From Sphaerisporangium krabiense (lineage in GTDB: Bacteria > Actinomycetota > Actinomycetes > Streptosporangiales > Streptosporangiaceae), in the NCBI RefSeq assembly GCF_014200435.1, contig NZ_JACHBR010000001.1, positions 1,612,001 through 1,676,000 on the forward strand: DNA of 64,000 bases, read 5' to 3'. The first letter of the stretch is position 1. Every line of letters begins with the position of its first letter. The translations under genes were made by a program, and so were the position numbers. Of this stretch, positions 1 to 64,000 are shown piece by piece. The notes beneath the pieces are model-generated. The model was not told the DNA's origin. It searched no databases and saw nothing but the letters and a program-made list of their open reading frames with translations.

Positions 1-543
<543 letters not shown>

Positions 544-576
544 CCGGCGGCGCGCGGCGACGCACAGAGACACGCC

Positions 577-610
577 AGAACGGGCGGGCCCGGCGGGTCC
601 GCCCGTTCTT
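577..610 (+). terminator. Intrinsic terminator after fba
   Basis: A perfect 11-bp stem (577-587 with 599-609, AGAACGGGCGG/CCGCCCGTTCT) closes an 11-nt loop 34 nt after the fba stop. The T tract after it is short, as is common in high-GC actinomycetes. Confidence 0.75.
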
Positions 611-674
611 GTGAATCTGCTGAGAAAAACAGTAAAAACTAGTAACCGGGAGACTCTTCTCACAAATACCTCGT

Positions 675-680
675 TAGCAT
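675..680 (+). promoter_or_regulatory. -10 box of a leaderless promoter (asparagine-synthetase-like gene)
   Basis: TAGCAT lies 7 nt before the ATG at 688. No Shine-Dalgarno sequence is present, so the transcript probably begins at or next to the start codon. The upstream stretch 611-675 is unusually A/T-rich for this genome. Confidence 0.5.
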
Positions 681-687
681 GAGCTAA

Positions 688-2331
688 ATGTCCATCTCCT
701 ACCGATCGCGGCCATATGTCTGCGGTGCCATCGGAAAGTGGGATGCGCGCATAGTGGAGCGGCTGGTGGCGGCCTCTCCACGGGGGCTCGACGAGGTGCA
801 CCGATCACCGCTGGCCACGCTGTGGTCGACCGGAGAGCCGGAGAACTGGTCCCGGGGACCGCGCTCCGGCTACCTGTGGTGGCCGGCCGCCGGAGGCGCC
901 CCGCAGCCGGGCACGTGGCAGGAGGCCGCCGAGCGACGCCTCGCCGCGGGACTGGTGATCGAGCCCGGCGGCGCCGTGCTCCACACCGACGCCCTCGGGT
1001 TGCACGAGCTGAACGTCCGCCGCCTCGGGGACGCCCTCTACTTCTCCGCCCGCCTCGCCCCGCTGACCACGCTGGACCGCGATCCCCTGCACGTCGACTG
1101 GTCGGCCTGGGCGAACCTGCTGGTCATGATGACCCCGCTCGGGGACGAGACGCCGTTCGCCGAGATCCGGCACATGGAACCCGCGACGGCCTGGCGCGCC
1201 GGGCGCGACGGCGGCCCGCGCCTCGACCGCTTCGCCCCCGCCTGGCTCGCCGCCGACCCGTCCCGGCCTCCGGCGCCCGAGGACGTCGTCGAGCTGATCG
1301 CCGCCCGGATCCCGCACCGCGCGGGCCCGGTGGCGATCGGCCTGAGCGGCGGATGGGACTCGCGGCTGCTCGCGGCGCTGGCCGCCCGCCGCGCGTCCGC
1401 CCGGATCGAGGCGTGGACGACCAGCACCGACGACGGGCTCGACCTAGACATCCCCCGCGCCAGGACCGTCGCGGCGGCGCTCGGCGTCCCGCACCACGTG
1501 GTCAGGCCGGGCCCGGAGTCGTGGCTGGAGGAGCACGGCGAGGTGTGGCGGCGCACGCAGTACCAGACGCTGCACCACTCCTGGGCGATGCCGTACGCCC
1601 GGGCCGTCCACCGCCTGCGCGCCCCGCTGATCGACGGTTGCCTGGGGGACGGCCTGTTCCGCAGGGGCGCCCCCGCCGAGGTGACCGGGGCGAACGACCC
1701 CGGGCGGGCGCGGGAGGCGATGTGGCGGGCGCTGTCCACGCACTTCCCCCGCCAGGAGGAGGTGTGGGCGCGCGGCGCGGGCGAGGCGATCGCCGAGCTC
1801 GGCCTGGCGGCGTTCCACCGGGTGACGCGCCCGTTCGACGGCCACCACGCCATGCCGGTCCTGTCCAGGTTGACGACCCGGTACCGCGGCATCTTCACCT
1901 CGCCGTCCTGGCTGCTCGGCCCGGAGACGGAGGTGTGGCTGCCGTTCGCCGACCCCGACGTGATCGCCGCCGCCCTGAGCGTGCCGCTCCCGGCGCGGGA
2001 GGATCACGCGTATTACCGGGCCATGCTGGGGTACGGGGCGGCGGGTGTGGCGACACTGCCCTCCACGAACGATCCGGGCGAGCGTCCGGCCCCCGGACCG
2101 CAGCGCAAGACCAGCCCGGCCGCCCTGTCCGCCCTCGCCGGGAGCGTCGCCGCCGACGGCGACGTGCGCGACCTCCTCGGCCCACGTATGCTCGCCACGC
2201 TGAAGGACCCCGAGCTCCGCGCCCGGCAAACCCGCTGGTCAGGGCCCCTGTACGTTCTCCAGTGGGCGAGCATGCTGGCACGCTGGCGCGCCCGGCACGG
2301 CTCCCGCCTCGCCTGGACGCCGCTCACGTGA
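688..2331 (+). CDS. Asparagine synthetase-like ATP-pyrophosphatase protein
   Basis: The protein has 547 residues. Its C-terminal two thirds hold the PP-loop of the asparagine-synthetase synthase domain (IGLSGGWDSRLLAAL near residue 220, the SGGxDS ATP site) and the later GDGLF motif. Such domains adenylate a carboxylate and pass it to an amine. The N-terminus begins MSISYRS and has no Cys2 nucleophile, so there is no working class II glutaminase; the first 190 residues look like a decayed version of that fold. It is therefore unlikely to be a free asparagine synthetase and more likely amidates or ligates a cell-surface or secondary metabolite. A methyltransferase and two glycosyltransferases follow on the same strand. 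Lasso-type cyclases share the fold, but no precursor or B-protein gene is nearby. Confidence 0.75.
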   Translation: MSISYRSRPYVCGAIGKWDARIVERLVAASPRGLDEVHRSPLATLWSTGEPENWSRGPRSGYLWWPAAGGAPQPGTWQEAAERRLAAGLVIEPGGAVLHTDALGLHELNVRRLGDALYFSARLAPLTTLDRDPLHVDWSAWANLLVMMTPLGDETPFAEIRHMEPATAWRAGRDGGPRLDRFAPAWLAADPSRPPAPEDVVELIAARIPHRAGPVAIGLSGGWDSRLLAALAARRASARIEAWTTSTDDGLDLDIPRARTVAAALGVPHHVVRPGPESWLEEHGEVWRRTQYQTLHHSWAMPYARAVHRLRAPLIDGCLGDGLFRRGAPAEVTGANDPGRAREAMWRALSTHFPRQEEVWARGAGEAIAELGLAAFHRVTRPFDGHHAMPVLSRLTTRYRGIFTSPSWLLGPETEVWLPFADPDVIAAALSVPLPAREDHAYYRAMLGYGAAGVATLPSTNDPGERPAPGPQRKTSPAALSALAGSVAADGDVRDLLGPRMLATLKDPELRARQTRWSGPLYVLQWASMLARWRARHGSRLAWTPLT

Positions 2332-2386
2332 ACGCCCCCCGAACCCACCCTCGCCGCCCCACCAAGAAAGGCCAGGAATTCGGATA

Positions 2387-3598
2387 ATGCGGACACTCTC
2401 CCCACGCCTCCTGCTGATCGGCAGCGCCGCCTTCGCAGGCCTCGCGGTGGTGGTGCCGGTGCTGCTGTCCGTCCTAGGAGACGTGCCCCCGCTCGCGGCG
2501 GTCCAGCTCGCCGCCACGCTGCTCGTCCTCGCCGCCGCCGTCGCGATCGTCGCGGGCGTCCGCAGGACCGACGGCAAGGCCCTGCGCATCGACACCAGGA
2601 CCAAGCGCCAGGACACCGCGCTGACGCGGACCGAGCGCGACCTCGCCCGGCTCGCCACGATCCTGGACGGGCTCGCCGGACGCCTGGAGGAGGCCGCGCG
2701 CCACCAGTCCGGCTCCGTGCTCGCCGCGCTCGGCGAGGACCGCATGGCCCTCGCCACGCAGGCGGGCCGCCTGGACGAGCTGGCGGAGTCGGTGGCGCGC
2801 ATCGACGCCGTGGTCCTGCGGAACGCGGACGGCCTGCGCGAGCTGCGCGACCTCGTCCACGACCAGACGGCGGGCGGCGTCGCCCAGACCGTGCGCGAGA
2901 TCGGCGAGCGGCTGGACGCGCTCGGCGGCGAGGTCCGCGACGGGCACGCCGAGCTGGCGGGGGCCGTGCGGCAGAACTACGCGCAGCTGGAGGCGCTGGT
3001 CGACGTGCGCGCGCTGCTCCAGCCGCGCGCCCCGCTGCCGCGGCTGCGCGGCTGGGCGGCCTCGCCGGACGTGCTGCGCCTGCTGGTGGAGCGGGTCGCG
3101 GTCGACCACCCCAAGATCATCGTGGAGTGCGGCAGCGGCGCGTCCAGCGTCTGGCTCGGTTACGCCGTCCAGCGCTTCGGCGGCGGCCGGGTGATCGCCC
3201 TGGAGCACGACGAGCGGTTCGCCCACTCCTCCCGCGATCTCGTGCTCGCCCACGGGTTGCAGGACGTCGTGGAGATCCGCCACGCGCCGCTCACCTCGTG
3301 GCACGACGGCGACGAGGTGATCCCCTGGTACGACACGCGGGCGCTGGACGACCTCACCGACATCGGGCTGGTCTTCGTGGACGGCCCGCCGGGGGCCACC
3401 GCCCCGCTGGCGCGCTATCCGGCGCTTCCGGTGCTGCTGCCCCGCTGCGCGCCGGACGCGTGGTTCGTCCTGGACGACGGTGCGCGTGCCGCCGAACGGG
3501 AGATCGCCGACCGGTGGCTCGCGGAGTTCCCCGAGATCACCGGCTCCTCCTTCCCCGCCGAGAAGGGAGCGATGGTGCTGAGGCGGACCGGCCGATGA
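2387..3598 (+). CDS. Membrane-anchored coiled-coil class I SAM methyltransferase
   Basis: The protein has 403 residues. Two hydrophobic helices (about 7-30 and 36-55) would anchor it, leaving the catalytic part in the cytoplasm. Residues about 60-215 are charged heptad-like sequence (for example RLDELAESVARIDAV) predicted as coiled coil. The C-terminal domain has a Rossmann SAM motif, VECGSGASSVWLGYA, an acidic post-I residue in VIALEHDE, and FVDGPPG. This resembles methyltransferases in actinomycete glycan clusters; the acceptor cannot be read from sequence. The start has an AGGAA Shine-Dalgarno 9 nt upstream. It lies 55 nt after the asparagine-synthetase-like gene and is probably co-transcribed with it. 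Confidence 0.75.
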   Translation: MRTLSPRLLLIGSAAFAGLAVVVPVLLSVLGDVPPLAAVQLAATLLVLAAAVAIVAGVRRTDGKALRIDTRTKRQDTALTRTERDLARLATILDGLAGRLEEAARHQSGSVLAALGEDRMALATQAGRLDELAESVARIDAVVLRNADGLRELRDLVHDQTAGGVAQTVREIGERLDALGGEVRDGHAELAGAVRQNYAQLEALVDVRALLQPRAPLPRLRGWAASPDVLRLLVERVAVDHPKIIVECGSGASSVWLGYAVQRFGGGRVIALEHDERFAHSSRDLVLAHGLQDVVEIRHAPLTSWHDGDEVIPWYDTRALDDLTDIGLVFVDGPPGATAPLARYPALPVLLPRCAPDAWFVLDDGARAAEREIADRWLAEFPEITGSSFPAEKGAMVLRRTGR

Positions 3599-3616
3599 TC
3601 CGCGGCCTCCCCTGCA

Positions 3617-3688
3617 CGGGACGGACGACGCCCCCGGGGTCACCTCGCGCGGGACGGACGGCGCCCTGGGGCCTGCACCGGGGGGGAC
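3617..3688 (+). repeat. Imperfect 33-bp tandem repeat in the methyltransferase-glycosyltransferase gap
   Basis: CGGGACGGACG occurs at 3617-3627 and 3650-3660, with similar flanks, and a decayed third copy lies near 3680. It fills most of the 94-nt spacer. No function is evident. Confidence 0.5.
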
Positions 3689-3692
3689 GGGC

Positions 3693-5633
3693 ATGACGGA
3701 GGCGGTGGTGCCGGCCGCGATGGCCGCGCGGCTGACCAGGAAGGGCGCGAAGATCGCCGTGGCGGTGGCGGGCGTGGACCCTGCCGACCTGGACGGCCTG
3801 CTGCCCGGCATGGCGTACGAGGCGGCGGACGTGGACGCGATGGGCCCCGCGCCCTGGGTGGCCCCCGACCCGGCGGCCTTCGTGCTCCTGGCCCGTACCC
3901 CCACCGACCTGCGCCGTGCCGTCACCCTCGGGACGGCGCTCCCGGCCACCGCGTTCGCCTGCGTCGTCATCGCCGAGGCGCCGCCGTGGTGCGACGCCCC
4001 CGGCCTCCCCCTGTCGCCGAGCCTCGGCCGCCGCCTGCTGCGCGAGCTCACCGTCACCCGGTACGGCGGCACCGGCTGGCGGCTCACGGCCCGCTTCTCC
4101 GAGCCGGTGCCCGCGGGCGAGGTCGCCGCGGCCGTCGACAGGAGCCTCGGCGGCCACCACCTCGCCGGATACCCCCTGCCCACGGCGGGGCTCACCGGGA
4201 CGGGCCTGGCCGCCTGGCGTCCCGGCGACCCGAACGCGACCGTCTCCGACGCCCGCGGCCCCGCGCCCGACCGCTCCGACGTCCCCACCGCCGACCTGGC
4301 CGTACGCGCCCAGGACGGCGACGAGGCCGGCGAGGACGACTGGATCGACCCGCGCGTCCCCGCCGTGGACGTGGCGCCCGACGTGAGCTGGGAGCGGCTC
4401 GGCGCCCCCGGCGGCTACGCGGCGCTGCGCGCGCTCACGATCGAGCCGGACGCCGTGCCGCCCGTGGACGAGCGGTCGGTCAACCCGCGCGGCTTCCTCA
4501 AGAGGCCGTCGCGGCCGATCGCCGACCTCGTGCACCACGACGGAGGCTGGGAGATCCGGCAGGACGGGGCGGCGCTCGTCCGCCTGGCCCCCACGGGAGG
4601 CGTGACCGACGCCGACGTGGGCCGCCTGCGCCGGCTGCGCGGCGTCCGGCTGAGCTGGCATCCTGCCCATACCGGGCCGATCGCCGCCGTCCACGCCGTC
4701 GCGGGGCTCGCCGCCGCGGGCGTCCCGCTGCTGTCGGACCCGCCGCCCGGGTGGGCCGCGGACGGCCTCGGACCCGAGCTGGCCGCGCTCCTCACCGCCG
4801 CCACCGAGGAGGACCTGACCGACGACCTGCGGCGCGAGGAGCACAGCGTCCTGCTGCGCAGGACCGCGCTCACCCGCCACGGCACCACCGCCCGCTGGCG
4901 GGCCCTGGCCGCCCGCGCCGGGGTCCCGGTCCCGGACGCGCCCACGATCTCGGTGATCATGTGTACCCGGCGCGCCGCGCTGGTCCCGTTCGCGCTCGGC
5001 CAGATCGCCCGGCAGCGCGGCGTGGACCTGGAGGTGATCCTCACCCTGCACGGCGTGCCCGCCGACGCGCCCGAGGTGGCCGCGGCCGTGCGCGACTTCC
5101 CCCGGCCGGTCACGATCGTGGAGGCCGGCGCGGAGCTGCCGTTCGGCGCCGTGCTCAACCGCGCCGCGAGCCGGGCCGGCGGCGCCTACCTCAGCAAGTG
5201 GGACGACGACGACTGGTACGGGCCCGACCACCTGGCCGACATGGCGCTCGCCCGGGCGTACTCGGGGGCCGAGCTGGTGGGCGCCGCCTCGGAGTTCTTC
5301 TACCTGCGGCAGATCGACGTCACGATCCGCCGCGACTGGACCAGCGAGACGATGTCCAACCACGTGGCGGGCGGCACCTTCGTGGTGTCGCGTTCGGCGT
5401 TCGAGGCCCTCGGCGGCTTCCGGCCGGTGGCCCGCGCGGTGGACGTCCATTTCTTCCAGGACCTGCTCAGGGCCGGCGGCGCGATCTACCGCACCCACGG
5501 CCTGGGGTTCGTCGCGCGCAGGGCGGCCCGGGGCGGGCACACCTGGCGGGAGCCCGTGGGCTACTTCCTGGCCCGCGCGAAGGAGCAGTGGCGGGGATTC
5601 CGGCCGAGCCGACTGATGGAGTGGGAGCAGTGA
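3693..5633 (+). CDS. Family 2 glycosyltransferase with large N-terminal extension
   Basis: The protein has 646 residues. The GT-A domain begins near residue 415 (ISVIMCTRR), followed by the sugar-nucleotide/metal motif SKWDDDDWYG near residue 505, an aromatic acceptor region and the late HTWREP. This is the inverting GT2 fold, which transfers a sugar from an activated nucleotide to an acceptor on the inner face of the membrane. The first 400 residues are unrecognised, rich in short alpha/beta segments. Its C-terminal module matches that of the enzyme at 33809-35887 (QIARQR..DLE.IL.LHG and the DDDD/DDDN metal motif region), so the two are paralogues. The stop codon overlaps the GTG start of the next gene, which implies translational coupling. 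Confidence 0.8.
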   Translation: MTEAVVPAAMAARLTRKGAKIAVAVAGVDPADLDGLLPGMAYEAADVDAMGPAPWVAPDPAAFVLLARTPTDLRRAVTLGTALPATAFACVVIAEAPPWCDAPGLPLSPSLGRRLLRELTVTRYGGTGWRLTARFSEPVPAGEVAAAVDRSLGGHHLAGYPLPTAGLTGTGLAAWRPGDPNATVSDARGPAPDRSDVPTADLAVRAQDGDEAGEDDWIDPRVPAVDVAPDVSWERLGAPGGYAALRALTIEPDAVPPVDERSVNPRGFLKRPSRPIADLVHHDGGWEIRQDGAALVRLAPTGGVTDADVGRLRRLRGVRLSWHPAHTGPIAAVHAVAGLAAAGVPLLSDPPPGWAADGLGPELAALLTAATEEDLTDDLRREEHSVLLRRTALTRHGTTARWRALAARAGVPVPDAPTISVIMCTRRAALVPFALGQIARQRGVDLEVILTLHGVPADAPEVAAAVRDFPRPVTIVEAGAELPFGAVLNRAASRAGGAYLSKWDDDDWYGPDHLADMALARAYSGAELVGAASEFFYLRQIDVTIRRDWTSETMSNHVAGGTFVVSRSAFEALGGFRPVARAVDVHFFQDLLRAGGAIYRTHGLGFVARRAARGGHTWREPVGYFLARAKEQWRGFRPSRLMEWEQ

Positions 5634-7246
5634 CAGCACAGGACCGGCCCAGGCAGCCGAGGATCCGGCACAACGACTACGGCGTCCTGCGGCCCCCCGA
5701 GCCCGGCTCGTGGACCCCCCGGATGTCGGTGAGCGTGGTGATCGCCGCCTACGGCCACCAGGACAAGCTCGACCTGACCCTCGCCGGGCTGGCCGCCCAG
5801 ACCTACCCGAGCCACCTCATGGAGGTCGTCGTCGTGGACGACGGCACCGTCCCCGCCCTGCGCCTGCCGGAGATCGTCCCGGAGAACACCCGCCTGGTCA
5901 CCACCGAGCCCGGCGCGCGGGGCCGTGCGAGCGCCCGCAACACCGGGCTCGCCCTGGCGGACGGCGACGTCGTCCACTGGCTCGACGCCGACATGGTCGC
6001 CTTCCACGACGAGGTCGAGGCGCACATGCGCTGGCACCACCTGGCCGGCTACCTCGTGGTCATGGGCTACGTCCGCTTCGTCGACCACGAGCCCGGGACG
6101 CACACCCCCGCGCAGGTGCGTGACGCCGTCGCCGCGCACGCGACCGAGACCCTGTTCGACGAGGCCGCCAGCGAGCCGCACGCCTGGATCGTCGATCTGG
6201 CCGCGCGTACGGACGGCCTGCGCACCGAGCGCGACCTGGCCTACCGGGTGCACGTCACCAACGCGGCCTCGGTGAACGCCGGGCTGCTGCGGGCCGCCGG
6301 GCCGCTGGACACCGGGCTCGTGCTCGGCGAGGACAGCGAGCTCGGCTACCGGCTCGCGCAGGCCGGGGCGGCGTTCGTGCTGGCCCCCGAGGCGCGCACC
6401 CGCCACCTCGGCGCGTCGATGATGATGCGCGACGGCGAGCAGGTGCGGCGCTACAACGACGCCTTCGTGCCCGACCACATCCCGGTCATGCGCTGGCGGC
6501 GCACCCACCCGCGCCGCCAGTGGCTGGTGCCGTACGTCGAGGTCGTGATCGACGTGTCCTCTGCGCCGTACGAGGACGTCAGGGCCACCGTGGACGGCTT
6601 CCTGGCGAGCTCGCTGGGCGACCTGCGGATCACGCTCGTCGCGCCGTGGGGGTCGGTGCGCGAGGAGCGGCGCGACCCGCTCGCCAGCCCGCACCTCGAC
6701 CTGCTGCTCGTCCGCGGCCTCTACCGGGCCGAGCCGCGCGTCCGCCTCGCCGAGCACGTCCCGGGCTCCGCCGCGCCCGTGCCGTACCGGCTGCTGTGCC
6801 CGGCGGGCTGGGTGCCGGGGCCCGAGACCGTGCTGCGGCTGGTCGAGGAGGCGGCCGAGCACGGCTGCGGGCTGGTCAGCGTGGCCCTGGACGAGACCGA
6901 CGAGGTGATCGCCGCCCGGCTGGAGCACACCGGGGCGTTCGCCAGGGCCGCCCTGGTCGTGGCCCCCGGGGAGCCGCTCGACTCCGCCGTGGACGACGTC
7001 GCCGGCACCCGCTGGGCCGACGGCGCGACGCTGGGCTTCCTGCCCGCCGCCGAGGCCGAGCCGCCCAAGCGGAGGAAGGCCGAGGACCCGGCGCTCAGGC
7101 GCGAGGTGGCGCGGCTCAAGGCCGAGAACGCGCGCCTGGCGGAGGAGCTCGCCGCGCGCGCCGAGGAGCCCGAGAAAGGACCCGCCCCGCATGGCCGAGG
7201 GCCGGCGCCGCGCGGGCCGAGGGCGCTGCTGCGGCGCCTGCGCTGA
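5630..7246 (+). CDS. Family 2 glycosyltransferase with C-terminal coiled coil
   Basis: The protein has 538 residues and starts at a GTG that shares bases with the previous stop (GTGA). A GGAG lies upstream. It opens with a short basic tail, then the GT2 domain: SVSVVIAAYGHQDKL, VVVVDDGT (nucleotide), RGRASARNTGL and the metal-binding HWLDADM, with an acceptor-side LGEDSELGYR motif near residue 240. About 200 residues of uncertain fold follow. The C-terminus (about 485-525) is a charged coiled coil (LRREVARLKAENARLAEELA) with a basic tail. Coiled coils also occur in the methyltransferase upstream and in the enzyme at 33809, which suggests a common complex. Sugar and acceptor are unknown. Confidence 0.82.
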   Translation: MTAQDRPRQPRIRHNDYGVLRPPEPGSWTPRMSVSVVIAAYGHQDKLDLTLAGLAAQTYPSHLMEVVVVDDGTVPALRLPEIVPENTRLVTTEPGARGRASARNTGLALADGDVVHWLDADMVAFHDEVEAHMRWHHLAGYLVVMGYVRFVDHEPGTHTPAQVRDAVAAHATETLFDEAASEPHAWIVDLAARTDGLRTERDLAYRVHVTNAASVNAGLLRAAGPLDTGLVLGEDSELGYRLAQAGAAFVLAPEARTRHLGASMMMRDGEQVRRYNDAFVPDHIPVMRWRRTHPRRQWLVPYVEVVIDVSSAPYEDVRATVDGFLASSLGDLRITLVAPWGSVREERRDPLASPHLDLLLVRGLYRAEPRVRLAEHVPGSAAPVPYRLLCPAGWVPGPETVLRLVEEAAEHGCGLVSVALDETDEVIAARLEHTGAFARAALVVAPGEPLDSAVDDVAGTRWADGATLGFLPAAEAEPPKRRKAEDPALRREVARLKAENARLAEELAARAEEPEKGPAPHGRGPAPRGPRALLRRLR

Positions 7247-7309
7247 ACCTTTTTCGGATATCGGCGCGGATCACAGAAGCCGGTATGACCAGAGAAGGGA
7301 ATCGCAGAC

Positions 7310-7315
7310 GATACT
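7310..7315 (+). promoter_or_regulatory. Possible -10 box of a leaderless promoter (DUF3151 gene)
   Basis: GATACT ends 6 nt before the ATG at 7322. The only purine-rich run (AGAAGGGAA) is over 20 nt away, too far to act as a Shine-Dalgarno. The conserved A2 and T6 of the -10 element are present. Confidence 0.35.
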
Positions 7316-7321
7316 GTCGTC

Positions 7322-7741
7322 ATGGAATCGCACGAGAACCTCCTCGCCGGCCCGCCGCCCACCCTCCTGCCGGACAACCCGGAAGCGAGGCAAGCGCTGG
7401 AGTCCGGTGTCAAGGCCAGCGATGTCGCCGCGCGCTTCCCGGCTTACTCCGGAGCCTGGGGGGCGCTGGCCGACGAATACTTCGCCGCCGGTCACGCCGT
7501 CACGTCGTACGCCTTCGCGCGCACCGGGTACCACCGGGGCCTGGATCAGCTCCGGCGCGCCGGCTGGAAGGGGCACGGGCCCATCCCGTGGGACCACGCG
7601 CCGAACCAGGGGTTCCTGCGCTGCCTGCACGCGCTCGCCCGCTCCGCCCAGGCGATCGGCGAGAAGGACGAGGCCGAGCGCTGCTCCCAGTTCCTGCGCG
7701 ACAGCAGCCCGGAGGCCGTCAAGGCCCTCAACTCGGCGTAA
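7322..7741 (+). CDS. DUF3151 family protein
   Basis: The protein has 139 residues, is soluble and has no signal peptide. It matches the actinobacterial DUF3151 family: an N-terminal ENLLAGPPPTLLP segment, then alanine-rich TPR-like helices (WGALADEYF, SYAFARTGYHRGLDQLR) and the conserved GWKGHGPIPWDH followed by NQGFLRCLHALARSA. Function is unknown. In other actinobacteria the gene lies next to fba and purA, which suggests a housekeeping role linked to central or purine metabolism. It appears to have its own leaderless promoter. Confidence 0.9.
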   Translation: MESHENLLAGPPPTLLPDNPEARQALESGVKASDVAARFPAYSGAWGALADEYFAAGHAVTSYAFARTGYHRGLDQLRRAGWKGHGPIPWDHAPNQGFLRCLHALARSAQAIGEKDEAERCSQFLRDSSPEAVKALNSA

Positions 7742-7748
7742 GCCGCGC

Positions 7749-7778
7749 TTGGGCGGCATCAGCCTGCTCGGGTAGTCT
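7749..7778 (+). promoter_or_regulatory. Candidate purA promoter
   Basis: TTGGGC (7749-7754) and TAGTCT (7773-7778) are separated by 18 nt, resembling a -35/-10 pair for the housekeeping sigma factor. Transcription would start near 7785, just before the hairpin at 7792-7815. Confidence 0.45.
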
Positions 7779-7791
7779 CTCAACGCAAGAG

Positions 7792-7826
7792 CCCCTGTCG
7801 CGCTTGCGCCAGGGGTTTACTTTTTG
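7792..7826 (+). terminator. Hairpin plus T-rich tract upstream of purA (terminator or attenuator)
   Basis: CCCCTG (7792-7797) pairs with CAGGGG (7810-7815). An inner GCG/CGC stem carries a CTTG loop, and TTTACTTTTT follows. It can terminate the DUF3151 transcript. Because a promoter-like pair lies directly upstream, it could also sit in the purA leader as an attenuator. Confidence 0.65.
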
Positions 7827-7843
7827 GTGCGCGGGAGTTAACC

Positions 7844-9127
7844 ATGCCGGCTGTCGTTCTCGTGGGCGCCCAGTGGGGCGATGAGGGCAAGGGTAAGGCG
7901 ACCGACCTGCTGGGCGGTGACGTCGACTACGTCGTCCGCTACCAGGGCGGCAACAACGCGGGGCACACGGTCGTGATCGGCGACCAGAAGTACGCCCTGC
8001 ACCTTCTGCCGACCGGCGTGCTGTCCCCCGAGGTCATCCCCGTGATCGGCAACGGCGTGGTGATCGACCCCGGGGTCCTGCTGTCGGAGATCGACGGCCT
8101 GGTCGAGCGCGGCATCTCGTGCGACCGTCTGCTGATCTCCGCCAGCGCGCATCTGATCATGCCGCACCACAAGGCGCTGGACAAGGTGACCGAAAGGTAC
8201 CTCGGCAAGTCCCGCATCGGCACCACCGGGCGCGGCATCGGCCCCGCCTACGGCGACAAGATCGCCCGCATGGGCGTGCGGGTGCAGGACCTGCTGGACC
8301 CGGGCATCCTCAGCAAGAAGATCGAGGTCGCGCTCAACGAGAAGAACCAGGTGCTCACCAAGGTCTACAACCGCAGGGGCATCGACCCGGCCAAGGTCCT
8401 GGAGGAGTACCTCGGGTACGCCGAGCGGCTCACCCCGCACATCGCGGACACCTCGCTGGTGCTGAACAAGGCGCTGGACGAGGGCAAGGTCGTGCTGCTG
8501 GAGGGCGGCCAGGGCAACCTGCTCGACATCGACCACGGCACCTACCCGTTCGTGACCTCCTCCTCGCCGACGTCCGGCGGCGCGTGCATCGGCTCGGGCA
8601 TCCCGCCCACCCGGCTCACCCGCGTGATCGGCATCCTGAAGGCGTACACCACGCGCGTCGGCTCCGGGCCGTTCCCGACCGAGCTGACCGACGACATGGG
8701 CGAGTGGCTGCGCACCACCGGCGGCGAGTACGGCGTCACCACCGGCCGCGACCGCCGCTGCGGCTGGTTCGACGCGATCATCGCCAGGTACGCCACGCGG
8801 ATCAACGGCGTCACCGACTTCTTCCTCACCAAGCTGGACGTCCTGTCCGGCCTGGAGCGCATCCCGGTCTGCGTGGCCTACGACGTCGACGGCGTGCGCC
8901 ACGAGGAGATCCCGATGACGCAGACCGGCTTCCACCACGCCAAGCCGATCTACGAGGAGTTCCCCGGCTGGGACGAGGACATCACCGAGGCCAAGTCGTT
9001 CGACGACCTGCCGAAGAACGCCCAGGACTACGTCCACGCCCTGGAGGAGCTGAGCGGCGCTCGCATCTCCGCGATCGGCGTGGGCCCCGGCCGCACGCAG
9101 ACCCTGTCCCTGCGCTCGCTGATCTGA
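7844..9127 (+). CDS. purA: Adenylosuccinate synthetase
   Basis: The 427-residue enzyme condenses IMP with aspartate, using GTP, to give adenylosuccinate, the first committed step to AMP. It acts in the cytoplasm as a dimer. The signature [11 protein letters not shown] carries the catalytic Asp and P-loop-like glycines, NNAGHTV carries the catalytic His, and [10 protein letters not shown] and [11 protein letters not shown] complete the IMP-binding elements. Length is normal for the family. A GGGAG Shine-Dalgarno lies upstream of the ATG. The gene is preceded by a hairpin that may regulate it. Confidence 0.98.
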
Positions 9128-9247
9128 CGCGGCGGGGCGGCACGGCGGCGGGCTCGCTGCGGTCCGGGAAGGCACGCGCCGATCCACGGGCTCGCCGGGC
9201 CGCCGCCTTCACGGCCCCGCCTGACGGGGGTCAGGACGGCGTGGCGA

Positions 9248-9253
9248 TAGGGT
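9248..9253 (+). promoter_or_regulatory. -10 box of a leaderless promoter (glpQ-like gene)
   Basis: TAGGGT lies exactly 7 nt before the GTG at 9261. There is no Shine-Dalgarno. Confidence 0.55.
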
Positions 9254-9260
9254 GCGCCGT

Positions 9261-10199
9261 GTGCAGGTGGAGATACCGGAGATTCTGCCGGAGATACACG
9301 GCCATCGGGGAGCACGGGGCCTGCGCCCGGAGAACACCCTTCCCGGCATGGCCTTCACGCTGGAGCTCGGCGTCCACGCGATCGAGTTCGACGTCGCCCT
9401 CAGCGCCGACCGGCGGCTCGTGCTGACCCACGACCTCACGGTGTCGGCGGTGACCAGCGCCGACACCGCCCCCCTCGTCGAGGACGACCCGGACTTCCCC
9501 TACGTGGGCAAGCCGATCCGCTCGCTGTCGCTCGCCCAGCTCCGCACGCTGGACGTCGGCGTCCGCCATCCCAGGTCGGACAAGGACCGCTTCGTCCGCA
9601 CCCAGGCGCCCGTCCCCGGCGCGCGCATGCCCACGCTCGGCGCCGTCCTCGGCCTCGCCTCCGCCTACGGGGCCGACGACGTCCGCATGCACGTCGAGAT
9701 CAAGTCCGACCCGACCCGGCCCGACCTGTCCGGCGACCCGCGCGAGCTGACCGAGCTGGTGGTGGCCGAGCTGACCCGGCACGGGCGGCTGGACGGCGCG
9801 GCGATCCTCAGCTTCGACTGGCGGGTGCTGCGCGCCGCCGAACACCTGGTGTCCCGGCGGTACGCGCTGGTCGAGAAGGCCACCGTCGACCCGGCCTGGC
9901 TCGGCCTCGACCCGCGCGCGTTCGACGGCGACCTCGCGGCGGCCGCCGCCTCCATCGGCGCGACCACCTTGTCCCCGGACCGAGTGCTCGTGGACGACGA
10001 GCTGGTGGCGCGGGCCGACAAGGCGGGGCTGCCGCTGACGGTGTGGACGGTCAACGACCCCGAGGAGGCCGAGCGGCTGCTCGACCTCGGCGTGACGGGC
10101 ATCGTCACCGACTACCCGGACCGCATGCGCGAGGTTTGGGCGCGCCGCGGCCTCCCCCTGCCCCGCGCCGTCGTCGCCCCGCGCCCCGAGCGCCCCTGA
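9261..10199 (+). CDS. Glycerophosphodiester phosphodiesterase family protein
   Basis: This cytoplasmic TIM-barrel enzyme has 312 residues and should hydrolyse glycerophosphodiesters to glycerol-3-phosphate and an alcohol. The family motif HGHRGARGLRPENTLPGM gives the catalytic His and metal-binding Glu, EFDVALSADRRLVLTHD gives the next metal and catalytic residues, and HVEIKSD the later Glu and Lys. It has no signal peptide, so it probably recycles lipid head groups inside the cell. A GTG at 9252 is in frame but overlaps the -10 box, so 9261 is preferred. Confidence 0.9.
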   Translation: MQVEIPEILPEIHGHRGARGLRPENTLPGMAFTLELGVHAIEFDVALSADRRLVLTHDLTVSAVTSADTAPLVEDDPDFPYVGKPIRSLSLAQLRTLDVGVRHPRSDKDRFVRTQAPVPGARMPTLGAVLGLASAYGADDVRMHVEIKSDPTRPDLSGDPRELTELVVAELTRHGRLDGAAILSFDWRVLRAAEHLVSRRYALVEKATVDPAWLGLDPRAFDGDLAAAAASIGATTLSPDRVLVDDELVARADKAGLPLTVWTVNDPEEAERLLDLGVTGIVTDYPDRMREVWARRGLPLPRAVVAPRPERP

Positions 10200-10317
10200 C
10201 CCGTCTCCGGCGCCGTCCCCCCGGCGCGTCACAACATCAACTGGAGTGCGCGCGGGAGTATCGTGCGGAGAACTAAAGTGGCGGGACCGTCTCCCCGATA
10301 CCAGGACGCCACGGACC

Positions 10318-10322
10318 GGAGG
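10318..10322 (+). promoter_or_regulatory. Shine-Dalgarno fixing the start at 10329
   Basis: GGAGG lies 6 nt before ATG 10329. The longer frame from GTG 10263 has no ribosome site. Confidence 0.75.
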
Positions 10323-10328
10323 TCACCC

Positions 10329-11126
10329 ATGCAGGTCGAGCCGCGCATGTCCCCCTGGGCCACCGAGCGCTTCGGCGCGCGCGCCGCGGACGTGAGACAG
10401 CGGCTGGCCACCTCCCTCCGCGAGGCCGCGGAGAACGCCCAGGACGCCCAGAAGTGGTCGAAGAGCGACAAACGCTATGCCTATGGGTCCACGCTCATGG
10501 CGCGCCGCTACGAGGCCCTCGTCGCCGGCTTCAGGGACGAGCCCGGCTTCCAGGTCGTCCGCCCCTACCGCTCGCCGCACCACCTCGTCGTCCTGGACGG
10601 CAACCTGTTCCTCCCCTTCCGCTTCGCCGAGGACGACTTCACCCCCGTCAGCGAGGCCCGCGTCAGCGACGGCCGCGTCTCGGCCCTGGCCCGCGAGCTG
10701 TTCACGCGCTACGGCCCCCGGACGATCTACCAGCAGCAGGAGCTCGACCTCGGCGTCCAGGAGGACGACGACGAGGCCGAGGACGTGCTCCCGCCGCTGC
10801 GGCGGCTGCCCGCCGGCACCCGGCTGATCCCGGTCGCCTACGCCGCCAACGCGCGCGCCGGGCTGCTGCGGCTCTACTGGGGCGAGGCCGAGCTGATCGA
10901 CGACAGAGGGCACATCTACTGGCTGCACTGCGAGCCGATCCCGCTGCGTGAGTCCTCCCCCTGGGTGCCGCAGGCCCTTCCCCTGGGCTCCCCGGCCGTC
11001 CGCTTCGACGCCGCCGCCGAGCCCGGCCTCGACCTCGCCCACCGCTCCGCACTCGACCGCGCCCTGTCCGCCGTGGACACCGAGCCCCCGTACACGCGCC
11101 CCGCCGCCGCCGATGACCACGCGTGA
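10329..11126 (+). CDS. Unknown protein paired with an XRE/ImmA-IrrE regulator
   Basis: The 265-residue soluble protein has no signal peptide. It begins with a helical, Lys/Arg-rich region (RLATSLREAAENAQDAQKWSKSDKRYAYG), then a mixed domain including SPHHLVVLDGNLFLPFRF and LIPVAYAANARAGLLRLYWGEAEL, and ends in a disordered proline/alanine tail. I do not recognise a family. Its last 14 bases overlap the start of the XRE-ImmA gene, so the two are almost certainly translated together. This layout resembles toxin-antitoxin or regulator-target pairs in which the ImmA-type peptidase acts on, or is inhibited by, the partner. That is inference from arrangement only. Confidence 0.75.
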   Translation: MQVEPRMSPWATERFGARAADVRQRLATSLREAAENAQDAQKWSKSDKRYAYGSTLMARRYEALVAGFRDEPGFQVVRPYRSPHHLVVLDGNLFLPFRFAEDDFTPVSEARVSDGRVSALARELFTRYGPRTIYQQQELDLGVQEDDDEAEDVLPPLRRLPAGTRLIPVAYAANARAGLLRLYWGEAELIDDRGHIYWLHCEPIPLRESSPWVPQALPLGSPAVRFDAAAEPGLDLAHRSALDRALSAVDTEPPYTRPAAADDHA

Positions 11127-12477
11127 CCACGACTCCGCCCCGCCCCATGACCAGGCATCCGGCCCCCGGCCGCGCTCACTCGCGGACCGGGGCGAGACCC
11201 CCCCGGGATCCTGGAGCGACGGGCACGGTCAGATCCGTCTCTTCGACCAGGTGGACGAGCGGGCGGCGCCCACCCCGCAGGCCGTCGCCGTCGCGTTCGA
11301 CCAGGCACGGCTCACGCAGGCGCGGCGGCTCGCCGGGCTGACCAAGAAGGACCTCGCCGAGCGGGTCGGCGTGACCCCCGCGGCGGTCGGGCAGTACGAG
11401 ACGGGCGCCACCCACCCGCGTCCCGACCTGGTCCCGCGCCTGGCCGAGGTCCTCGGCGTGCCCATGGCGTTCTTCCTGCCGGGCCGCCCGCACGCGAAGC
11501 TGGACGGCTCGATGGCGCACTTCCGCAGCCTGCGCTCCACCCGCGCCCACCAGCGGGCCAAGGCGGTCGCGTTCGTCGAACAGGTCTGGGAGCTCACCCA
11601 CGCCCTGGAGAAGCGGGTACGGCTGCCGCAGGTCGACCTGCCGGGCTTCTCCGGCGGAGAGGTCCACTCCGGCGTCGAGCTGCCCCGCGACCCGGCCGCC
11701 GCCGCCCGCGAACTGCGCCGCCACTGGCGCCTCGGCACCGGCCCCATCCCCCACCTGGTCCGCCACATGGAGGCGCACGGCATCGTCGTCGTCCTCCCGC
11801 CCCCGGACGAGGACGCCACCACGGTGGACGCCTTCTCGACCTCCCAGCTCCCCCGCCCGATCGTCGTCCTCACCGCCAACCGCTTCGACGACATCCACCG
11901 CTACCGCTTCACCGCCGCCCACGAACTCGGCCACCTGGTCCTGCACGGCGACACCGCCGCCGGCGACGTCCAGCAGGAACGCGAGGCCGACACCTTCGCC
12001 GCCGAGTTCCTGACCCCGCGCGAGAGCATCCTCCCCGCCCTCCCCCGCCGCCTCGACCTGCGCCGCCTCGCCGAGCTGAAGAACATCTGGGGCGTCTCGG
12101 TCGACTCCCTGCTCTACCGCTGCCGTGAGCTCGGCCTGCTCTCCGACTCCGCCGCCGGCCGCGCCTACCAGCGCCTCGCCACCCTCCGCGACCAGCCCGG
12201 CTTCGCCGGCGAGCCCATCACCGGCTACCCCGGCGAACACCCCGTCCTCCTGTCCCAAGCCTTCGACCTCGCCACCACCCGAACCGGCCTCACCCTCCCC
12301 GCCCTCGCCACCCAACTGGCCTGGCCCCTGAAACGAACCCGCCAACTCCTCTCCCTCCCCGACCCCCGCCCCGAACTCCGCCTCGTCCCCGGACCGGCAC
12401 AGATCGCAGGAGGCGGTCGGCATGGCCATGCCGGCCACGGCGACATCGACACCGAAGCCACCGCGATCACCGACTGA
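11113..12477 (+). CDS. XRE-family HTH regulator fused to ImmA/IrrE metallopeptidase
   Basis: The protein has 454 residues. After a disordered 40-residue leader, an XRE helix-turn-helix occupies about 56-115 (LTQARRLAGLTKKDLAERVG, then TPAAVGQYETGATHPRPDLV). The ImmA/IrrE zinc-peptidase domain has HELGH at 270-274 and downstream Glu residues in EREADTFAAEFL as the third ligand. In this family the peptidase often inactivates a repressor in response to stress or phage induction. The C-terminal 100 residues are a second helical domain. The ATG at 11113 overlaps the stop of the previous gene and has no Shine-Dalgarno, which fits coupling. The last 700 bases are markedly C-rich on this strand. Confidence 0.88.
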   Translation: MTTRDHDSAPPHDQASGPRPRSLADRGETPPGSWSDGHGQIRLFDQVDERAAPTPQAVAVAFDQARLTQARRLAGLTKKDLAERVGVTPAAVGQYETGATHPRPDLVPRLAEVLGVPMAFFLPGRPHAKLDGSMAHFRSLRSTRAHQRAKAVAFVEQVWELTHALEKRVRLPQVDLPGFSGGEVHSGVELPRDPAAAARELRRHWRLGTGPIPHLVRHMEAHGIVVVLPPPDEDATTVDAFSTSQLPRPIVVLTANRFDDIHRYRFTAAHELGHLVLHGDTAAGDVQQEREADTFAAEFLTPRESILPALPRRLDLRRLAELKNIWGVSVDSLLYRCRELGLLSDSAAGRAYQRLATLRDQPGFAGEPITGYPGEHPVLLSQAFDLATTRTGLTLPALATQLAWPLKRTRQLLSLPDPRPELRLVPGPAQIAGGGRHGHAGHGDIDTEATAITD

Positions 12478-12478
12478 A

Positions 12479-12514
12479 CCCCCCAGAAGATGGTGATCTT
12501 GCTGAACCGGGGGG
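12479..12514 (+). terminator. Hairpin after the XRE-ImmA gene
   Basis: CCCCCC (12479-12484) faces GGGGGG (12509-12514), and AAGAT/ATCTT pairs inside. It begins directly after the stop codon. There is no T tract. Confidence 0.4.
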
Positions 12515-12532
12515 CGAACCGTCCTCCGAGCG

Positions 12533-12636
12533 AGGACCTCGCCTCCGCGCCCGGGGGGCGCTCCGGCTCGGGCTGTATTTCCCAGGGGGCTCCGCCCCCT
12601 TCGGCCCCCATTCGAAGGCTCCGCCTCGGACTCCGA
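12533..12636 (-). repeat. Repeat family, partial inverted copy
   Basis: This stretch is the reverse complement of part of the 183-bp repeat at 12770-12952. They share CCTCGCCTCCGCGCCC and GGGGGCTCCGCCCCCTTCG. Together with that copy it forms a large inverted arrangement downstream of the sulfatase gene. Confidence 0.8.
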
Positions 12637-12769
12637 CTCTCACATTCCTCAATCGGCAAGTGCGTACGAACCGGGACATGACACTCGTGTCGCCATCCGA
12701 TGGCACGCAGTCGGGTTCGCTCTGCCTGTGGGCGACGGTATGGCCTGAGGCAGTAGGTGGACGGCTGCG
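12637..12769. other. Spacer between inverted repeat copies
   Basis: This 133-bp stretch has lower GC than its neighbours. No gene, RNA or conserved motif was seen. Confidence 0.5.
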
Positions 12770-12952
12770 TCGAATACGCGTCCCGCGATGCGAGCGGTTC
12801 GGAGGGCGAAGCCCTCGGAACGGGGGGTCGAAGGGGGGCGGAGCCCCCTTGGGGGACACAGCCCGAGCCGGAGCGCCCCCCGGGCGCGGAGGCGAGGACC
12901 GTTTCGGGGACGCACGGTTTCGTGGGGTGTCGTATCGGACGGGCTGGTCGGG
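12770..12952 (+). repeat. 183-bp repeat, first direct copy
   Basis: It runs from TCGAAT-CGCGTCCCGCGATG to TGGTCGGG. The second direct copy at 14997-15179 has the same length and shares long identical blocks, including GAGGCGAGGACCGTT and CCCGCGATGCGAGCGGT. It contains a GGGGGCGGAGCCCCC-type hairpin. No coding frame is conserved between copies. The two direct copies bracket the sulfatase gene. Confidence 0.85.
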
Positions 12953-13074
12953 GGTCAGGGTGGCGGCGGGCAGAGACTCGTCAGACGCGGATCGGCGCGG
13001 GTGCGCCGAAGGCTTGCCTGTGGTGCGGGCGGGGAGCGGTAGTCCTCATCCCTGCCCGCACCGCGATGGGTCCT

Positions 13075-14646
13075 CTACTGCGGCGGGTTCTCTTCCGCGT
13101 CTCGCAATGTCTGCCCAGAGGCGTTCTTGAGTCTGGTGACCCAGGTGTCGAGCCTCTGTTTGAGCGTGGGGTCGGCGCTGTTGTAGGAGTTGTCGAGCTG
13201 GTGGGGATCGGCGGACAGGTCGTACAGCTCATGTTCGCCGGTGTTGTAGGCGACGTAGTTCAACGCCGCGTTCACGCCGAGCGTGTTGGGTTTGGCCCGC
13301 AGGCCGACGTAGACGGGGGCGCCTCCGGAGGCGAGCGCTTGTGCGTCTCCGGGATCTTGGGGTTCCAGCAGGTTGTTCAGGGTGTTGGTGTTCAGGGTGC
13401 TGGGTCCGGCATGCTCGTTGAGGAACGCCAAGCGCCACCGCGATGGTGTGGTGCCGCGCAGGAACGGCACGAGTGAGCGGCCGTCGACGAAGGCGGGCGC
13501 GGTCGCTCCGGCCAGTTCGGCGAAAGTCGGTGCGAGGTCGACGTTGAGGGTGAAGGCGTTGACGACCGCCCCGGCGGGGACGCCGGGTCCGCGGATGACC
13601 AGCGGGACGTTGAGATCTTCCTCGAAGGCGGTGTTCTTGCCGGAGTTCAGGCGGTGCTGGCCCTGGTGGAAACCGTTGTCCGACGTGAAGACGATGTAGG
13701 TGTTGTCGAGTACGCCTTGCGCCCGCAGAGTGTCGATCGTGTCCTGGACGAGGTCGGTGACCGCGCGCAAGGATTCTCTGCGCTTTTCGTAGAAGGCGTC
13801 GATGTTGTTGATCTGGGCGGCGGTGAGCTTGGGCTTGTTGCGGATCCAGGCCGGCTTGTCGCTGACGTCGTCCTCGTTGAAAGACGGAGTGCGCGGAGCC
13901 TTGGCGTTGGGGTAGATGCCGTCGTAGCGCGGCGGCGGCGTCGCCGGTCCGTGTGGGATGTAGGGGGCGACGTAGGTGAAGAACGGCTTGTCCGGATAGT
14001 TGGTGGTGGTGTTCTTGATGAACGTGGTCAGCCTGCGAGAGATCACGTCAACGCCGTAGTCTGACGATGCGCCGCCGAAGTGGACGGTCGTGCCGTTGTC
14101 GTTGACGTCGTAGTTGTACTCCGAATACGGGCTTCCACCGTTGGGGCTGAACCAGCGTGTCCACCCAGGCGGAATGTAGGTGCTACTGGGCGCTCCGTTG
14201 GGGTACCCGTTGAGGTATTTACCGAAGAACCCGGTGCGGTACCCGGCGCTTTGCAGCCAGGTGGCGACGGTCGAGTTCTCCAGTCCTCTGCTGTAGAAGG
14301 ACTGGAATCCGCCGCCGGAGGCGGCCTCGTTGGTGTAGATGCCCGTGTTGTGTGCGAACTGCCCGCGCAGCGTGGACACTCGCGACGGGCAGCACAGCGA
14401 CAGTTCGACGAACTGCTTGTTGAATGTCGTTCCCTGACTGGTCAGGAGTGTCTGGAGCCCGGCGTCCTTGCCGAAGACGTCCTCGTTGAGGTCATCGGTG
14501 AGGATGAAGACGATGTTGGGCTGGGTCGTCGCCGCCGACGCCGGCGAACCGTCGAGTTTCACACCCGCGTAGGTGATGCTCGCGGATGCGATGAGCAGAG
14601 CCCCCAAGAGTTTCGATCGGTGACGATGTGGCTTGTGGGCGTTCAT
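13075..14646 (-). CDS. Secreted sulfatase (arylsulfatase / N-acetylglucosamine-6-sulfatase type)
   Basis: The 523-residue protein starts with a Sec signal peptide (about 1-39, LLGALLIASASITYAG then ASAA). The sulfatase domain follows: IVFILTDDLNED binds calcium, and CCPSR at 85-89 is the CxPSR signature whose Cys85 is converted to formylglycine. Later motifs are GYRTGFFGKYLNGYP and VFTSDNGFHQGQHRL. It should hydrolyse sulfate esters of extracellular glycans. The order of motifs resembles glucosamine-6-sulfatases, but the substrate is not proven. The start has an AAAGGG site. Codon use and GC are clearly lower than the neighbours (many GTT, TTG, AAC-TTG combinations), and the gene lies alone between two direct repeats, suggesting acquisition. 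No formylglycine-generating enzyme gene is in the window. Confidence 0.9.
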   Translation of the reverse strand: MNAHKPHRHRSKLLGALLIASASITYAGVKLDGSPASAATTQPNIVFILTDDLNEDVFGKDAGLQTLLTSQGTTFNKQFVELSLCCPSRVSTLRGQFAHNTGIYTNEAASGGGFQSFYSRGLENSTVATWLQSAGYRTGFFGKYLNGYPNGAPSSTYIPPGWTRWFSPNGGSPYSEYNYDVNDNGTTVHFGGASSDYGVDVISRRLTTFIKNTTTNYPDKPFFTYVAPYIPHGPATPPPRYDGIYPNAKAPRTPSFNEDDVSDKPAWIRNKPKLTAAQINNIDAFYEKRRESLRAVTDLVQDTIDTLRAQGVLDNTYIVFTSDNGFHQGQHRLNSGKNTAFEEDLNVPLVIRGPGVPAGAVVNAFTLNVDLAPTFAELAGATAPAFVDGRSLVPFLRGTTPSRWRLAFLNEHAGPSTLNTNTLNNLLEPQDPGDAQALASGGAPVYVGLRAKPNTLGVNAALNYVAYNTGEHELYDLSADPHQLDNSYNSADPTLKQRLDTWVTRLKNASGQTLRDAEENPPQ

Positions 14647-14996
14647 ACCGCACCCTTTCTCGGGATACCTGGTCCATCGCTTGATGTCGATGAAACGTGC
14701 CGAGACATTCCAGCCTCGAACAGGGTGAAGTCCATCCAGGCGTGCTGGCGGCTGCGGGCACAGAAGGTCGCGCCCGAAAGGGAGGTCGGAGAATCAGCGG
14801 TGGCGAACCGGGCGACACAAGGCGCTGCTCACGCGCGCCAAGTCGATGTGACGCCGCACCGTGGCGTGGAAGCTGTGTCCACGCCGGGCGGTCGATGTCA
14901 TGACCACATAGAATCCGAATTATCCCTACCGGTCAAGTGGGTAATTTCCCGCTCGCCGCTGAACCAGTGCCGCATCATGCGACGTTCGCCCTGTTA
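14647..14996. other. Spacer upstream of the sulfatase
   Basis: The 350-bp stretch is relatively A/T-rich and presumably holds the sulfatase promoter. No clear -10/-35 pair, RNA or open frame of note was identified. Confidence 0.4.
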
Positions 14997-15179
14997 TCGA
15001 ATGCGCGTCCCGCGATGCGAGCGGTCCGGCGGGCGGAGCCCTCGGATCGAGGAGTGAAGGGGGACGGAGTCCCCTTGGGAAACACAGACCGAGTCGGAGC
15101 GCCCCCCCGGGCGCGGAGGCGAGGACCGTTGTGGGGACGTGAAGTTTCGCGGGATGTCGTATCGGATGGGGTGGTCGGG
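14997..15179 (+). repeat. 183-bp repeat, second direct copy
   Basis: It is collinear with 12770-12952 over its full length, with scattered substitutions. It ends about 25 bp before the TPP riboswitch. Confidence 0.85.
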
Positions 15180-15202
15180 CGGGGTACGCTTCGGGTGGAC
15201 GA

Positions 15203-15292
15203 AACGCGGGAGCCTGGCGCACCGGGCTGAGAGTGTGGCTGTTCGGCCGCAGACCGCTCGAACCTGACCGGGTCATGCCGGCGTAGGGAGCT
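15203..15292 (+). ncRNA. TPP riboswitch (THI element) upstream of tenA
   Basis: Conserved blocks appear in order: CGGGAGCC, GGGCTGAGA, then a variable P3 arm, GACCGCTCGAACCTGA, and CCGGCGTAGGGAG. These are the thiamine-pyrophosphate-binding elements. The last block also contains the AGGGAG Shine-Dalgarno for the ATG at 15298, so ligand binding should hide the ribosome site and shut off translation when TPP is plentiful. Confidence 0.95.
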
Positions 15293-15297
15293 TTTCC

Positions 15298-16002
15298 ATG
15301 GAGACATCCGGGTCCATCCCCGGTACGTACCAGTCGTCGCGGTCGTTCAGTGCGGAGCTCTGGGAGGCCATCACCCCCATCTACACGGCCATCCTCGACC
15401 ATCCGTTCATCACGGGGCTCACGGACGGCACGCTGCCGCACGACGCCTTCCGCCACTTCATCGAGCAGGACTCGCACTACCTGCGGGACTACGCCCGCGC
15501 GCTGGCGCTGTGCGCGGCGAAGTCGCCGACCGAGGACGATGTGCGGGCCTTCGCGCACGACGCGGTGAGCGCCATCGCGGCCGAGCAGGAGATGCACGCC
15601 GAGTTCATGTTCCAGCTCGGCGGGTCGGCCGAGGAGGCCGAGAAGGCGCCCGTGGGACCGACCACCCGGGCGTACACGAGCTACCTGCTGGCCACGGTGT
15701 ACGGCGGGTCGTTCCTGGACGGCCTGGCGGCGGTGCTCCCCTGCTACTGGATCTACGCGCGGGTCGGGACGGCGCTGCTCGCCGAGTCGTCCCCGGACGC
15801 GTTGTACGCCCGCTGGATCGCCACCTACGGCGACCAGGCGTTCCAGAGCGTGGTGCGCCGCGTGGTGGAACTGGCGGATCGGACCGGGGCGGAGGCGACG
15901 CCGGCCCAGCGCGCCGCCGCGCTGGGCCACTTCGTCACCACCGCCCGCTACGAGTGGATGTTCTGGGAAGCGGCGTGGCGGCGGGAATCATGGCCGGTGT
16001 GA
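15298..16002 (+). CDS. tenA: TenA-family thiaminase II / aminopyrimidine aminohydrolase
   Basis: The 234-residue cytoplasmic enzyme salvages thiamin breakdown products by hydrolysing aminomethyl- or formylaminopyrimidine to HMP. The TenA_THI-4 helical fold is evident: FIEQDSHYLRDYARALAL near 54-71, EQEMHAEF near 96, the catalytic Cys149 in LPCYWIYARVG, and the active-site Glu in ARYEWMFWEAAW near 219. Length is normal. It stands alone after a TPP riboswitch, so it is repressed by TPP. It converges with corA. Confidence 0.95.
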   Translation: METSGSIPGTYQSSRSFSAELWEAITPIYTAILDHPFITGLTDGTLPHDAFRHFIEQDSHYLRDYARALALCAAKSPTEDDVRAFAHDAVSAIAAEQEMHAEFMFQLGGSAEEAEKAPVGPTTRAYTSYLLATVYGGSFLDGLAAVLPCYWIYARVGTALLAESSPDALYARWIATYGDQAFQSVVRRVVELADRTGAEATPAQRAAALGHFVTTARYEWMFWEAAWRRESWPV

Positions 16003-16076
16003 GCCATCCCAAATCGTTTTGGGCCGTATGAAAAGCGACTTGACCGGCCCTGACAACCTCTGACCTGCGTGAATGC

Positions 16077-16099
16077 ACGGCGGAGCACCGCTCCGCCGT
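16077..16099. terminator. Bidirectional terminator between tenA and corA
   Basis: ACGGCGGAGC (16077-16086) and GCTCCGCCGT (16090-16099) form a perfect 10-bp stem with a 3-nt loop between the convergent genes. A second small hairpin, CCCAAA-TCGT-TTTGGG, lies at 16008-16023. Confidence 0.75.
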
Positions 16100-16113
16100 C
16101 CGGGGGGTCGCCT

Positions 16114-17235
16114 TCAGAGCCAGCTGTTGCGCCGGAATCCTCGGTAGAGCAGCGAGCAGATCACGAGCATGATGCCGATGATGACCGGATAGCCCCACAT
16201 GTCGTGCAGGCCGGGCAGGTGGTCGAAGTTCATGCCGTAGATGCCGGCGATCATCGTGGGGACCGAGATGATGGCCACCCACGCGGAGATCTTGCGCATG
16301 TCCTCGTTGGCCAGGGCGTTGGACCTGGCCAGCGCGGCCTGCAGGATCGAGTTGCAGAGCTCGTTGGAGGACTCGACCTGCTCGCAGACCCGGGAGAGGT
16401 GGTCGACGACGTCGCGGAAGTACTCGCGCATCTCCGAAGGGATCATGCGGCGGGTGGGCAGCGCGTTGAAGGGGGTCTGCAACGGGGTGACCGCGCGCTT
16501 CATCTCGATCATCTCGCGCTTGAGCTGGTAGATGCGGCTGATGTCGCGGGAGCTGACGTCGGCGAAGACGGTGGCCTCGACCTCTTCGAGCTCGGCCTGC
16601 ATGAGGTCGGCGACGGAGAGGTACTTGTCGACGACGTGGTCGGCGATGGCGTGCAGCACGCCCGAGGGGCCGCGGGACAGCAGCTTGGGCTTGTCCTCCA
16701 GGCGCGCGCGCACGTCGGCGAGGGGACAGTGGTCACCGTGGCGGACGGTCACCACGAAGTCGGGCCCGACGAAGATCATGATCTCGCCGCCGGCGATGAT
16801 CTGACTGCCGGCCCTGGGGTCGTCGTCGAGGTAGGCGAGGGTCTTCAGCACGACGAACAGCGAGTCGCCGTAACGTTCCACCTTGGGGCGCTGGTGCGCC
16901 TTGATGGCGTCCTCGACGGCGAGGGGGTGCAGGCCGAAGACCTCGGCCAGCCAGCCGACCTCGGACGCCTCGGGCTCGTAGAGGCCGACCCACACGTAGG
17001 CGCCGCCGATCTCGGAGGCGGCGTTGTGGTCGCGGACCAGCCCGACGGCCTCGGGGATGCCGTCGGCCTCCACCCGCTTGCCGCCGACGTAGGCGCCGAA
17101 CTCGACGACCGAGTCGCTCGGGGGCACGCAAGGGCCGCTCACCTGGCGGAGCCGGGAGCCGGAGCCGCGCAGCGCCACATCGGGGGCGGGACGCTGGTGC
17201 AGGTTGATCCGCTGGAAAAGGGTGGACGAGCGCAT
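16114..17235 (-). CDS. corA: CorA-family magnesium/cobalt transporter
   Basis: The 373-residue membrane protein has a long cytoplasmic N-domain with conserved helical segments (HPLAVEDAIKAHQRPKVERY) and two C-terminal membrane helices. The YGMNFDHLP between them carries the universal GMN pore motif. It forms a pentameric channel for Mg2+, possibly Co2+ or Ni2+. The start at 17235 is chosen because GGAAGGGA lies 6-7 nt upstream; a longer in-frame start at 17274 lacks a ribosome site. It is transcribed alone. No M-box-like leader was found. Confidence 0.93.
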   Translation of the reverse strand: MRSSTLFQRINLHQRPAPDVALRGSGSRLRQVSGPCVPPSDSVVEFGAYVGGKRVEADGIPEAVGLVRDHNAASEIGGAYVWVGLYEPEASEVGWLAEVFGLHPLAVEDAIKAHQRPKVERYGDSLFVVLKTLAYLDDDPRAGSQIIAGGEIMIFVGPDFVVTVRHGDHCPLADVRARLEDKPKLLSRGPSGVLHAIADHVVDKYLSVADLMQAELEEVEATVFADVSSRDISRIYQLKREMIEMKRAVTPLQTPFNALPTRRMIPSEMREYFRDVVDHLSRVCEQVESSNELCNSILQAALARSNALANEDMRKISAWVAIISVPTMIAGIYGMNFDHLPGLHDMWGYPVIIGIMLVICSLLYRGFRRNSWL

Positions 17236-17631
17236 GGAAATCCCTTCCCGCCCGACCTGGGGGAACCCGCGCACGACAAAAGGGGATGCGGTGAATACCG
17301 CGAAAAGTTAGATTGGCCGCGCGGCTCTCAGTCGGACACCGAATTGGAGTGGTCGGGGTTGCGCACGAAGCACGTGCGCGAGCACGTACTGCTGGGATCA
17401 CCAGATGTCATCCCGATTCCACCTCCGATCGGCCGAGAGACGGTCCATAGCTGGCCCAACCTATCACAGGCCAGGCCGACCCCCCTAGCTTACAACGCGC
17501 ATACGGTTCTGATCATGAATAACGGTGCAAAGCACCAGCGCTATTTCCTGTGACCCGCCCGCGGACGTCCGTTCCGCCCGGTTCCCCGTCGCGTGACGGC
17601 GGTCCCGGACGCGCCCCGTAGACTCCCCCAC
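17236..17631. other. Divergent intergenic region corA / purD
   Basis: This 396-bp region is relatively A/T-rich and should hold both promoters. A small hairpin GCGCACG-AAGCA-CGTGCGC lies at 17361-17379. Only the purD -10 box at 17619 is convincing. No RNA gene was seen. Confidence 0.5.
17619..17624 (+). promoter_or_regulatory. -10 box of a leaderless promoter (purD)
   Basis: TAGACT is followed by 7 nt and then the GTG of purD at 17632. There is no Shine-Dalgarno. Confidence 0.6.
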
Positions 17632-18864
17632 GTGCGCGTACTTGTGATTGGTTCCGGGGGCCGCGAGCACGCGCTGTGCCGCGCCCTCGCCCTCGACCCC
17701 GCGGTGTCCGAACTGCACTGCGCCCCGGGGAACGCCGGCATCGCCGAGGTGGCGACCACGCATGCCGTGGCGCCGGCCGACCCCGGGCAGGTCACGTCGC
17801 TGGCCACGCGCCTGCGCGCGGACCTGGTCGTCGTCGGCCCCGAGGCCCCGCTCGTGGCGGGCGTCGCCGACGCCGTGCGCGCCGCGGGCATCCCCTGCTT
17901 CGGCCCCTCCAAGGAGGCGGCCCGCATCGAGGGCTCCAAGGCGTTCGCCAAAGAGGTGATGACGGCGGCCGGGGTGCCGACCGCGGGCGCGCGCGTGTGC
18001 GTCACGCGGGAGGAGGCCGAGGCGGCGCTGGACGCCTTCGGCGCGCCGTACGTCGTGAAGGACGACGGGCTCGCGGCGGGCAAGGGCGTCGTGGTGACCT
18101 CCGACCGCGAGGAGGCGCTGGCCCACGCCGCGGCCTGCGAGCGCGTGGTCGTCGAGGAGTTCCTCGACGGGCCAGAGGTGTCGCTGTTCGCGCTGTGCGA
18201 CGGCGCCACCGCCGTCCCGCTCCAGCCCGCGCAGGACTTCAAGCGCGCCTACGACGGCGACAAGGGCCCGAACACCGGCGGCATGGGCGCGTACACGCCG
18301 CTGCCGTGGGCGCCGGAGTGGCTGACCGAGCGTGTCATGGACGAGGTCGTTATGCCCACCGTCCGCGAGCTGGCCCGGCGCGGCACGCCGTACACAGGGG
18401 TGCTGTACGCGGGGCTGGCGCTGACGTCCGCGGGGCCGAAGGTCATCGAGTTCAACGCGCGCTTCGGCGACCCGGAGACGCAGGTCGTGCTGGACCGCCT
18501 GGAGACGCCGCTCGCCGGGCTGCTGCTGGCCTGCGCGACCGGCGCGCTGGCCGGCGAGCCCGCGCCGCGGTACCGCGAGGGCGCCGCCGTGACCGTCGTG
18601 GTGGCCGCGGAGAACTACCCGGCCGATCCCGTCAAGGGCGACCGTCTGGAGGGCCTGCGGACGGCGGCGAAGGACGCCTACGTCATCCACGCGGGCACGG
18701 CCCTGGACGCCGACGGCCACGTCGTCTCGGCGGGCGGCAGGGTGCTCAGCGTGGTCGGCACCGGCCCCGACGTCGCCGCCGCGCGCGCCGCCGCGTACGC
18801 CCTCGTGGACGGCATACGCCTGCGCGGCTCGCACCACCGCACCGACATCGCCGCCCTGGCCTAG
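17632..18864 (+). CDS. purD: Phosphoribosylamine-glycine ligase (GAR synthetase)
   Basis: The 410-residue ATP-grasp enzyme joins phosphoribosylamine and glycine, the second step of purine synthesis. Visible are the N-terminal [15 protein letters not shown], the ATP-grasp lysine loop [15 protein letters not shown], the [10 protein letters not shown] motif and the metal-binding [12 protein letters not shown]. Length is normal. The GTG at 17632 gives the canonical [10 protein letters not shown] start and sits 7 nt behind a -10 box; an upstream in-frame ATG/GTG would add 13 atypical residues. Other pur genes are not adjacent. Confidence 0.97.
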
Positions 18865-18992
18865 AAACGCGCCTGGAGCAGGCTCAGAACCCTTCCACGG
18901 CACTTCCCGCCCGCCGGCTTCCGTGTCGCGGATCAGGCGGGTCCGGTGGCGCGCGGGCCCGGCAGCGGCGATGATCCAGGAGAGGCGAGCCT

Positions 18993-18999
18993 GGAGGAG
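18993..18999 (+). promoter_or_regulatory. Shine-Dalgarno fixing the start at 19003
   Basis: GGAGGAG lies 3-6 nt before ATG 19003. The frame could extend to 18946, but without a ribosome site. Confidence 0.65.
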
Positions 19000-19002
19000 C
19001 GC

Positions 19003-20049
19003 ATGACTGCCGAGCCCGCGGTGCGGGAGAGCGAGACGCCGAAGGTTCAGAGCGACCGCGAGGCCCTGCGCTGGCCGGGGGTGTGGCGGGTGACCGTCAC
19101 CTCGCGCGCCGCGGACGTGCGGTCCGACGCCGACCGCGCCCTCGCGGCCCGGCGGGAGGAGCCGGGCACGGCCGAGCTGCACGCCTCCATCGTGCGGCAG
19201 CTCGACGCCGCCCACGAGTACGCGACGCAGCGGCAGGGCTGGCGGCGGTGGCTGACCGGGCAGGCCATCGAGGCCGCCTGGGCCAACCTGTACGGCGCGA
19301 CCGTGATGCTGTTCGGCCTGCTCCCGGCCGCCGAGCTTGCCTCCAGGGCGCCAGAGGCGCTGGCCGTCGGCCGCGCCTACCTGCCCGGGGACGACGCGCG
19401 CCTCGCCCAGCTCGCGGCCCGTGTCGCGGCGGGCGACGTCGGCGAGGCCGACCGCGGGCTGGTGCAGTCGGTGCTGCGCGCCGCGTACGCGACCGCCGGG
19501 ATCGAGAGCGGGCGGGTGCGCAGCTTCCGCAACATGCTGCTCGGCGGCGTCGCCGCGCTGACCGTCATCACGGCGGGGCTCGTCGCCGTCGGCGCGATCT
19601 GGCCGTCGGCCATCCCGATGTGCGGCAACGGCACGCTGCTCGCCAGCCTGGGGCCGCGCGAGGGCATCCGCGTGTGCCCGGCGGGTGCGGGCGCGCCCTC
19701 GCACGGCGACGTGCCGCTGGTCGCGCTCATCGGCATGCTGGGCGCGGCCCTGGCCACCGCGGCGAGCCTGTCCACGCGCTCGGAGCTGACGACGCGCTAC
19801 TCGCTGGCGGTGGCGCAGAACCTGCTCAAGGCGCCGGCGGGGGTGGCGACGGCCATCATCGGCCTGCTCATCCTGAACTCGGGTTTCGTGCCGGGCTTCG
19901 CCGGGCTCAGCTCGCAGACGTCGATCCTGGTGTGGGCGATGGTGTTCGGCTACGCGCAGCAGGTGGTGACCCGTATCGTCGACCAGCGCGCCAACACGTT
20001 GCTGCACGCGGCCTCTCCGGACACACCTGCGGGAACCCCCGCGAGGTGA
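19003..20049 (+). CDS. Multi-pass membrane protein of unknown function
   Basis: The 348-residue protein begins with about 75 cytoplasmic, acidic residues, then a likely helix (AWANLYGATVMLFGLL), a soluble helical segment, and four further hydrophobic helices near the C-terminal half (LLGGVAALTVITAGLVAVG, LVALIGMLGAALATAASL, GVATAIIGLLILNSGF and ILVWAMVFGYAQQVV). Two cysteines (PMCGNG and RVCPAG) lie in the loop between the first two of these. I do not recognise a family. It lies alone between purD and the MurA-type gene. Confidence 0.8.
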   Translation: MTAEPAVRESETPKVQSDREALRWPGVWRVTVTSRAADVRSDADRALAARREEPGTAELHASIVRQLDAAHEYATQRQGWRRWLTGQAIEAAWANLYGATVMLFGLLPAAELASRAPEALAVGRAYLPGDDARLAQLAARVAAGDVGEADRGLVQSVLRAAYATAGIESGRVRSFRNMLLGGVAALTVITAGLVAVGAIWPSAIPMCGNGTLLASLGPREGIRVCPAGAGAPSHGDVPLVALIGMLGAALATAASLSTRSELTTRYSLAVAQNLLKAPAGVATAIIGLLILNSGFVPGFAGLSSQTSILVWAMVFGYAQQVVTRIVDQRANTLLHAASPDTPAGTPAR

Positions 20050-20059
20050 CCCGCGCGGG

Positions 20060-20078
20060 GCGCCGCGGGCCGCGGCGC
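20060..20078 (+). terminator. GC-rich hairpin after the membrane protein
   Basis: GCGCCGCG pairs with CGCGGCGC around a GGC loop, about 10 nt after the stop. There is no T tract. Confidence 0.4.
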
Positions 20079-20128
20079 GGGGGCCGCGCAGTGCGCGGAA
20101 ACGGGGCGGGCAGGCATCCGGAAACGGC

Positions 20129-20134
20129 TAATGT
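20129..20134 (+). promoter_or_regulatory. Candidate -10 box for the murA-type gene
   Basis: TAATGT fits the -10 consensus and would give a leader of about 60 nt with a GAGGAG ribosome site at its end. No good -35 hexamer was seen. Confidence 0.35.
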
Positions 20135-20201
20135 GGGCGGATAACTGCGCCGCCGTCCGCGCCTCAGGCGCGTCATTTCTGATATCGAGGAGCCTCATCT
20201 T

Positions 20202-21473
20202 ATGGTTCGTTACCGCGTGCGCGGTGGCAACGCCCTGCGCGGAACCGCCTTCATCCAGGGCGCCAAGAACGCCGTGCTCCCGATGATCGGCGCGGCGTTG
20301 CTCGCCTCGGAAGGCCGCACGGTCCTGCGCAACGTGCCCATCATCGAGGACGTCCGCCGCGCGGTGGAGCTGGCCGAGGCCGTCGGCGCGAAGGTGGAGC
20401 TCCACGAGGCCGAGCGGACGCTCGTCATCGACGCGTCCCGGCTCACGAGCGCCGTGCTGCCCGCCGAGATCGCCCGGCGGTTCCGCGGGTCGGTCCTGTT
20501 CGTCCCCGCCCTGCTGCACCGCCTCGGCGAGGCCATCATCGAGGGCATCGGCGGCTGCAACCTGGGCAGCCGCAACCTCGACTTCCACTACCTCGGCTAC
20601 AAGCGGCTCGGCGCGGTCGTGGACGAGGGCGAGAGCGTCATCCACGTCAAGGCGTCCGGCCTGGCGGGGGCGCCGCTGTACCTCGACACGCCGTCCCACA
20701 CCGGCACCGAGAACCTCATCATGGCCGCGGCCCTGGCCAAGGGCACCACGATCATCGAGAACGCCGCCCTCGAACCCGAGGTGCTCGACGTCATCGACAT
20801 GCTCACCAAGATGGGCGCGCGCATCGGCGGCGGCGGCACCGGTTTCATCACGGTCGAGGGCGTCGACGAGCTCACCGCCGTGGAGCACCAGGTCATGCCG
20901 GACCGTCTGGACGCGGGCGTGTTCGCGATGGCCGCCGCCATCACCGGCGGCGAGGTGAACCTGGTGGGCGCGTCGCTGGAGCACCTCGGCGTCGTCCGCT
21001 GGAAGCTCGAGCAGATGGGCGTCGAGTTCGACACCCACGGCGCGGTGCTGCACGTCCGGCGCGACCGCCCGCTGCGACCGATCAACGTGATCACCGACAC
21101 CTACCCCGGCTTCGCCACCGACCTGCAGTCGCCCATCATGACGGTGGCGTGCCTCGCCGACGGCAACAGCTACATCCACGAACGCATCTTCGACGGCCGG
21201 TTCGCGCTCGCGGGCGAGCTCAACAAGATGGGCGCGCGCATCGCGGTCGAGGGCAGCCGGGCGGTGGTCCACGGCAGCACTCCGCTGACCGGAACGAGCG
21301 TCACGGCGCACGATCTGCGGTCCGGAATCGCGCTCGTCCTGGCCGGCCTGGCCGCGTCCGGCGAGACGGTCGTCTCGCCCGGATATCTCATCGACCGCGG
21401 TCACCACGACCTCGCGGCGCGTATGAAGGCGCTGGGAGGAGATGTGGTAAGAGAAATTTCCTCTAGCTCGTGA
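20202..21473 (+). CDS. murA: UDP-N-acetylglucosamine 1-carboxyvinyltransferase (MurA family)
   Basis: The 423-residue cytoplasmic EPSP-synthase-fold enzyme transfers enolpyruvate from PEP to UDP-GlcNAc, opening peptidoglycan precursor synthesis. The N-terminal GAKNAVLPMIGAALLASEG is the UDP-GlcNAc-binding lysine/asparagine motif. The catalytic Cys is Cys119 in GIGGCNLGSR; mycobacteria have Asp there and resist fosfomycin. TDTYPGFATDLQ holds the catalytic Asp. Sequence around these sites departs from the E. coli pattern (NLDFH for PVDLH), so it may be a second, divergent MurA. A GAGGAG site lies upstream. Confidence 0.88.
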   Translation: MVRYRVRGGNALRGTAFIQGAKNAVLPMIGAALLASEGRTVLRNVPIIEDVRRAVELAEAVGAKVELHEAERTLVIDASRLTSAVLPAEIARRFRGSVLFVPALLHRLGEAIIEGIGGCNLGSRNLDFHYLGYKRLGAVVDEGESVIHVKASGLAGAPLYLDTPSHTGTENLIMAAALAKGTTIIENAALEPEVLDVIDMLTKMGARIGGGGTGFITVEGVDELTAVEHQVMPDRLDAGVFAMAAAITGGEVNLVGASLEHLGVVRWKLEQMGVEFDTHGAVLHVRRDRPLRPINVITDTYPGFATDLQSPIMTVACLADGNSYIHERIFDGRFALAGELNKMGARIAVEGSRAVVHGSTPLTGTSVTAHDLRSGIALVLAGLAASGETVVSPGYLIDRGHHDLAARMKALGGDVVREISSSS

Positions 21474-21714
21474 CACCGCCCGTAAACCGCCTCTGACCTG
21501 TTCTTATGACCCTCTCATCCATACCTTGTCGGCATGGCTGGGGCGCATTCCGGCAAATCCGGGCGTGACATTAGTGCCGCGGCGAGCGATCGTTCCAAAG
21601 AGGACTAGACCGGATGGGAGAAGAACCCGTGCCGGGAACGCCGGGAACGCCTACAGGCGAGCCGCCCGGCGCCCCCGCGCGCGGCGGACTCGACCAGTGG
21701 ATTGGGAGGTCGCG

Positions 21715-23142
21715 ATGCCGGGCGCCCGTGGGGCCGGTACACCGGTTCACGGCACCGCGCGGTGGAGCGGCCTCGAACAGAGGTATGGCGGGATGGGACG
21801 AACATTGGTCGAGAGGACCGAGGAAACTCCTCGCGGGTCGCGCGTGGGCGCGTCGGCCCCGGACCTGACGATTGGGGTGGTGGGACCCCATGACCTGGTC
21901 GAGCGAGTGATGTTAATGGGTCATGCGGCGGCGCCGGTGCCCAGCCGGCTCGTCGCCGCGGCATACCGAGACGAACAGGAGGCCGCTGACAAGGTGGTCC
22001 GGCTCGGACCGGGGGTGGACGCGTGTCTGTTCGCCAGCCCCGTCCCCTACGAGCTGGCCAGACGTTCGGGGGTGCTGACGATCCCCGCGACGTACGTGCA
22101 GCTCGGAGGTCCCGCGCTCACCGCGGCGCTGGCTCGGGCCGCACTGGACGAGCGCATCGACCCGCGCAGGGTCAGCGTCGACCTGCTCACCCGCTCGGAC
22201 GTCGAGGAGGCCTACGCCGACCTCGGTCTTCCGACGGCGGGAGTGCAGACACGTGAGGAGCCGGGTGCGACGGGAACCGTCGCGGCCTACCACGAGCGCC
22301 TGATCAGGCAGGGCAGCACGACCGGTGCGCTCACCTGCCTGCCCGCGGTGGCGGACCGGCTGACCGCGGCGGGAGTGCCGACCGTGCGGGTGCGACCCAC
22401 CTCCGCGGCGATCCGCTCGGCGCTGCACACCGCGGCGCTGCTCGGCGCGCACCACCGGCTGGAGGAGTCGCAGCTCACGGTCGTGCTCATCGAGGTGCCG
22501 ACGTTACGCGAGCCCGTACGGCGGGCCGCACCCCGGTACTGGCGTGACGAGCTGAGGCTTTCTCTGCATCGTCTGCTGGTGCAGGAGGCCAATCGCATGA
22601 ACGCCGCCGTATGGGCGATCGACGATCACAGCTATCTGGTCACGGCGACGCGCGGCTCGATGGCCGCCGCCACCGACGGCTTCCGTGTCCTGCCCTTCGC
22701 CGCGCGCATCCGCGACGAGCTCGGCCTGGCGGTCGAGGTGGGCGTGGGCATGGGCCGGACGACCCACGACGCGGAGACCCACGCGAGGGCCGCTCTGGCC
22801 CGCACACAGGCGGGCAAGCAGCCTCAGGGCTTCGCGGTGGACAGAGAGGGCCGCACGCTCGTGCCGGCGCCCCGGATGCCTCCTCAGGCGCCGGGACAGG
22901 GCAGGCCGAAGGGCGTGGAGGTCCTCGCACGGCTGGCCGCCAAGCTCGAAGGCGGCGACACGATCGTGGACGCGGAGAGCGCCGGGCGCATGCTCGGAGT
23001 GACTCCCCGCACGGCCCGGCGGCTGCTGCGCACGTTGGTTGACGAGGGACTCGCGTGGCCGCTACCGCCGAATCGCACACCACAGCCGGGGCGTCCGCGC
23101 CAGCTCTACCGGTTGATCGTGGAGAAGCTCGGCCCGCGCTAG
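21715..23142 (+). CDS. Multidomain regulator: sensor domain, cyclase-like domain, C-terminal HTH
   Basis: The protein has 475 residues. Residues about 45-250 form an alpha/beta domain opening with DLTIGVVGPHDLVERVM. Residues about 255-375 look like the GGDEF/GTP-cyclohydrolase-III fold: AVWAIDDHSYLVTATRGS and VEVGVGMGRTTHDAETHARAAL, but without a GGDEF active-site motif. The C-terminus (about 410-475) is a winged helix (AGRMLGVTPRTARRLLRTLVDEG). It is probably a transcription factor responding to a nucleotide-like ligand. A strong GGGAGGT site sets the start at 21715; the frame runs further upstream but without support. Two TTA leucine codons (21913 and 22504) are present. Confidence 0.8.
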   Translation: MPGARGAGTPVHGTARWSGLEQRYGGMGRTLVERTEETPRGSRVGASAPDLTIGVVGPHDLVERVMLMGHAAAPVPSRLVAAAYRDEQEAADKVVRLGPGVDACLFASPVPYELARRSGVLTIPATYVQLGGPALTAALARAALDERIDPRRVSVDLLTRSDVEEAYADLGLPTAGVQTREEPGATGTVAAYHERLIRQGSTTGALTCLPAVADRLTAAGVPTVRVRPTSAAIRSALHTAALLGAHHRLEESQLTVVLIEVPTLREPVRRAAPRYWRDELRLSLHRLLVQEANRMNAAVWAIDDHSYLVTATRGSMAAATDGFRVLPFAARIRDELGLAVEVGVGMGRTTHDAETHARAALARTQAGKQPQGFAVDREGRTLVPAPRMPPQAPGQGRPKGVEVLARLAAKLEGGDTIVDAESAGRMLGVTPRTARRLLRTLVDEGLAWPLPPNRTPQPGRPRQLYRLIVEKLGPR

Positions 23143-23149
23143 CTTTCGG

Positions 23150-23178
23150 CGGGTCATCCGTGTGGGGCGGATGACCCG
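23150..23178 (+). terminator. Terminator after the multidomain regulator
   Basis: CGGGTCATCCG and CGGATGACCCG form a perfect 11-bp stem with a 7-nt loop, 8 nt after the stop. Confidence 0.8.
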
Positions 23179-23274
23179 TGAGCGGCCCTCCGTCAGGGGG
23201 ACGGCGGGCCGCTCGGCACGAAGGCAGGCGTGGCCCGTCCCTGCGGGGACGGGCGACGAGCTCTTCCGAGGTCG

Positions 23275-23318
23275 CCCGGGCACGGGCCGCGCCGGCGCGG
23301 GCGCCGCCCGTGCCCGGG
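23275..23318. repeat. Long inverted repeat
   Basis: Thirteen bases (23275-23287, CCCGGGCACGGGC) pair perfectly with 23306-23318 around an 18-nt GC-rich loop. Confidence 0.7.
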
Positions 23319-23326
23319 TTCCGCGC

Positions 23327-23366
23327 GCCCGTGTCACGGTCGGCGTGCGTGTGCCCGTGTCACGGT
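23327..23366 (+). repeat. 14-bp direct repeat
   Basis: GCCCGTGTCACGGT occurs at 23327-23340 and 23353-23366, within a stretch of alternating CG/TG. Each copy also contains the palindromic GTGTCAC/CGTGTCACG-like core. It could be a protein-binding array. Confidence 0.55.
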
Positions 23367-23482
23367 GCGTGTCCGGCGTTCGCGTGCCCGCGTCGCGGCC
23401 GTTTCGGTCGCGATTTCGAAAGTATTGACGGTATCCCGGCCCGACCTGCCCGGGAGCCGACGGGGACGGCCGATCCACAGGC

Positions 23483-23590
23483 TGTGGATAACTCGGCGTT
23501 AGCCGCACAAGACGCATTCCTCTACCGAGATGCGAAAATGTGATGTCCGAGTGTCGTGACGAAGCCAGTTATCCACACCCATGTGGACAA
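23483..23590. promoter_or_regulatory. Cluster of three DnaA boxes
   Basis: Perfect 9-mers are TGTGGATAA (23483-23491, minus orientation), TTATCCACA (23569-23577) and TGTGGACAA (23582-23590, minus orientation). The last two form a face-to-face pair 4 nt apart. Weaker matches (GATCCACAG 23472, CTGTGG 23593) flank them. dnaA and dnaN are not nearby, so this is not the usual actinobacterial oriC. Confidence 0.7.
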
Positions 23591-23660
23591 ACCTGTGGTA
23601 GTGCGGCCCCCTTCCAACGCGTAGTCCGAAACCCGCATGAATCAGACGGGGGCCGCCCGT

Positions 23661-23666
23661 TATTGT
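23661..23666 (+). promoter_or_regulatory. -10 box of a leaderless promoter (EamA transporter)
   Basis: TATTGT lies 8 nt before ATG 23675. There is no Shine-Dalgarno. The DnaA-box cluster lies 70-190 nt upstream. Confidence 0.5.
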
Positions 23667-23674
23667 CATGAGTC

Positions 23675-24613
23675 ATGGGGCAGAACACTCGTGACATCAG
23701 GGTCTGGGCCGCGCTCGCGATCGTCTACGTCGTGTGGGGATCCACCTACCTCGGCATCCGGATCACCATCGAGACCATTCCCCCGATGCTGAGCGGCGGC
23801 GTCCGCTTCGTACTCTCCGGCCTCATCCTCGGCCTCGTGCTGGCGCTGACCCGGGGCCGCGCCGTCTTCCGCATGACGCGCGCGGAGTTCCTCGGCGCGT
23901 CCGTGGTCGGCGTCCTCCTGCTCACGGCCGGCAACGGCATGGTGTCGGTGGCCGAGAAGTACATCTCCTCGGGCCTGGCGGCCCTCCTGGTGGCCTCCGT
24001 GCCGCTGTGGCTGGTCATCTTCCGCGTGGCCGTCCGCGACCGCCCACACGCGCTCACGGTGACCGGCGTGCTCGTCGGGTTCTGCGGCGTCGCCGGCCTC
24101 TCGCTGACCGGCGGCGGCTCCGGCGCCGCCGCCGGCATCGTGATCATCCTCTGCGGCGCGCTGGCCTGGTCGGTCGGCTCGTTCCTGTCCGGCCGCCTCC
24201 CCATGCCCAAGGACCCTTTCACCGCGAGCACGGTAGAGATGCTCGTGGGCGGCGTGGTGATGCTCGCCGTCAGCCCCCTGCTCGGCGAGCACGTCGACGT
24301 CGGAGCCGTCGGCACCGGCTCGTGGGTGGCGCTCACCTATTTGGTGCTCGTCGGCTCGCTGGCCGGCTTCACCTCGTACGTGTGGCTGCTCGGCAACGCG
24401 CCCATCTCGCTGGTCTCGACGTACGCGTACGTCAACCCCGTCGTGGCGGTGGTCCTCGGCGTGGTCGTGCTCGACGAGAGCGTGACGGCGCAGATGTTCG
24501 CCGCGGGCGCCGTGATCGTCCTCGGCGTGGCCCTGGTGGTGTCGACGGAACGGCGCGGCCGGCGCGCGGGGGACGCGGCGCCGGCCGGGAAGAGCGAGCT
24601 CAGCCGGTCCTGA
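23675..24613 (+). CDS. EamA/DMT-family transporter
   Basis: The 312-residue inner-membrane protein has ten predicted helices in two EamA repeats. The opening [19 protein letters not shown] and the second-repeat [20 protein letters not shown] are typical, as is [19 protein letters not shown]. It resembles YedA-type exporters of amino acids or other metabolites, probably proton-driven; the substrate is unknown. The last 14 bases overlap the end of the convergent aminotransferase gene. Confidence 0.88.
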
Positions 24614-25658
24614 ACCGCGCGGCGGCGTCGAGGAAGGCGTCATTGGCCTCGGGAGAGCCGACGGAGACGCGCGCCCCCTCGCCCAGCGGGCGCACGGCGA
24701 CGCCGTCCACCGCGCAGTGCTCGGCGAACTCCGCGGTGCGCTCGCCGAGGCGCAGCCACACGAAGTTGGCCTCGGTGGGCGGCACCGCCCAGCCCTGGCC
24801 GAGCAGCGCCTCGCGCACGCGGGTGCGCTCCTTCACCACGGTCTCGACGCGTTCGAGCAGTTCGTCCTCGGCGGCCAGCGACGCGATCGCCGCCGCCTGC
24901 GCGATGCTGTTGACCGCGAACGGCACCGTCGTCTTGCGCACGGCCGAGGCGACAGGCTCCTGCGCGACCAGGTAGCCCACGCGCAGGCCCGCGAGCCCGT
25001 AGGCCTTGGAGAACGTGCGCAGCACCGCGACGTTCGGCCGGTCGCCGTACAGGCCGAGACCGTCGGGCACGTCGGCGTCGCGCACGTACTCGCGGTAGGC
25101 CTCGTCCAGGACGACGAGGACGTCCTCCGGCACCCGGTCGAGGAACGCCGTCAGCTCGGCGGTCCGGTTGACCGTACCGGTGGGGTTGTTGGGGTTGCAC
25201 ACGAAGACCATGCGGGTGGCCGGGGTGACGGCGGCGGCCATCGCCTCCAGGTCGTGGGTCTCCTCGACCAGGGGGACCCGGACGGAGGTGACGCCCGCCA
25301 GGTCGGCGAGCAGCGGGTACGCCTCGAAGGAGCGCCAGGCGTAGATCACCTCGGCGCCCGGCTCCCCCACCGTCTCGAAGAGCTGCTGGGCGACCGTGAC
25401 CGACCCCGCGCCGAGCGCGATGTGCTCCTGCGGCACGCCGAGACGCGCCGACAGCGCCTCGGTCAGGCGCGCGCAGCCCGGGTCGGGATAGCGGTGGATC
25501 TCGCGCGCCGCGGCGGCGATGGCCTCGACCACCGACGGCAGCGGGTCGTAGGGCGACTCGTTGGACGACAGTTTGAAGGACCGGCCGTCGGCGGAGACCA
25601 CGGCCTTCCCCGCCCGGTAGGCGGGCAACGCATCGAGAATCGGGCGGAAACGCGGCAT
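24600..25658 (-). CDS. HisC-type aminotransferase (histidinol-phosphate / aromatic amino acid)
   Basis: The 352-residue fold-type I PLP enzyme has [14 protein letters not shown], the PLP-phosphate and ring contacts [11 protein letters not shown] and [10 protein letters not shown], and the Schiff-base lysine in [15 protein letters not shown]. These match HisC and the actinobacterial phenylalanine/aromatic aminotransferase (Pat). No his operon surrounds it, so an aromatic or alternative transaminase role is as likely as histidine synthesis. A TAGGGT box 6 nt from the ATG indicates a leaderless start. Confidence 0.88.
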
Positions 25659-25664
25659 GGCTTT

Positions 25665-25670
25665 ACCCTA
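25665..25670 (-). promoter_or_regulatory. -10 box of a leaderless promoter (aminotransferase)
   Basis: On the minus strand, TAGGGT is followed by 6 nt and the ATG at 25658. Confidence 0.6.
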
Positions 25671-25742
25671 CGACGAGCTGCCGGGACGGCGGACGGCCCG
25701 CCCCCGCCCGACATTTCGGGCGTCAGCCGCCCGCGGCCCGGG

Positions 25743-26405
25743 TCATCCCGCCAGCCGCAGCATCGGCGGGTGCAGCAGCTCGGCCGGGCCCCGCCGGTAC
25801 AGCATCGCCGGACGGCCGCCGTCCCGGGTGGTCGTGCGTCCCGTGGGCACCAGGAAGCCGTCGGCCTTGGTGACCTTGCGGTGGAAGTTGCGCGGGTCCA
25901 GGGCCCGCCCCCAGACGATCTCGTAGACCCGGCGCAGGTCGGCCACCGTGAACTCCGCCGGGCAGAACGCCGCGCCGAGCGAGGTGTACTCCAGCTTGGC
26001 CCCGGCGCGCTCGATGCCGTCCAGGACGATCCTGCGGTGGTCGAAGGCCATGGTCTGCAGGGACGACACCGGCTGCCAGCTCATGTGGGCCTCGGTCGGG
26101 GCCGGCAGGTCCGGCGCGAGGCCCAGGTAGGCGACGCTGACGACGCGCTGGCGCGGGTCGCGGTCGGGGTAGCCGTACGTCCGCAGCTGCTCCAGGTGGA
26201 CGGGCGCCCCGGGCAGCCCGGCCCGCTCGGCGAGCACGCGCGCCGCGGCGGCGGGCAGGTCCTCCTCCAGTTGGATGAAGCCGCCGGACAGCGCCCAGCG
26301 GCCTTCGTAGGGAGGGCGGTCGCGCCGCCAGACCAGAGCGCTCAGCTGCTGGCAGCGCACGGTGAGGACGACGAGATCCACGCTGACGGGTATGCGCGGG
26401 ACCAT
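25743..26405 (-). CDS. Nudix-domain transcriptional regulator (NrtR-like)
   Basis: The 220-residue protein has an N-terminal Nudix fold (VDLVVLTV, RWALSGGFIQLEED) and a C-terminal winged helix (FTVADLRRVYEIVWG then NFHRKVTKADG, the typical NrtR DNA-binding signature). The Nudix box REUxEE is degenerate: it reads RVLAER, losing the metal-binding glutamates. NrtR proteins use such inactive domains to sense ADP-ribose and repress NAD metabolism. No NAD gene is adjacent, so the target is unknown. ATG 26405 is chosen because TAACGT lies 7 nt upstream; GTG 26414 overlaps that box. Confidence 0.88.
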   Translation of the reverse strand: MVPRIPVSVDLVVLTVRCQQLSALVWRRDRPPYEGRWALSGGFIQLEEDLPAAAARVLAERAGLPGAPVHLEQLRTYGYPDRDPRQRVVSVAYLGLAPDLPAPTEAHMSWQPVSSLQTMAFDHRRIVLDGIERAGAKLEYTSLGAAFCPAEFTVADLRRVYEIVWGRALDPRNFHRKVTKADGFLVPTGRTTTRDGGRPAMLYRRGPAELLHPPMLRLAG

Positions 26406-26412
26406 GGCACGC

Positions 26413-26418
26413 ACGTTA
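26413..26418 (-). promoter_or_regulatory. -10 box of a leaderless promoter (NrtR-like gene)
   Basis: TAACGT on the minus strand lies 7 nt before the ATG at 26405. Confidence 0.55.
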
Positions 26419-26444
26419 CACCGAGACCCGGGGTGCCGGAGCCG

Positions 26445-28253
26445 TCACGTCTCGCGGTTGAGGTACACCGGCGCGTTGCTCTGCCGCCCGTCCTCGGAGG
26501 TCACGTCGACGCGGATCCACGCGCCCGCGGGCACGGACTCCCAGTCGACCGGGACCCACAGCCGCTGGACGCCGGCGGGCAGCCCGGGGATCGGGGTCCG
26601 GTCCGACCAGCCGGCCTCCGCGGAGTCCACCGTGCGCGGCTCCTCGGCGCCGAACCAGCTCAGGGTCACGGTGCCCCCGGCCAGGTTGTAGCCGCGTATC
26701 TCGATCCCGCCCTGGATGCCCCGCGAGCCCGGCACCACCTGGATGGGGATGGGCCGGTCCCAGTCGCGTTCCACCTGCTCGGCCAGGGTGGGCGAGCCGC
26801 AGGTGAAGAAGCTGCTCCACTTGTAGGAGATGATCTTGGAGACGTACGGCCCGGCGAACGCGACGGCCGCGTCCAGGCGCTTCTTGTCGGTGACGCCCCG
26901 CTTGCCGCCCGCCTCGCAGGCGCCGTCGCCCTCAGGCTCGAACGCCTCCACGTTGGCCCAGAGCTGCACCTCGTCCCCCTCGGTGCGCAGCTCGGCCAGC
27001 GCCTCGGCCATCACGCGGTAGTAGTCGCGCGTGGAGCCGTGGTAGGCGTCGCCGTAGGAGGTGTCGCCCACGACCGGTTTGAGGCGGTCGTCCACGGCCT
27101 GCCCCTTGAGGTTGGGCCAGTACAGGCCGACCTTGCCGGTGCCCCGGCTGTCCTGCGGGGCGATGATGCCGACCCCTGTGCGGGCCAGCGCCTTGAAGCC
27201 CTCCTTGACCTGCGCGGGCGTGGCGGTGAACGCCTTGCCCTTGCGCGCGTCGAGGTACGGGCTGACCAGGATCGGCTTGCCGGGCAGCTCCTGCTGGACG
27301 ATGTCGTGCTGCTGGGCGTACACCTGCAACGTCGGCACCTTGGCCGGGTCCGGCCATTCCCTGAGCTGGAGCTCGAACGGCTGGTACACCCCGCCGAGCG
27401 AGGCGCGGTCCCGGAAGCGGTCGCCGTAGTCCTGCAGGATGCGCCGGGTCAGCGTGGTCAGCGTCCCGATGTGCCGGGGGTCGGCCTTGGTGCTCTCCAG
27501 GCGGTCGCGCGGGGCCACCGGCAGGGCGGGGAAGACCTTCATCGCGAAGCGGTCGGCGAGGTCGAGGATCTCGGTGAGGCTGTCCTGCGCGGCGGCCTCG
27601 ATCAGCACGAGGTGGTAGCCGCGCCCGCGGGAGGTGAAGTCGCAGGTCGGGTCGTCCGAGCCGTCGTCGGGGGCGATGACCCGGTAGTACACCTGGTCGC
27701 CGATCGGGATCGTGTGCTCCATCTGCGGGCAGCGGAACAGCCCGGGGCCGTACGCCTCGTCGGTGCGGTAGACGTAGGTCCAGGTGATCCGGTTGCCGGG
27801 GTTGGCGGCCTTGAGCGCCGACTCGGCGGCCTGCGCGCAGGTCATGCCGTTCTCCACGCACCGGGTGTAGCGGGGGTCGGGCGCGGCGCCGTCGGAGGTC
27901 ATCACGCGGCCGTCCTGGTCCACCGGGCGCGGCGACAGCCCGTACCCCAGGCGCACGACGGTGTCGCCGCCGACGCGGTGGATGGCCTGGAGCTGGCTGC
28001 GCCAGGTGCAGTGGTCGGAGGTGGGCACCAGCCAGTAGCCGGTCACCGCGTACGGGGTGGGGCTGGTGGTGTCGAACGTTCCGCAGGGGTCGCTGAAGAC
28101 GCTGGTCGACGGCGTGGGGCTGCCGGGGGCCGAGCCCGTCGCGGCGGTGCGCGCGCCGCTCGACGGCTCCCGGGAGGAGTCGGGGATGACGAGGATCATG
28201 GCCGCGACGGCGGTCAGCAGAACCGCTCCCAAGAGCAGAAAGAGGCCGCGCAC
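26445..28253 (-). CDS. DUF4434-type secreted or membrane-anchored protein
   Basis: The 602-residue protein begins with a hydrophobic segment (LFLLLGAVLLTAVAAMILVI) that acts as signal or anchor, followed by a Ser/Thr/Pro linker. The main domain resembles DUF4434, a TIM-barrel family related to glycoside hydrolases: GGVYQPFELQLREW, GKPILVSPYLDARKGK, GVGIIAPQDSRGTGKVG and LWANVEAFEPEG, with acidic residues placed like a retaining hydrolase. The C-terminal 100 residues form a beta-rich domain. It may act on envelope or external polysaccharide. It lies downstream of the glycosyltransferases, on the same strand, with its own leaderless GTG. Confidence 0.75.
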   Translation of the reverse strand: MRGLFLLLGAVLLTAVAAMILVIPDSSREPSSGARTAATGSAPGSPTPSTSVFSDPCGTFDTTSPTPYAVTGYWLVPTSDHCTWRSQLQAIHRVGGDTVVRLGYGLSPRPVDQDGRVMTSDGAAPDPRYTRCVENGMTCAQAAESALKAANPGNRITWTYVYRTDEAYGPGLFRCPQMEHTIPIGDQVYYRVIAPDDGSDDPTCDFTSRGRGYHLVLIEAAAQDSLTEILDLADRFAMKVFPALPVAPRDRLESTKADPRHIGTLTTLTRRILQDYGDRFRDRASLGGVYQPFELQLREWPDPAKVPTLQVYAQQHDIVQQELPGKPILVSPYLDARKGKAFTATPAQVKEGFKALARTGVGIIAPQDSRGTGKVGLYWPNLKGQAVDDRLKPVVGDTSYGDAYHGSTRDYYRVMAEALAELRTEGDEVQLWANVEAFEPEGDGACEAGGKRGVTDKKRLDAAVAFAGPYVSKIISYKWSSFFTCGSPTLAEQVERDWDRPIPIQVVPGSRGIQGGIEIRGYNLAGGTVTLSWFGAEEPRTVDSAEAGWSDRTPIPGLPAGVQRLWVPVDWESVPAGAWIRVDVTSEDGRQSNAPVYLNRET

Positions 28254-28260
28254 CTTCAGG

Positions 28261-28266
28261 ACATTA
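28261..28266 (-). promoter_or_regulatory. -10 box of a leaderless promoter (DUF4434 gene)
   Basis: TAATGT on the minus strand is 7 nt from the GTG at 28253. Confidence 0.6.
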
Positions 28267-28295
28267 CCGTTTCTTTAATGTGGCCCGGATAAAGA

Positions 28296-29390
28296 TCACG
28301 ACCGGGGCGCGGCCCCCGCCCACGTTTCGAGCTGGGTGACGAACCGGCGGGCGGAGTTCGGCCAGTGGTGGTTGGCGCGGGCGGCGGCGTACCCGCGCGC
28401 CCCCGCGGCCCGGCGGGCGGCCGGGTCGTTGCGCAGCTTCAGGATGGCCCGCACGACGGCCTCGGGATCGCGCCAGGGCACGACCAGGCCGCTCTGGTAC
28501 CGCTCCACCAGCTCGACGGCCCGGGGCGACGGCGTGGTGATCACGGGGATGCCGTGCGCCATGTACTCGACGATCTTGGTCGGCATGGAGTGCCGGTAGT
28601 TGGGCTCGTCGTGCAGCAGCGACAGTCCGGCGAGCGCGCCGTCCAGCCGCTTCAGCGCCTCGTCGTTCGGCATGAAGTCGCGCCACTCCAGCACGCCCTT
28701 GGCCACGGCCTCGTTAAGGATGGGCCGGCTCTGCGGATCGGCGTACCCGATCAGCTCCACCGCGACGCGGTGCTCCTGGAGCAGCCGCCCCACCTCGACG
28801 GCCTCCCGCACGCCCCGGGCCTCCGACAGCCAGCCCAGGTACACGACGCGGTCGTCGGACGGCTCGCTGACGTGGTCGGGCACCCAGGTCTCGTTCGGCA
28901 CGACCAGGTGCGCCTGGTGGAACCGGCCCGCGTACGCGGTCTCGGCCAGCAGCAGGTGCAGGTGACGCTCGGCGGTGCCCTCGAGCAGCCGCGCGAGGAA
29001 CCGCACCGGGGGACGCAGGAACGACGGCAGCCACGGCTTGAGCGACAGCGTGGCGGGGGTGTCCTCGTGGACGTCCCACACCACGGGCGGGCGCTTGCGC
29101 ACGCCCGCCACCGCCAGCAGCAGCTCCGGGTCGTGGATCAGCGCCAGGTCGACCTTTCCGCGCAGGCTCTTGAAGAGCTTGCGCGCGGCCCGCACGGCCG
29201 CCAGGCGCTTGCGCTCGGCGGCCCTCGGCAGGTCCACCCCGGTCACCCACGACCTCGGCACGACGCCGCGCGCGGAGTACGGTGCGGCGTAGGTGACGTC
29301 ATGTCCGGCGTCCACGAGCGCGCGGATCTGCCTGTGCAGGATCCGGGCGTCCTCAGGGTGGTGGACCACCGTCATGACAAGCACGTGCAC
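28296..29390 (-). CDS. Family 4 glycosyltransferase
   Basis: The 364-residue cytoplasmic GT-B enzyme starts VHVLVMTVVHHPEDARI with the typical N-terminal Rossmann strand, has LALIHDPELLL in the N-domain, and ends with the donor-site region MPTKIVEYMAHGIPVITTP (E-x7-E like). It transfers a sugar with retention. The GTG at 29390 has GGAGGG 7 nt upstream (29398-29403). It follows the UDP-sugar dehydrogenase by 17 nt, so the two are one operon. Donor and acceptor are unknown. Confidence 0.88.
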   Translation of the reverse strand: MHVLVMTVVHHPEDARILHRQIRALVDAGHDVTYAAPYSARGVVPRSWVTGVDLPRAAERKRLAAVRAARKLFKSLRGKVDLALIHDPELLLAVAGVRKRPPVVWDVHEDTPATLSLKPWLPSFLRPPVRFLARLLEGTAERHLHLLLAETAYAGRFHQAHLVVPNETWVPDHVSEPSDDRVVYLGWLSEARGVREAVEVGRLLQEHRVAVELIGYADPQSRPILNEAVAKGVLEWRDFMPNDEALKRLDGALAGLSLLHDEPNYRHSMPTKIVEYMAHGIPVITTPSPRAVELVERYQSGLVVPWRDPEAVVRAILKLRNDPAARRAAGARGYAAARANHHWPNSARRFVTQLETWAGAAPRS

Positions 29391-29407
29391 GCGCCGACCC
29401 TCCGTCG

Positions 29408-30673
29408 TCAGAGCCGCTCGACGCGATCGCCCTCGGAGAGGACGCCCCGGGTGTCGAGAAGTAGAAGTGCTCGTTTCTCCACCATTTCCAGGTCGAACGC
29501 GGAGTGCTGCTGGAGCAGCACGGTGACGTCGGCGTTCTCGACGCCCTCCGCGAGGTCCTCGACGCGCGGGACCTCGACCCCGTCGACCGCCCACCGCTTG
29601 ACGTAGGGGTCGGCGAAGACGAGCTCGGCGCCGAGCTCGCGGAGCACCCGGGCGACCGGCACGGCGGGCGTCTCGCGCTCGTCGGCGATGTCGGGCTTGT
29701 AGGTGACGCCCATCAGCAGCACGCGCGAGCCGTTGACGGCCTTCTTGGCACGGTTCAGGAGGCGCGAGACGCGGGCCACCACGTACTGCGGCATGCGCTC
29801 GTTGATCTCCTGCGCCAGCTCGACGAACCGGAACGGGTAGCCGAGCTTGCGCACCGCGTGGGACAGGTAGGACGGGTCCACCGGGATGCAGTGGCCGCCG
29901 ACCCCCGGGCCCGGCAGGAACTTCTGGAAGCCGAACGGCTTGGTCGCCGCCGCCTCGATGGACTCCCAGAGGTTCACGCCCAGCTCGTCGCAGAAGATCG
30001 CCATCTCGTTGACGAGCGCGATGTTGACGTGCCGGTAGGTGTTCTCCAGCAGCTTGGCCATCTCGGCCTCGCGGGTGCCGCTGACGGTCACGACCTGCTC
30101 GATGAACCGGGCGTAGAACCCGGCCGCGCGGTCGCGGCACTCCGGGGTGTAGCCGCCCACGACCTTCGGCGTGTTGCGCAGGCCGTACTTGGCGTTGCCC
30201 GGGTCGATGCGCTCCGGCGAGAAGGCCAGGTGGAAGTCCGCGCCGGCGCTCAGGCCGGAGGCGTCCTCCAGGATCGGGCGGACCACCTCGTCGGTGGTGC
30301 CGGGGTAGGTGGTGGACTCCAGCACGACCAGGCTGCCCCGCTGGAGGTACCGGCCGACGGATCCGACGGCGCCGCGCACGGCCGACAGGTCCGGCCGGTG
30401 GTCCTCGTCGAGGGGCGTCGGGACGCAGATGACGATGGTGTCGCTGGCGGCCAGCACCGCCTGGTCCAGCGTGGCGGTGAAACCGGCCGCCAGCATGGAG
30501 TCCAGGTCGTGGTCGCTCAGGTCATCGATGTAGGAGTGGCCGGAGTTGAGCGCGTCGACCTTGCGCGGGTCGACGTCCAGGCCGACCACGCGCAGACCGG
30601 CCGCCGTGGCCTCCTTGGCCAAAGGCATGCCGACGTATCCCAGGCCGATGACCGCGAGATCGTATGCGCTCAC
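29408..30673 (-). CDS. Nucleotide-sugar dehydrogenase (UDP-ManNAc/GlcNAc dehydrogenase type)
   Basis: The 421-residue NAD-dependent enzyme oxidises C6 of a UDP-sugar to a uronic acid in two steps. It opens with the NAD motif LAVIGLGYVGMPLA, has YPGTTDEV, and the catalytic cysteine in PGVGGHCIPVDPSYL near residue 260; VTYKPDIADERETPA forms the C-terminal UDP-sugar domain. These features place it with WecC/WbpA-type dehydrogenases rather than simple UDP-glucose dehydrogenase. With the WecB epimerase 1.9 kb away it could supply UDP-ManNAcA. The GTG start at 30673 has AGGG upstream; the frame extends to 30700 without a ribosome site. Confidence 0.88.
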   Translation of the reverse strand: MSAYDLAVIGLGYVGMPLAKEATAAGLRVVGLDVDPRKVDALNSGHSYIDDLSDHDLDSMLAAGFTATLDQAVLAASDTIVICVPTPLDEDHRPDLSAVRGAVGSVGRYLQRGSLVVLESTTYPGTTDEVVRPILEDASGLSAGADFHLAFSPERIDPGNAKYGLRNTPKVVGGYTPECRDRAAGFYARFIEQVVTVSGTREAEMAKLLENTYRHVNIALVNEMAIFCDELGVNLWESIEAAATKPFGFQKFLPGPGVGGHCIPVDPSYLSHAVRKLGYPFRFVELAQEINERMPQYVVARVSRLLNRAKKAVNGSRVLLMGVTYKPDIADERETPAVPVARVLRELGAELVFADPYVKRWAVDGVEVPRVEDLAEGVENADVTVLLQQHSAFDLEMVEKRALLLLDTRGVLSEGDRVERL

Positions 30674-30802
30674 GACACGCCCTGAGGAAGTCCGAAACAA
30701 CGCTGCATGGTGGCAAAGGCTATCTCAAGTCCACGCAGATCACGTCTAATGCGCTTGAACGGCTGGCGAAGTGCCACATTCCAATCGTTCATGACACGTA
30801 GT

Positions 30803-32464
30803 TCACCGCGCAAGCGTTCGATAGAGGTCCCGGTAGGTCTCCGCCACCCGGCCCCACGTGCGCTTCGCGGCCACCTCCGCCCGGCCCGCCTCGCCCATCT
30901 CGGCCCGCCGCGCGGGGTCCTCCCGCAGCCCGGCCAGAGCCTTGGCGAGCTCCGCCGGGTCGCCCGGCGGCACGAGCAGCCCCGCGCCGTCCGAGCCGAC
31001 CAGCTCCGACAGCGCCGGCAGGTCGCTGAGCACGACCGGCTTGCCGAGCGCCATGGCCTCCACGGGCTTCAGGGGGGTGACCAGCCGGGTCACGCGCAGG
31101 TCGTCGCGCGGGCAGACGAAGATGTCGATGGCCGCCTGCGCCTGGAGCGCCTCCTCGGGGCCGACCCTGCCGGGCAGCACGGCGAGGTCGCCGAGGCGCA
31201 GCTTCTCGGCCTGCGCCAGCAGCGCGGGCCGCTCGGCGCCGTCGCCCACGATCAGGACCCGCACGGGCGTGCCCCCGTCGCGCAGCAGCGCGGCGGCCGA
31301 GAGCAGCGTCGCGAACCCCTCGTAGCCGACGATGCTGGACACCGAACCCACGACGATCTCGCCCGGCGCGATGCCGTACGCGGCGCGGAAGGCGGCGCCG
31401 TCGTAGTCGGCGGTCAGCAGCGTGTCGTCCACGGCGTTCGGGGCGAGGAAGATGCGCTCCCTCGGCACGCCGCGCTCGACGATCTCGACGGCCATGGTCT
31501 CGGCGAGCGTCACCACCGCGTCCGCCGAGCGCATGATGTGCGCCTCGCGGTCGCGCTGCAGCAGGTGCCGCTCGCTGCCGACCCTGGCGGCGTCGCGCGA
31601 GGCCCAGGTCTCCTCCAGGAACCCGCGCACCTCGTAGACGAACGGCGTGCCGGTGCGCTCGCGCGCGGCCAGCGCCACCGAGCCGTTGCGGTGGTCGGTC
31701 GCGGCGTGCAGGACCTGGGGCCGCAGCGTCCTGACCAGCTCGGTCACCTCGCCGGCGCCGCGGATCATGCGGCCGCGGCTCTCGAAGGGGACCTCGCCGC
31801 TCGGCAGCAGGCGGTGGTAGGGGACGCCGTCGATCTCCTCGTACGGCTCGGCGTCGGCGTGCCCCTGCAGCATGGGCCAGCCCCAGCTCGTCACCACGTG
31901 CGGGTCGAGGCCCGCGGCGCGCTGGGCGGTGACGATGCGGTGGGTGCGGACGGTGTACCCGGCCTGGGTGTAGGGCAGCGCGTTGGTGACGCAGTGCAGC
32001 ACGCGGCCCTCGACGCGCTCGCCCACGATCGCCTTGGACTTGGGCGGGATCGGGTTCGGGCTGATCGCGGCCTTCTCGCCCTCGTAGTAGGCGATGCGGC
32101 GGCGGATGAACGGCCAGCGGGCGTGCGGGCGCAGGACCTCGACGGCCTTGGTCATGCGGCCCTTCTCGAACTCCTCCTTGGCCGCCTCCAGCGGGCCGTC
32201 GGCCATGCGGCGCGCGATCTTGCGGGCCGTGACCTTGACGACGCGGGCCACCGGCCAGGCGACCCGGCCGACGGCGGGACGCAGGCTCGGCGGCATGGCC
32301 TCGGCCGCGGCCTGGGCCACACGCATGGGGTCGGACTTGACCCTGGTGACCAGGACACGGGAGACGATGACCGGATTGCGGACGAAGCCCTTGAGGAAGC
32401 CGCGCAGGCCGGCGCGAGCCGACTTGGGGGATACCTTCTCGGGCCGGCTGGCCTCGGAAACCAC
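30803..32464 (-). CDS. Family 4 glycosyltransferase with N-terminal extension
   Basis: The protein has 553 residues. The first 150 are basic and helical, perhaps membrane- or complex-associating. The GT-B domains follow: RVLHCVTNALPYTQAGYTVRT (WcaC/WecA-style start), VLHAATDHRNGSVAL, GSVSSIVGYEGFATLL and the donor-site VTPLKPVEAMALGKPVVLSD. The start at GTG 32464 is supported by TACGGT 6 nt upstream; ATG 32506 lies before that box. It is divergent from wecB, with 75 bp between starts, so the two may share control. Confidence 0.87.
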   Translation of the reverse strand: MVSEASRPEKVSPKSARAGLRGFLKGFVRNPVIVSRVLVTRVKSDPMRVAQAAAEAMPPSLRPAVGRVAWPVARVVKVTARKIARRMADGPLEAAKEEFEKGRMTKAVEVLRPHARWPFIRRRIAYYEGEKAAISPNPIPPKSKAIVGERVEGRVLHCVTNALPYTQAGYTVRTHRIVTAQRAAGLDPHVVTSWGWPMLQGHADAEPYEEIDGVPYHRLLPSGEVPFESRGRMIRGAGEVTELVRTLRPQVLHAATDHRNGSVALAARERTGTPFVYEVRGFLEETWASRDAARVGSERHLLQRDREAHIMRSADAVVTLAETMAVEIVERGVPRERIFLAPNAVDDTLLTADYDGAAFRAAYGIAPGEIVVGSVSSIVGYEGFATLLSAAALLRDGGTPVRVLIVGDGAERPALLAQAEKLRLGDLAVLPGRVGPEEALQAQAAIDIFVCPRDDLRVTRLVTPLKPVEAMALGKPVVLSDLPALSELVGSDGAGLLVPPGDPAELAKALAGLREDPARRAEMGEAGRAEVAAKRTWGRVAETYRDLYRTLAR

Positions 32465-32470
32465 GCGGCG

Positions 32471-32476
32471 ACCGTA
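32471..32476 (-). promoter_or_regulatory. -10 box of a leaderless promoter (GT4 gene)
   Basis: TACGGT on the minus strand lies 6 nt before the GTG at 32464. Confidence 0.5.
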
Positions 32477-32539
32477 CCATAGGCAACGCTTGGCCCACCT
32501 GGGCATAGTTGACCTGTATCCGGCTGAAAGGCGAGGTCA

Positions 32540-33676
32540 ATGAGGGAAAATCCCCTCGTTTTGCATGTGCTGGGCGCTCGTCCCAACTTCGTCAAGGCGG
32601 CGCCCGTCGTGCGCGGCCTCGCCGAGCTCGGGATCCGGCAGGGCATCGTCCACACCGGTCAGCACTACGACGCCCTGATGTCGGACGTCTTCTTCGCCGA
32701 TCTCGGCCTCCCCGAGCCGATCGCCAACCTCGGCGTCGGCTCCGGCAGCCACGCGCGCCAGACGGCCGCGCTGCTCGTCGGCCTGGAGGAGGTCGTGCTG
32801 GAGCACTCCCCCGACCTGGTCGTGGTGTACGGGGACGTCAACTCCACGCTGGCGGCGATCCTGGTCTGCGCCAAGCTGCACGTGCCCACGGCGCACGTCG
32901 AGGCGGGGCTGCGGTCCTTCGACCGCGAGATGCCCGAGGAGGTCAACCGGGTCGTCACCGACGCGCTCGCCGACATCCTGCTGGTGACCAGCCCGGACGG
33001 GCTCTCCCACCTCGCCGACGAGGGGATCGCGGCGAGCAGGGTCCACCTGGTCGGCAACCCCATGATCGACAGCCTCTTCTCGGCGCTGCCGCTGCTGGAC
33101 CCGGCGCCGGTGAAGGCGCGGCTCGGCCTGCCCGAGCGGTACGCCGTCGCCACCCTGCACCGCCCGGCCAACGTGGACGACCCGGAGGCGGCCCGCGAGC
33201 TGGTCGAGGCCGTCCTCGCGGTGGGCGAGCAGGTGCCGATCGTGGTTCCCCTGCACCCGCGCGGGCGCACCCGCCTCGCCGAGGCGGGCCTGGTGACCGG
33301 CGACGACCTCACGATCATCGACCCGCTCGGGTACGTCGAGTTCCTCTCGCTGGTGCGCGGCGCGGCGCTGGTCGTCACCGACTCCGGCGGCGTGCAGGAG
33401 GAGACGACCATGCTGGGCGTCCCCTGCCTGACCGTCCGCGCGAACACCGAGCGGCCCGTCACGATCACGCACGGCACCAACCGCCTGGTCACCCCGGCCA
33501 CGCTGCCCGCGGCGGCCTCCAAGGCGCTGGCCGACGGCGCGGCGACCCCGAGCGGCGACCTGCCGCCGCTGTGGGACGGCAAGGCGGGGCCGCGCATCGC
33601 CCGCGTGATCGAGGCGTGGCTGCGCGGCGACAACCTCTCGCCCGCGTCCCAGGGCGTCTCGCCCGCCGCATCCTGA
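32540..33676 (+). CDS. wecB: UDP-N-acetylglucosamine 2-epimerase (non-hydrolysing)
   Basis: The 378-residue cytoplasmic GT-B-like enzyme interconverts UDP-GlcNAc and UDP-ManNAc. It starts VLHVLGARPNFVKAAPVV, followed by HTGQHYD, VVVYGDVNSTLA, HVEAGLRSFDREMPEE (catalytic Asp/Glu/His group) and VTDSGGVQEETTMLGVPCLTVR (UDP site). Length is normal. A GAGG site precedes the ATG. It supplies ManNAc donor for the neighbouring glycosyltransferases and, through the dehydrogenase at 29408, ManNAcA. Confidence 0.95.
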   Translation: MRENPLVLHVLGARPNFVKAAPVVRGLAELGIRQGIVHTGQHYDALMSDVFFADLGLPEPIANLGVGSGSHARQTAALLVGLEEVVLEHSPDLVVVYGDVNSTLAAILVCAKLHVPTAHVEAGLRSFDREMPEEVNRVVTDALADILLVTSPDGLSHLADEGIAASRVHLVGNPMIDSLFSALPLLDPAPVKARLGLPERYAVATLHRPANVDDPEAARELVEAVLAVGEQVPIVVPLHPRGRTRLAEAGLVTGDDLTIIDPLGYVEFLSLVRGAALVVTDSGGVQEETTMLGVPCLTVRANTERPVTITHGTNRLVTPATLPAAASKALADGAATPSGDLPPLWDGKAGPRIARVIEAWLRGDNLSPASQGVSPAAS

Positions 33677-33722
33677 TCCGGGCATTCGACCGGAGACAAC
33701 CATCTACCCGCGGCGAACGTCG

Positions 33723-33728
33723 TACGAT
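33723..33728 (+). promoter_or_regulatory. Possible -10 box in the wecB-glycosyltransferase gap
   Basis: TACGAT matches the -10 consensus but lies 80 nt from the next start and no -35 was seen. Confidence 0.3.
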
Positions 33729-33732
33729 CGGA

Positions 33733-33774
33733 CATTCCCGGGCACGTGCCAACGGACCGCGAGGCCCGGGAATG
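33733..33774 (+). terminator. Hairpin after wecB
   Basis: CATTCCCGGGC and GCCCGGGAATG form a perfect 11-bp stem with a 20-nt loop. It lies 35 nt before the next start, so it could also act in that gene's leader. Confidence 0.55.
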
Positions 33775-33808
33775 ACGCGGAGTTCGGACCTAGGGGGCAA
33801 GTCAGGCC

Positions 33809-35887
33809 ATGGCCGAGAGTGACCAGGTGAACCCGGACGAGCCGCGTTTCCAGCGCCTCGGGGCGGCCAACTGGCTGCCGGAGGAGCGCAAGGTCGTCGA
33901 GCGGTACGAGGAGCGCATCCGCGACCTGGAGCGCAGGCTCGCCACGGCCGAGGCGCGGGCCGAGTACGCCCAGTGGCAGCTCTCGGCGACCAAGGCGCAG
34001 CGCCCGTACCGGGTGAGCACGGCGCTGGCCGGCGCCAAGCGCCCCGCCAAGCTCGTCAAGCTCCCCCGCGACCTGTCGAAGGCGCTGAAGCCCAAGAAGG
34101 CGCCCAAGGCCCCCGCGACCGTCACCGCGAGCGCCGCGGCCATCGACGCCGTGCTCGCGCACGCCCCCGAGGTCAAGATCCCGAACCTGGCCTGGCCGGA
34201 CGGCCCGGTGGCCCGGCCGGACCTGAAGGTCGCCGTCATCCTGGACGACTTCTCCCGGATGGCGTTCAAGTACGAGTGGGACCAGATCGAGTTCGGCCTC
34301 AAGGACTGGCCGGAGATCTTCGCGGCCAAGCGCCCGGACATCCTGTTCTGCGAGTCGGCCTGGCACGGCAACCAGGGCCGCTGGCGCTACCAGATGACCG
34401 GGACGAACGCCCCCAAGCAGGAGCTTCGCGACCTCCTCGCCTGGTGCAAGGAGCAGGGCATCCCCACGGTCTTCTGGAACAAGGAGGACCCGCCCAACTT
34501 CGACTTCTTCATCGACACGGCCAAGCTGTTCGACCTCGTCTACACGTGCGACGGCGACATGCTGCCGAAGTATCGCGAAATATTGGGACACGACCGGGTG
34601 GACGTGCTGCAGTTCGCGGCGCAGCCGCGCGTGCACAACCCCATCCAGACCAAGCAGGGCCGTCCCTACGACGTGGTGTTCGCGGGCATGTACTTCCGCG
34701 ACAAGCACCCCGAGCGGCGCGAGCAGATGGAGACCGTGATCGCCCCGACGCGGGAGCTCGGCCTGCACATCTTCGCCCGCAACGAGAAGGCCGGCGACAA
34801 GTACGCCTGGCCCGCCGAGTACCGCCCGCACATCGTCGGCGAGCTGCCGTACGAGCAGATGCTGGCCGCGTACAAGATGTACAAGGTCTTCCTGAACGTC
34901 AACTCCGTCATCGACTCGCCCACCATGTGCGCCCGCCGGGTGTTCGAGCTGTCCGCCTGCTCCACCACCGTGCTGTCGGGCTGGTCGCGCGCCATCGAGG
35001 AGACCTTCGGGCCGCTGATCCCCATCGCGCACACCCAGGAGGAGGCCTACAACCAGGCCCTCTACCTCATCAACAGCCCCGAGCTGCGCGCGCGGCAGAG
35101 CCACCTCGCCATGCGCGAGGTCTTCGACAAGCACCTCTTCTCCCACCGCGTGGACCAGATCCTCGCCGCGCTCGGCCGTCCGGTGCGGGTGCGATCCCGG
35201 AGCGTCTCGGTCGTGCTGCCCACCAACCGCGCGGGCCAGCTCGAACACGCCATCGCGCAGGTCGCGCGCCAGCGGCACCGCGACCTCGAGCTGATCCTCG
35301 TCCTGCACGGCCTGGAGATCGACCCCGCGGTGGTCCGCGACAAGGCGCTGGCCGCCGGGGTGCCCGCCGTCAAGGTGCTCACCGCCGCCGCCTCGCTCAC
35401 GCTCGGCGAGGTGCTGAACGTCGGCATCGCCCAGGCCGAGGGCGACTACATCGCCAAGATGGACGACGACAACCTCTACGGCGCCCACTACCTGTCGGAC
35501 CTGCTGCGCGCGTTCGACTACGCCGACGCCGAGATGGTCGGCAAGGGCGCCCACTACACGTATTTCCCCGCGACCGACACGACCGTGATGCGGCTGCCCG
35601 GCCTGGAGCACCGCTACGCCCACCTGGTGCAGGGCGCGACGATCCTCGCCACGGCGGACCTGATGCGGACGTACGCCTTCGAGGCCGTCAACGCGGGCGA
35701 GGACACCCGGCTCGTGCGGCGCCTGAAGGAGGACGGCGTCCGCATCTACTCGGCGGACCGCTTCAACTTCGTCTACATGCGCGGCGCCGACGCCTCGGCC
35801 CACACCTGGAAGGCGCAGGACTACAAGCTCACCAGAAACGCCCAGTTCTGCTTCGTGGGCCACCCCGACGCCCACGTGATGATCTAG
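33809..35887 (+). CDS. Two-domain glycosyltransferase: CgeB-like GT-B plus family 2 GT-A
   Basis: The 692-residue protein opens with a coiled coil (about 20-55, VVERYEERIRDLERRLATAE). Residues about 135-465 resemble CgeB/spore-maturation-type GT-B proteins (VFWNKEDPPNFDFF, YDVVFAGMYFRDKHPER, CARRVFELSACSTTVLSG). The C-terminal 230 residues are a GT2 domain (SVSVVLPTNRAGQL, ARQRHRDLELILVLHG, AKMDDDNLYGAHYL, HTWKAQDYKLT). The last part is paralogous to the C-terminus of 3693-5633. Two catalytic domains in one chain suggest it builds an alternating disaccharide or acts processively. That is inference. Confidence 0.85.
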   Translation: MAESDQVNPDEPRFQRLGAANWLPEERKVVERYEERIRDLERRLATAEARAEYAQWQLSATKAQRPYRVSTALAGAKRPAKLVKLPRDLSKALKPKKAPKAPATVTASAAAIDAVLAHAPEVKIPNLAWPDGPVARPDLKVAVILDDFSRMAFKYEWDQIEFGLKDWPEIFAAKRPDILFCESAWHGNQGRWRYQMTGTNAPKQELRDLLAWCKEQGIPTVFWNKEDPPNFDFFIDTAKLFDLVYTCDGDMLPKYREILGHDRVDVLQFAAQPRVHNPIQTKQGRPYDVVFAGMYFRDKHPERREQMETVIAPTRELGLHIFARNEKAGDKYAWPAEYRPHIVGELPYEQMLAAYKMYKVFLNVNSVIDSPTMCARRVFELSACSTTVLSGWSRAIEETFGPLIPIAHTQEEAYNQALYLINSPELRARQSHLAMREVFDKHLFSHRVDQILAALGRPVRVRSRSVSVVLPTNRAGQLEHAIAQVARQRHRDLELILVLHGLEIDPAVVRDKALAAGVPAVKVLTAAASLTLGEVLNVGIAQAEGDYIAKMDDDNLYGAHYLSDLLRAFDYADAEMVGKGAHYTYFPATDTTVMRLPGLEHRYAHLVQGATILATADLMRTYAFEAVNAGEDTRLVRRLKEDGVRIYSADRFNFVYMRGADASAHTWKAQDYKLTRNAQFCFVGHPDAHVMI

Positions 35888-35895
35888 GGCGAGCC

Positions 35896-35928
35896 CGCGG
35901 CCGGCGCCCCGGCACCGGACCGGCCGCG
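35896..35928 (+). terminator. Hairpin after the two-domain glycosyltransferase
   Basis: CGCGGCCGG and CCGGCCGCG pair across a 15-nt loop, 9 nt after the stop. Confidence 0.5.
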
Positions 35929-35950
35929 ACGAACCCGTCATGTCCTCTTT

Positions 35951-36081
35951 GTCAGATCTTGACGTTCGTCAGATGTTCCGGTTGATTTGCCTCAGTCCTG
36001 CGGATCGATACCTCGGAGGAGGTATGGGGGGTCTGACGCGGGATCAGTCCTGTTCTCATCTTGCGCGGCGCGTCGCCGCGC
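35951..36081 (+). promoter_or_regulatory. Structured leader and promoter region of the chitinase gene
   Basis: GTCAGAT is repeated at 35951 and 35968, overlapping TTGACG (35959-35964), which has a weak TTGATT at -10 distance of 17. Downstream are two hairpins: ATACCTC/GAGGTAT (36008-36025) and GCGCGGCG/CGCCGCGC (36063-36081). The second ends just before the AAGGAG ribosome site. Confidence 0.45.
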
Positions 36082-36097
36082 ATGAAGGAGTGATCAA

Positions 36098-37207
36098 GTG
36101 TCGAGACTGCGCATCGTGGTGACCGTCGTCGCCCTGGCGGTGGCGGGGGCTTTGGCAGTGATCCTGCCGACGTCCCCGGCGTCCGCGGCGGCGTGTGCCA
36201 CACCCTGGTCGTCCTCGCAGGTGTACACCGGCGGGATGATCGCGTCCTACAACAGCCACAACTGGCAGGCCAAGTGGTGGACGCAGAACGAGAAGCCCGG
36301 TACCGCGGCCGTCTGGACCGACCAGGGCACCTGCACGGGCGGTGGCAACCCCACCCCGACGCCCACGCCGAGCGGTCCCACCGACTCGTGCCTCTTCCCG
36401 AACTGGGTCGCGGGCCGCGCCTACGTCACCGGCGACATCGTCAGGTACACCAACGGCCGCAACTACCGGGCCACGCACGACAACCCGGGCTACGACCCGA
36501 CGGTCAGCACCTGGTACTGGGAGCCCTACACCTGCACGGGTCCCACCCCGACGGCCACGCCGACGCCGACCCCGACCGGGCCCGCCGGCGCGTTCGTGGT
36601 CACCGAGGCGCAGTTCAACCAGATGTTCCCGAGCCGGAACCCGTTCTACACCTACAACGGGCTCGTGGCGGCGCTGCGCGCCTACCCCGCCTTCGCCAAC
36701 ACGGGAAGTGACACGGTCAAGAAGCAGGAGGCGGCTGCCTTCCTGGCCAACGTCAACCACGAGACCGGCGGGCTGGTGTACATCGTCGAGCAGAACACGG
36801 CGAACTACCCGCACTACTGCGACGCGACCCAGCCGTACGGCTGCCCGGCGGGTCAGGCGGCGTACTACGGCCGCGGCCCCATCCAGCTGAGCTGGAACTT
36901 CAACTACAAGGCCGCGGGCGACGCGCTCGGCATCGACCTGCTCCGCAACCCCAACCTGGTGCAGACCGACGCCTCCGTCGCCTGGCAGACCGGCATCTGG
37001 TACTGGATGACGCAGAACGGCCCCGGCACGATGACCGCGCACAACGCGATGGTCAACGGCGCGGGCTTCGGCGAGACGATCCGCAGCATCAACGGCGCCC
37101 TGGAGTGCAACGGCGGGAACCCCGCCCAGGTCCAGAGCCGGATCAACGCCTACACCCGCTTCGCCGGCATCCTCGGCGTCACCCCCGGCAACAACCTGTC
37201 CTGCTGA
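36098..37207 (+). CDS. Secreted class I chitinase (GH19) with two chitin-binding modules
   Basis: The 369-residue protein starts with a Sec signal peptide (about 1-30, ending ASA-A). Two CBM5/12-type modules follow, with aromatic residues in VYTGGMIASYNSHNWQAKWW and AYVTGDIVRYTNGRNYRA, each ended by a Cys and a Pro-Thr linker. The GH19 domain starts near 165. Its acid pair is Glu222 in NVNHETGG and Glu231 in YIVEQN, nine residues apart as in Streptomyces ChiC, followed by YYGRGPIQLSWNFNY. It hydrolyses chitin outside the cell and may act on fungal walls. The GTG start has AAGGAG 7 nt upstream. No DasR-type palindrome was seen. Confidence 0.95.
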   Translation: MSRLRIVVTVVALAVAGALAVILPTSPASAAACATPWSSSQVYTGGMIASYNSHNWQAKWWTQNEKPGTAAVWTDQGTCTGGGNPTPTPTPSGPTDSCLFPNWVAGRAYVTGDIVRYTNGRNYRATHDNPGYDPTVSTWYWEPYTCTGPTPTATPTPTPTGPAGAFVVTEAQFNQMFPSRNPFYTYNGLVAALRAYPAFANTGSDTVKKQEAAAFLANVNHETGGLVYIVEQNTANYPHYCDATQPYGCPAGQAAYYGRGPIQLSWNFNYKAAGDALGIDLLRNPNLVQTDASVAWQTGIWYWMTQNGPGTMTAHNAMVNGAGFGETIRSINGALECNGGNPAQVQSRINAYTRFAGILGVTPGNNLSC

Positions 37208-37246
37208 ACCACCTGGCGCGACGGCTCCTGACGGACGCCGTCTGAC

Positions 37247-37280
37247 CGAAGGGGCGCGGCCCACCGGCCGCGCCCCTTCG
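37247..37280. terminator. Strong bidirectional terminator between chitinase and P450
   Basis: A perfect 15-bp stem (37247-37261 with 37266-37280) carries a 4-nt loop between the convergent genes. Confidence 0.9.
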
Positions 37281-37322
37281 CGTTCCGGCAGGGCCGGGGG
37301 CCCTGCCGAGACGTGTCGGATG

Positions 37323-38594
37323 TCAGGTCCAGCGGACCGGGAGCTTGGCCGGGCCGCTCATGAGGTGGTCGGATCTGCGGGGGATCCGGTCGGCGGGCAC
37401 GGCGAGGCGCAGGTCGGGGAGTTCGCCGGTCAGCAGGGTCATCGCGGTGACGAGTTCGATGTGGCCGAGGTGGCGGCCGATGCAGTGGTGGACGCCGTGG
37501 CCGAAGCTCAGGTGCCGGTGGGACGCGCGGGTGAAGTCCATGCGGAGCGGGTCGGAGAACACCCGGGGGTCGTGGTTGGCGGCGTCGTGCGACGGGATCA
37601 CCACGTCGCCGGGCCGCAGGACGGCCCCGCTGGGCAGGACGACGTCGCGCAGCACCCGGCGCGGCATGTCGTCGGCGGCCGAGGTGGAGAACATGCGTTC
37701 CATCTCGGTGACCGCTCCGGGGACGGCCTCGGGGTACGCGGTCAGGTAGGCGTACGCCGTGGCGTGGTCGTCGTAGGGCTGGGTGAGCAGCACCTCGGTG
37801 TAGGTGGCGATGGAGGTGGCGACGGCTTCCCATCCGCCGACGAGCAACGCGATGGGCAGCTTGATCAGGTGGTCGGGAGGCAGGGAGCCGGCGGCCGTCG
37901 CGATCCTGGACAGCAGGTCGGGACCCGGTTCCCGGTGCCGCTGTTCGATGAGCGTCGCGAAGTACCCGGCCAGCGCGACCCGGGCCGCGTGCGCGTCCTC
38001 CCGCGTGGCGGTGCTGGTGGCCAGGAACGGCTGCACCCACTGGCGGAACCGCGGCCGGTCCGCCGTGGGCAGGCCCAGCAGGTCGGTGATCGTGTTCAGG
38101 GCGAACGGCAGGGCGAACGCCTCGATGAGGTCGGCCGAGTCGCCGGCGGCGGTCATCGACCGCAGCCGCGCGCGGGCCTTTTCCTCCATGGTGTGGCGCA
38201 TCCGGCCCACCGCGTTCGGGGTGAACACGCCCTTGACGACGTCGCGGACCGCGGCGTGTTCCTCGCCGTCCAGGCCGAGCAGGGTGCCTCCGAGGTCGAC
38301 CTCGTCGACGTCCAGGGCGGCCTGCCGGGAGAAGGTGCGCTGGTCCCGCATGACCTCGACCACGTCGTCGTACCGGGTGATCAGTTTGGCGTGGGTGCCG
38401 TTGGCCCGGACGATGTCGGTGACCCCTGTGCCGGTTTCCCGGAGCCGGTGGTACAGCGGGTTCTTGAAGAGGCCGTCCTGGCCGAACGGGTGGTCGACCG
38501 GCGTGACGCCGCTTGGAGAGGCAGTGGTCACGGACGGCTCCGTTTCTCCAGGTGATGCGGCTGTCGTCTGATCTTGCTCTTTCGGTCTTAACAT
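37323..38594 (-). CDS. Cytochrome P450
   Basis: The protein has up to 423 residues. The haem-binding loop FGHGVHHCIGRHLG near residue 360 holds the axial Cys, and EMER is the ExxR salt-bridge motif. In the I-helix, LLVGGWEAVATS, the usual acid-Thr pair reads E-A rather than E/D-T, so proton delivery may differ. It is a soluble CYP105/107-like bacterial P450, needing separate ferredoxin partners not seen here. ATG 38594 has GAGG 8 nt upstream and codon 2 is TTA; GTG 38531 with GGAG 6 nt upstream is an equally good start. The gene is divergent from an MFS exporter. Confidence 0.92.
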   Translation of the reverse strand: MLRPKEQDQTTAASPGETEPSVTTASPSGVTPVDHPFGQDGLFKNPLYHRLRETGTGVTDIVRANGTHAKLITRYDDVVEVMRDQRTFSRQAALDVDEVDLGGTLLGLDGEEHAAVRDVVKGVFTPNAVGRMRHTMEEKARARLRSMTAAGDSADLIEAFALPFALNTITDLLGLPTADRPRFRQWVQPFLATSTATREDAHAARVALAGYFATLIEQRHREPGPDLLSRIATAAGSLPPDHLIKLPIALLVGGWEAVATSIATYTEVLLTQPYDDHATAYAYLTAYPEAVPGAVTEMERMFSTSAADDMPRRVLRDVVLPSGAVLRPGDVVIPSHDAANHDPRVFSDPLRMDFTRASHRHLSFGHGVHHCIGRHLGHIELVTAMTLLTGELPDLRLAVPADRIPRRSDHLMSGPAKLPVRWT

Positions 38595-38851
38595 CCCGGA
38601 TGCCTCGTGTCACCCTCCGGAGGTGGTGGTGACCCCCGCTTCGCGGCCGGTGGTCCACGCGCGCCCGGCGCGGTCCTGCCTTTTCACCGTCGTTGGCTCC
38701 CAAAAGTCATCGGATCACACGCAATGCGATAGTCGGGACAGATGGGAATGTAAATGACGTAGTGGTGGTTCGGTGTATGCGGTGGGGCCTGCCCTGCGTC
38801 AGCACGTGCCCGCCCTGATGTCGACGCCGAGCGGGTAGGGGGACCTTGCAC
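38595..38851. promoter_or_regulatory. Divergent control region P450 / MFS exporter
   Basis: The 257-bp region holds an interrupted inverted repeat GTCACC-N13-GGTGAC (about 38610-38634) and an A/T-rich patch around 38730-38765 (ATGGGAATGTAAATGACG). One of these could be an operator. No regulator gene is adjacent. Confidence 0.35.
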
Positions 38852-40369
38852 GTGACGACCACCACATCCCGGAGCGTCGGCCTCAGATCCGATCGCGGGC
38901 CCGTGCTCGCGGCGATCATGCTGTGCACCGGGCTCGTCGCGATCGACAGCACGATCATCGCCACGGCGGTCCCCTCCATGGTCAGCGACCTCGGCGGGTT
39001 CTCCCAGTTCCCCTGGCTGTTCTCGATCTACCTGCTCACCCAGGCCGTCACCGTGCCGCTGTACGGCAAGCTCGCCGACACCTTCGGGCGCAAGCCGGTG
39101 ATGTTCTTCGGCATCGCGGCCTTCCTGCTCGGGTCGGCGCTGTGCGGGTTCGCCTGGAGCATGCCCGCGCTCATCGCGTTCCGCGCCATCCAGGGCATCG
39201 GCGCGGGCGCCATCCAGCCGATGAGCGTCACCATGGTCGGCGACCTGTACTCGCTGGAGGAACGCGCCCGCGTGCAGGGGTACGTGGCCAGCGTCTGGGG
39301 CGTCTCCGCGGTGATCGGGCCCACGCTCGGCGGCGTGTTCTCCGAGTACGTGAACTGGCGCTGGATCTTCTTCATCAACCTGCCGCTCGGCGCCGTCGCC
39401 GTCTGGGCGCTCGCCACCCGCTTCAAGGAGCGGGTCGAGCGCAGCAGCCACCGCGTCGACTACCTCGGCGCGACGCTGCTCACCGCCGGGTCGTCCCTGC
39501 TGATCCTGGGCCTGCTGGAAGGCGACGTCGCCTGGAGCTGGACCTCGGCGCCGAGCCTCGTCATCTTCGCGGCGGGGATCCTGTTCATCGCCGCGTTCCT
39601 GCTGGTCGAACGCCGGGCCGCGGAGCCGATCCTCCCGCTGTGGGTGTTCCGCAGGCGCACGCTGGTCGGCGGCAACCTCGTCGGCCTGTGCATCGGCGCC
39701 CTGATGATCGGCCTCAGCTCGTACGTGCCGACCTTCGCCCAGGGCGTCCTCGGCACGGGCGCGCTGGTCGCCGGGTTCGTGCTGGCCGCGCTGAGCGTCG
39801 GCTGGCCCCTGGCCGCGACGTTCTCCGGACGCCTCTACATGCGCATCGGCTTCCGCGACACCGCGTTCATCGGCGGCGGACTGGCCCTCGCGGGCGCGGT
39901 CCTGTGCGCGCTGCTCGGCTCACGGGCGCCCTTGTGGCAGGTCGCGGTGGCCTGCTTCATCGTCGGCGCCGGGCTCGGCCTGCTGTCGAGCCCGGCCATC
40001 GTCGCCGTCCAGTCGTCGGTCGGCTGGGAACGGCGCGGCGTCGTCACCGCGACCAACATGTTCTGCCGCTCCATCGGCAGCTCGGTGGGCGCGGCCGTCC
40101 TCGGCGCGATCTCCAACGGCACCCTGAACGACCGCTTCTCCCACCCGCCCGCCGCCGTCGCGGGCGAGATGCCGAACAGCCTGGACGCGACGGCCCTCGT
40201 GCTCGGCAGCCAGGGCTCGGGCACGAGCCCCGGCGCCGCGGCCTACGTGCGCCAGGCCCTGTACGACGCCTCCCACCACGTGTTCCTCGCCGTGGTCGTG
40301 GTCGCCGTCCTCGCCGTGGGCGCGCTGGTCCTCCTTCCTCGCCGCGCCGAGGAGCTCAGCTTCGACTGA
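38852..40369 (+). CDS. MFS exporter, DHA2/EmrB-QacA family (14 helices)
   Basis: The 505-residue inner-membrane antiporter should expel drugs or metabolites using the proton gradient. It has motif A (GKLADTFGRKPVMF), motif C-like GVSAVIGPTLGGVFSEYVNWRWIFFINLPLG and 14 predicted helices, ending in a short cytoplasmic tail. Start GTG 38852 is preferred because AGGGGGA lies 9 nt upstream; TTG 38846 is closer than usual to it. Divergence from a P450 suggests the pair modifies and exports, or detoxifies, the same compound. Confidence 0.9.
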   Translation: MTTTTSRSVGLRSDRGPVLAAIMLCTGLVAIDSTIIATAVPSMVSDLGGFSQFPWLFSIYLLTQAVTVPLYGKLADTFGRKPVMFFGIAAFLLGSALCGFAWSMPALIAFRAIQGIGAGAIQPMSVTMVGDLYSLEERARVQGYVASVWGVSAVIGPTLGGVFSEYVNWRWIFFINLPLGAVAVWALATRFKERVERSSHRVDYLGATLLTAGSSLLILGLLEGDVAWSWTSAPSLVIFAAGILFIAAFLLVERRAAEPILPLWVFRRRTLVGGNLVGLCIGALMIGLSSYVPTFAQGVLGTGALVAGFVLAALSVGWPLAATFSGRLYMRIGFRDTAFIGGGLALAGAVLCALLGSRAPLWQVAVACFIVGAGLGLLSSPAIVAVQSSVGWERRGVVTATNMFCRSIGSSVGAAVLGAISNGTLNDRFSHPPAAVAGEMPNSLDATALVLGSQGSGTSPGAAAYVRQALYDASHHVFLAVVVVAVLAVGALVLLPRRAEELSFD

Positions 40370-40379
40370 GCCGGGGCCG

Positions 40380-41036
40380 TCAGCCGTCCCGGCCCGGGGG
40401 CGGGCCGAGCGGCGCCTCGTCGCTGTCCTTCAGCGTGCACGGCGCCACCGGTCCGGTGGAGAGACCGGCCCAGATGCCCGCCATCGTCTCGTCCTCCGAG
40501 ACGCTGAACTCCAGCACCGCGGTCTGGCCGGGCTTGACCGCCGTGGGATCGATGCGGAACACCGCGGGATAGTCGGTCTCGGGCGGCCACACGACCAGCG
40601 GGTGCCCGTCCGCCGGGTTCCTGACCTCCTCGCGCGACAGGAAGTGCTCGCTGCGGGGCTGCGGCGTGCAGCGCTTGCCCATCGGGATGTAGTCGACGAC
40701 CGCGTTGACGCCCATGTCCCGCAGCGTGGCCTCCAGCACTTTGGGGTCCTTGGCCTGGTTGACGCTGATGGTGAGCGTCCCGTCGTCGTTCCTGGACACG
40801 GCGTTGGCCGGTGCGCCCCCGCCGAGCAGGGCGGGCACGGCGACCACCGCCGCGGCGGCCGCCGCCAGCGCGGTGGCGAGCAGCGCGGGGCGGCGCGCCC
40901 GCCGCAGCGGATGGTCGGACCTGCGGGCTTCGGTCATCACGAACTCCTTCAGCAGCCGGTGCCGGTCGCCGGGGAGCCGAGGTTCCACGTCGAGCGGCAG
41001 CAGCCGGGCCAGCTCTTCGCGATCGCCTGCGTTCAT
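40380..41036 (-). CDS. Single-pass membrane protein, probable ECF sigma partner (CU044_5270-like)
   Basis: The 218-residue protein has a cytoplasmic N-terminus of about 48 residues, one membrane helix (PALLATALAAAAAAVVAVPALL, about 50-71) and an outside domain with two cysteines (KRCTPQ and APCTLK). The N-terminal MNAGDREELARLLPLD resembles proteins encoded after sigma-70 genes in actinomycetes. Its ATG overlaps the TGA of the sigma gene (41033-41036), implying stoichiometric translation. It probably holds the sigma factor inactive and releases it on an envelope signal. There is no classical zinc anti-sigma motif. Confidence 0.72.
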   Translation of the reverse strand: MNAGDREELARLLPLDVEPRLPGDRHRLLKEFVMTEARRSDHPLRRARRPALLATALAAAAAAVVAVPALLGGGAPANAVSRNDDGTLTISVNQAKDPKVLEATLRDMGVNAVVDYIPMGKRCTPQPRSEHFLSREEVRNPADGHPLVVWPPETDYPAVFRIDPTAVKPGQTAVLEFSVSEDETMAGIWAGLSTGPVAPCTLKDSDEAPLGPPPGRDG

Positions 41037-41641
41037 CGGTGGCGCTCCTTCGGGGACCGGACCGCGATGTCGCGGTCACCTTCTTCCTGTCGCGACGCGG
41101 ACGGCCGTTGCCGCTCGGCGGCCAAACTCTCGAGCCTTCCCCGCGCACGGGACAGGCGGGACCTGACCGTGCCGACGGCCACGCCCAGCGCCTCGGCGGC
41201 CTCGGCGTGGTCGAGCCCGGACCACACGCACAACGCGAAGACCTCGCGTTCGCCGCGGCGCAGCGACCCGTACGCCTCCCGGACGGCGGCCAGCCGCTCG
41301 GCGGCGTCGATGCGGGCGGCGATCTCGTCGGCGAAGTCGGGGACGGGAGCGGCGGCGGGCATCCTGGCCAGCGCGTCGTCGTGCCGGCGGGCGGCCCTGC
41401 GCACGTTGCGCGCCACGTTGGTGGCGATGCCCAGCACCCATGGCCGCAGCGAGCCGCCCTCGGCGTCGATCTTGAGCCGTAGCCGCCACGCTTCGAGGAA
41501 CGTCAGCGCCATCACGTCCTCGGCGGTGGACCAATTCCCCGTCAACCGGTACGCGTGGCCGTACACCGGGCGCGCCAGCTCGTCGAAAAGCTCGGCGAAC
41601 GCCTCGGCGTCTCCATCACGTATTCGGGCACGTATCGACAT
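41033..41641 (-). CDS. ECF-type RNA polymerase sigma factor
   Basis: The 202-residue protein has region 2 (ELFDELARPVYGHAYRLTG and TAEDVMALTFLEAWR) and region 4 (LDHAEAAEALGVAVGTVRSR), the -10 and -35 recognising helices. The extracytoplasmic function class directs stress or envelope genes. Start ATG 41641 is preferred over the frame extension to 41713, which would add a Cys-rich non-homologous tail; no Shine-Dalgarno is visible. It is followed by its membrane partner with a 4-bp overlap. Confidence 0.9.
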   Translation of the reverse strand: MSIRARIRDGDAEAFAELFDELARPVYGHAYRLTGNWSTAEDVMALTFLEAWRLRLKIDAEGGSLRPWVLGIATNVARNVRRAARRHDDALARMPAAAPVPDFADEIAARIDAAERLAAVREAYGSLRRGEREVFALCVWSGLDHAEAAEALGVAVGTVRSRLSRARGRLESLAAERQRPSASRQEEGDRDIAVRSPKERHR

Positions 41642-41709
41642 ATCCACATTTAGACACTGTCCGCAGCTTCCCCGCCGTTGCCTGGGCGACGGGGATGCGA
41701 AGTCGAGCG

Positions 41710-41771
41710 CCACGCCGGCTTCCCGGAGGACGACCCCCCGCGGCCGTCCGAGGTACGGGAAGCCGGCGTGG
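41710..41771 (-). terminator. Large terminator hairpin after doxX-like gene
   Basis: A perfect 16-bp stem (41710-41725 with 41756-41771) encloses a 30-nt loop that contains a further GGACG/CGTCC stem. It starts 5 nt after the DoxX stop. Confidence 0.8.
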
Positions 41772-41776
41772 ACCGG

Positions 41777-42223
41777 TCAGGCGGTGACCTCCGTGCGGCC
41801 GGATCGACGGGCCGAGAGGAGTCCGTCGACGCCATAGCGGCCGCCGCCCAGCAGGGCGAGGGCCAGGCTGCCCGCGCCGAGCGCGAGCACGAGCTCGAAC
41901 CCGCCGTCGGTCACGAAGACGCCGTGGCCGACGTGGACGAACAGGAACGCGCCCGCCATGTCGAGGAACAGCAGCAGGCCCGCGATCGGAAGGCCGAGGC
42001 CGACGATGAGGGCCAGTCCACCGAGGAGCTCGACCCAGGTGGCGTACACCGCCGAGACGGTGGGCAGCGGCGCGTTCATCTGCTCGAACATGGCGACGGT
42101 GGCCGAGTGGCCCATGGTGCTGAGCTTCTGCCACCCGTGGGCGACGAAGATGACGCCCAGAGCCAGGCGCAGCAGGAGGAGACCGAGATGGGACAGGTAT
42201 GGATAGCGTCGGTTGAGGTTCAT
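41777..42223 (-). CDS. DoxX family membrane protein
   Basis: The 148-residue protein has four predicted helices, with the family pattern GLLLLRLALGVIFVAHGWQKL, an acidic loop (WVELLGGLALIVGLG) and a closing helix pair. DoxX proteins are linked to redox and oxidative stress; the biochemical role is unsettled. GGAGGG precedes the ATG. A promoter pair lies at 42262-42289. Confidence 0.92.
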   Translation of the reverse strand: MNLNRRYPYLSHLGLLLLRLALGVIFVAHGWQKLSTMGHSATVAMFEQMNAPLPTVSAVYATWVELLGGLALIVGLGLPIAGLLLFLDMAGAFLFVHVGHGVFVTDGGFELVLALGAGSLALALLGGGRYGVDGLLSARRSGRTEVTA

Positions 42224-42261
42224 TGACCCTCCGCGAGGTGTTCAGCGGGCTGACCGGGCCG

Positions 42262-42289
42262 ATGATACTGAGATCGTATATGATTTCAA
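42262..42289 (-). promoter_or_regulatory. Promoter of the doxX-like gene
   Basis: On the minus strand TTGAAA (42284-42289) and TATCAT (42262-42267) are 16 nt apart. The spacer holds the near-palindrome ATCATATACGAT, a possible operator. A similar A/T-rich element (GATTGCATATATC) lies at 42305-42317. Confidence 0.6.
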
Positions 42290-42450
42290 GCCTAAGTAGT
42301 TGACGATTGCATATATCTACGGCGCAAGCATCTGGATCACTCCCGCGGCCCCCCGGGCCCGGGTAGCGGACGTCGCCGCGACCGGCCAAAACCGTCCACA
42401 GACTTCCCCGTCGCCCGCACCCACGGCCGGGAGCGGGGAACGGTCATCTC

Positions 42451-43386
42451 ATGGAGCTGTTTCCGGCGATGCCGTTGGACGAGTGGCGGGCCACCAAGGA
42501 GACCCTGCACCGGTTCGCGCAGGTCGTGGGCAAGGTGCGGCTGGCGGCGGGGGTGCGGCGCAACCACTGGTGGAACGCGCCGTTCCACCTGACGGGGCGA
42601 GGGCTGACCACGCGGCCCATGGGACAGGTGGACGGGAACCCGATCTTCACCATCGACTTCGACTTCGTCGGCCACCAACTGCGGGTGGCGACCGTCGACG
42701 GCCGGGAGGTGTCCTTCCCGCTGTACGGGAAGTCGGTGGCGGCGTTCTACGCCGAGACCATGCGGACGCTGGAGGAGCTGGGGGTGCGTGTCGAGATCGA
42801 GATCCCCCATCCGTTCGACCTGCCGGACGCGCGGCGGCCGTTCGCCGAGGACGTCGAGCACGCGGCCTACGACCCGGTCATGGCGACCAGGTACTGGCAG
42901 GTGCTCAGCCAGGTGAACCTGGTGCTGGAGGAGTTCGCGGCCGGCTTCTCCGGCAAGGTCAGCCCGGTCCACCACTTCTGGCACACCTTCGACATCGCCT
43001 GCACGCGGTTCTCCGCGCGGGAGATCGACCAGCCGCCCGAGACCGACCCGGTGACCCGCGAGGCGTACTCGCGGGAGGTGATCAGCTCGGGGTTCTGGTT
43101 CGGCGACGACGACTTCCCCGAGCCCGCCTTCTACTCCTACACGGCCCCCGAGCCGGAGGGGCTGGCCGAGGAGCCGCTGCGCCCGGACGCGGCGCGGTGG
43201 GTGGAGCAGCGCGGCAGCCACCTCGCCGTGCTGCGCTACGCCGACGCCCGCGCCACGCCGTACCCGCGCGTGGCCGTGCTGGACTTCTACGAGAGCGCCT
43301 ACCTGGCCGGGGCGCGGCGGGCGGGGTGGGACGCCGCCCGGCTGGCCTGCCCCGGCGGTGTCACCGACCCCGTGCTGAGCGGCTGA
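42451..43386 (+). CDS. DUF5996 family protein
   Basis: The 311-residue soluble protein matches DUF5996: MPLDEWRATKETLHRFAQVVGKVRLA at the start, then HHFWHTFDIACTRFSARE and FWFGDDDFPEPAFYSYTAPEP. Function is unknown; the His/Asp/Glu-rich C-terminal half suggests a metal site. No Shine-Dalgarno is evident near the ATG. It is convergent with the small secreted-protein gene. Confidence 0.88.
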   Translation: MELFPAMPLDEWRATKETLHRFAQVVGKVRLAAGVRRNHWWNAPFHLTGRGLTTRPMGQVDGNPIFTIDFDFVGHQLRVATVDGREVSFPLYGKSVAAFYAETMRTLEELGVRVEIEIPHPFDLPDARRPFAEDVEHAAYDPVMATRYWQVLSQVNLVLEEFAAGFSGKVSPVHHFWHTFDIACTRFSAREIDQPPETDPVTREAYSREVISSGFWFGDDDFPEPAFYSYTAPEPEGLAEEPLRPDAARWVEQRGSHLAVLRYADARATPYPRVAVLDFYESAYLAGARRAGWDAARLACPGGVTDPVLSG

Positions 43387-43395
43387 CGCATGGCC

Positions 43396-43424
43396 GCGCC
43401 CTCTCCCGGGACAGGAGAGGGCGC
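43396..43424. terminator. Bidirectional terminator after the DUF5996 gene
   Basis: GCGCCCTCTCC pairs with GGAGAGGGCGC around a 7-nt loop, between convergent genes. Confidence 0.85.
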
Positions 43425-43440
43425 CAGGGTTCGCGGAGGG

Positions 43441-43902
43441 TCAGCCCGTGCGCTCGACGCGGCCTTCGAGCTGGACCAGGCCGGCGACGTCGATGGCGAT
43501 GTGGGCGGCGCCGACCTCACCGCGGTCGCAACGCGGCTGGTCGAGCTCGACGTAGACGCCGGACCTCTCCCCGAAGGTGATGGCGGCCGCGCCGGAGGCG
43601 AAGCGGTAGGACTGCGGGGGCGCGGACTTCCTGGCCAGCCGCAGGACGACCTCGGGCCCCTCGAAGGTGACGGTCACCTCGGCGGCGCCGCCGTCGGAGG
43701 TCGCGTTCACCTTGCCCGCGTACCGGGCGTCCCCGCGGTCGACCCACGCGCGGAGGCGGTCGCCGCAGCGGGCGGAGGCGGCCTGGCCGGGGCCGTCGTG
43801 GGCCTGGGAGGTCGCGGCCGTCGCCGCGGGCGTCAGGAACGGCGTCAGGGCGAGAACGCCGGCCACGGCGAGGACCGCCGTGCGTGCGGGCATGCGGGAC
43901 AT
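43441..43902 (-). CDS. Small secreted protein of unknown function
   Basis: The 153-residue protein has a Sec signal peptide (about 1-30, TAVLAVAGVLALTPFLTPAATA). The mature part is about 120 residues with two cysteines (SARCGDRLRAW and QPRCDRGE) likely to form a disulfide, and alternating beta strands. No family was recognised. ATG 43902 has AAAGGA upstream; the longer frame to 43947 would bury the signal peptide. Confidence 0.75.
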   Translation of the reverse strand: MSRMPARTAVLAVAGVLALTPFLTPAATAATSQAHDGPGQAASARCGDRLRAWVDRGDARYAGKVNATSDGGAAEVTVTFEGPEVVLRLARKSAPPQSYRFASGAAAITFGERSGVYVELDQPRCDRGEVGAAHIAIDVAGLVQLEGRVERTG

Positions 43903-43930
43903 CGGGTTCCTTTCATCAGGGGACGCTGCC

Positions 43931-43967
43931 CGTCTCTTCCCGGCCACGCCGCGGCCGGGAAGAGACG
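43931..43967 (-). terminator. Perfect 15-bp hairpin upstream of the secreted-protein gene
   Basis: CGTCTCTTCCCGGCC and GGCCGGGAAGAGACG pair around a 7-nt loop. It lies about 170 nt after the methyltransferase stop and 30 nt before the next start. It probably terminates the methyltransferase transcript. Confidence 0.65.
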
Positions 43968-44140
43968 ACGGAACCCAATCAAATCCAGTGCCCCCGAGTA
44001 TTCAACGGCGACTCCGGGTTATGACTCCAGGTCTTTCCGTTCTTGGCCGGTACGGCCCTCGGAAATGGCCGTTCCATGACGCGAGGCCCCGGCACGGCAT
44101 ATGAATCCGTAAAAGCACCGGCGAGTGAGAATATGGCGGG

Positions 44141-45007
44141 CTATCCCCGGACCGGGACCCGCGCGTGGGTGAGCAGCGACAGGTTCTGGGGAAGCAGCGC
44201 GTCCGTCCTCTCCCAGAGCGCGGGGTCGATCGCGTCGCGCTGGAAGGCGTGCCCGACGACCTCCAGGCCGTGCTCCCCCAGGACGGCCGTGGCCTCGTCC
44301 GGACCGAGGAAGGTCAGCCACGGCTCGCCCCCCTGCGCCGACACCTGCGCGACCGCCTCCGCGTACGCCCGGCCCTCCTCGTCCCGAAGGGACTCGGGGA
44401 GCATCCACTCGACCACGAGCTCGGTGCCGGGGGCCAGGCCGCCGAGGACGGCCAGGGTGTGCCCGATGGCCTCGCGGGTCAGGTACATCGTGACGCCGAG
44501 CCAGCTCACCAGGGCGGGCGCCGCGGGGTCGAAGCCCTCGCCCGTGAGGCGTTCCGCCAGGTCGTCGCGCTCGAAGTCGACGGGGACGAAGGCGACCGTG
44601 CCGGGGTCGGGGACGCCCGCCCCGTCGAGCGCGCGGCGCTTCCACCGCTGGGTCGCCGGGTGGTCCACCTCGAACACGCGCACCGGTCCGTCCTTCCCGG
44701 CGCGGTAGGCGTAGGAGTCCAGGCCCGCGCCGAGGATGACGTACTGGCCGATCCCGCGGCCCACGGCCTCGGCCAGGCGGTCCTCGGTGTACCGGCTCCG
44801 GGTGAGGGCGGCCGTCCGCGCGCCCCTGAGGACGAGGTGCTCGCCGTGCGCGCGGTGGTAGCCGATCAGGTCGTCGGCCTGCTCGCCGAGCAGGGGGTAC
44901 GCCAGGGTGTCCGCGAAGATCGGGGGCCGGCCGTCGACGACCAGATGCGCCGCCCGGGCGGCGGCGGACATGAGCGCGGTACGGCTGACTTCTTCATCGT
45001 TTTTCAC
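44141..45007 (-). CDS. SAM-dependent methyltransferase, TIGR00027/LCM family
   Basis: The 288-residue cytoplasmic enzyme has SRTALMSAAARAAHLVVDG, the SAM site YVILGAGLDSYAYRAG, and FEVDHPATQRWKRR, all typical of the leucine-carboxyl-methyltransferase-like family abundant in actinomycetes. LVSWLGVTMYLTREA is the conserved central motif. The substrate is unknown. GTG 45007 lies 8 nt behind TAGTGT; GTG 45019 in frame overlaps that box. Confidence 0.9.
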   Translation of the reverse strand: MKNDEEVSRTALMSAAARAAHLVVDGRPPIFADTLAYPLLGEQADDLIGYHRAHGEHLVLRGARTAALTRSRYTEDRLAEAVGRGIGQYVILGAGLDSYAYRAGKDGPVRVFEVDHPATQRWKRRALDGAGVPDPGTVAFVPVDFERDDLAERLTGEGFDPAAPALVSWLGVTMYLTREAIGHTLAVLGGLAPGTELVVEWMLPESLRDEEGRAYAEAVAQVSAQGGEPWLTFLGPDEATAVLGEHGLEVVGHAFQRDAIDPALWERTDALLPQNLSLLTHARVPVRG

Positions 45008-45015
45008 GTTGAGAG

Positions 45016-45021
45016 ACACTA
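45016..45021 (-). promoter_or_regulatory. -10 box of a leaderless promoter (methyltransferase)
   Basis: TAGTGT on the minus strand is 8 nt from GTG 45007. Confidence 0.5.
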
Positions 45022-45249
45022 CCGGGCGTTTCTGACATCATATCACGAAATAAAATCTTTTCGAATGCCCAGGCAATCACGATCCGGCAACAATCGCCGG
45101 GTCGCCGAGATCCAAAAGAGGCCCGGCAATACCACATGAATGCCGATATCCGATCCATTCATCTTCTGGCCGCCCTGTCAACGCCCCCGCCGCCCCCGCC
45201 CCTCCGGCGACGCGGCACGCCGTCCCCGCCCGCGCGATCCCAGCGGACC

Positions 45250-45609
45250 GCGCCACCGGTGGCGTCCATCTCCGAGACGAGCGGCGAGTTCGGGGTGGCG
45301 ATGGGCATGGCCGCCATGGGCAGCCTGGCCACCTTCGTCCACCGCACCGGCCTCGACGGCGACCTGCCCGCGGGGCTGCCCGGGGACGCGGCGAGCGCGG
45401 CCCGCGAGGGCCTCACCGCCGCGGTGGCCACCGCCGAGCACCTGGCGGGCCGGCTCGGCGCCGAGCTGCTCGACAGCGCGCGCACCGCCTTCACCGGCGG
45501 CCTGAACGCGGTCGCCCTCACCGGGGCCGTCGTCTTCCTCACCCTGGCCGTGGCCGCCGCCCTGATCCTGCGCGACACCGCGGCGCGGGACGGAGCGGCA
45601 GGGGACTAG
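45250..45609 (+). pseudogene. Remnant of a DHA2-family MFS exporter (C-terminal end only)
   Basis: The frame encodes SISETSGEFGVAMGMAAMGS and then the last helix pair (ALTGAVVFLTLAVAAALILRD), which is how EmrB/QacA exporters end, including a soluble loop GLTAAVATAEHLAGRLGAELLDSARTAF-like in order. The preceding 40 codons are proline-rich and unlike any exporter, and the other twelve helices are absent. It is probably a deletion remnant. An open frame continues to ATG 45136, so a short membrane protein cannot be excluded. Confidence 0.7.
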
Positions 45610-46547
45610 GTCTTGCTCAGCCGCCCGGCCAGCCGCTCACGCTGGGGAACCACGGTGTAGCGCGGGTCCTCGGTCGAGGCGACGCCCGCGGAGAAGACGC
45701 CGAGCCGGATGCACGCCGACGCGGCCATGAGCGCCGCGCCGGACAGGACGGCCACCGCCCGGCCGCCGTGCCGCCCGGACAGCGCGGCGCCCGTGGCCCC
45801 GGCGAGCGCGAGCGCCTCCCCGGTCCGCATGAGGACGCCGGCCCGCCCGCGCTCGTACGCCTCGCCGACCATGCCCATGCGGCGGCGCATCAGGCGGCCC
45901 GCGACGAGCTCCAGGGCGGTGCCGAGGACCGCCGCGCGGCGCGCGGGGCCGTTCTCGGCGGCCGGTGTCGCGATGAGGGCGCTGCCCGCGGCGGTGGAAG
46001 TGGCCGATCCGGCGAACAGGAACGGCATCTCGCGGTACCCCTCGTGCCACGCGGGCGCGGCCGTGTCGCTGATCAGCACGGCCGTGTACGTCGTCACCGC
46101 CGGGCCGAGCACCGCGGCGCCGTAGCAGGCCGCGCGGCCGGCCAGCGGGAACCTGCCGGTGACGTCGGTGAGCAGGCTGACGCCCGCCAGAGGCGCGTAG
46201 GCGGCGAGCAGCCAGGAGCCGACGCTCATCGGCGAGGTGGGCTTGAAGGTCCTGAGCATGTGCAGGAAGCGGCTCGGGCGTCCGAGGTCCTCCACCAGCG
46301 CGGCCAGCGAGAGGCCGATGCCCGCGAACGCCGCCGCCTTGCCGGCGCGGGCGAGCCGCGGGCGGCCGGTGAGCTGCCCGCCCGCCGCGAACACCGACGA
46401 GGCCCCGGCCAGCCCGCCGAGGTACAGGTACCCGCCGATGGTGGCGGCCTCCCAGGTCGGCGGCTTCAGGATGCGCCGCCCGTAGTAGGAGTCGTAGTGG
46501 TCCGCCGAGGCCGTCGCCCGGCCGTCGACCCGGTCCCGCGTGGTCAT
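45606..46547 (-). CDS. NrfD/polysulfide reductase-type membrane anchor of formate dehydrogenase
   Basis: The 313-residue protein has eight predicted helices. It opens with YYGRRILKPPTWEAATIGGYLYLGGLAG, the NrfD start, and has LHMLRTFKPTSPMSVGSWLL in the middle. NrfD proteins anchor iron-sulfur subunits and pass electrons to the quinone pool. It is the last gene of the fdh operon, 100 nt after fdhB. GGAG precedes the ATG. Confidence 0.88.
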   Translation of the reverse strand: MTTRDRVDGRATASADHYDSYYGRRILKPPTWEAATIGGYLYLGGLAGASSVFAAGGQLTGRPRLARAGKAAAFAGIGLSLAALVEDLGRPSRFLHMLRTFKPTSPMSVGSWLLAAYAPLAGVSLLTDVTGRFPLAGRAACYGAAVLGPAVTTYTAVLISDTAAPAWHEGYREMPFLFAGSATSTAAGSALIATPAAENGPARRAAVLGTALELVAGRLMRRRMGMVGEAYERGRAGVLMRTGEALALAGATGAALSGRHGGRAVAVLSGAALMAASACIRLGVFSAGVASTEDPRYTVVPQRERLAGRLSKT

Positions 46548-46647
46548 CTCGCTCCGTTCCTCACTGGGGCCGAAACCGCGCCGAGATCGCGCCGGGGGCT
46601 GTGCCGCCTGGACGCGCCGCGAGGACGCGCCGCCGCGCGCACGCCCG

Positions 46648-47502
46648 TCACCGTCCCGCGGCGAAGGCGGTGATGATGCCGGCCGCGACGGTCAGGGCCG
46701 CCAGGGCCATGTGGCGCCACATCGCGGGCAGGTCGCGGGTGGTGTCCTTCGGCGCGGGGGGCAGGCCGTACACCTCGGGCTCGTCCAGCAGCAGGAAGAA
46801 CGCGCCGTTCCCGCGCACGCCGTCGTCCGGGTCGTGGCCGTAGAGGCGCGCGTCGGTGACTCCCTCCCGGTGGAGGGTCTGGACGCGCGCGGTGGCCCGG
46901 TCGAGCAGGTCGCTCAGCTCCCCGTACTGGATGGACTCGGTCGGGCACGCCTTGGCGCACGCCGGGACCATCCCCTCGCCGATGCGGTCGTAGCAGAGCG
47001 TGCACTTCCAGGCCAGCCCGTCGCTCTCCCGCTTGTCGATCACCCCGTACGGGCAGGCGGACACGCAGTAGCCGCACCCGTTGCAGATGTCGGCCTGCAC
47101 GACGACCGTGCCGAACTCGGTGCGGAACAGCGAGCCGGTGGGGCAGACGTCCAGGCAGGCGGCGTCGGTGCAGTGCTTGCACACGTCGGAGGCCATGAGC
47201 CAGCGGTGGTCGCTGGTCTGCTCCCCCGCCGACGGCCTGCGCACCGGCTTGCGCTGCTCGATGAACGCCACGTGCCGCCACGTGGACGCCGAGAGCTGCT
47301 CGGTGTTGTCGAAGGACAGGCCGGTGAGCTGGAAGGGCGGATCGGGCGGGAGCCGGTTCCACTCCTTGCAGGCCACCTCGCACGCCTTGCAGCCGATGCA
47401 GATGGAGGTGTCGGTGAAGAAGCCCATCCGCGGCGGATGCTCGGAGTATCCGGTCTCCTCCTGGACCTCGGGCAGCCTCGGGGCCGCGGATCGCACGCTC
47501 AC
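46648..47502 (-). CDS. fdhB: Formate dehydrogenase iron-sulfur subunit
   Basis: The 284-residue protein carries four ferredoxin-type 4Fe-4S clusters: CIGCKACEVACKEWN, CKHCTDAACLDVCP, CNGCGYCVSACP and the CTLCYDRI-CAKACP set. It transfers electrons from FdhA to the membrane anchor. The C-terminus has a hydrophobic helix (AALTVAAGIITAFAAG) for membrane association, as in E. coli FdnH. GGGAGG precedes the GTG. It is 30 nt downstream of fdhA. Confidence 0.94.
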   Translation of the reverse strand: MSVRSAAPRLPEVQEETGYSEHPPRMGFFTDTSICIGCKACEVACKEWNRLPPDPPFQLTGLSFDNTEQLSASTWRHVAFIEQRKPVRRPSAGEQTSDHRWLMASDVCKHCTDAACLDVCPTGSLFRTEFGTVVVQADICNGCGYCVSACPYGVIDKRESDGLAWKCTLCYDRIGEGMVPACAKACPTESIQYGELSDLLDRATARVQTLHREGVTDARLYGHDPDDGVRGNGAFFLLLDEPEVYGLPPAPKDTTRDLPAMWRHMALAALTVAAGIITAFAAGR

Positions 47503-47532
47503 GCCGGGCCTCCCTCGGGTCGTGGCGGCATG

Positions 47533-50500
47533 TCAGACCTCCTGACGGGTCGGCTCGGCGATGCCCGCCCGGCGGCGGAACGTCTCCACCAGCCGGTTCA
47601 GGCCGGGCCCGCGCGGCCGGCGGCCCGGCTGGATGTCGGCGGTGCACGCCTTGGTCTCCTGGATGTCGGCGTTCGGGTCGAGCACGATGGCCGTCAGCTC
47701 GTTGGCCGGGTCGCCGGTGGCGCACCCGCCCGGGCCCCAGTGGTACGGCAGGCCGATCTGGTGGACGACGCGGCCGTTGAGCCGCAGCGGCGGCATCCGG
47801 TCGGTCACCAGCACCCTCGCCTCGATGGCGCCCCGCGCGGTGATGATCGTCGCCCACGCGCCGTGCTCCAGCAGGCGCTCCTCGGCCAGCTCGGGCGAGA
47901 CCTCGCAGAACATCTCCGGCTGCAGCTCCGACAGGTACGGCAGCCAGCGGCTCATGCCTCCGGCGGTGAAGTGCTCGGTGAGCCGGTAGGTGGTGACGAC
48001 GTACGGGTAGACGGAGCTGCCGACGGGGTGGTAGCGGTTGCCCGGCCGCTCGTAGGTCAGCCGGACCGGGTTGTGCGGCCGGTTCGGGTACAGCGGGTTG
48101 CGGACGGGCGTGTCCTGCGGCTCGTAGTGCGTCGGCAGCGGGCCGTCCATGAGCCCGGCGGGCGCGTGCAGCCAGCCCTTGCCGTCCCCTTGCATGATGA
48201 ACGGGTCGATCCCGGAGATCGCGGCCACGCCGCGGGCGTCCTCGGGCGGCCGGTAGCCCGGCGGCACCTCCTCGGGGAAGTCCGGGACGTCGTGCCCGGT
48301 CCACCTGCCGAGGCTCTCGTCCCACCAGACCAGGGCCTTGCGCGGGCTCCACGGGGTGCCGTCCGGCGCGGCCGACGCGCGGTTGTAGAGCTCGCGCCGG
48401 TTCAGCGGCCACGCCCAGCCCCACTCGGGCGACACCCAGCTCTGCTCGGTGTGCGGCTTGCGGCGGGCCGCCTGGTTGACCCCGTCGGCGAACACCCCGC
48501 AGTAGATCCAGCAGCCGCAGACCGTGGAGCCGTCGTCGCGCAGCTCGGTGTAGGACGACAGCGCGCGGCCGTCGGGGCCGTGCCCGTTGACCTCCCGCAG
48601 CACGGCCTCCGCGCTCGGCTCCCGCAGGGGCCCCTCGACCGGGTAGTCCCACTTCAGGTCGAGCAGCGCCCGGTCCGCAGGGTCGGTGGAGCCGGCCAGC
48701 CGCTCCTTGACCATCCGGCCGAGGTGGTACATGAACCACAGGTCGCTGCGGCAGTCGCCGCTCGGCTCGACCGCCGCGTCGTGCCACTGCAGCAGGCGGT
48801 TGGTGTTGGTGAACGTGCCGCTCTTCTCGGTGTGGGAGGCGGCGGGGAAGAAGAACACCTCGGTGGGGATCTCGGCGGTGCGCAGCTCGCCGGTCTGGAT
48901 CTCCCGTCCGTCCTTCCACCAGGTGGCCGACTCGATCAGGGAGAGGTCGCGGACCACGAGCCAGTCGAGCTTGGCCATGCCGAGCCGCTGCAGCCGCGCG
49001 TTGGCCGACCCGACCGCGGGGTTCTGGCCGAACAGGAAGTAGCCGCGGCAGACGCCGTCGAGCTGGGCCATCACCGTGTCGTAGGTGCTGTGCGAGCCGG
49101 TCAGCCGGGGCAGGTGCCCGAAGCAGTAGTCGTTGTCCGCGGTGGCCGCGTCGCCGTAGTACGCCTTCAGCAGGCTGACGATGTAGGCACGCGCCTCGCT
49201 CCAGTACCCCTTCTCGGTCGAGACGATGTCGATGAACGAGTCCAGCGACTCGTCGGTGTGCGCGTACGGCATGGGGATGTAGCCGGGCAGCAGGTTGTAG
49301 AGGGTCGGGATGTCGCTGGAGCCCTGGATGCTGGCGTGGCCGCGCATGGCCATGATGCCGCCGCCCGGCCGTCCGATGTTGCCGAGCAGCAGCTGCAGGA
49401 TGCTCGCGCAGCGGATGTACTGGGTGGCCACGGTGTGCTGCGTCCAGCCGACCGCGTAGGCGAACGCGCTCGTGCGGTCGGGGCCCGAGTTCGAGGTCAG
49501 CGTGTCGCAGATCCAGGCGAAGGTGTCCGGGGGGATGCCGCACGCCTCTTCCACCATCTCGGGCGTGTAGCGGGAGAAGTGCCGCTTGAGGATCTGGTAG
49601 ACGCATCTGGGGTCGCTCAGCGTCTCGTCCCACTCGGGATGCGCCATGACGGGCGCGCCGCCGGAGCCGTGCGCCTCGCTCCTGCCCGGGACGTGGTACT
49701 CGGTGTGGTGGATGCGGCGGCCGACGGCGGCCTGCATCGGCGATCCCTTGTAGTGCCAGCTGCTGACGTCGTAGGCCCGCTTCTCGGGGTCGTAGCCGGA
49801 GAAGACGCCGTCGAGGTCCTCGGTGTCCTGGAACTCGTCGGAGACGATCGTGGCGGCGTTGGTGTAGTTCAGCACGTACTCGCGGAAGTCCTTGCCCTCC
49901 GTGAGCACGTGGTTGATGATCGCGCCGAGGAAGACGATGTCGCTGCCCGGCCGGATCGGGACGTGCTTGTCGGCCAGGGCGCTGGTGCGGCTGAAGTGCG
50001 GGTCGACGTGGATCACCGTGGCGCCGCGCAGCTTGGCCTCCATCACCCACTGGAAGCCGACCGGATGCGACTCGGCGAAGTTGGAGCCCTCGATGATGAT
50101 GCAGTCGGAGTGCTGCAGGTCCTGCATGTAGGTGGTCGAGCCGCCCCGGCCGAAGGAGGTGCCGAGCCCGGTGACCGTCGAGCTGTGGCAGACCCGGGCC
50201 TGGTTCTCCACCTGGACGACGCCGAGCCCGGTCAGCAGCTTCTTGATGAGGTAGTTCTCCTCGTTGTCGAGCGTCGCGCCGCCGAGGCTCGCGATGCCCA
50301 TCGTCCTCGCCACGCGCCGGCCGTCGTCGTACTCCTGCCAGGTCTCGCGGCGGGTCCGCACGACCCGGTCGGCGACCATCTCCATGGCCGTGTCCAGGTC
50401 GAGCCGTTCCCACTCGGCGCCGTACGGGCGGCGGTACAGGACGGAGTGCTCGCGGCCGGGGCCGGTGGTGAGCTGGAGCGACGCCGAGCCCTTCGGGCAC

Positions 50501-50754
50501 AGGCGGCCCCTGCTGATCGGCGAGTCGACGTCGCCCTCGATCTGGACGACCTTCTCGTCCTTGACGTAGACCTTCTGGGCGCACCCGACGGCGCAGTACG
50601 GGCAGACGGAGTTCACCACGCGGTCGGCGGTGGCGATGCGGGAGCGCAGCTCGTCGGTCTCGCGGGAGCGCACGGACGCCCCGAGGCCGCACCGGTCGGG
50701 GCCGGTGAGCTGCCGCAGCACCGGCCATCTGCCGACGAACCCGAAGACACCCAT
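47533..50754 (-). CDS. fdhA: Formate dehydrogenase catalytic subunit (molybdopterin, Cys form)
   Basis: The 1073-residue enzyme oxidises formate to CO2 with a Mo/W-bis-MGD centre. The N-terminal 4Fe-4S motif has Cys51, 54, 58 (VCPYCAVGC) and a fourth in GRLCPKGS. The residue that ligates the metal is Cys189 in NQARVCHSSTV, where E. coli FDH-N has selenocysteine. GGIMAMRGHASIQG and FFFPAASHTEKSGT match the MGD domains. There is no Tat signal in this chain (the start reads MGVFGFVGRW), so the catalytic side may be cytoplasmic or the start may be incomplete. GGGGGG lies upstream of the ATG. fdhD and molybdopterin genes are not in the window. Confidence 0.95.
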   Translation of the reverse strand: MGVFGFVGRWPVLRQLTGPDRCGLGASVRSRETDELRSRIATADRVVNSVCPYCAVGCAQKVYVKDEKVVQIEGDVDSPISRGRLCPKGSASLQLTTGPGREHSVLYRRPYGAEWERLDLDTAMEMVADRVVRTRRETWQEYDDGRRVARTMGIASLGGATLDNEENYLIKKLLTGLGVVQVENQARVCHSSTVTGLGTSFGRGGSTTYMQDLQHSDCIIIEGSNFAESHPVGFQWVMEAKLRGATVIHVDPHFSRTSALADKHVPIRPGSDIVFLGAIINHVLTEGKDFREYVLNYTNAATIVSDEFQDTEDLDGVFSGYDPEKRAYDVSSWHYKGSPMQAAVGRRIHHTEYHVPGRSEAHGSGGAPVMAHPEWDETLSDPRCVYQILKRHFSRYTPEMVEEACGIPPDTFAWICDTLTSNSGPDRTSAFAYAVGWTQHTVATQYIRCASILQLLLGNIGRPGGGIMAMRGHASIQGSSDIPTLYNLLPGYIPMPYAHTDESLDSFIDIVSTEKGYWSEARAYIVSLLKAYYGDAATADNDYCFGHLPRLTGSHSTYDTVMAQLDGVCRGYFLFGQNPAVGSANARLQRLGMAKLDWLVVRDLSLIESATWWKDGREIQTGELRTAEIPTEVFFFPAASHTEKSGTFTNTNRLLQWHDAAVEPSGDCRSDLWFMYHLGRMVKERLAGSTDPADRALLDLKWDYPVEGPLREPSAEAVLREVNGHGPDGRALSSYTELRDDGSTVCGCWIYCGVFADGVNQAARRKPHTEQSWVSPEWGWAWPLNRRELYNRASAAPDGTPWSPRKALVWWDESLGRWTGHDVPDFPEEVPPGYRPPEDARGVAAISGIDPFIMQGDGKGWLHAPAGLMDGPLPTHYEPQDTPVRNPLYPNRPHNPVRLTYERPGNRYHPVGSSVYPYVVTTYRLTEHFTAGGMSRWLPYLSELQPEMFCEVSPELAEERLLEHGAWATIITARGAIEARVLVTDRMPPLRLNGRVVHQIGLPYHWGPGGCATGDPANELTAIVLDPNADIQETKACTADIQPGRRPRGPGLNRLVETFRRRAGIAEPTRQEV

Positions 50755-50859
50755 GTCGCCCCCCGTCCGGGTACTCCGTGGGGGGCGTACTTCTTCCTGC
50801 CCGTACCTCCCCGTCCGGGAGGGACTCCAATCGCGGATCCTTTCCGGACGGCCGCCGGC

Positions 50860-51681
50860 CTATCCGCGCGGCGCCCCGTAGGGGTCGGCGCCGTCGGCGA
50901 TGGCGGACACCAGCGCGGCCAGGTGCTCCTGCGCGGCGGCGTGCAGGCCGCCGCCGAAGCTCACCCGGGCCACCCCCAGCGACGCCAGCTCGGCGATCGA
51001 GGGCACGCCCGGCCGGTACAGGATGTTGACCGGGCCGCCGACGCCGGTCACGAGCTCCCGGATCGTCTCGGTGTCCGAGACCAGGATCGGGTACACGCAG
51101 TCGGCGCCCGCCTCCAGGTACGCGCGCCCGCGCGCCACCGCGTCGGCCAGCCGTTCCTCCGGCGTCCCCGTGCCGTGGACGAAGCTGTCGACCCTGGCGT
51201 TGATCACCAGGCCGGCGCCCGCGGCGGCCCGGACGGCGGCGAGGAAGCGGGTCTGCTCGTCCACCTCCACCATCGCGCCGGTACGCGGGTCGGAGTCCTC
51301 CAGGTTCACCCCGGAAACGCCCGCGGCGGCGATCCGCTCGGCGAACTCCGCAGGCGCCAACCCGTACCCGCGCTCCATGTCGGCGGTCACCGGCACCGGT
51401 ACCGCCGCGGCGACCCGGGCCACCTGGGCCAGCGCCTCGGCGGCGGGCGTCGCCTCGCCGTCCTCGTACCCGAGGACGGCCGCCACCGCCGCGCTGCTGG
51501 TGGCCACGGCGGGGAACCCCGCCGCCGCGACCGTGCGCGCGGAGGCGGCGTCCCAGATGTTCGGCAGTACCAGCGGGCGCCCGGGGACGTGCAGTTCCCT
51601 GAGCCTCGCCCGCTTGGCGGCGATCGCGCCGTCGCTCCCGTCCACGGCCCGCGCCCGGCCGCCGTCCTGCTCCTCGGCCAT
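50860..51681 (-). CDS. Isocitrate lyase/PEP mutase superfamily protein
   Basis: The 273-residue cytoplasmic TIM-barrel protein has LVLPNIWDAASARTVAAAG, the metal/substrate region VTADMERGYG, INARVDSF, and ILYRPGVPSIAELASLGVARVS. These fit the PEP mutase/ICL group (2-methylisocitrate lyase, oxaloacetate decarboxylase, phosphonate enzymes). The KKCGH motif of true isocitrate lyase is absent. The reaction is not certain. GGGGAGGG precedes the ATG. It lies 105 nt upstream of fdhA and on the same strand. Confidence 0.88.
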   Translation of the reverse strand: MAEEQDGGRARAVDGSDGAIAAKRARLRELHVPGRPLVLPNIWDAASARTVAAAGFPAVATSSAAVAAVLGYEDGEATPAAEALAQVARVAAAVPVPVTADMERGYGLAPAEFAERIAAAGVSGVNLEDSDPRTGAMVEVDEQTRFLAAVRAAAGAGLVINARVDSFVHGTGTPEERLADAVARGRAYLEAGADCVYPILVSDTETIRELVTGVGGPVNILYRPGVPSIAELASLGVARVSFGGGLHAAAQEHLAALVSAIADGADPYGAPRG

Positions 51682-51724
51682 CACGCCCTCCCCTCGTCCA
51701 TGCGCGCCGCCCCCGTGGCGGCCA

Positions 51725-52222
51725 TCAGGCGTCCGGCGTGTACTCGCCGGGGACCAGGCGCGAGGTCACGCCGATGCGGTTCCACGCGTTGATCACCGTG
51801 ATCGCCCAGATCAGTTTGCCCAATTCCTCCTCGGTGAAGTGCTCGGCCGCGCGGGCGAACACCTCGTCGTCCACCCCGCCGCCGGGCAGCCGGGTCGCCG
51901 CCTCGGTCAGTTCCAGGGCGGCGCGCTCGCGCGGGGTGAAGAACGGCGTCTCATGCCACACCGCCAGCGCGTGGAGGCGCTGCTCGCGCTCGCCGCCGGC
52001 GCGGGCGTCCAGGGTGTGCATGTCGACGCAGTAGGCGCAGCCGTTGATCTGGGAGGCGCGGATCCGCACCAGTTCGAGCAGCGGGCGCTCCAGGCCCGAG
52101 CGGGCGACGGCGCCGTCCAGGGCGATCATCGCCCGGTAGATGTCCGGCGTCAGGTCGCTCAGGGAGATGCGCGGGGCGGGCATAGGGGTCGCGGCCTGGC
52201 CGCTGGTCGTCGTCGTTGTCAT
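51725..52222 (-). CDS. AhpD/carboxymuconolactone decarboxylase-like protein
   Basis: The 165-residue protein has the AhpD core LLELVRIRASQINGCAYCVDMHT, where CxxC plus His forms a peroxidase-type thiol centre, and the later FFTPRERAALELTEAAT. Such proteins reduce peroxides or act on unknown ring compounds. ATG 52222 is supported by TAACGT 8 nt upstream. The gene is divergent from a MocR regulator 49 bp away, its likely controller. Confidence 0.9.
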   Translation of the reverse strand: MTTTTTSGQAATPMPAPRISLSDLTPDIYRAMIALDGAVARSGLERPLLELVRIRASQINGCAYCVDMHTLDARAGGEREQRLHALAVWHETPFFTPRERAALELTEAATRLPGGGVDDEVFARAAEHFTEEELGKLIWAITVINAWNRIGVTSRLVPGEYTPDA

Positions 52223-52230
52223 GTCGGTCA

Positions 52231-52236
52231 ACGTTA
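52231..52236 (-). promoter_or_regulatory. -10 box of a leaderless promoter (AhpD-like gene)
   Basis: TAACGT on the minus strand is 8 nt from ATG 52222. Confidence 0.55.
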
Positions 52237-52257
52237 GGAAACGGACTGGCCCGGCGG

Positions 52258-52263
52258 TAAGGT
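52258..52263 (+). promoter_or_regulatory. -10 box of a leaderless promoter (MocR regulator)
   Basis: TAAGGT is 8 nt from GTG 52272. The two divergent -10 boxes are only 21 nt apart, so one operator could cover both. Confidence 0.5.
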
Positions 52264-52271
52264 CCAGTTTC

Positions 52272-53642
52272 GTGTCGAGATTTCGGGCCACTTTGGGACT
52301 CGACCTGTACGTCGAGATCGACCCGGCGGCCGGCCGCCGCACCGGGCTCGAATACGCGCTGCGCGCCGCGATCCGCGAGGGGCGGCTCGCCCCGGGCAGC
52401 CGCCTGCCGTCCACCCGGGCCCTGGCCGCCGAGGCCGGGCTGTCGCGCAACACGGTCGGCGCCGCCTACGACCAGCTCATCGCCGAGGGGTACCTCACCG
52501 CGCGCCGGGGCTCCGGCACCTCGGTCGCCGGCGTCGGCGCGGGCGCCCCCGACGCGCCCGGCGGGGCCGACGCCGCGGCCGCGCCCGCGCACGACCTGCG
52601 GCCGGGGCGGCCGGACGTGACGGCGTTCCCCGCGGCGGCGTGGACGCGGGCCACCCGGCGGGTGCTGAACCGCGTCTCCCCCTCGGCGTACGGCTACGGC
52701 GACCCGCGCGGCGCGCCCGAGCTGCGCGCGGCGCTGGCCGGCTACCTGGGCCGCACCCGGGGCGTGCAGGCCACGCCCGAGCGGATCGTCGTCACCGCGG
52801 GCGCCGTCCAGGCCCTCGCGCTGCTGGCGCGGGTGCTCGGCACGGCGGTCGCGATGGAGGACCCCGGGCTGCCGTTCCACCGCGAGGTCGTGCGCAGGGC
52901 CGGGGCCCGGGTGCTGCCCCTGCCGGTGGACGCCCACGGGGCCCGCGCCGACCTGATCGGCGCGGAGGCGGGCGCGGTCGTGGTCACGCCCGCGCACCAG
53001 TACCCCACGGGCGTCACGCTGCACCCGGCGCGGCGGCACGCCCTCGTGGAGTGGGCGCGCGGCGGCGGGCTGGTGATCGAGGACGACTACGACGGCGAGT
53101 TCCGCTACGACCGGCAGCCGGTCGGCGCCCTGCAGGGCATGGCGCCCGGCCACGTCGCCTACCTCGGCACCGCGTCCAAGACGCTGGCCCCCGGGCTGCG
53201 CCTGGCCTGGCTCGTGCTGCCGCCGCACCTGGTCGGGCCGGTCGTGGACGCCAAGCTCCACGCCGACCACCACACCGAGACGCTCGGCCAGCTCGTCCTC
53301 GCCGACCTGGTGACCGGGCACGTCTACGACCGGCACGTGCGCGCCTGCCGGCTGCGCTACCGGCGCCGCCGCGACCTGCTCGTGGCCCGCCTGGGGCCCG
53401 CCGCCGTCCACGGGGTGGCCGCCGGGCTGCACGCGCTGATCACGCCGGCGCACGAGGACGAGGCCGAGGCGCTGGCCCGGTGCGCGGCGCACGGCGTGGC
53501 CGTCGAGGCGCTCGGCCCGCACTGGCACGACGCCGGTCCGTACGAGGGACGCCCGCACGGCGTCATCGCCGGGTACGGCACCCCGCCCGAGCACGCCTAC
53601 CCGACCGCCCTGGACGCGCTCGCCGCCGCCCTGCGGCCGTGA
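52272..53642 (+). CDS. MocR/PdxR-family transcriptional regulator
   Basis: The 456-residue protein joins an N-terminal GntR winged helix (about 20-85, LEYALRAAIREGRLAPGSRL, ALAAEAGLSRNTVGAAYDQL) to a fold-type I aminotransferase-like domain. The lysine for PLP is in YLGTASKTLAPGLRLAW, and VIEDDYDGEFRYD is the PLP-Asp region. It probably controls the divergent AhpD-like gene and itself in response to PLP or an amine. Start GTG 52272 follows a -10 box; the frame continues further upstream into the divergent gene without support. Confidence 0.93.
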   Translation: MSRFRATLGLDLYVEIDPAAGRRTGLEYALRAAIREGRLAPGSRLPSTRALAAEAGLSRNTVGAAYDQLIAEGYLTARRGSGTSVAGVGAGAPDAPGGADAAAAPAHDLRPGRPDVTAFPAAAWTRATRRVLNRVSPSAYGYGDPRGAPELRAALAGYLGRTRGVQATPERIVVTAGAVQALALLARVLGTAVAMEDPGLPFHREVVRRAGARVLPLPVDAHGARADLIGAEAGAVVVTPAHQYPTGVTLHPARRHALVEWARGGGLVIEDDYDGEFRYDRQPVGALQGMAPGHVAYLGTASKTLAPGLRLAWLVLPPHLVGPVVDAKLHADHHTETLGQLVLADLVTGHVYDRHVRACRLRYRRRRDLLVARLGPAAVHGVAAGLHALITPAHEDEAEALARCAAHGVAVEALGPHWHDAGPYEGRPHGVIAGYGTPPEHAYPTALDALAAALRP

Positions 53643-53644
53643 GA

Positions 53645-53678
53645 CGCTCCGGGACCCCGCGACCTGGGCCCCGGAGCG
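53645..53678. terminator. Bidirectional terminator between MocR and flotillin genes
   Basis: CGCTCCGGG and CCCGGAGCG form a 9-bp stem across a 16-nt loop, starting 3 nt after the MocR stop; GGGTTT follows. Confidence 0.7.
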
Positions 53679-53690
53679 GGTTTCCGCGGG

Positions 53691-55205
53691 TCAGCCCACG
53701 TCGAGCTTCTGCGGCGCCGAGGGCTCGGCGCCGTTCACGGTGCCGTTCGCGGTGCCGTTCACGTTCGGCGGGGTGGACCCCGACAGCAGGGAGCGGGCCA
53801 GGCCGAGGCCCGTGCCGCCGAGCGTCAGCGCCTTGGCCAGCATCTCCTCGATACCCTGCGCGCCGTTGAGCACCACCATGTGGTCGACGTTGCCGAACGC
53901 CTTCGAGCCGGCCTCGACGATCGCGGGCCAGTTCTCGGCGAGCTGCTGGGCGATGACGGCCTCCTGGTTCTCGGCGAGGGCCTGCGAGCGGGCCCGGATG
54001 GCCTCGGCCTCGGCCAGACCCTTGGCCTTCGCCGCCTCGGCCTCGGCCAGACCCCTCGCCTTGGCGGCCTCGGCCTCCGCCAGACCGCGGGCCTGCGCCG
54101 CCGCGGCCTCGCCCTCACCGGTGGCGCGGGAGGCCGCGCCCGCCGCCTCGGCGCGCAGCCGGACCGACTCGGCGTCCGCGGCGGCGGCCTGCTTGACCTG
54201 GGACGCCTGCGCGGCGGCGCGCAGCTCGGTCTCCCTTGCCTCGGCCTCGGCCTGGGCGATGCGCGCGTCGCGCTCGGCCTGCGACAACGTCACCGTCTCG
54301 TACGCCTTGGCGTCGGCGGGCTTGCGGACCTGCGACTGCAACCGCTGCTCGGAGAGCTGGGCCTCCAGCTCGGCGGCCCGGGTCTCCTGGACGACGACCT
54401 CCTGGCGCGCGGTGGCCTCCGACAGCGGCCCGGCCTGGCGGGCCTTGGCGGCGGCCTGGTCCACCTCGGCCTGGTAGCCGGCCTGCTGGATCTGCGACTC
54501 GCGGACGGCCGCGGCCTTCTTGGCGGCGGCGACCTGCTCGGCCTCGGTCGCCTCCTGGTCGCGCTGGGCCTCGGCGATGCGCGCGGCGGCGGCGACCCTG
54601 GCGGCGTGCGGCTTGCCGATGTTGAGGATGTAGCCGGTCTCGTCGTCGATCTCCTGGATCTGGAGGGAGTCGACGACCAGGCCGAGCTTGCTCATCTCGT
54701 CGGCGGCGCTGCTGCGGGTCTCACCGGTGAGGCGCTCGCGGTTGAGGATGAGGTCCTCGACGGTGAGGTTGCCGATGATCGAGCGCAGGTGGCCGGTGAA
54801 CAGCTCGTGGATCGCGCCGCTCATGCTGTCCTGCTGGTCGAGGAACCGGCGCGCGGCGTTGGCGATCGAGCTGAAGTCGTCGCCGACCTTGTAGATGATG
54901 ACGCCGCGCACCTGGACCGGGATGCCCTGCTGGGTGACGCAGTTGACCTGCAGGTTGGTGGCGCGGCTGTCCAGCCGGAGCCGCCGCGCGGTCTGGAATC
55001 CCGGCAGGACGGCGGTGCCCTTACCCGTGACGATCTTGAAGCCGAGACTCTCGGCCAGCTCGTTCCTGGAGCGCGCGCCGAGACCCGAGATGATCAGCGC
55101 CTCGTTGGGCTCGGCGACCCTCCAGACGGCCTTGAACAGCAGGACGACGACAAAGAACAGGACCAGGATTCCGCCGGCCCAGAAGACCAGCTCCGTGGTG
55201 GTCAA
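53691..55205 (-). CDS. Flotillin (SPFH domain protein)
   Basis: The 504-residue protein has one N-terminal membrane helix (LVFWAGGILVLFFVVVLLF), the SPFH domain to about residue 210 and a long Ala/Glu/Gln-rich coiled coil (about 215-420), typical of flotillins that scaffold membrane microdomains. The coiled coil contains a tandem run of the unit ARGLAEAEAAK. The C-terminus ends in a low-complexity NGT/NGTV tail. Thirty nt upstream is a small NfeD-like gene, the common operon partner. Confidence 0.94.
   Translation of the reverse strand: MTTTELVFWAGGILVLFFVVVLLFKAVWRVAEPNEALIISGLGARSRNELAESLGFKIVTGKGTAVLPGFQTARRLRLDSRATNLQVNCVTQQGIPVQVRGVIIYKVGDDFSSIANAARRFLDQQDSMSGAIHELFTGHLRSIIGNLTVEDLILNRERLTGETRSSAADEMSKLGLVVDSLQIQEIDDETGYILNIGKPHAARVAAAARIAEAQRDQEATEAEQVAAAKKAAAVRESQIQQAGYQAEVDQAAAKARQAGPLSEATARQEVVVQETRAAELEAQLSEQRLQSQVRKPADAKAYETVTLSQAERDARIAQAEAEARETELRAAAQASQVKQAAAADAESVRLRAEAAGAASRATGEGEAAAAQARGLAEAEAAKARGLAEAEAAKAKGLAEAEAIRARSQALAENQEAVIAQQLAENWPAIVEAGSKAFGNVDHMVVLNGAQGIEEMLAKALTLGGTGLGLARSLLSGSTPPNVNGTANGTVNGAEPSAPQKLDVG
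53730..53765 (-). repeat. 12-bp triple repeat in the flotillin tail
   Basis: Three GCCGTTCRCGGT-like units in tandem encode repeated NGT(V/A) residues near the flotillin C-terminus. Confidence 0.75.
53998..54096 (-). repeat. 33-bp tandem repeat in the flotillin coiled coil
   Basis: Three near-identical 33-bp units encode the repeated (A/K)(R/K)GLAEAEAAKA. Unit number could vary between strains. Confidence 0.75.
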
Positions 55206-55235
55206 TGAGACCTCCGAGATGAGGGGGGAGAGAAG

Positions 55236-55436
55236 TCAGACGATCGCGCGAGCCACGTAGACCGTGCGTGGCGGCGAATATTCGACGACGACGATGATCG
55301 TCCCTACCGGGATCTCCTCGTCGGGAACAGAAGGATGAGCATAGAACGCCTCAACGCCCCCGCGTATCGGCACGAAAACCTCACCCACGAGCCCCGGCCC
55401 GATCCTGCCGGTCACCCTGCCTTGTTTCCCGACCAC
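55236..55436 (-). CDS. Small NfeD-like OB-fold protein, flotillin partner
   Basis: The 66-residue protein (MVGKQGRVTGRIGPGLVGEVFVP at its start) has the beta-strand order of the NfeD C-terminal OB domain: VTGRIG, GEVFVPI, TIIVVVEYS, TVYVARAI. It has no membrane helix or protease domain. NfeD proteins bind flotillins; this truncated form is common upstream of actinobacterial SPFH genes. It is 30 nt from the flotillin start, and GGGG precedes the GTG. Confidence 0.75.
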   Translation of the reverse strand: MVGKQGRVTGRIGPGLVGEVFVPIRGGVEAFYAHPSVPDEEIPVGTIIVVVEYSPPRTVYVARAIV

Positions 55437-55829
55437 CCTTACACCCCGTCGCCTTACATAGGCCGCGAACGCGAACGTTACCCCGTTTGCCCCGTCACAT
55501 CAGCAGCCGACGATGACTTGTTATCGTCCGTCGTCAGGTCTCTGATGTCCACACGATTCGCCATCATCCCGGCCAACGACCGAACCGGGCACCGCGTTCC
55601 CCGCCTCCCACCCCACTCCATCGGACCGTCCCCGGGGGAAGCTCGAGCCCGCGTGACGCTCCGGTCCTCCCGTGCCGGGACGGGCCTGCCTCCGTCGGCG
55701 CGCGAAGTCAATCCGTCGGCGCCGGATGTGAATGACTCTCCGTCTCTCCCGTCCCAGCATTTATCACGGGACGCCGGCCGCGAAAGGCGCGGCGAAACGG
55801 TGGAGGCCCATCAATGACGGGAGAGAGAA
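55437..55829. other. Divergent intergenic region NfeD-like / secreted protein
   Basis: The 393-bp region must hold both promoters. GACGATGACTTGTTATCGTC near 55513-55532 has GACGAT/ATCGTC symmetry and could be an operator. A TAACGT near 55475 (minus strand) fits a -10 box. No gene or RNA was seen. Confidence 0.4.
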
Positions 55830-56294
55830 ATGCGTGCATCCGTTAAGGCGGCGACCGCCGTCGCGGCGGCGGCGCTGGGCGTGACGATGCTGACCGCTTT
55901 GGCGCCGTCCGCGTTCGCCGCGCGGGCCGGGAATGCCGGTCCCGGAGCGGCGCCCACGTTCACACCGAAAGGTGACCGGGCCGGTGTCCGGGGGAGCGAG
56001 AACGCCGCGCCGCTGAACGACACCCCGCTTCCCGTCGCCTGCTGGAACGAGACGGCCCGCTGGTGGTGCGTCAACGCCTACGGGGCGCCGGTCTACCTTC
56101 CGGGGGCCGCCTACCCGACCGCGTCGCTGACCGCCACCAAGACCGCGTTCGTCTGCCGGGTGGAGGGGAGCAGGAACAACACCGGCCGCCACCCGTACCG
56201 CTGGGAATGGACCCAGGCGGGCAACGGTCAGTGGGGATGGGTGCGGGACGGCGACATCGCCAGCGAGACCGACACGCTGCCCGTCTGCCTGTGA
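55830..56294 (+). CDS. Secreted protein of unknown function
   Basis: The 154-residue protein has a Sec signal peptide (about 1-31, VTMLTALAPSAFA-A). After a Gly/Pro-rich linker it has a compact beta domain of about 85 residues with four cysteines (PVACWNE, RWWCVN, AFVCRV, LPVCL) that could form two disulfides, and many tryptophans. The pattern resembles a small bacterial SH3-like or carbohydrate-binding module, but no family was recognised. GGGAGAGAG precedes the ATG. A strong terminator follows. Confidence 0.8.
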   Translation: MRASVKAATAVAAAALGVTMLTALAPSAFAARAGNAGPGAAPTFTPKGDRAGVRGSENAAPLNDTPLPVACWNETARWWCVNAYGAPVYLPGAAYPTASLTATKTAFVCRVEGSRNNTGRHPYRWEWTQAGNGQWGWVRDGDIASETDTLPVCL

Positions 56295-56351
56295 CGACGC
56301 CGTCCGGCGAGCGCCCGCCCGGCGAGGGCACGGACGGACCCGCCGGCGACG

Positions 56352-56384
56352 CCGGGCGGCGCCCCTGACCGGGGCGCCGCCCGG
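56352..56384 (+). terminator. Strong hairpin after the secreted-protein gene
   Basis: Fourteen perfect pairs (56352-56365 with 56371-56384) close a TGACC loop. There is no T tract. Confidence 0.8.
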
Positions 56385-56510
56385 TGAACCCCGCTCATAT
56401 GACGCGGGACGAAAGGATTTCGATTCTCCGCGCGCCGCCCGCCACGGCGCGGCGTCGGTTATCGTGAAATTCCCCCCGGCCATGAAGGGATTCTCTTTTC
56501 GGCGGCCCGG

Positions 56511-56516
56511 TAATAT
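56511..56516 (+). promoter_or_regulatory. Candidate -10 box of the AraC-family gene
   Basis: TAATAT fits the -10 consensus, 45 nt before GTG 56562. The -35 region is weak. Confidence 0.45.
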
Positions 56517-56561
56517 GCGGGCGACTCGCGCCGAAACATGATGACCGAGAGGGGGCTCACG

Positions 56562-57548
56562 GTGCGCACATTACTGACCACGGACGACGTCCCGGCGACC
56601 GAACGCGTCGAATCGTTCCGCGCGGCGATCCTGAAGGAATCGGCGCCCGCGGAGTTGTACACGCAGAACGACACCGATTTCTGGGGACGAATGGACCGCG
56701 GTTCCCTGGGATCGCTCTTATTGACGCGAATGGACAGCGGAAGCGCGGGAGGCCGCCGGGGACTGCGCAGGGACGCCGGGCTGATCCGGCGCTCCGACCC
56801 TTCGCAGTACCAGTTCCTGCTCCTCCAGCAGGGGTCCACGTCGCTGTCGCACAACGGCCGCCAGGTGGACCTCTTCCCCGGCGACATGACGCTGATCGAC
56901 AGCTCTCGCCCCTACGACGGATGGCACGAGGCGGGCGCGGGCCGGTACCTGACCGTCCAGTTCCCGCGGGAGCTGCTCCCCGCGCCGAGGGCCGCCGCCG
57001 ACCGGCTCGTCGGCGGGCGGCTGCGCGGGCAGGCCGGCATGGGGGCGCTGGTGTTCACCTTCGCGACGCGGGCGGCCGGGGAGCTGGACCGCTACAGCCC
57101 CGCCGACACCGCCCGCGTCACCACCACGCTGCTCGACCTGCTCGGCGGCCTCATCTCCCACGAGCTGGAGGCCGGGGACGTCCTGCCCGCCGAGTCCCAC
57201 CGGCGGGTGCTCCTCCAGCGGATCCAGGCGTACATCGTGCGGCACCTGGGCGACCGGGACCTGACGCCTGCCGCGATCGCGCAGGCGCACCACATCTCCA
57301 CGCGGACGTTGCACCGGCTGTTCGAGGGCCACGGCCAGGGCGTCGCCGCGTGGATCCGCGCGCTGCGCCTGGAGCACTGCCGCCGCGACCTGGTGACCAG
57401 CGTCCACGACGGCCGGCCCGTCCACGCCGTCGCCGCCCGCTGGGGTTTCCACGCGCCCGCCCACTTCACCCGGGCCTTCCGCGGCGCGTTCGGCGTGAGC
57501 CCGCTGGAGTTCCGCCGCCGTGCCGCCGCGTCGGCGCCGTCCCCATGA
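56562..57548 (+). CDS. AraC-family transcriptional regulator
   Basis: The 328-residue protein has an AraC-binding-domain-like N-half (RRSDPSQYQFLLLQQGSTSL, LFPGDMTLIDSSRPYDGWH, cupin fold) and a C-terminal double HTH (LTPAAIAQAHHISTRTLHRLFEG and HAVAARWGFHAPAHFTRAFRGAFGVSPLEFRRR). GTG 56562 is preferred because GAGAGGGGG lies 8 nt upstream; ATG 56538 is also in frame. Codon 4 is TTA (56571) and a second TTA lies near 56718, both rare here. The targets are unknown. Confidence 0.92.
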   Translation: MRTLLTTDDVPATERVESFRAAILKESAPAELYTQNDTDFWGRMDRGSLGSLLLTRMDSGSAGGRRGLRRDAGLIRRSDPSQYQFLLLQQGSTSLSHNGRQVDLFPGDMTLIDSSRPYDGWHEAGAGRYLTVQFPRELLPAPRAAADRLVGGRLRGQAGMGALVFTFATRAAGELDRYSPADTARVTTTLLDLLGGLISHELEAGDVLPAESHRRVLLQRIQAYIVRHLGDRDLTPAAIAQAHHISTRTLHRLFEGHGQGVAAWIRALRLEHCRRDLVTSVHDGRPVHAVAARWGFHAPAHFTRAFRGAFGVSPLEFRRRAAASAPSP

Positions 57549-57666
57549 GCCCGCCGTGAGCCCGCCGCCGTCGCCCGGGCCAACGGGCCGCCAATAAGGG
57601 CAAAAGACTCGGCCCGCGCTGTGCGACACGGCCCGGCCCGATTTCCCCGCGGGTGATGATCGCGGA

Positions 57667-59784
57667 ATGATGGCTCATTTCCCGCGTGACGCGCCCGGAA
57701 GACGGGCCCGTGATCCCGTCTCAGGGGACGGCGCCGGCGAACACGGGGCCGCGCGCCCGGACGACCACCCGCCGGAAACCGGGCGCCTCGGCATGGACCG
57801 GCGGATCAGCAGGCGTCACTTCATCGACGGCGTGGCGGTGGCCGCCGCCGGCGCGGCCCTCGGCCCCCGGCACGCCGTCCCTCCGGCCGCCGGCCAGGCC
57901 GCCGCGCCGGGTCGTGCCGCGTCGCCGGGGCGCGCCGTCCCGCATGCCCTCCCCCACGCCGGACACGTCCCCTCGGCCCGGCACGCCGCGAGCCGGGCGC
58001 GGCGGCCGTCCCGTGCCAGGAACCTCCAGGGGGACACCCCCGACGCGGTGGGCGTGCCGCACGCGCTGCGCGACGGCAGGTTCTGGGAGCGGGCGGGCGC
58101 GCCGCGCCCCACCGGGGAGACCTACGACCTGGTCGTGGTCGGCGCGGGGATCAGCGGCGTCACCGCCGCCTACGCCTGGGCCGAGCGCGACCGCGGGGCC
58201 CGCGTCCTGGTCCTGGACAACTACGACGACATCGGCGGGCACGCGCGCCGCAACGAGTTCCGCCCCGCCGGAAGGTCAGGGCCCCTGGTCGGGCACGGCG
58301 GGGCGCGCTCGCTGTACGCGCCGTCGGCGTGGTCGCCCGAGGGCAGGGGGCTGCTCGCCTCGCTCGGCGTCGAGGTGCGCGGCCGGCGGCCCGACCTCTA
58401 CCGGTCGCTCGGCATGCGCGAGGGCGTGTTCTGCGACCGGGAGACCTTCTCCGCCGACCGGCTCGTGGTGCCGGACGGCCCGGCGCGGCGGTGGGTGGCC
58501 GAGCTGCCCGTCGCCGCGCGGGCGCGCGAGGACCTTATCCGGCTGCTGGAGGACCCTCCCGACTGGTTCCCCGGCCTCACCGACGCGCGCAAGAAGGAGG
58601 TGCTCGCCGGGCTCACCTACACGGGTTTCCTGCGCGAGGTGTGCCGGGCCCACCCCGACGTCATCGCCTTCTGCCGGACGATGCCCAGCGCCGCGTGGGG
58701 GTACGGCGCCGACGCGCTCGGCGCGCTCGACGCCTGGGCGGAGTCGGGGCCTCACGCCTATCCCGGATTCGCGGGCCTGCGCCTGGACCGGTCGCGGCCC
58801 TCGCCGTACAACGCCGCGCGGGTGGCCAGGCGGTGGGCGGCCGAGGACGGCGACGTGCCGTGCTTCCCCGAGGGAAACCAGGCGCTGGTGCGGATGATGG
58901 TCGCGCGCCTGGTGCCCGGCTTCGCCGGGTCCGCCGCCGTGGAGGACATCACGACCACGTGGTTCGACTACGGCGCGCTGGACCGGCCCGCCAACCGGGT
59001 GCGGTTCCGCCTGTCCAGCCCGGTGGTGCTCGTGCGCAACGACGGGCCCGCGGAGACGGCGTCGTCCGCGACCGTGGGCTACTACGACGGCGGGCGGGTG
59101 CGGACGGTGCGGGCGGGCGCGGTGGTCATGGCGTGCTGGAACATGGTCATCCCCTACCTGCTGGAGGACCTGCCCGCCGAGCAGAAGGAGGCGATGCGGC
59201 AGGCGGTGAAGATGCCCTTGGTGCACGCGACGGCGCAGCTGCGCGGCTGGCGCGCGTTCCGCGAGGCGGGCGTCCACCGGGTGCGGTTCACGGGGGCGTA
59301 CTGGGTGACCGCCGAGCTGGCGCCCCCGGTCAGCGCCGGGGCGTACCGATGTCCGAGCCACCCGGACGAGCCGATCGCCGTCCACCTGCTGCACACCCCG
59401 GCGCGACGGGGGCTCGCGCCGCGGGAGGCGGCGGTCGCGGGCCGCCGCGAGCTGCTCCGCACGCCGTACGCGCCGCTGGAGTTCGGCGTCAGGGAACAAC
59501 TGACGCGGCTTCTCGGGCCGTTCGGGTTCGACCCGGCGCGCGACATCGAAGGGCTCACGATCAACCGCTGGGGTCACGGGTACGCCCCCGAGTACGTGCG
59601 CCCGTGGGACGCCTTCCATCCGGGCGGGCCGTTCCCCGCCGAGCTGGCGCGGCGCCGGTTCGGGCGCGTCGCGATCGCCAACTCCGACTCGGTCCCGGGG
59701 GCGGACGTCGACTCGGCCGTCCGCGCGGCCTACCGGGCGGTGGACGAGCTGGCACCGCTCAGCGGGCCCCTCGGGGCCGCCTGA
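57667..59784 (+). CDS. Tat-exported FAD oxidoreductase, spermidine dehydrogenase (SpdH)-like
   Basis: The protein has 705 residues. MDRRISRRHFIDGVAVAAAG near residue 43 is a twin-arginine signal. SpdH-type relatives have extra residues before GMDR, so the upstream start at 57667 is kept. A 60-residue Ala/Arg/Pro/His-rich spacer follows, then the FAD motif LVVVGAGISGVTAAYAWAER and IGGHARRNEF. FCDRETFSADRLV, AFCRTMPSAAWGYGADALG and the C-terminal GRVAIANSDSVPG fit SpdH. It likely oxidises a polyamine or related amine in the periplasmic space. Its end overlaps the convergent acyltransferase by 26 bp. Confidence 0.8.
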   Translation: MMAHFPRDAPGRRARDPVSGDGAGEHGAARPDDHPPETGRLGMDRRISRRHFIDGVAVAAAGAALGPRHAVPPAAGQAAAPGRAASPGRAVPHALPHAGHVPSARHAASRARRPSRARNLQGDTPDAVGVPHALRDGRFWERAGAPRPTGETYDLVVVGAGISGVTAAYAWAERDRGARVLVLDNYDDIGGHARRNEFRPAGRSGPLVGHGGARSLYAPSAWSPEGRGLLASLGVEVRGRRPDLYRSLGMREGVFCDRETFSADRLVVPDGPARRWVAELPVAARAREDLIRLLEDPPDWFPGLTDARKKEVLAGLTYTGFLREVCRAHPDVIAFCRTMPSAAWGYGADALGALDAWAESGPHAYPGFAGLRLDRSRPSPYNAARVARRWAAEDGDVPCFPEGNQALVRMMVARLVPGFAGSAAVEDITTTWFDYGALDRPANRVRFRLSSPVVLVRNDGPAETASSATVGYYDGGRVRTVRAGAVVMACWNMVIPYLLEDLPAEQKEAMRQAVKMPLVHATAQLRGWRAFREAGVHRVRFTGAYWVTAELAPPVSAGAYRCPSHPDEPIAVHLLHTPARRGLAPREAAVAGRRELLRTPYAPLEFGVREQLTRLLGPFGFDPARDIEGLTINRWGHGYAPEYVRPWDAFHPGGPFPAELARRRFGRVAIANSDSVPGADVDSAVRAAYRAVDELAPLSGPLGAA

Positions 59785-60895
59785 TCAACGTGAACGCCCA
59801 CGAGGTGTCGGGTTCGACGGCCCAGCGGAAGAGCCGCCGCACCGGCGGCGTGCACAGCACGGTGGCGAGGACCACGCCGAACAGCGACATCAGCGCCACG
59901 CCGAGCGGGGTGGCGAGCTTGTGGTCGAAGGGTTCGAAGATCTTCACCACGAAGCCGTGCAGCAGGTAGGCGTACATCGTGGCCATGCCGAGGCCGGAGT
60001 ACCAGGTGCGGCGGGAGGGCGTCACGGCGACGAAGGCGGCCACCAGCAGGGCCCCGGCGGCCAGCATGCCGAGGCGGATGAGGCTGCCCGTGAGGTCGCC
60101 CACGCCGATCTTGGCGTTGCCGTGCCGCCAGCGGATCCACTCGGTGGCGATGTCGGTGTGGAACGCGAGCGCGGCGAGCAGCCCGGCGAGGAGGACCGCC
60201 GCGCCGGCCACGCGCGCCCACGGCCGTTTGAGGAGCTCGAAGTGCTCGGGGCGCAGCAGCAGGCCGAGGACGTAGAACGGCAGCAGGCCGAGCGTGCGGT
60301 TCATCGACAGCTCGTCCGGCAGGTCGCTCATGCCGGACATCAGCGACAGGCCGACCGCGACGGCGAGCGGCCACCGGAGCTGCTGCCAGACCGGGGTGGA
60401 CAGCCGCCACATGAACAGCGACATGAGGAACCACGTCAGGTAGTACGGGTCGAGCAGGCTGATGTCGAGCTTGCCGTACAGCACCAGGCGCGGCAGCGAG
60501 TACGCCAGCTCGAAGATCACGTACGGCACGGCGAGCCCGCTGATCAGCTTTCTGGCCTTGCCCGGTGAGAAGGTGAAGTTCCGCGACAGGTAGCCGCTCA
60601 GCGTGATGAACAGCGGCATGTGGAACGTGTAGACGTAGAAGTACGCGGCGTGCGCGAACGGGACGTCCCGCAACCCCTCGATGAGGTGTCCCGACACCAC
60701 CAGGATGATCGCCAGGAACTTGGCGTTGTCCAGGTACGGGTCCCGGACGCGGCCCGTGGGCGCCGGTTCGGCCGCCTTCGTACCGGTGGCGCCGTCCCTC
60801 GGGTGCGGAGCCTCCTGGACGGCGGCGGCCTCGTAGGGCGCGGGGGTGTCGAAACCGGGAATGAAGGACGGATCCGGACGGGAGGCGGCGGTCAC
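59759..60895 (-). CDS. Membrane acyltransferase (acyltransferase 3 type)
   Basis: The 378-residue protein has a 55-residue cytoplasmic N-tail and about ten helices. RDPYLDNAKFLAIILVVSGHLIEG is the first helix with the catalytic His in VVSGH, and FHMPLFITLSGYLSRNF is the family motif. GSLIRLGMLAAGALLVAAF and YSGLGMATMYAYLLHGFVV are later helices. Such enzymes O-acylate sugars or lipids outside the membrane. A TAGGGT lies 9 nt before GTG 60895. Confidence 0.9.
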   Translation of the reverse strand: MTAASRPDPSFIPGFDTPAPYEAAAVQEAPHPRDGATGTKAAEPAPTGRVRDPYLDNAKFLAIILVVSGHLIEGLRDVPFAHAAYFYVYTFHMPLFITLSGYLSRNFTFSPGKARKLISGLAVPYVIFELAYSLPRLVLYGKLDISLLDPYYLTWFLMSLFMWRLSTPVWQQLRWPLAVAVGLSLMSGMSDLPDELSMNRTLGLLPFYVLGLLLRPEHFELLKRPWARVAGAAVLLAGLLAALAFHTDIATEWIRWRHGNAKIGVGDLTGSLIRLGMLAAGALLVAAFVAVTPSRRTWYSGLGMATMYAYLLHGFVVKIFEPFDHKLATPLGVALMSLFGVVLATVLCTPPVRRLFRWAVEPDTSWAFTLIRRPRGAR

Positions 60896-61200
60896 ATCCC
60901 CCGGACCCTAGCCATGTCCCCTGGGAGCCGGGGGAACACCGGATGGCCCCCAGGCGAACACCACCCGGCCGCGACCTGAAGCACGGCTGTCCGGAAGCGC
61001 GCCTATCCCACCTCACCCTCCTTTCCGGAATTCACCTGGCAAATCACGCCGAAGGATGAGGTGAACGACATGACGGACGCCCCGCCGCCACGTTCCCGTG
61101 CCTTTCGGTGAATCGCCGGACGGGCCTCGCCACACATATCGGCGCCACGGAAAGACCTCCGTCCGGCGCGGCCGCGGGGCCTCCGCCGATACGGACCGGC
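60896..61200. other. Intergenic region acyltransferase / SDR
   Basis: Apart from TAGGGT at 60905-60910 (minus strand, possible leaderless -10 for the acyltransferase), no promoter, hairpin of note, or RNA was identified. Confidence 0.45.
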
Positions 61201-62025
61201 CTAGGGCACCTCGTCGGCGGACAGGCCCGTCACCGCCCGGCTCGTGTCCCAGAGGGCGGCGGCGAGGGCGGCGTCGGTCATGCGGGGCGAGGCCGAGGCG
61301 GGCAGCCCGTTGGCGAAGTAGCGACCGGGGTGCTTGACGCCGTCCGGCGTGGTGGCCAGGTGGACGAGCGTGCCCGCGCCCTGCTCGGGGGAACGCGCGA
61401 CGCCGGGGATCGCCATCAGCAGCTTCATGTAGAGGCTGTCCGGCGCGAACCCGGTCCTGACGATGCCCGGGTGGAAGCACGTGGCCGCGACCCCGCGCCG
61501 CGCCAGCGCGACCGTGAACAGGGCGTTGGCCTGCTTGGTGTCGCCGTACTGCAGCCAGGCGCTCCAGCGGCGCCGCGCCCGGTCCAGGTCGGCGGGGTCG
61601 AGGCGGCCGGACTTGGCCGCGCCCGAGGACGTGGTCACGACCCTGCCCCCTGAGGCGGTGACGCGGGGCAGCAGCAGGTTCGTGAGCAGGAACGGCGACA
61701 GGTGGTTGACCTGCATCATCAGCTCGTGCCCGTCACGGGTGAGCCGCCGCTCCGCGGCCATGACGCCGGCGTTGTTGGCGAGCACGTCGATGCGCTCGTA
61801 GCGGTCGAGGAGGTCGGCGGCGAGCCGGGTGACCTCTTCGAACGAGGCGAAGTCGGCCACGGCGGTGTCAGGGCGGCGTCCGGCGGCCTGGGCGACATGG
61901 CCGGCCACGGAGGTGAGGCGGGCGCGGGAGCGGCCGACCAGGACGACGTCGTGCCCGGCGCGCGCGAGGGCCTCGGCGGCGGCGGCCCCGATGCCCGCGC
62001 TGGCCCCGGTGATCACACTAATCAT
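61201..62025 (-). CDS. SDR-family oxidoreductase
   Basis: The 274-residue cytoplasmic enzyme has the NADP motif TGASAGIGAAAAEALARAG, VLANNAGVM, the Ser in VVTTSSGAA, and the catalytic YGDTK (YxxxK). HPGIVRTGF is typical of retinol-dehydrogenase-like SDRs. The Arg residues after the first strand (VGRSRARL) favour NADPH. The substrate is unknown. GGGAGG precedes the ATG. Confidence 0.92.
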   Translation of the reverse strand: MISVITGASAGIGAAAAEALARAGHDVVLVGRSRARLTSVAGHVAQAAGRRPDTAVADFASFEEVTRLAADLLDRYERIDVLANNAGVMAAERRLTRDGHELMMQVNHLSPFLLTNLLLPRVTASGGRVVTTSSGAAKSGRLDPADLDRARRRWSAWLQYGDTKQANALFTVALARRGVAATCFHPGIVRTGFAPDSLYMKLLMAIPGVARSPEQGAGTLVHLATTPDGVKHPGRYFANGLPASASPRMTDAALAAALWDTSRAVTGLSADEVP

Positions 62026-62046
62026 CTCAGCCTCCCGTACGCCGGA

Positions 62047-62052
62047 ACTCTA
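62047..62052 (-). promoter_or_regulatory. Candidate -10 box of the SDR gene
   Basis: TAGAGT on the minus strand lies 21 nt before ATG 62025, with the Shine-Dalgarno between. Confidence 0.4.
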
Positions 62053-62133
62053 TCGGTGCTAGCCTTCAGACCGATCTTCCGGAGGTGCATTTCCCCATAA
62101 AACGGCAACCCTCCGAGGCAAGCAGGAGTGACC

Positions 62134-64000
62134 ATGGGTTCTGGAAAGCGGTCCATCCGCTTCAAGATCTTTTCATTGTTGCTGCTAACCCTGCTGTCAC
62201 TCAGCGCTTTATGGGGATTCGTCCTTAATCTGACGATGGGGGACGGCGTCTCGCTGGCCCGGGCCAACGCCGTCTACCAGAGCATCGGCGTCACCTCCAC
62301 CGACCTCGGCCTCCAGATCCAGGCCGAGCGCCTCCTCTCCGTCGCCAAGCTCAGCGGCGCCTCCGGGAACGCCGACCGGCTCGCCGCCCAGCGCCACGCC
62401 ACCGACCTGTCGCTGGCCAAGTTCCAGGCCGAGACCGTCGCCGACTCCGAGGACGCCTCGGACGCGATGCGGTCCGCGCTGGTCAGCCTCAGGGACGAGC
62501 TGCGGCGGCTCCCGTCGATCCGCTCCGGCGTCGACACCGGGCGCACCACCCGCCTGGAGATCCTCCAGTCGTACAACCGCCTCATGGACGTGCTGTTCCA
62601 CCTGTACGACCGCATGGTGTCGGTGCCCGACCTCGCCATCTACGAGCAGGCCGGCGCGATGCAGGCGATGGGCAACGCGCGCGAGTACATCGCCCGCGAG
62701 AACGCGCTGCTCACCGGAGCCCTGATCGCCGGGCGCCTGTCCGACACCGAGTACGTGGCGTTCGCCGACTGGGCCGCCAACCGCCGCGCGCAGTTCGCCA
62801 AGGGCCTGGTCTCGCTGGACCCCGAGCTGCGCACGCCGTACCAGGAGGTCGCCGCCTCCCCCACGTTCAAGCGCTACGTCACCATGGAGCAGGAGGTCGT
62901 GCTGCGGGCGCGCTCCGGCGCCCCCCTGCCGTCCTCGCTGGGCCAGTGGCGGCCGATCACCGACAACCTGTCGGCGATGCTCGACCAGGTCGGCGTCAAG
63001 GCGTCCCGCACCCTCGCCGACCGCGCCGGCGAGGTCGCGACCGGCATCCTCATCCGCATCGCGATCGCCGGCGGCGTCGGCCTGATCGCCCTGATGACGT
63101 CCGTCCTCTTCTCCGTGCGCTTCGGCCGCGGCCTCGTCCGCGAGCTGGCCGCGCTGCGCAACTCCGCCCGCGAGCTCGCCGACGTACGCCTGCCGCACGT
63201 CGTCGACCGCCTGCGCCGCGGCGAGGAGGTCGACGTGGAGATCGAGGCGCCCGGCCTCATGGAGGGCGACTCCGCCGAGGTCACCGACGTCGCCCGCGCC
63301 TTCGGCTCGGTGCGGCGCACCGCCGTGGAGGCCGCGGTCGAGCAGGCCAACCTGCGCCGCGGCGTCAGCCAGGTCTTCCTCAACCTCGCCCGGCGCAAGC
63401 AGGGCCTGCTGCACCGCCAGCTCACCCTGCTGGACGCCATGCAGCGCCGCGCCACCGAGCCCGAGGTCCTGGCCGACCTGTTCCACCTCGACCACCTCAC
63501 CACCCGCATGCGCCGCCACGCCGAGAGCCTCATCATCCTGTCCGGCGCGGCGCCCGGCCGCGCGTGGCGCAAGCCCGTCCCCCTCGTGGACGTCGTGCGC
63601 GCCGCCGTCTCCGAGGTCGAGAACTACACCCGGGTCAGCGTCATGGGCCTCCCCGGCGCCCACGTCAGCGGCACCGCGGTCGCCGACCTCATCCACCTGA
63701 TCGCCGAGCTGATCGAGAACGCGACCATCTTCTCGCCGCCGCAGACGCGGGTGCTGGTGCGCGGCGAGGCGGTGGCCAACGGCTTCGCCGTCGAGATCGA
63801 GGATCGGGGCCTCGGGCTGAGCCCCGTGGAGTACGACGCGGTCAACGAGCGGCTCGCCCACCCGCCGGAGTTCGACCTGGCCGACAGCGACCGGCTCGGC
63901 CTGTTCGTGGTCGGGCAGCTCGCGGCGCGCCACGGCGTCAGCGTGACGCTGCGCGCCTCGCCGTACGGCGGCACGATGGCCATCGTGCTCCTGCCCAAGT
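62134..64000 (+). CDS. Sensor histidine kinase with nitrate/nitrite-sensing (NIT) domain, 3' end outside window
   Basis: The frame runs open to the window end (622 codons seen). A membrane helix (about 12-30) is followed by an extracellular NIT domain (about 55-290, including LGLQIQAERLLSVAKLSG and AREYIARENALLTGAL), a second helix near 304-322 and a HAMP-like linker. The phospho-acceptor region reads RMRRHAESLIILSG near 459, with ELIENATIFSPP (N box), EDRGLGL (G1) and GQLAARHGVSVTLRASPYGG (G2). This is the layout of conservon kinases (CvnA), whose operons continue with roadblock, DUF742 and GTPase genes. AGGAG precedes the ATG. Codon 26 is TTA (62209). Confidence 0.93.
   Translation, partial: MGSGKRSIRFKIFSLLLLTLLSLSALWGFVLNLTMGDGVSLARANAVYQSIGVTSTDLGLQIQAERLLSVAKLSGASGNADRLAAQRHATDLSLAKFQAETVADSEDASDAMRSALVSLRDELRRLPSIRSGVDTGRTTRLEILQSYNRLMDVLFHLYDRMVSVPDLAIYEQAGAMQAMGNAREYIARENALLTGALIAGRLSDTEYVAFADWAANRRAQFAKGLVSLDPELRTPYQEVAASPTFKRYVTMEQEVVLRARSGAPLPSSLGQWRPITDNLSAMLDQVGVKASRTLADRAGEVATGILIRIAIAGGVGLIALMTSVLFSVRFGRGLVRELAALRNSARELADVRLPHVVDRLRRGEEVDVEIEAPGLMEGDSAEVTDVARAFGSVRRTAVEAAVEQANLRRGVSQVFLNLARRKQGLLHRQLTLLDAMQRRATEPEVLADLFHLDHLTTRMRRHAESLIILSGAAPGRAWRKPVPLVDVVRAAVSEVENYTRVSVMGLPGAHVSGTAVADLIHLIAELIENATIFSPPQTRVLVRGEAVANGFAVEIEDRGLGLSPVEYDAVNERLAHPPEFDLADSDRLGLFVVGQLAARHGVSVTLRASPYGGTMAIVLLPK

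Follow-up and report, generated by a model that had tools for sequence, protein, structure and literature searches.

Terminator-like palindromic repeats, largely restricted to a few genomes of Sphaerisporangium, at the edges of variable gene slots

The DNA considered in this study, referred to as the window, is a stretch of 64,000 nucleotides (C1:1612001-1676000) from the 8.53-Mb genome of Sphaerisporangium krabiense (G000), which was compared with ten congeneric genomes (G001 to G010). The features of interest, listed in Table 1, are two backbone genes, one encoding a protein with an XRE-type helix-turn-helix and an IrrE/ImmA-like peptidase domain and the other (tenA) preceded by a riboswitch, and the slot between them, which holds a sulfatase gene and three copies of a repeat.

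Table 1. Features of the slot and its flanks, in window coordinates.
Feature	Position	Strand	Remarks
Left backbone gene, HTH (XRE type) + IrrE/ImmA-like peptidase	11179..12477	+	Pfam HTH_3, Peptidase_M78
Repeat core, inverted copy	12532..12615	-	Covariance model, 94.7 bits; directly behind 3' end of left backbone gene
183-bp repeat, first direct copy	12770..12952	+	Core 12817-12902; right end faces 3' end of sulfatase gene
Sulfatase gene, slot occupant	13075..14646	-	PF00884, E = 1.2e-44
183-bp repeat, second direct copy	14997..15179	+	Core 15044-15129; edge of right backbone
TPP riboswitch, start of right backbone	15196..15306	+	Rfam RF00059, 60.5 bits; 16 bp past second direct copy
Right backbone gene (tenA), TenA/THI-4 family	15298..16002	+	Pfam TENA_THI-4, E = 3.3e-46

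A sequence-only reading of the window had described two direct copies of a 183-bp unit around the sulfatase gene and a partial inverted copy beside the first of them. Both observations hold. The direct copies are 86% identical over 183 bp, and the inverted copy is recovered by the covariance model (Table 1) and by BLAST, which places it at 12534-12625, corresponding to repeat positions 36-131 at 86% identity; in a whole-genome search the second direct copy was found with E = 1.2e-55 and the inverted copy with E = 3.8e-23. The repeat occurs elsewhere in the genome too, as that reading had proposed to check, with at least 17 matches by BLAST and at least 33 by covariance model, both lower bounds (40 and 150 candidates, respectively, were scored at first look). 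What does not stand is the full 183 bp as the conserved part of the family, since full or nearly full matches were found at two places only, the window locus and its counterpart in G008; the covariance model and the alignments support a core of about 60-90 nt. Open reading frames do run across the copies, but a composition-based gene caller called no gene on them. The exact core GGGGRCGGAGYCCCC proved too strict as a marker of the family, because it has only three matches in the S. krabiense genome, every one inside the window.

The conserved unit was defined by aligning copies from several genomes. Its core contains several hairpins and is laid out as a first hairpin with a variable stem, followed by TGGGAAACACAG, then GCCCGAGCC-GGA-GGCGAGGACC, and finally a short T-rich end. 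The set of copies considered below numbers 97, namely the 99 covariance-model matches in the fetched loci less two in L127 that repeat those of L048; after identical sequences were collapsed, 95 copies entered the folding and loop counts and 96 the terminator scan. RNAalifold, run on the mixed alignment, found eight pairs, one of them compensated, and little covariation, probably because long and short forms of the repeat were mixed, and hairpins were afterwards parsed by script. By this parsing 26 of the 97 copies are of a long form, 61 of a short form, and 10 could not be assigned. The window copies belong to the long form, whose last palindrome contains an extra hairpin (hairpin 2). In 25 of the 26 long-form copies this hairpin pairs along its whole stem, G-T pairs being allowed, and its stems are of five types. 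The first hairpin, where it could be parsed as a perfect stem of at least five pairs with a loop of 3-4 (58 of 95 copies), has a loop starting with G and ending with A in 49 cases. Such G..A loops are very stable in DNA; a role of the repeat as DNA rather than RNA, drawn from these loops, was set aside, a literature search having supplied no support for it. In 73 of 95 copies the plus-sense core folds more favourably than the complementary strand. Folding energy was rejected as proof of structure, the z-scores relative to shuffled sequences being weak (means of -0.42 on one strand and -0.15 on the other over the first 60 of the 95 copies, and -1.11 for a single copy). Nor does the repeat belong to a known RNA family, so far as Rfam at gathering score can tell over the window and 18 of 20 loci: the window yields the TPP riboswitch alone, and the loci yield rRNA alone.

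The distribution of the family is narrow. The covariance model gives at least 33 matches in G000, at least 37 in the nearest sister genome used (G008), at least 45 in G007 and at least 8 in G009, with 0-6 in the other seven congeners, all of these being lower bounds because 150 candidates were scored per genome. Motif counts are 25, 31 and 112 in G000, G008 and G007, with 0 for the reversed pattern there and 0-2 in the other eight. When the 183-bp DNA was used as the query, 12 of 60 relatives gave a match, eight of the same genus (S. krabiense included) and four others weakly, with E from 1e-4 to 1e-3. Under stricter filters, 7 of 120 genomes in a family-wide sample match, four of them from Sphaerisporangium and three, with one match each, from two other genera. 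In a class-wide sample, 15 of 295 other genomes contain a single match to the short-form motif with one mismatch allowed and the rest none, and the reversed motif, as a control, finds one match in each of 12 genomes of the same sample, so that in these 295 genomes the family is near control level. The 183-bp unit has no match in the plasmid and phage collections and the exact short-form motif none in viral contigs, and an origin from plasmid or phage was rejected accordingly. The leading entries of an open-access literature search by title and abstract, a search to which subscription papers mostly do not belong, include no description of the family. As judged from these searches, the repeats are a family restricted largely to a few genomes of Sphaerisporangium.

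The copies lie outside called genes and show a preferred orientation relative to them. The right side of the core faces a called gene in 79 of the 97 copies, and in 62 of these the gene has its 3' end toward the core; within 100 bp the count is 32 3' ends against four 5' ends. On the left side there are 54 3' ends against 38. The remaining 18 copies form arrays at seven rRNA operons, starting 174-365 bp downstream of the 5S rRNA. Because G000 and G008 have many loci in common, the counts are partly dependent on one another. The 17 exceptions, which face a 5' end, include the window's second direct copy (toward tenA), and at least eight of them close an inverted pair that brackets a slot. The orientation also follows the replication arm, at 42 of 55 loci (p = 0.0016); for comparison, 126 of 228 genes in a sample lie on the leading strand. 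This bias is modest and possibly a by-product of gene orientation, and again the loci of G000 and G008 are not independent.

Read on the strand of the neighbouring gene, the copies present a hairpin and then a T-rich tail of the type GCTGTGTTTCCC. A rule-based scan for this terminator signature, requiring either at least five T or four T, was compared with shuffled sequences. At five T, 26 of 96 copies are flagged on the gene-sense strand (5.4 in shuffles) and one on the other (1.0 in shuffles), leaving 70 copies that fail the rule; at four T the numbers are 48 of 96 (22.4 expected) and six (10.8 expected). The scan picks out four of the five copies in one rRNA array and none of the three in the window. 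The excess of hairpins with T-rich tails supports a predicted role in termination, short of proof.

Turning to the slot, the DNA on both sides of it is 95.6-95.8% identical between G000 and G008. On the left this homology stops at window 12389, the last 29 or so codons of the left gene not being shared, and on the right it restarts at 15169. Between these points G008 carries the inverted copy, an HTH gene in which a TPR match stays below threshold, a plus-strand copy, and a pair of DUF433/HTH-like and PIN-like genes. Its plus-strand copy is the counterpart of the window's first direct copy: window 12707-12953, comprising that copy and some flank, aligns with L048 8584-8830 at 84.7%. The same slot measures 159 bp in G004, 123 bp in G005, 509-551 bp in G003, G001 and G009, 5.4 kb in G006 and 5.2 kb in G002, a comparison from which G010 (its left gene lies outside the fetched stretch) and G007 (no match to tenA) are absent. 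The repeat model has no match in the slots of G001-G006 and G009. Since the slot differs in length among these congeners, it is variable beyond the repeat-bearing genomes, and since it reaches 5.4 and 5.2 kb in two of them, repeats are not needed for variability. The idea of a variable locus, implicit in the sequence-only reading, is thereby borne out: G004 and G005 have next to nothing at this place, and G008 has a different set of genes. It is best read as a slot edged in the window by repeat copies, with the sulfatase as one of several alternative occupants.

The sulfatase itself has orthologues in G008, G007 and G010 (97%, 93% and 85% identity), all sited elsewhere, and the repeat model finds no match in the 16 kb, 10.8 kb and 17 kb around them. 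The segment common to G000 and G008, window 13072-14946, is 96.5% identical, near the backbone value, and stops before the two repeats, by 119 bp at the first and by 50 bp at the second. The gene is thus placed differently between lineages, which have in common the gene and the region upstream of it rather than the segment bounded by repeats. The 2-kb right flank of the G008 sulfatase, used in an attempt to find a syntenic empty site, has only short, weak matches in G000.

How general is the association of repeats with variable intervals? G000 and G008 were compared over 120 intergenic intervals between conserved genes, from 18 locus pairs picked around copies or the window. A length change exceeding 200 bp was seen in 11 of 12 copy-bearing intervals and in 8 of 108 copy-less ones (Fisher p = 7e-10); without the window locus the former figure becomes 10 of 11. 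Among intervals with gaps of at least 250 bp in both genomes, the proportions are 11 of 12 and 2 of 32 (p = 1e-7). The twelfth copy-bearing interval kept its length and swapped its content. This comparison, which supersedes a smaller one (9 of 9 vs 4 of 31), left out one weak match of ten (L237, 25.1 bits); two locus pairs that differ beside their copies, L155/L148 and L163/L146, were dropped by the gene-mapping filter and add no copy-bearing interval, and L160 alone among the rRNA-operon loci supplies an interval. The result is an association, compatible with repeats that drive exchange, with repeats that exchange leaves untouched, and with both occurring at tolerant sites.

In the first of the two locus pairs just mentioned, L148 (in G008) has one copy, and L155 (in G000) has a copy, cargo and another copy, with a direct duplication of 537 bp that is 99.4% identical and ends 8 bp past the copy. 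A related but more mosaic contrast is seen between L163, with one copy, and L146, with two copies 3.2 kb apart. At other loci, inverted, outward-facing copies often bracket a slot. The cargo was sampled as 110 open reading frames (up to the six longest per slot, overlapping frames included, the window slot excluded), in which the commonest Pfam families are HTH_31 (11), DUF5753 (9), HATPase_c_2 (7) and HTH_3 (7); DUF397 occurs twice. The HTH/DUF5753 and DUF397 proteins and these ATPases are presumably WhiJ/AbaA-type regulator sets of streptomycetes. No transposase or integrase is present among the 25 listed of the 27 families. Four sets of junctions were read by eye, and they yielded neither a clean empty site free of the repeat nor a target duplication.

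Several explanations may be offered for these repeats, and they are not equally credible. The sequence-only reading took them for the ends of a MITE-like or compound mobile element that captured or delivered the sulfatase. Direct and inverted copies do bracket cargo, in the window and at other loci, and the members of a pair are mutually nearest relatives in the genome at L048, L049, L051 and L143, but they are not at L044, L045 and L046. The same reading had set sister genomes carrying the sulfatase without the repeats against the idea, and in three congeners the gene does occur with no repeat detected around it; moreover, the segment shared with G008 omits both copies. The slot cargo with no transposase or integrase family listed, the empty searches of plasmid, phage and viral sequences, and the junctions without target duplication all weigh against it as well. 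For the sulfatase, MITE delivery is largely refuted and has been rejected, and as an account of the family it is most improbable; the observation of the repeats was correct, and the mobile-element interpretation is only partly supported. If the repeats were REP elements of the classical kind, with a RAYT (Y1) transposase spreading them through their single-stranded hairpins, this would account for extragenic palindromes with preserved pairing, for the better folding of one strand, for the G..A loops and for the agreement with the replication arm. Against this, the Y1_Tnp family (PF01797) has no match in G009 or in G007, the genome richest in copies, and a single, partial match in G000 as in G008; the near-complete matches sit in the copy-poor G004, G005 and G006; and the copies aligned or listed have no head of the GTAG type before their hairpins. 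With no Y1 transposase match in G007, spread by RAYT was discarded for this family, and I regard the REP explanation as very unlikely.

A different kind of mobility would make the copies recombination sites, attC-like or of the Campbell type, with circles of one gene and one copy integrating at a resident copy to give the order copy-cargo-copy. The contrasts between L148 and L155 and between L163 and L146 have this form, as does the layout around the window sulfatase, but the families listed for the slot cargo include no recombinase, the copies are divergent, and in G008 the insert to the right of the plus-strand copy has no second copy behind it. I consider this explanation quite unlikely. 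Highly improbable, too, is a more elaborate version, a dispersed system of gene exchange in which hairpin terminators would be the exchange sites for circular or single-stranded DNA that bears a single gene with one copy of the terminator; such DNA would integrate at resident copies by means of a hypothetical enzyme, and each insertion would arrive already insulated from its neighbours. It is also conceivable that the repeats are passive bystanders, selection having left them and foreign genes in the same tolerant intervals, with neither promotion nor regulation. The slot does vary in congeners where no copy was found, and the association carries no direction. Yet copy-less intervals of comparable size (at least 250 bp in both genomes) seldom vary, and the orientation toward gene ends and the strand-specific terminator signature argue for some function, so that a purely passive role seems unlikely, if less so than the foregoing proposals.

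The explanation I favour, and consider probable, is that the repeats are extragenic palindromes, terminator-like and specific to this lineage, which stand at the edges of slots as marks of gene exchange and perhaps promote it. Each copy comprises G+C-rich hairpins and a conserved A-rich linker, and most copies sit, in fixed orientation, at the 3' end of a transcription unit, whether a gene or an rRNA operon. Because the hairpin precedes the T-rich tail when read from the neighbouring unit, a copy most likely ends transcription, perhaps from both sides. Plain gene terminators nevertheless fall short as an explanation, given the copies that face 5' ends, many of them closing inverted pairs. The family has proliferated in a handful of Sphaerisporangium genomes and borders intergenic slots, the contents of which are exchanged between close relatives. 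There the copies may shield backbone genes from variable DNA, and they may help breakage or recombination, through either their structure or their sequence identity. What gives the repeats their interest is that an element defined by sequence and largely confined to one genus predicts the places of exchange between two sister genomes and resembles a terminator. Where bacteria take in foreign genes without harming their own is an open question on which such repeats bear, and if termination and exchange are linked, the pair G000 and G008 would offer a direct system for the study of insulated gene ends as hotspots of insertion.

The repeats may be compared with four known systems. They resemble MITEs and mobile insertion cassettes as short non-coding repeats that bracket genes other than transposases, and differ from them in that the slot families listed and the genome searches for Y1_Tnp showed no related autonomous element, the junctions read showed no target duplication, and the sulfatase was found without the repeats. 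With the gene cassettes of integrons they share a gene-adjacent structured site, slots with interchangeable genes and the layout copy-cargo-copy; unlike those cassettes, the Sphaerisporangium copies are dispersed rather than gathered in one array. The resemblance to REP and BIME sequences of enterobacteria and pseudomonads is closer, the repeats likewise being many-copy extragenic palindromes in inverted or direct groups with preserved, compensated pairing, present in dozens of copies and with more than 100 motif matches in G007. REP elements are described as having a GT(A/G)G head and, lying between inverted REPs, a RAYT gene (PMC2817692; PMC8266576). In the aligned Sphaerisporangium copies the sequence before the hairpin is mostly TCGAA or CACAG, where PMC2817692 has GTAG or GTGG. 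The partial PF01797 match of G000 (C1:465997) lies about 12 kb from the nearest copy found (453956), not between inverted copies, and the copy-rich G007 is without a Y1 transposase. Other differences from REP and BIME sequences are the multi-hairpin core, the A-rich linker, the orientation to the 3' ends of genes and the arrays at rRNA operons. Palindromic structures, many of them in 3' UTRs, can yield stable RNA fragments, according to PMC4681348. Finally, the repeats resemble intrinsic terminators, some of which are bidirectional, in lying where transcription units end, close behind genes and 5S rRNA, and, for the copies flagged by the scan, in a hairpin and T-rich tail on the gene-sense strand. 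They differ from them in an imperfect T tract that is followed by a G+C-rich second hairpin and in the recurrence of one related sequence at dozens of places, largely in a few genomes of one genus.

The slot that holds the sulfatase gene in the window lies between the XRE/ImmA gene and tenA. On the left, the XRE/ImmA gene ends in ~29 codons that the closest sister genome, also a Sphaerisporangium (G008), does not share, and on the G008 side homology ends a few bases ahead of the repeat. The C terminus of the XRE/ImmA protein seems to have been altered by the edge of the slot. On the right, a TPP riboswitch upstream of tenA starts 16 bp past the second direct copy of the repeat.

The genes most commonly found in repeat-edged slots are HTH_31/DUF5753 regulators (slots in loci L044, L145, L146, L155, L163, and L239), and HATPase_c_2 and DUF397 proteins are further occupants. 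In L155, a locus of the S. krabiense genome itself (G000), the insertion carrying the HTH/DUF5753 gene has on each side one unit of a direct duplication that contains one repeat copy and the 3' portion of a backbone gene; the G008 counterpart, L148, has this stretch once. A repeat-bracketed slot in L046 (G000) holds a porphobilinogen deaminase-like gene. The slot is lower in G+C, and L049, its counterpart in G008, contains nothing that matches the part with the gene.

The repeat family has an additional subtype, the ACAGCCCGAGCGGAGCGAGGACC type, which the covariance model of the core does not detect. In G008 an inverted pair of such copies surrounds an HTH/DUF5753 gene.

Coordinates of features within the window and the fetched loci (L numbers)
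Feature	Position	Genome	Remark
XRE/ImmA gene, final codons	window 12390-12477	G000
TPP riboswitch	window 15196-15306	G000
Direct duplication	L155:3133-3669 and 7013-7549	G000	537 bp, 99.4%
Porphobilinogen deaminase-like gene	L046:7312-8307	G000
ACAGCCCGAGCGGAGCGAGGACC-type copies	L239:13061-13114 and 15503-15560; L058:5950-6007
Repeat copies 3' of 5S rRNA	L139:3402-4709; L147:3413-4342; L152; L158-L161	G000 and G008	model matches

Repeats are also arrayed at rRNA operons in both genomes, with 1-5 model-detected copies per array behind the 5S rRNA, spaced ~185-780 bp apart, and the operons are unequal in copy number. One rRNA operon flank, at 4.84 Mb of C1 in G000 (L160), matches G008 at 7.71 Mb (L139), on the opposite replication arm, which suggests an rRNA-mediated rearrangement or else a difference in assembly.
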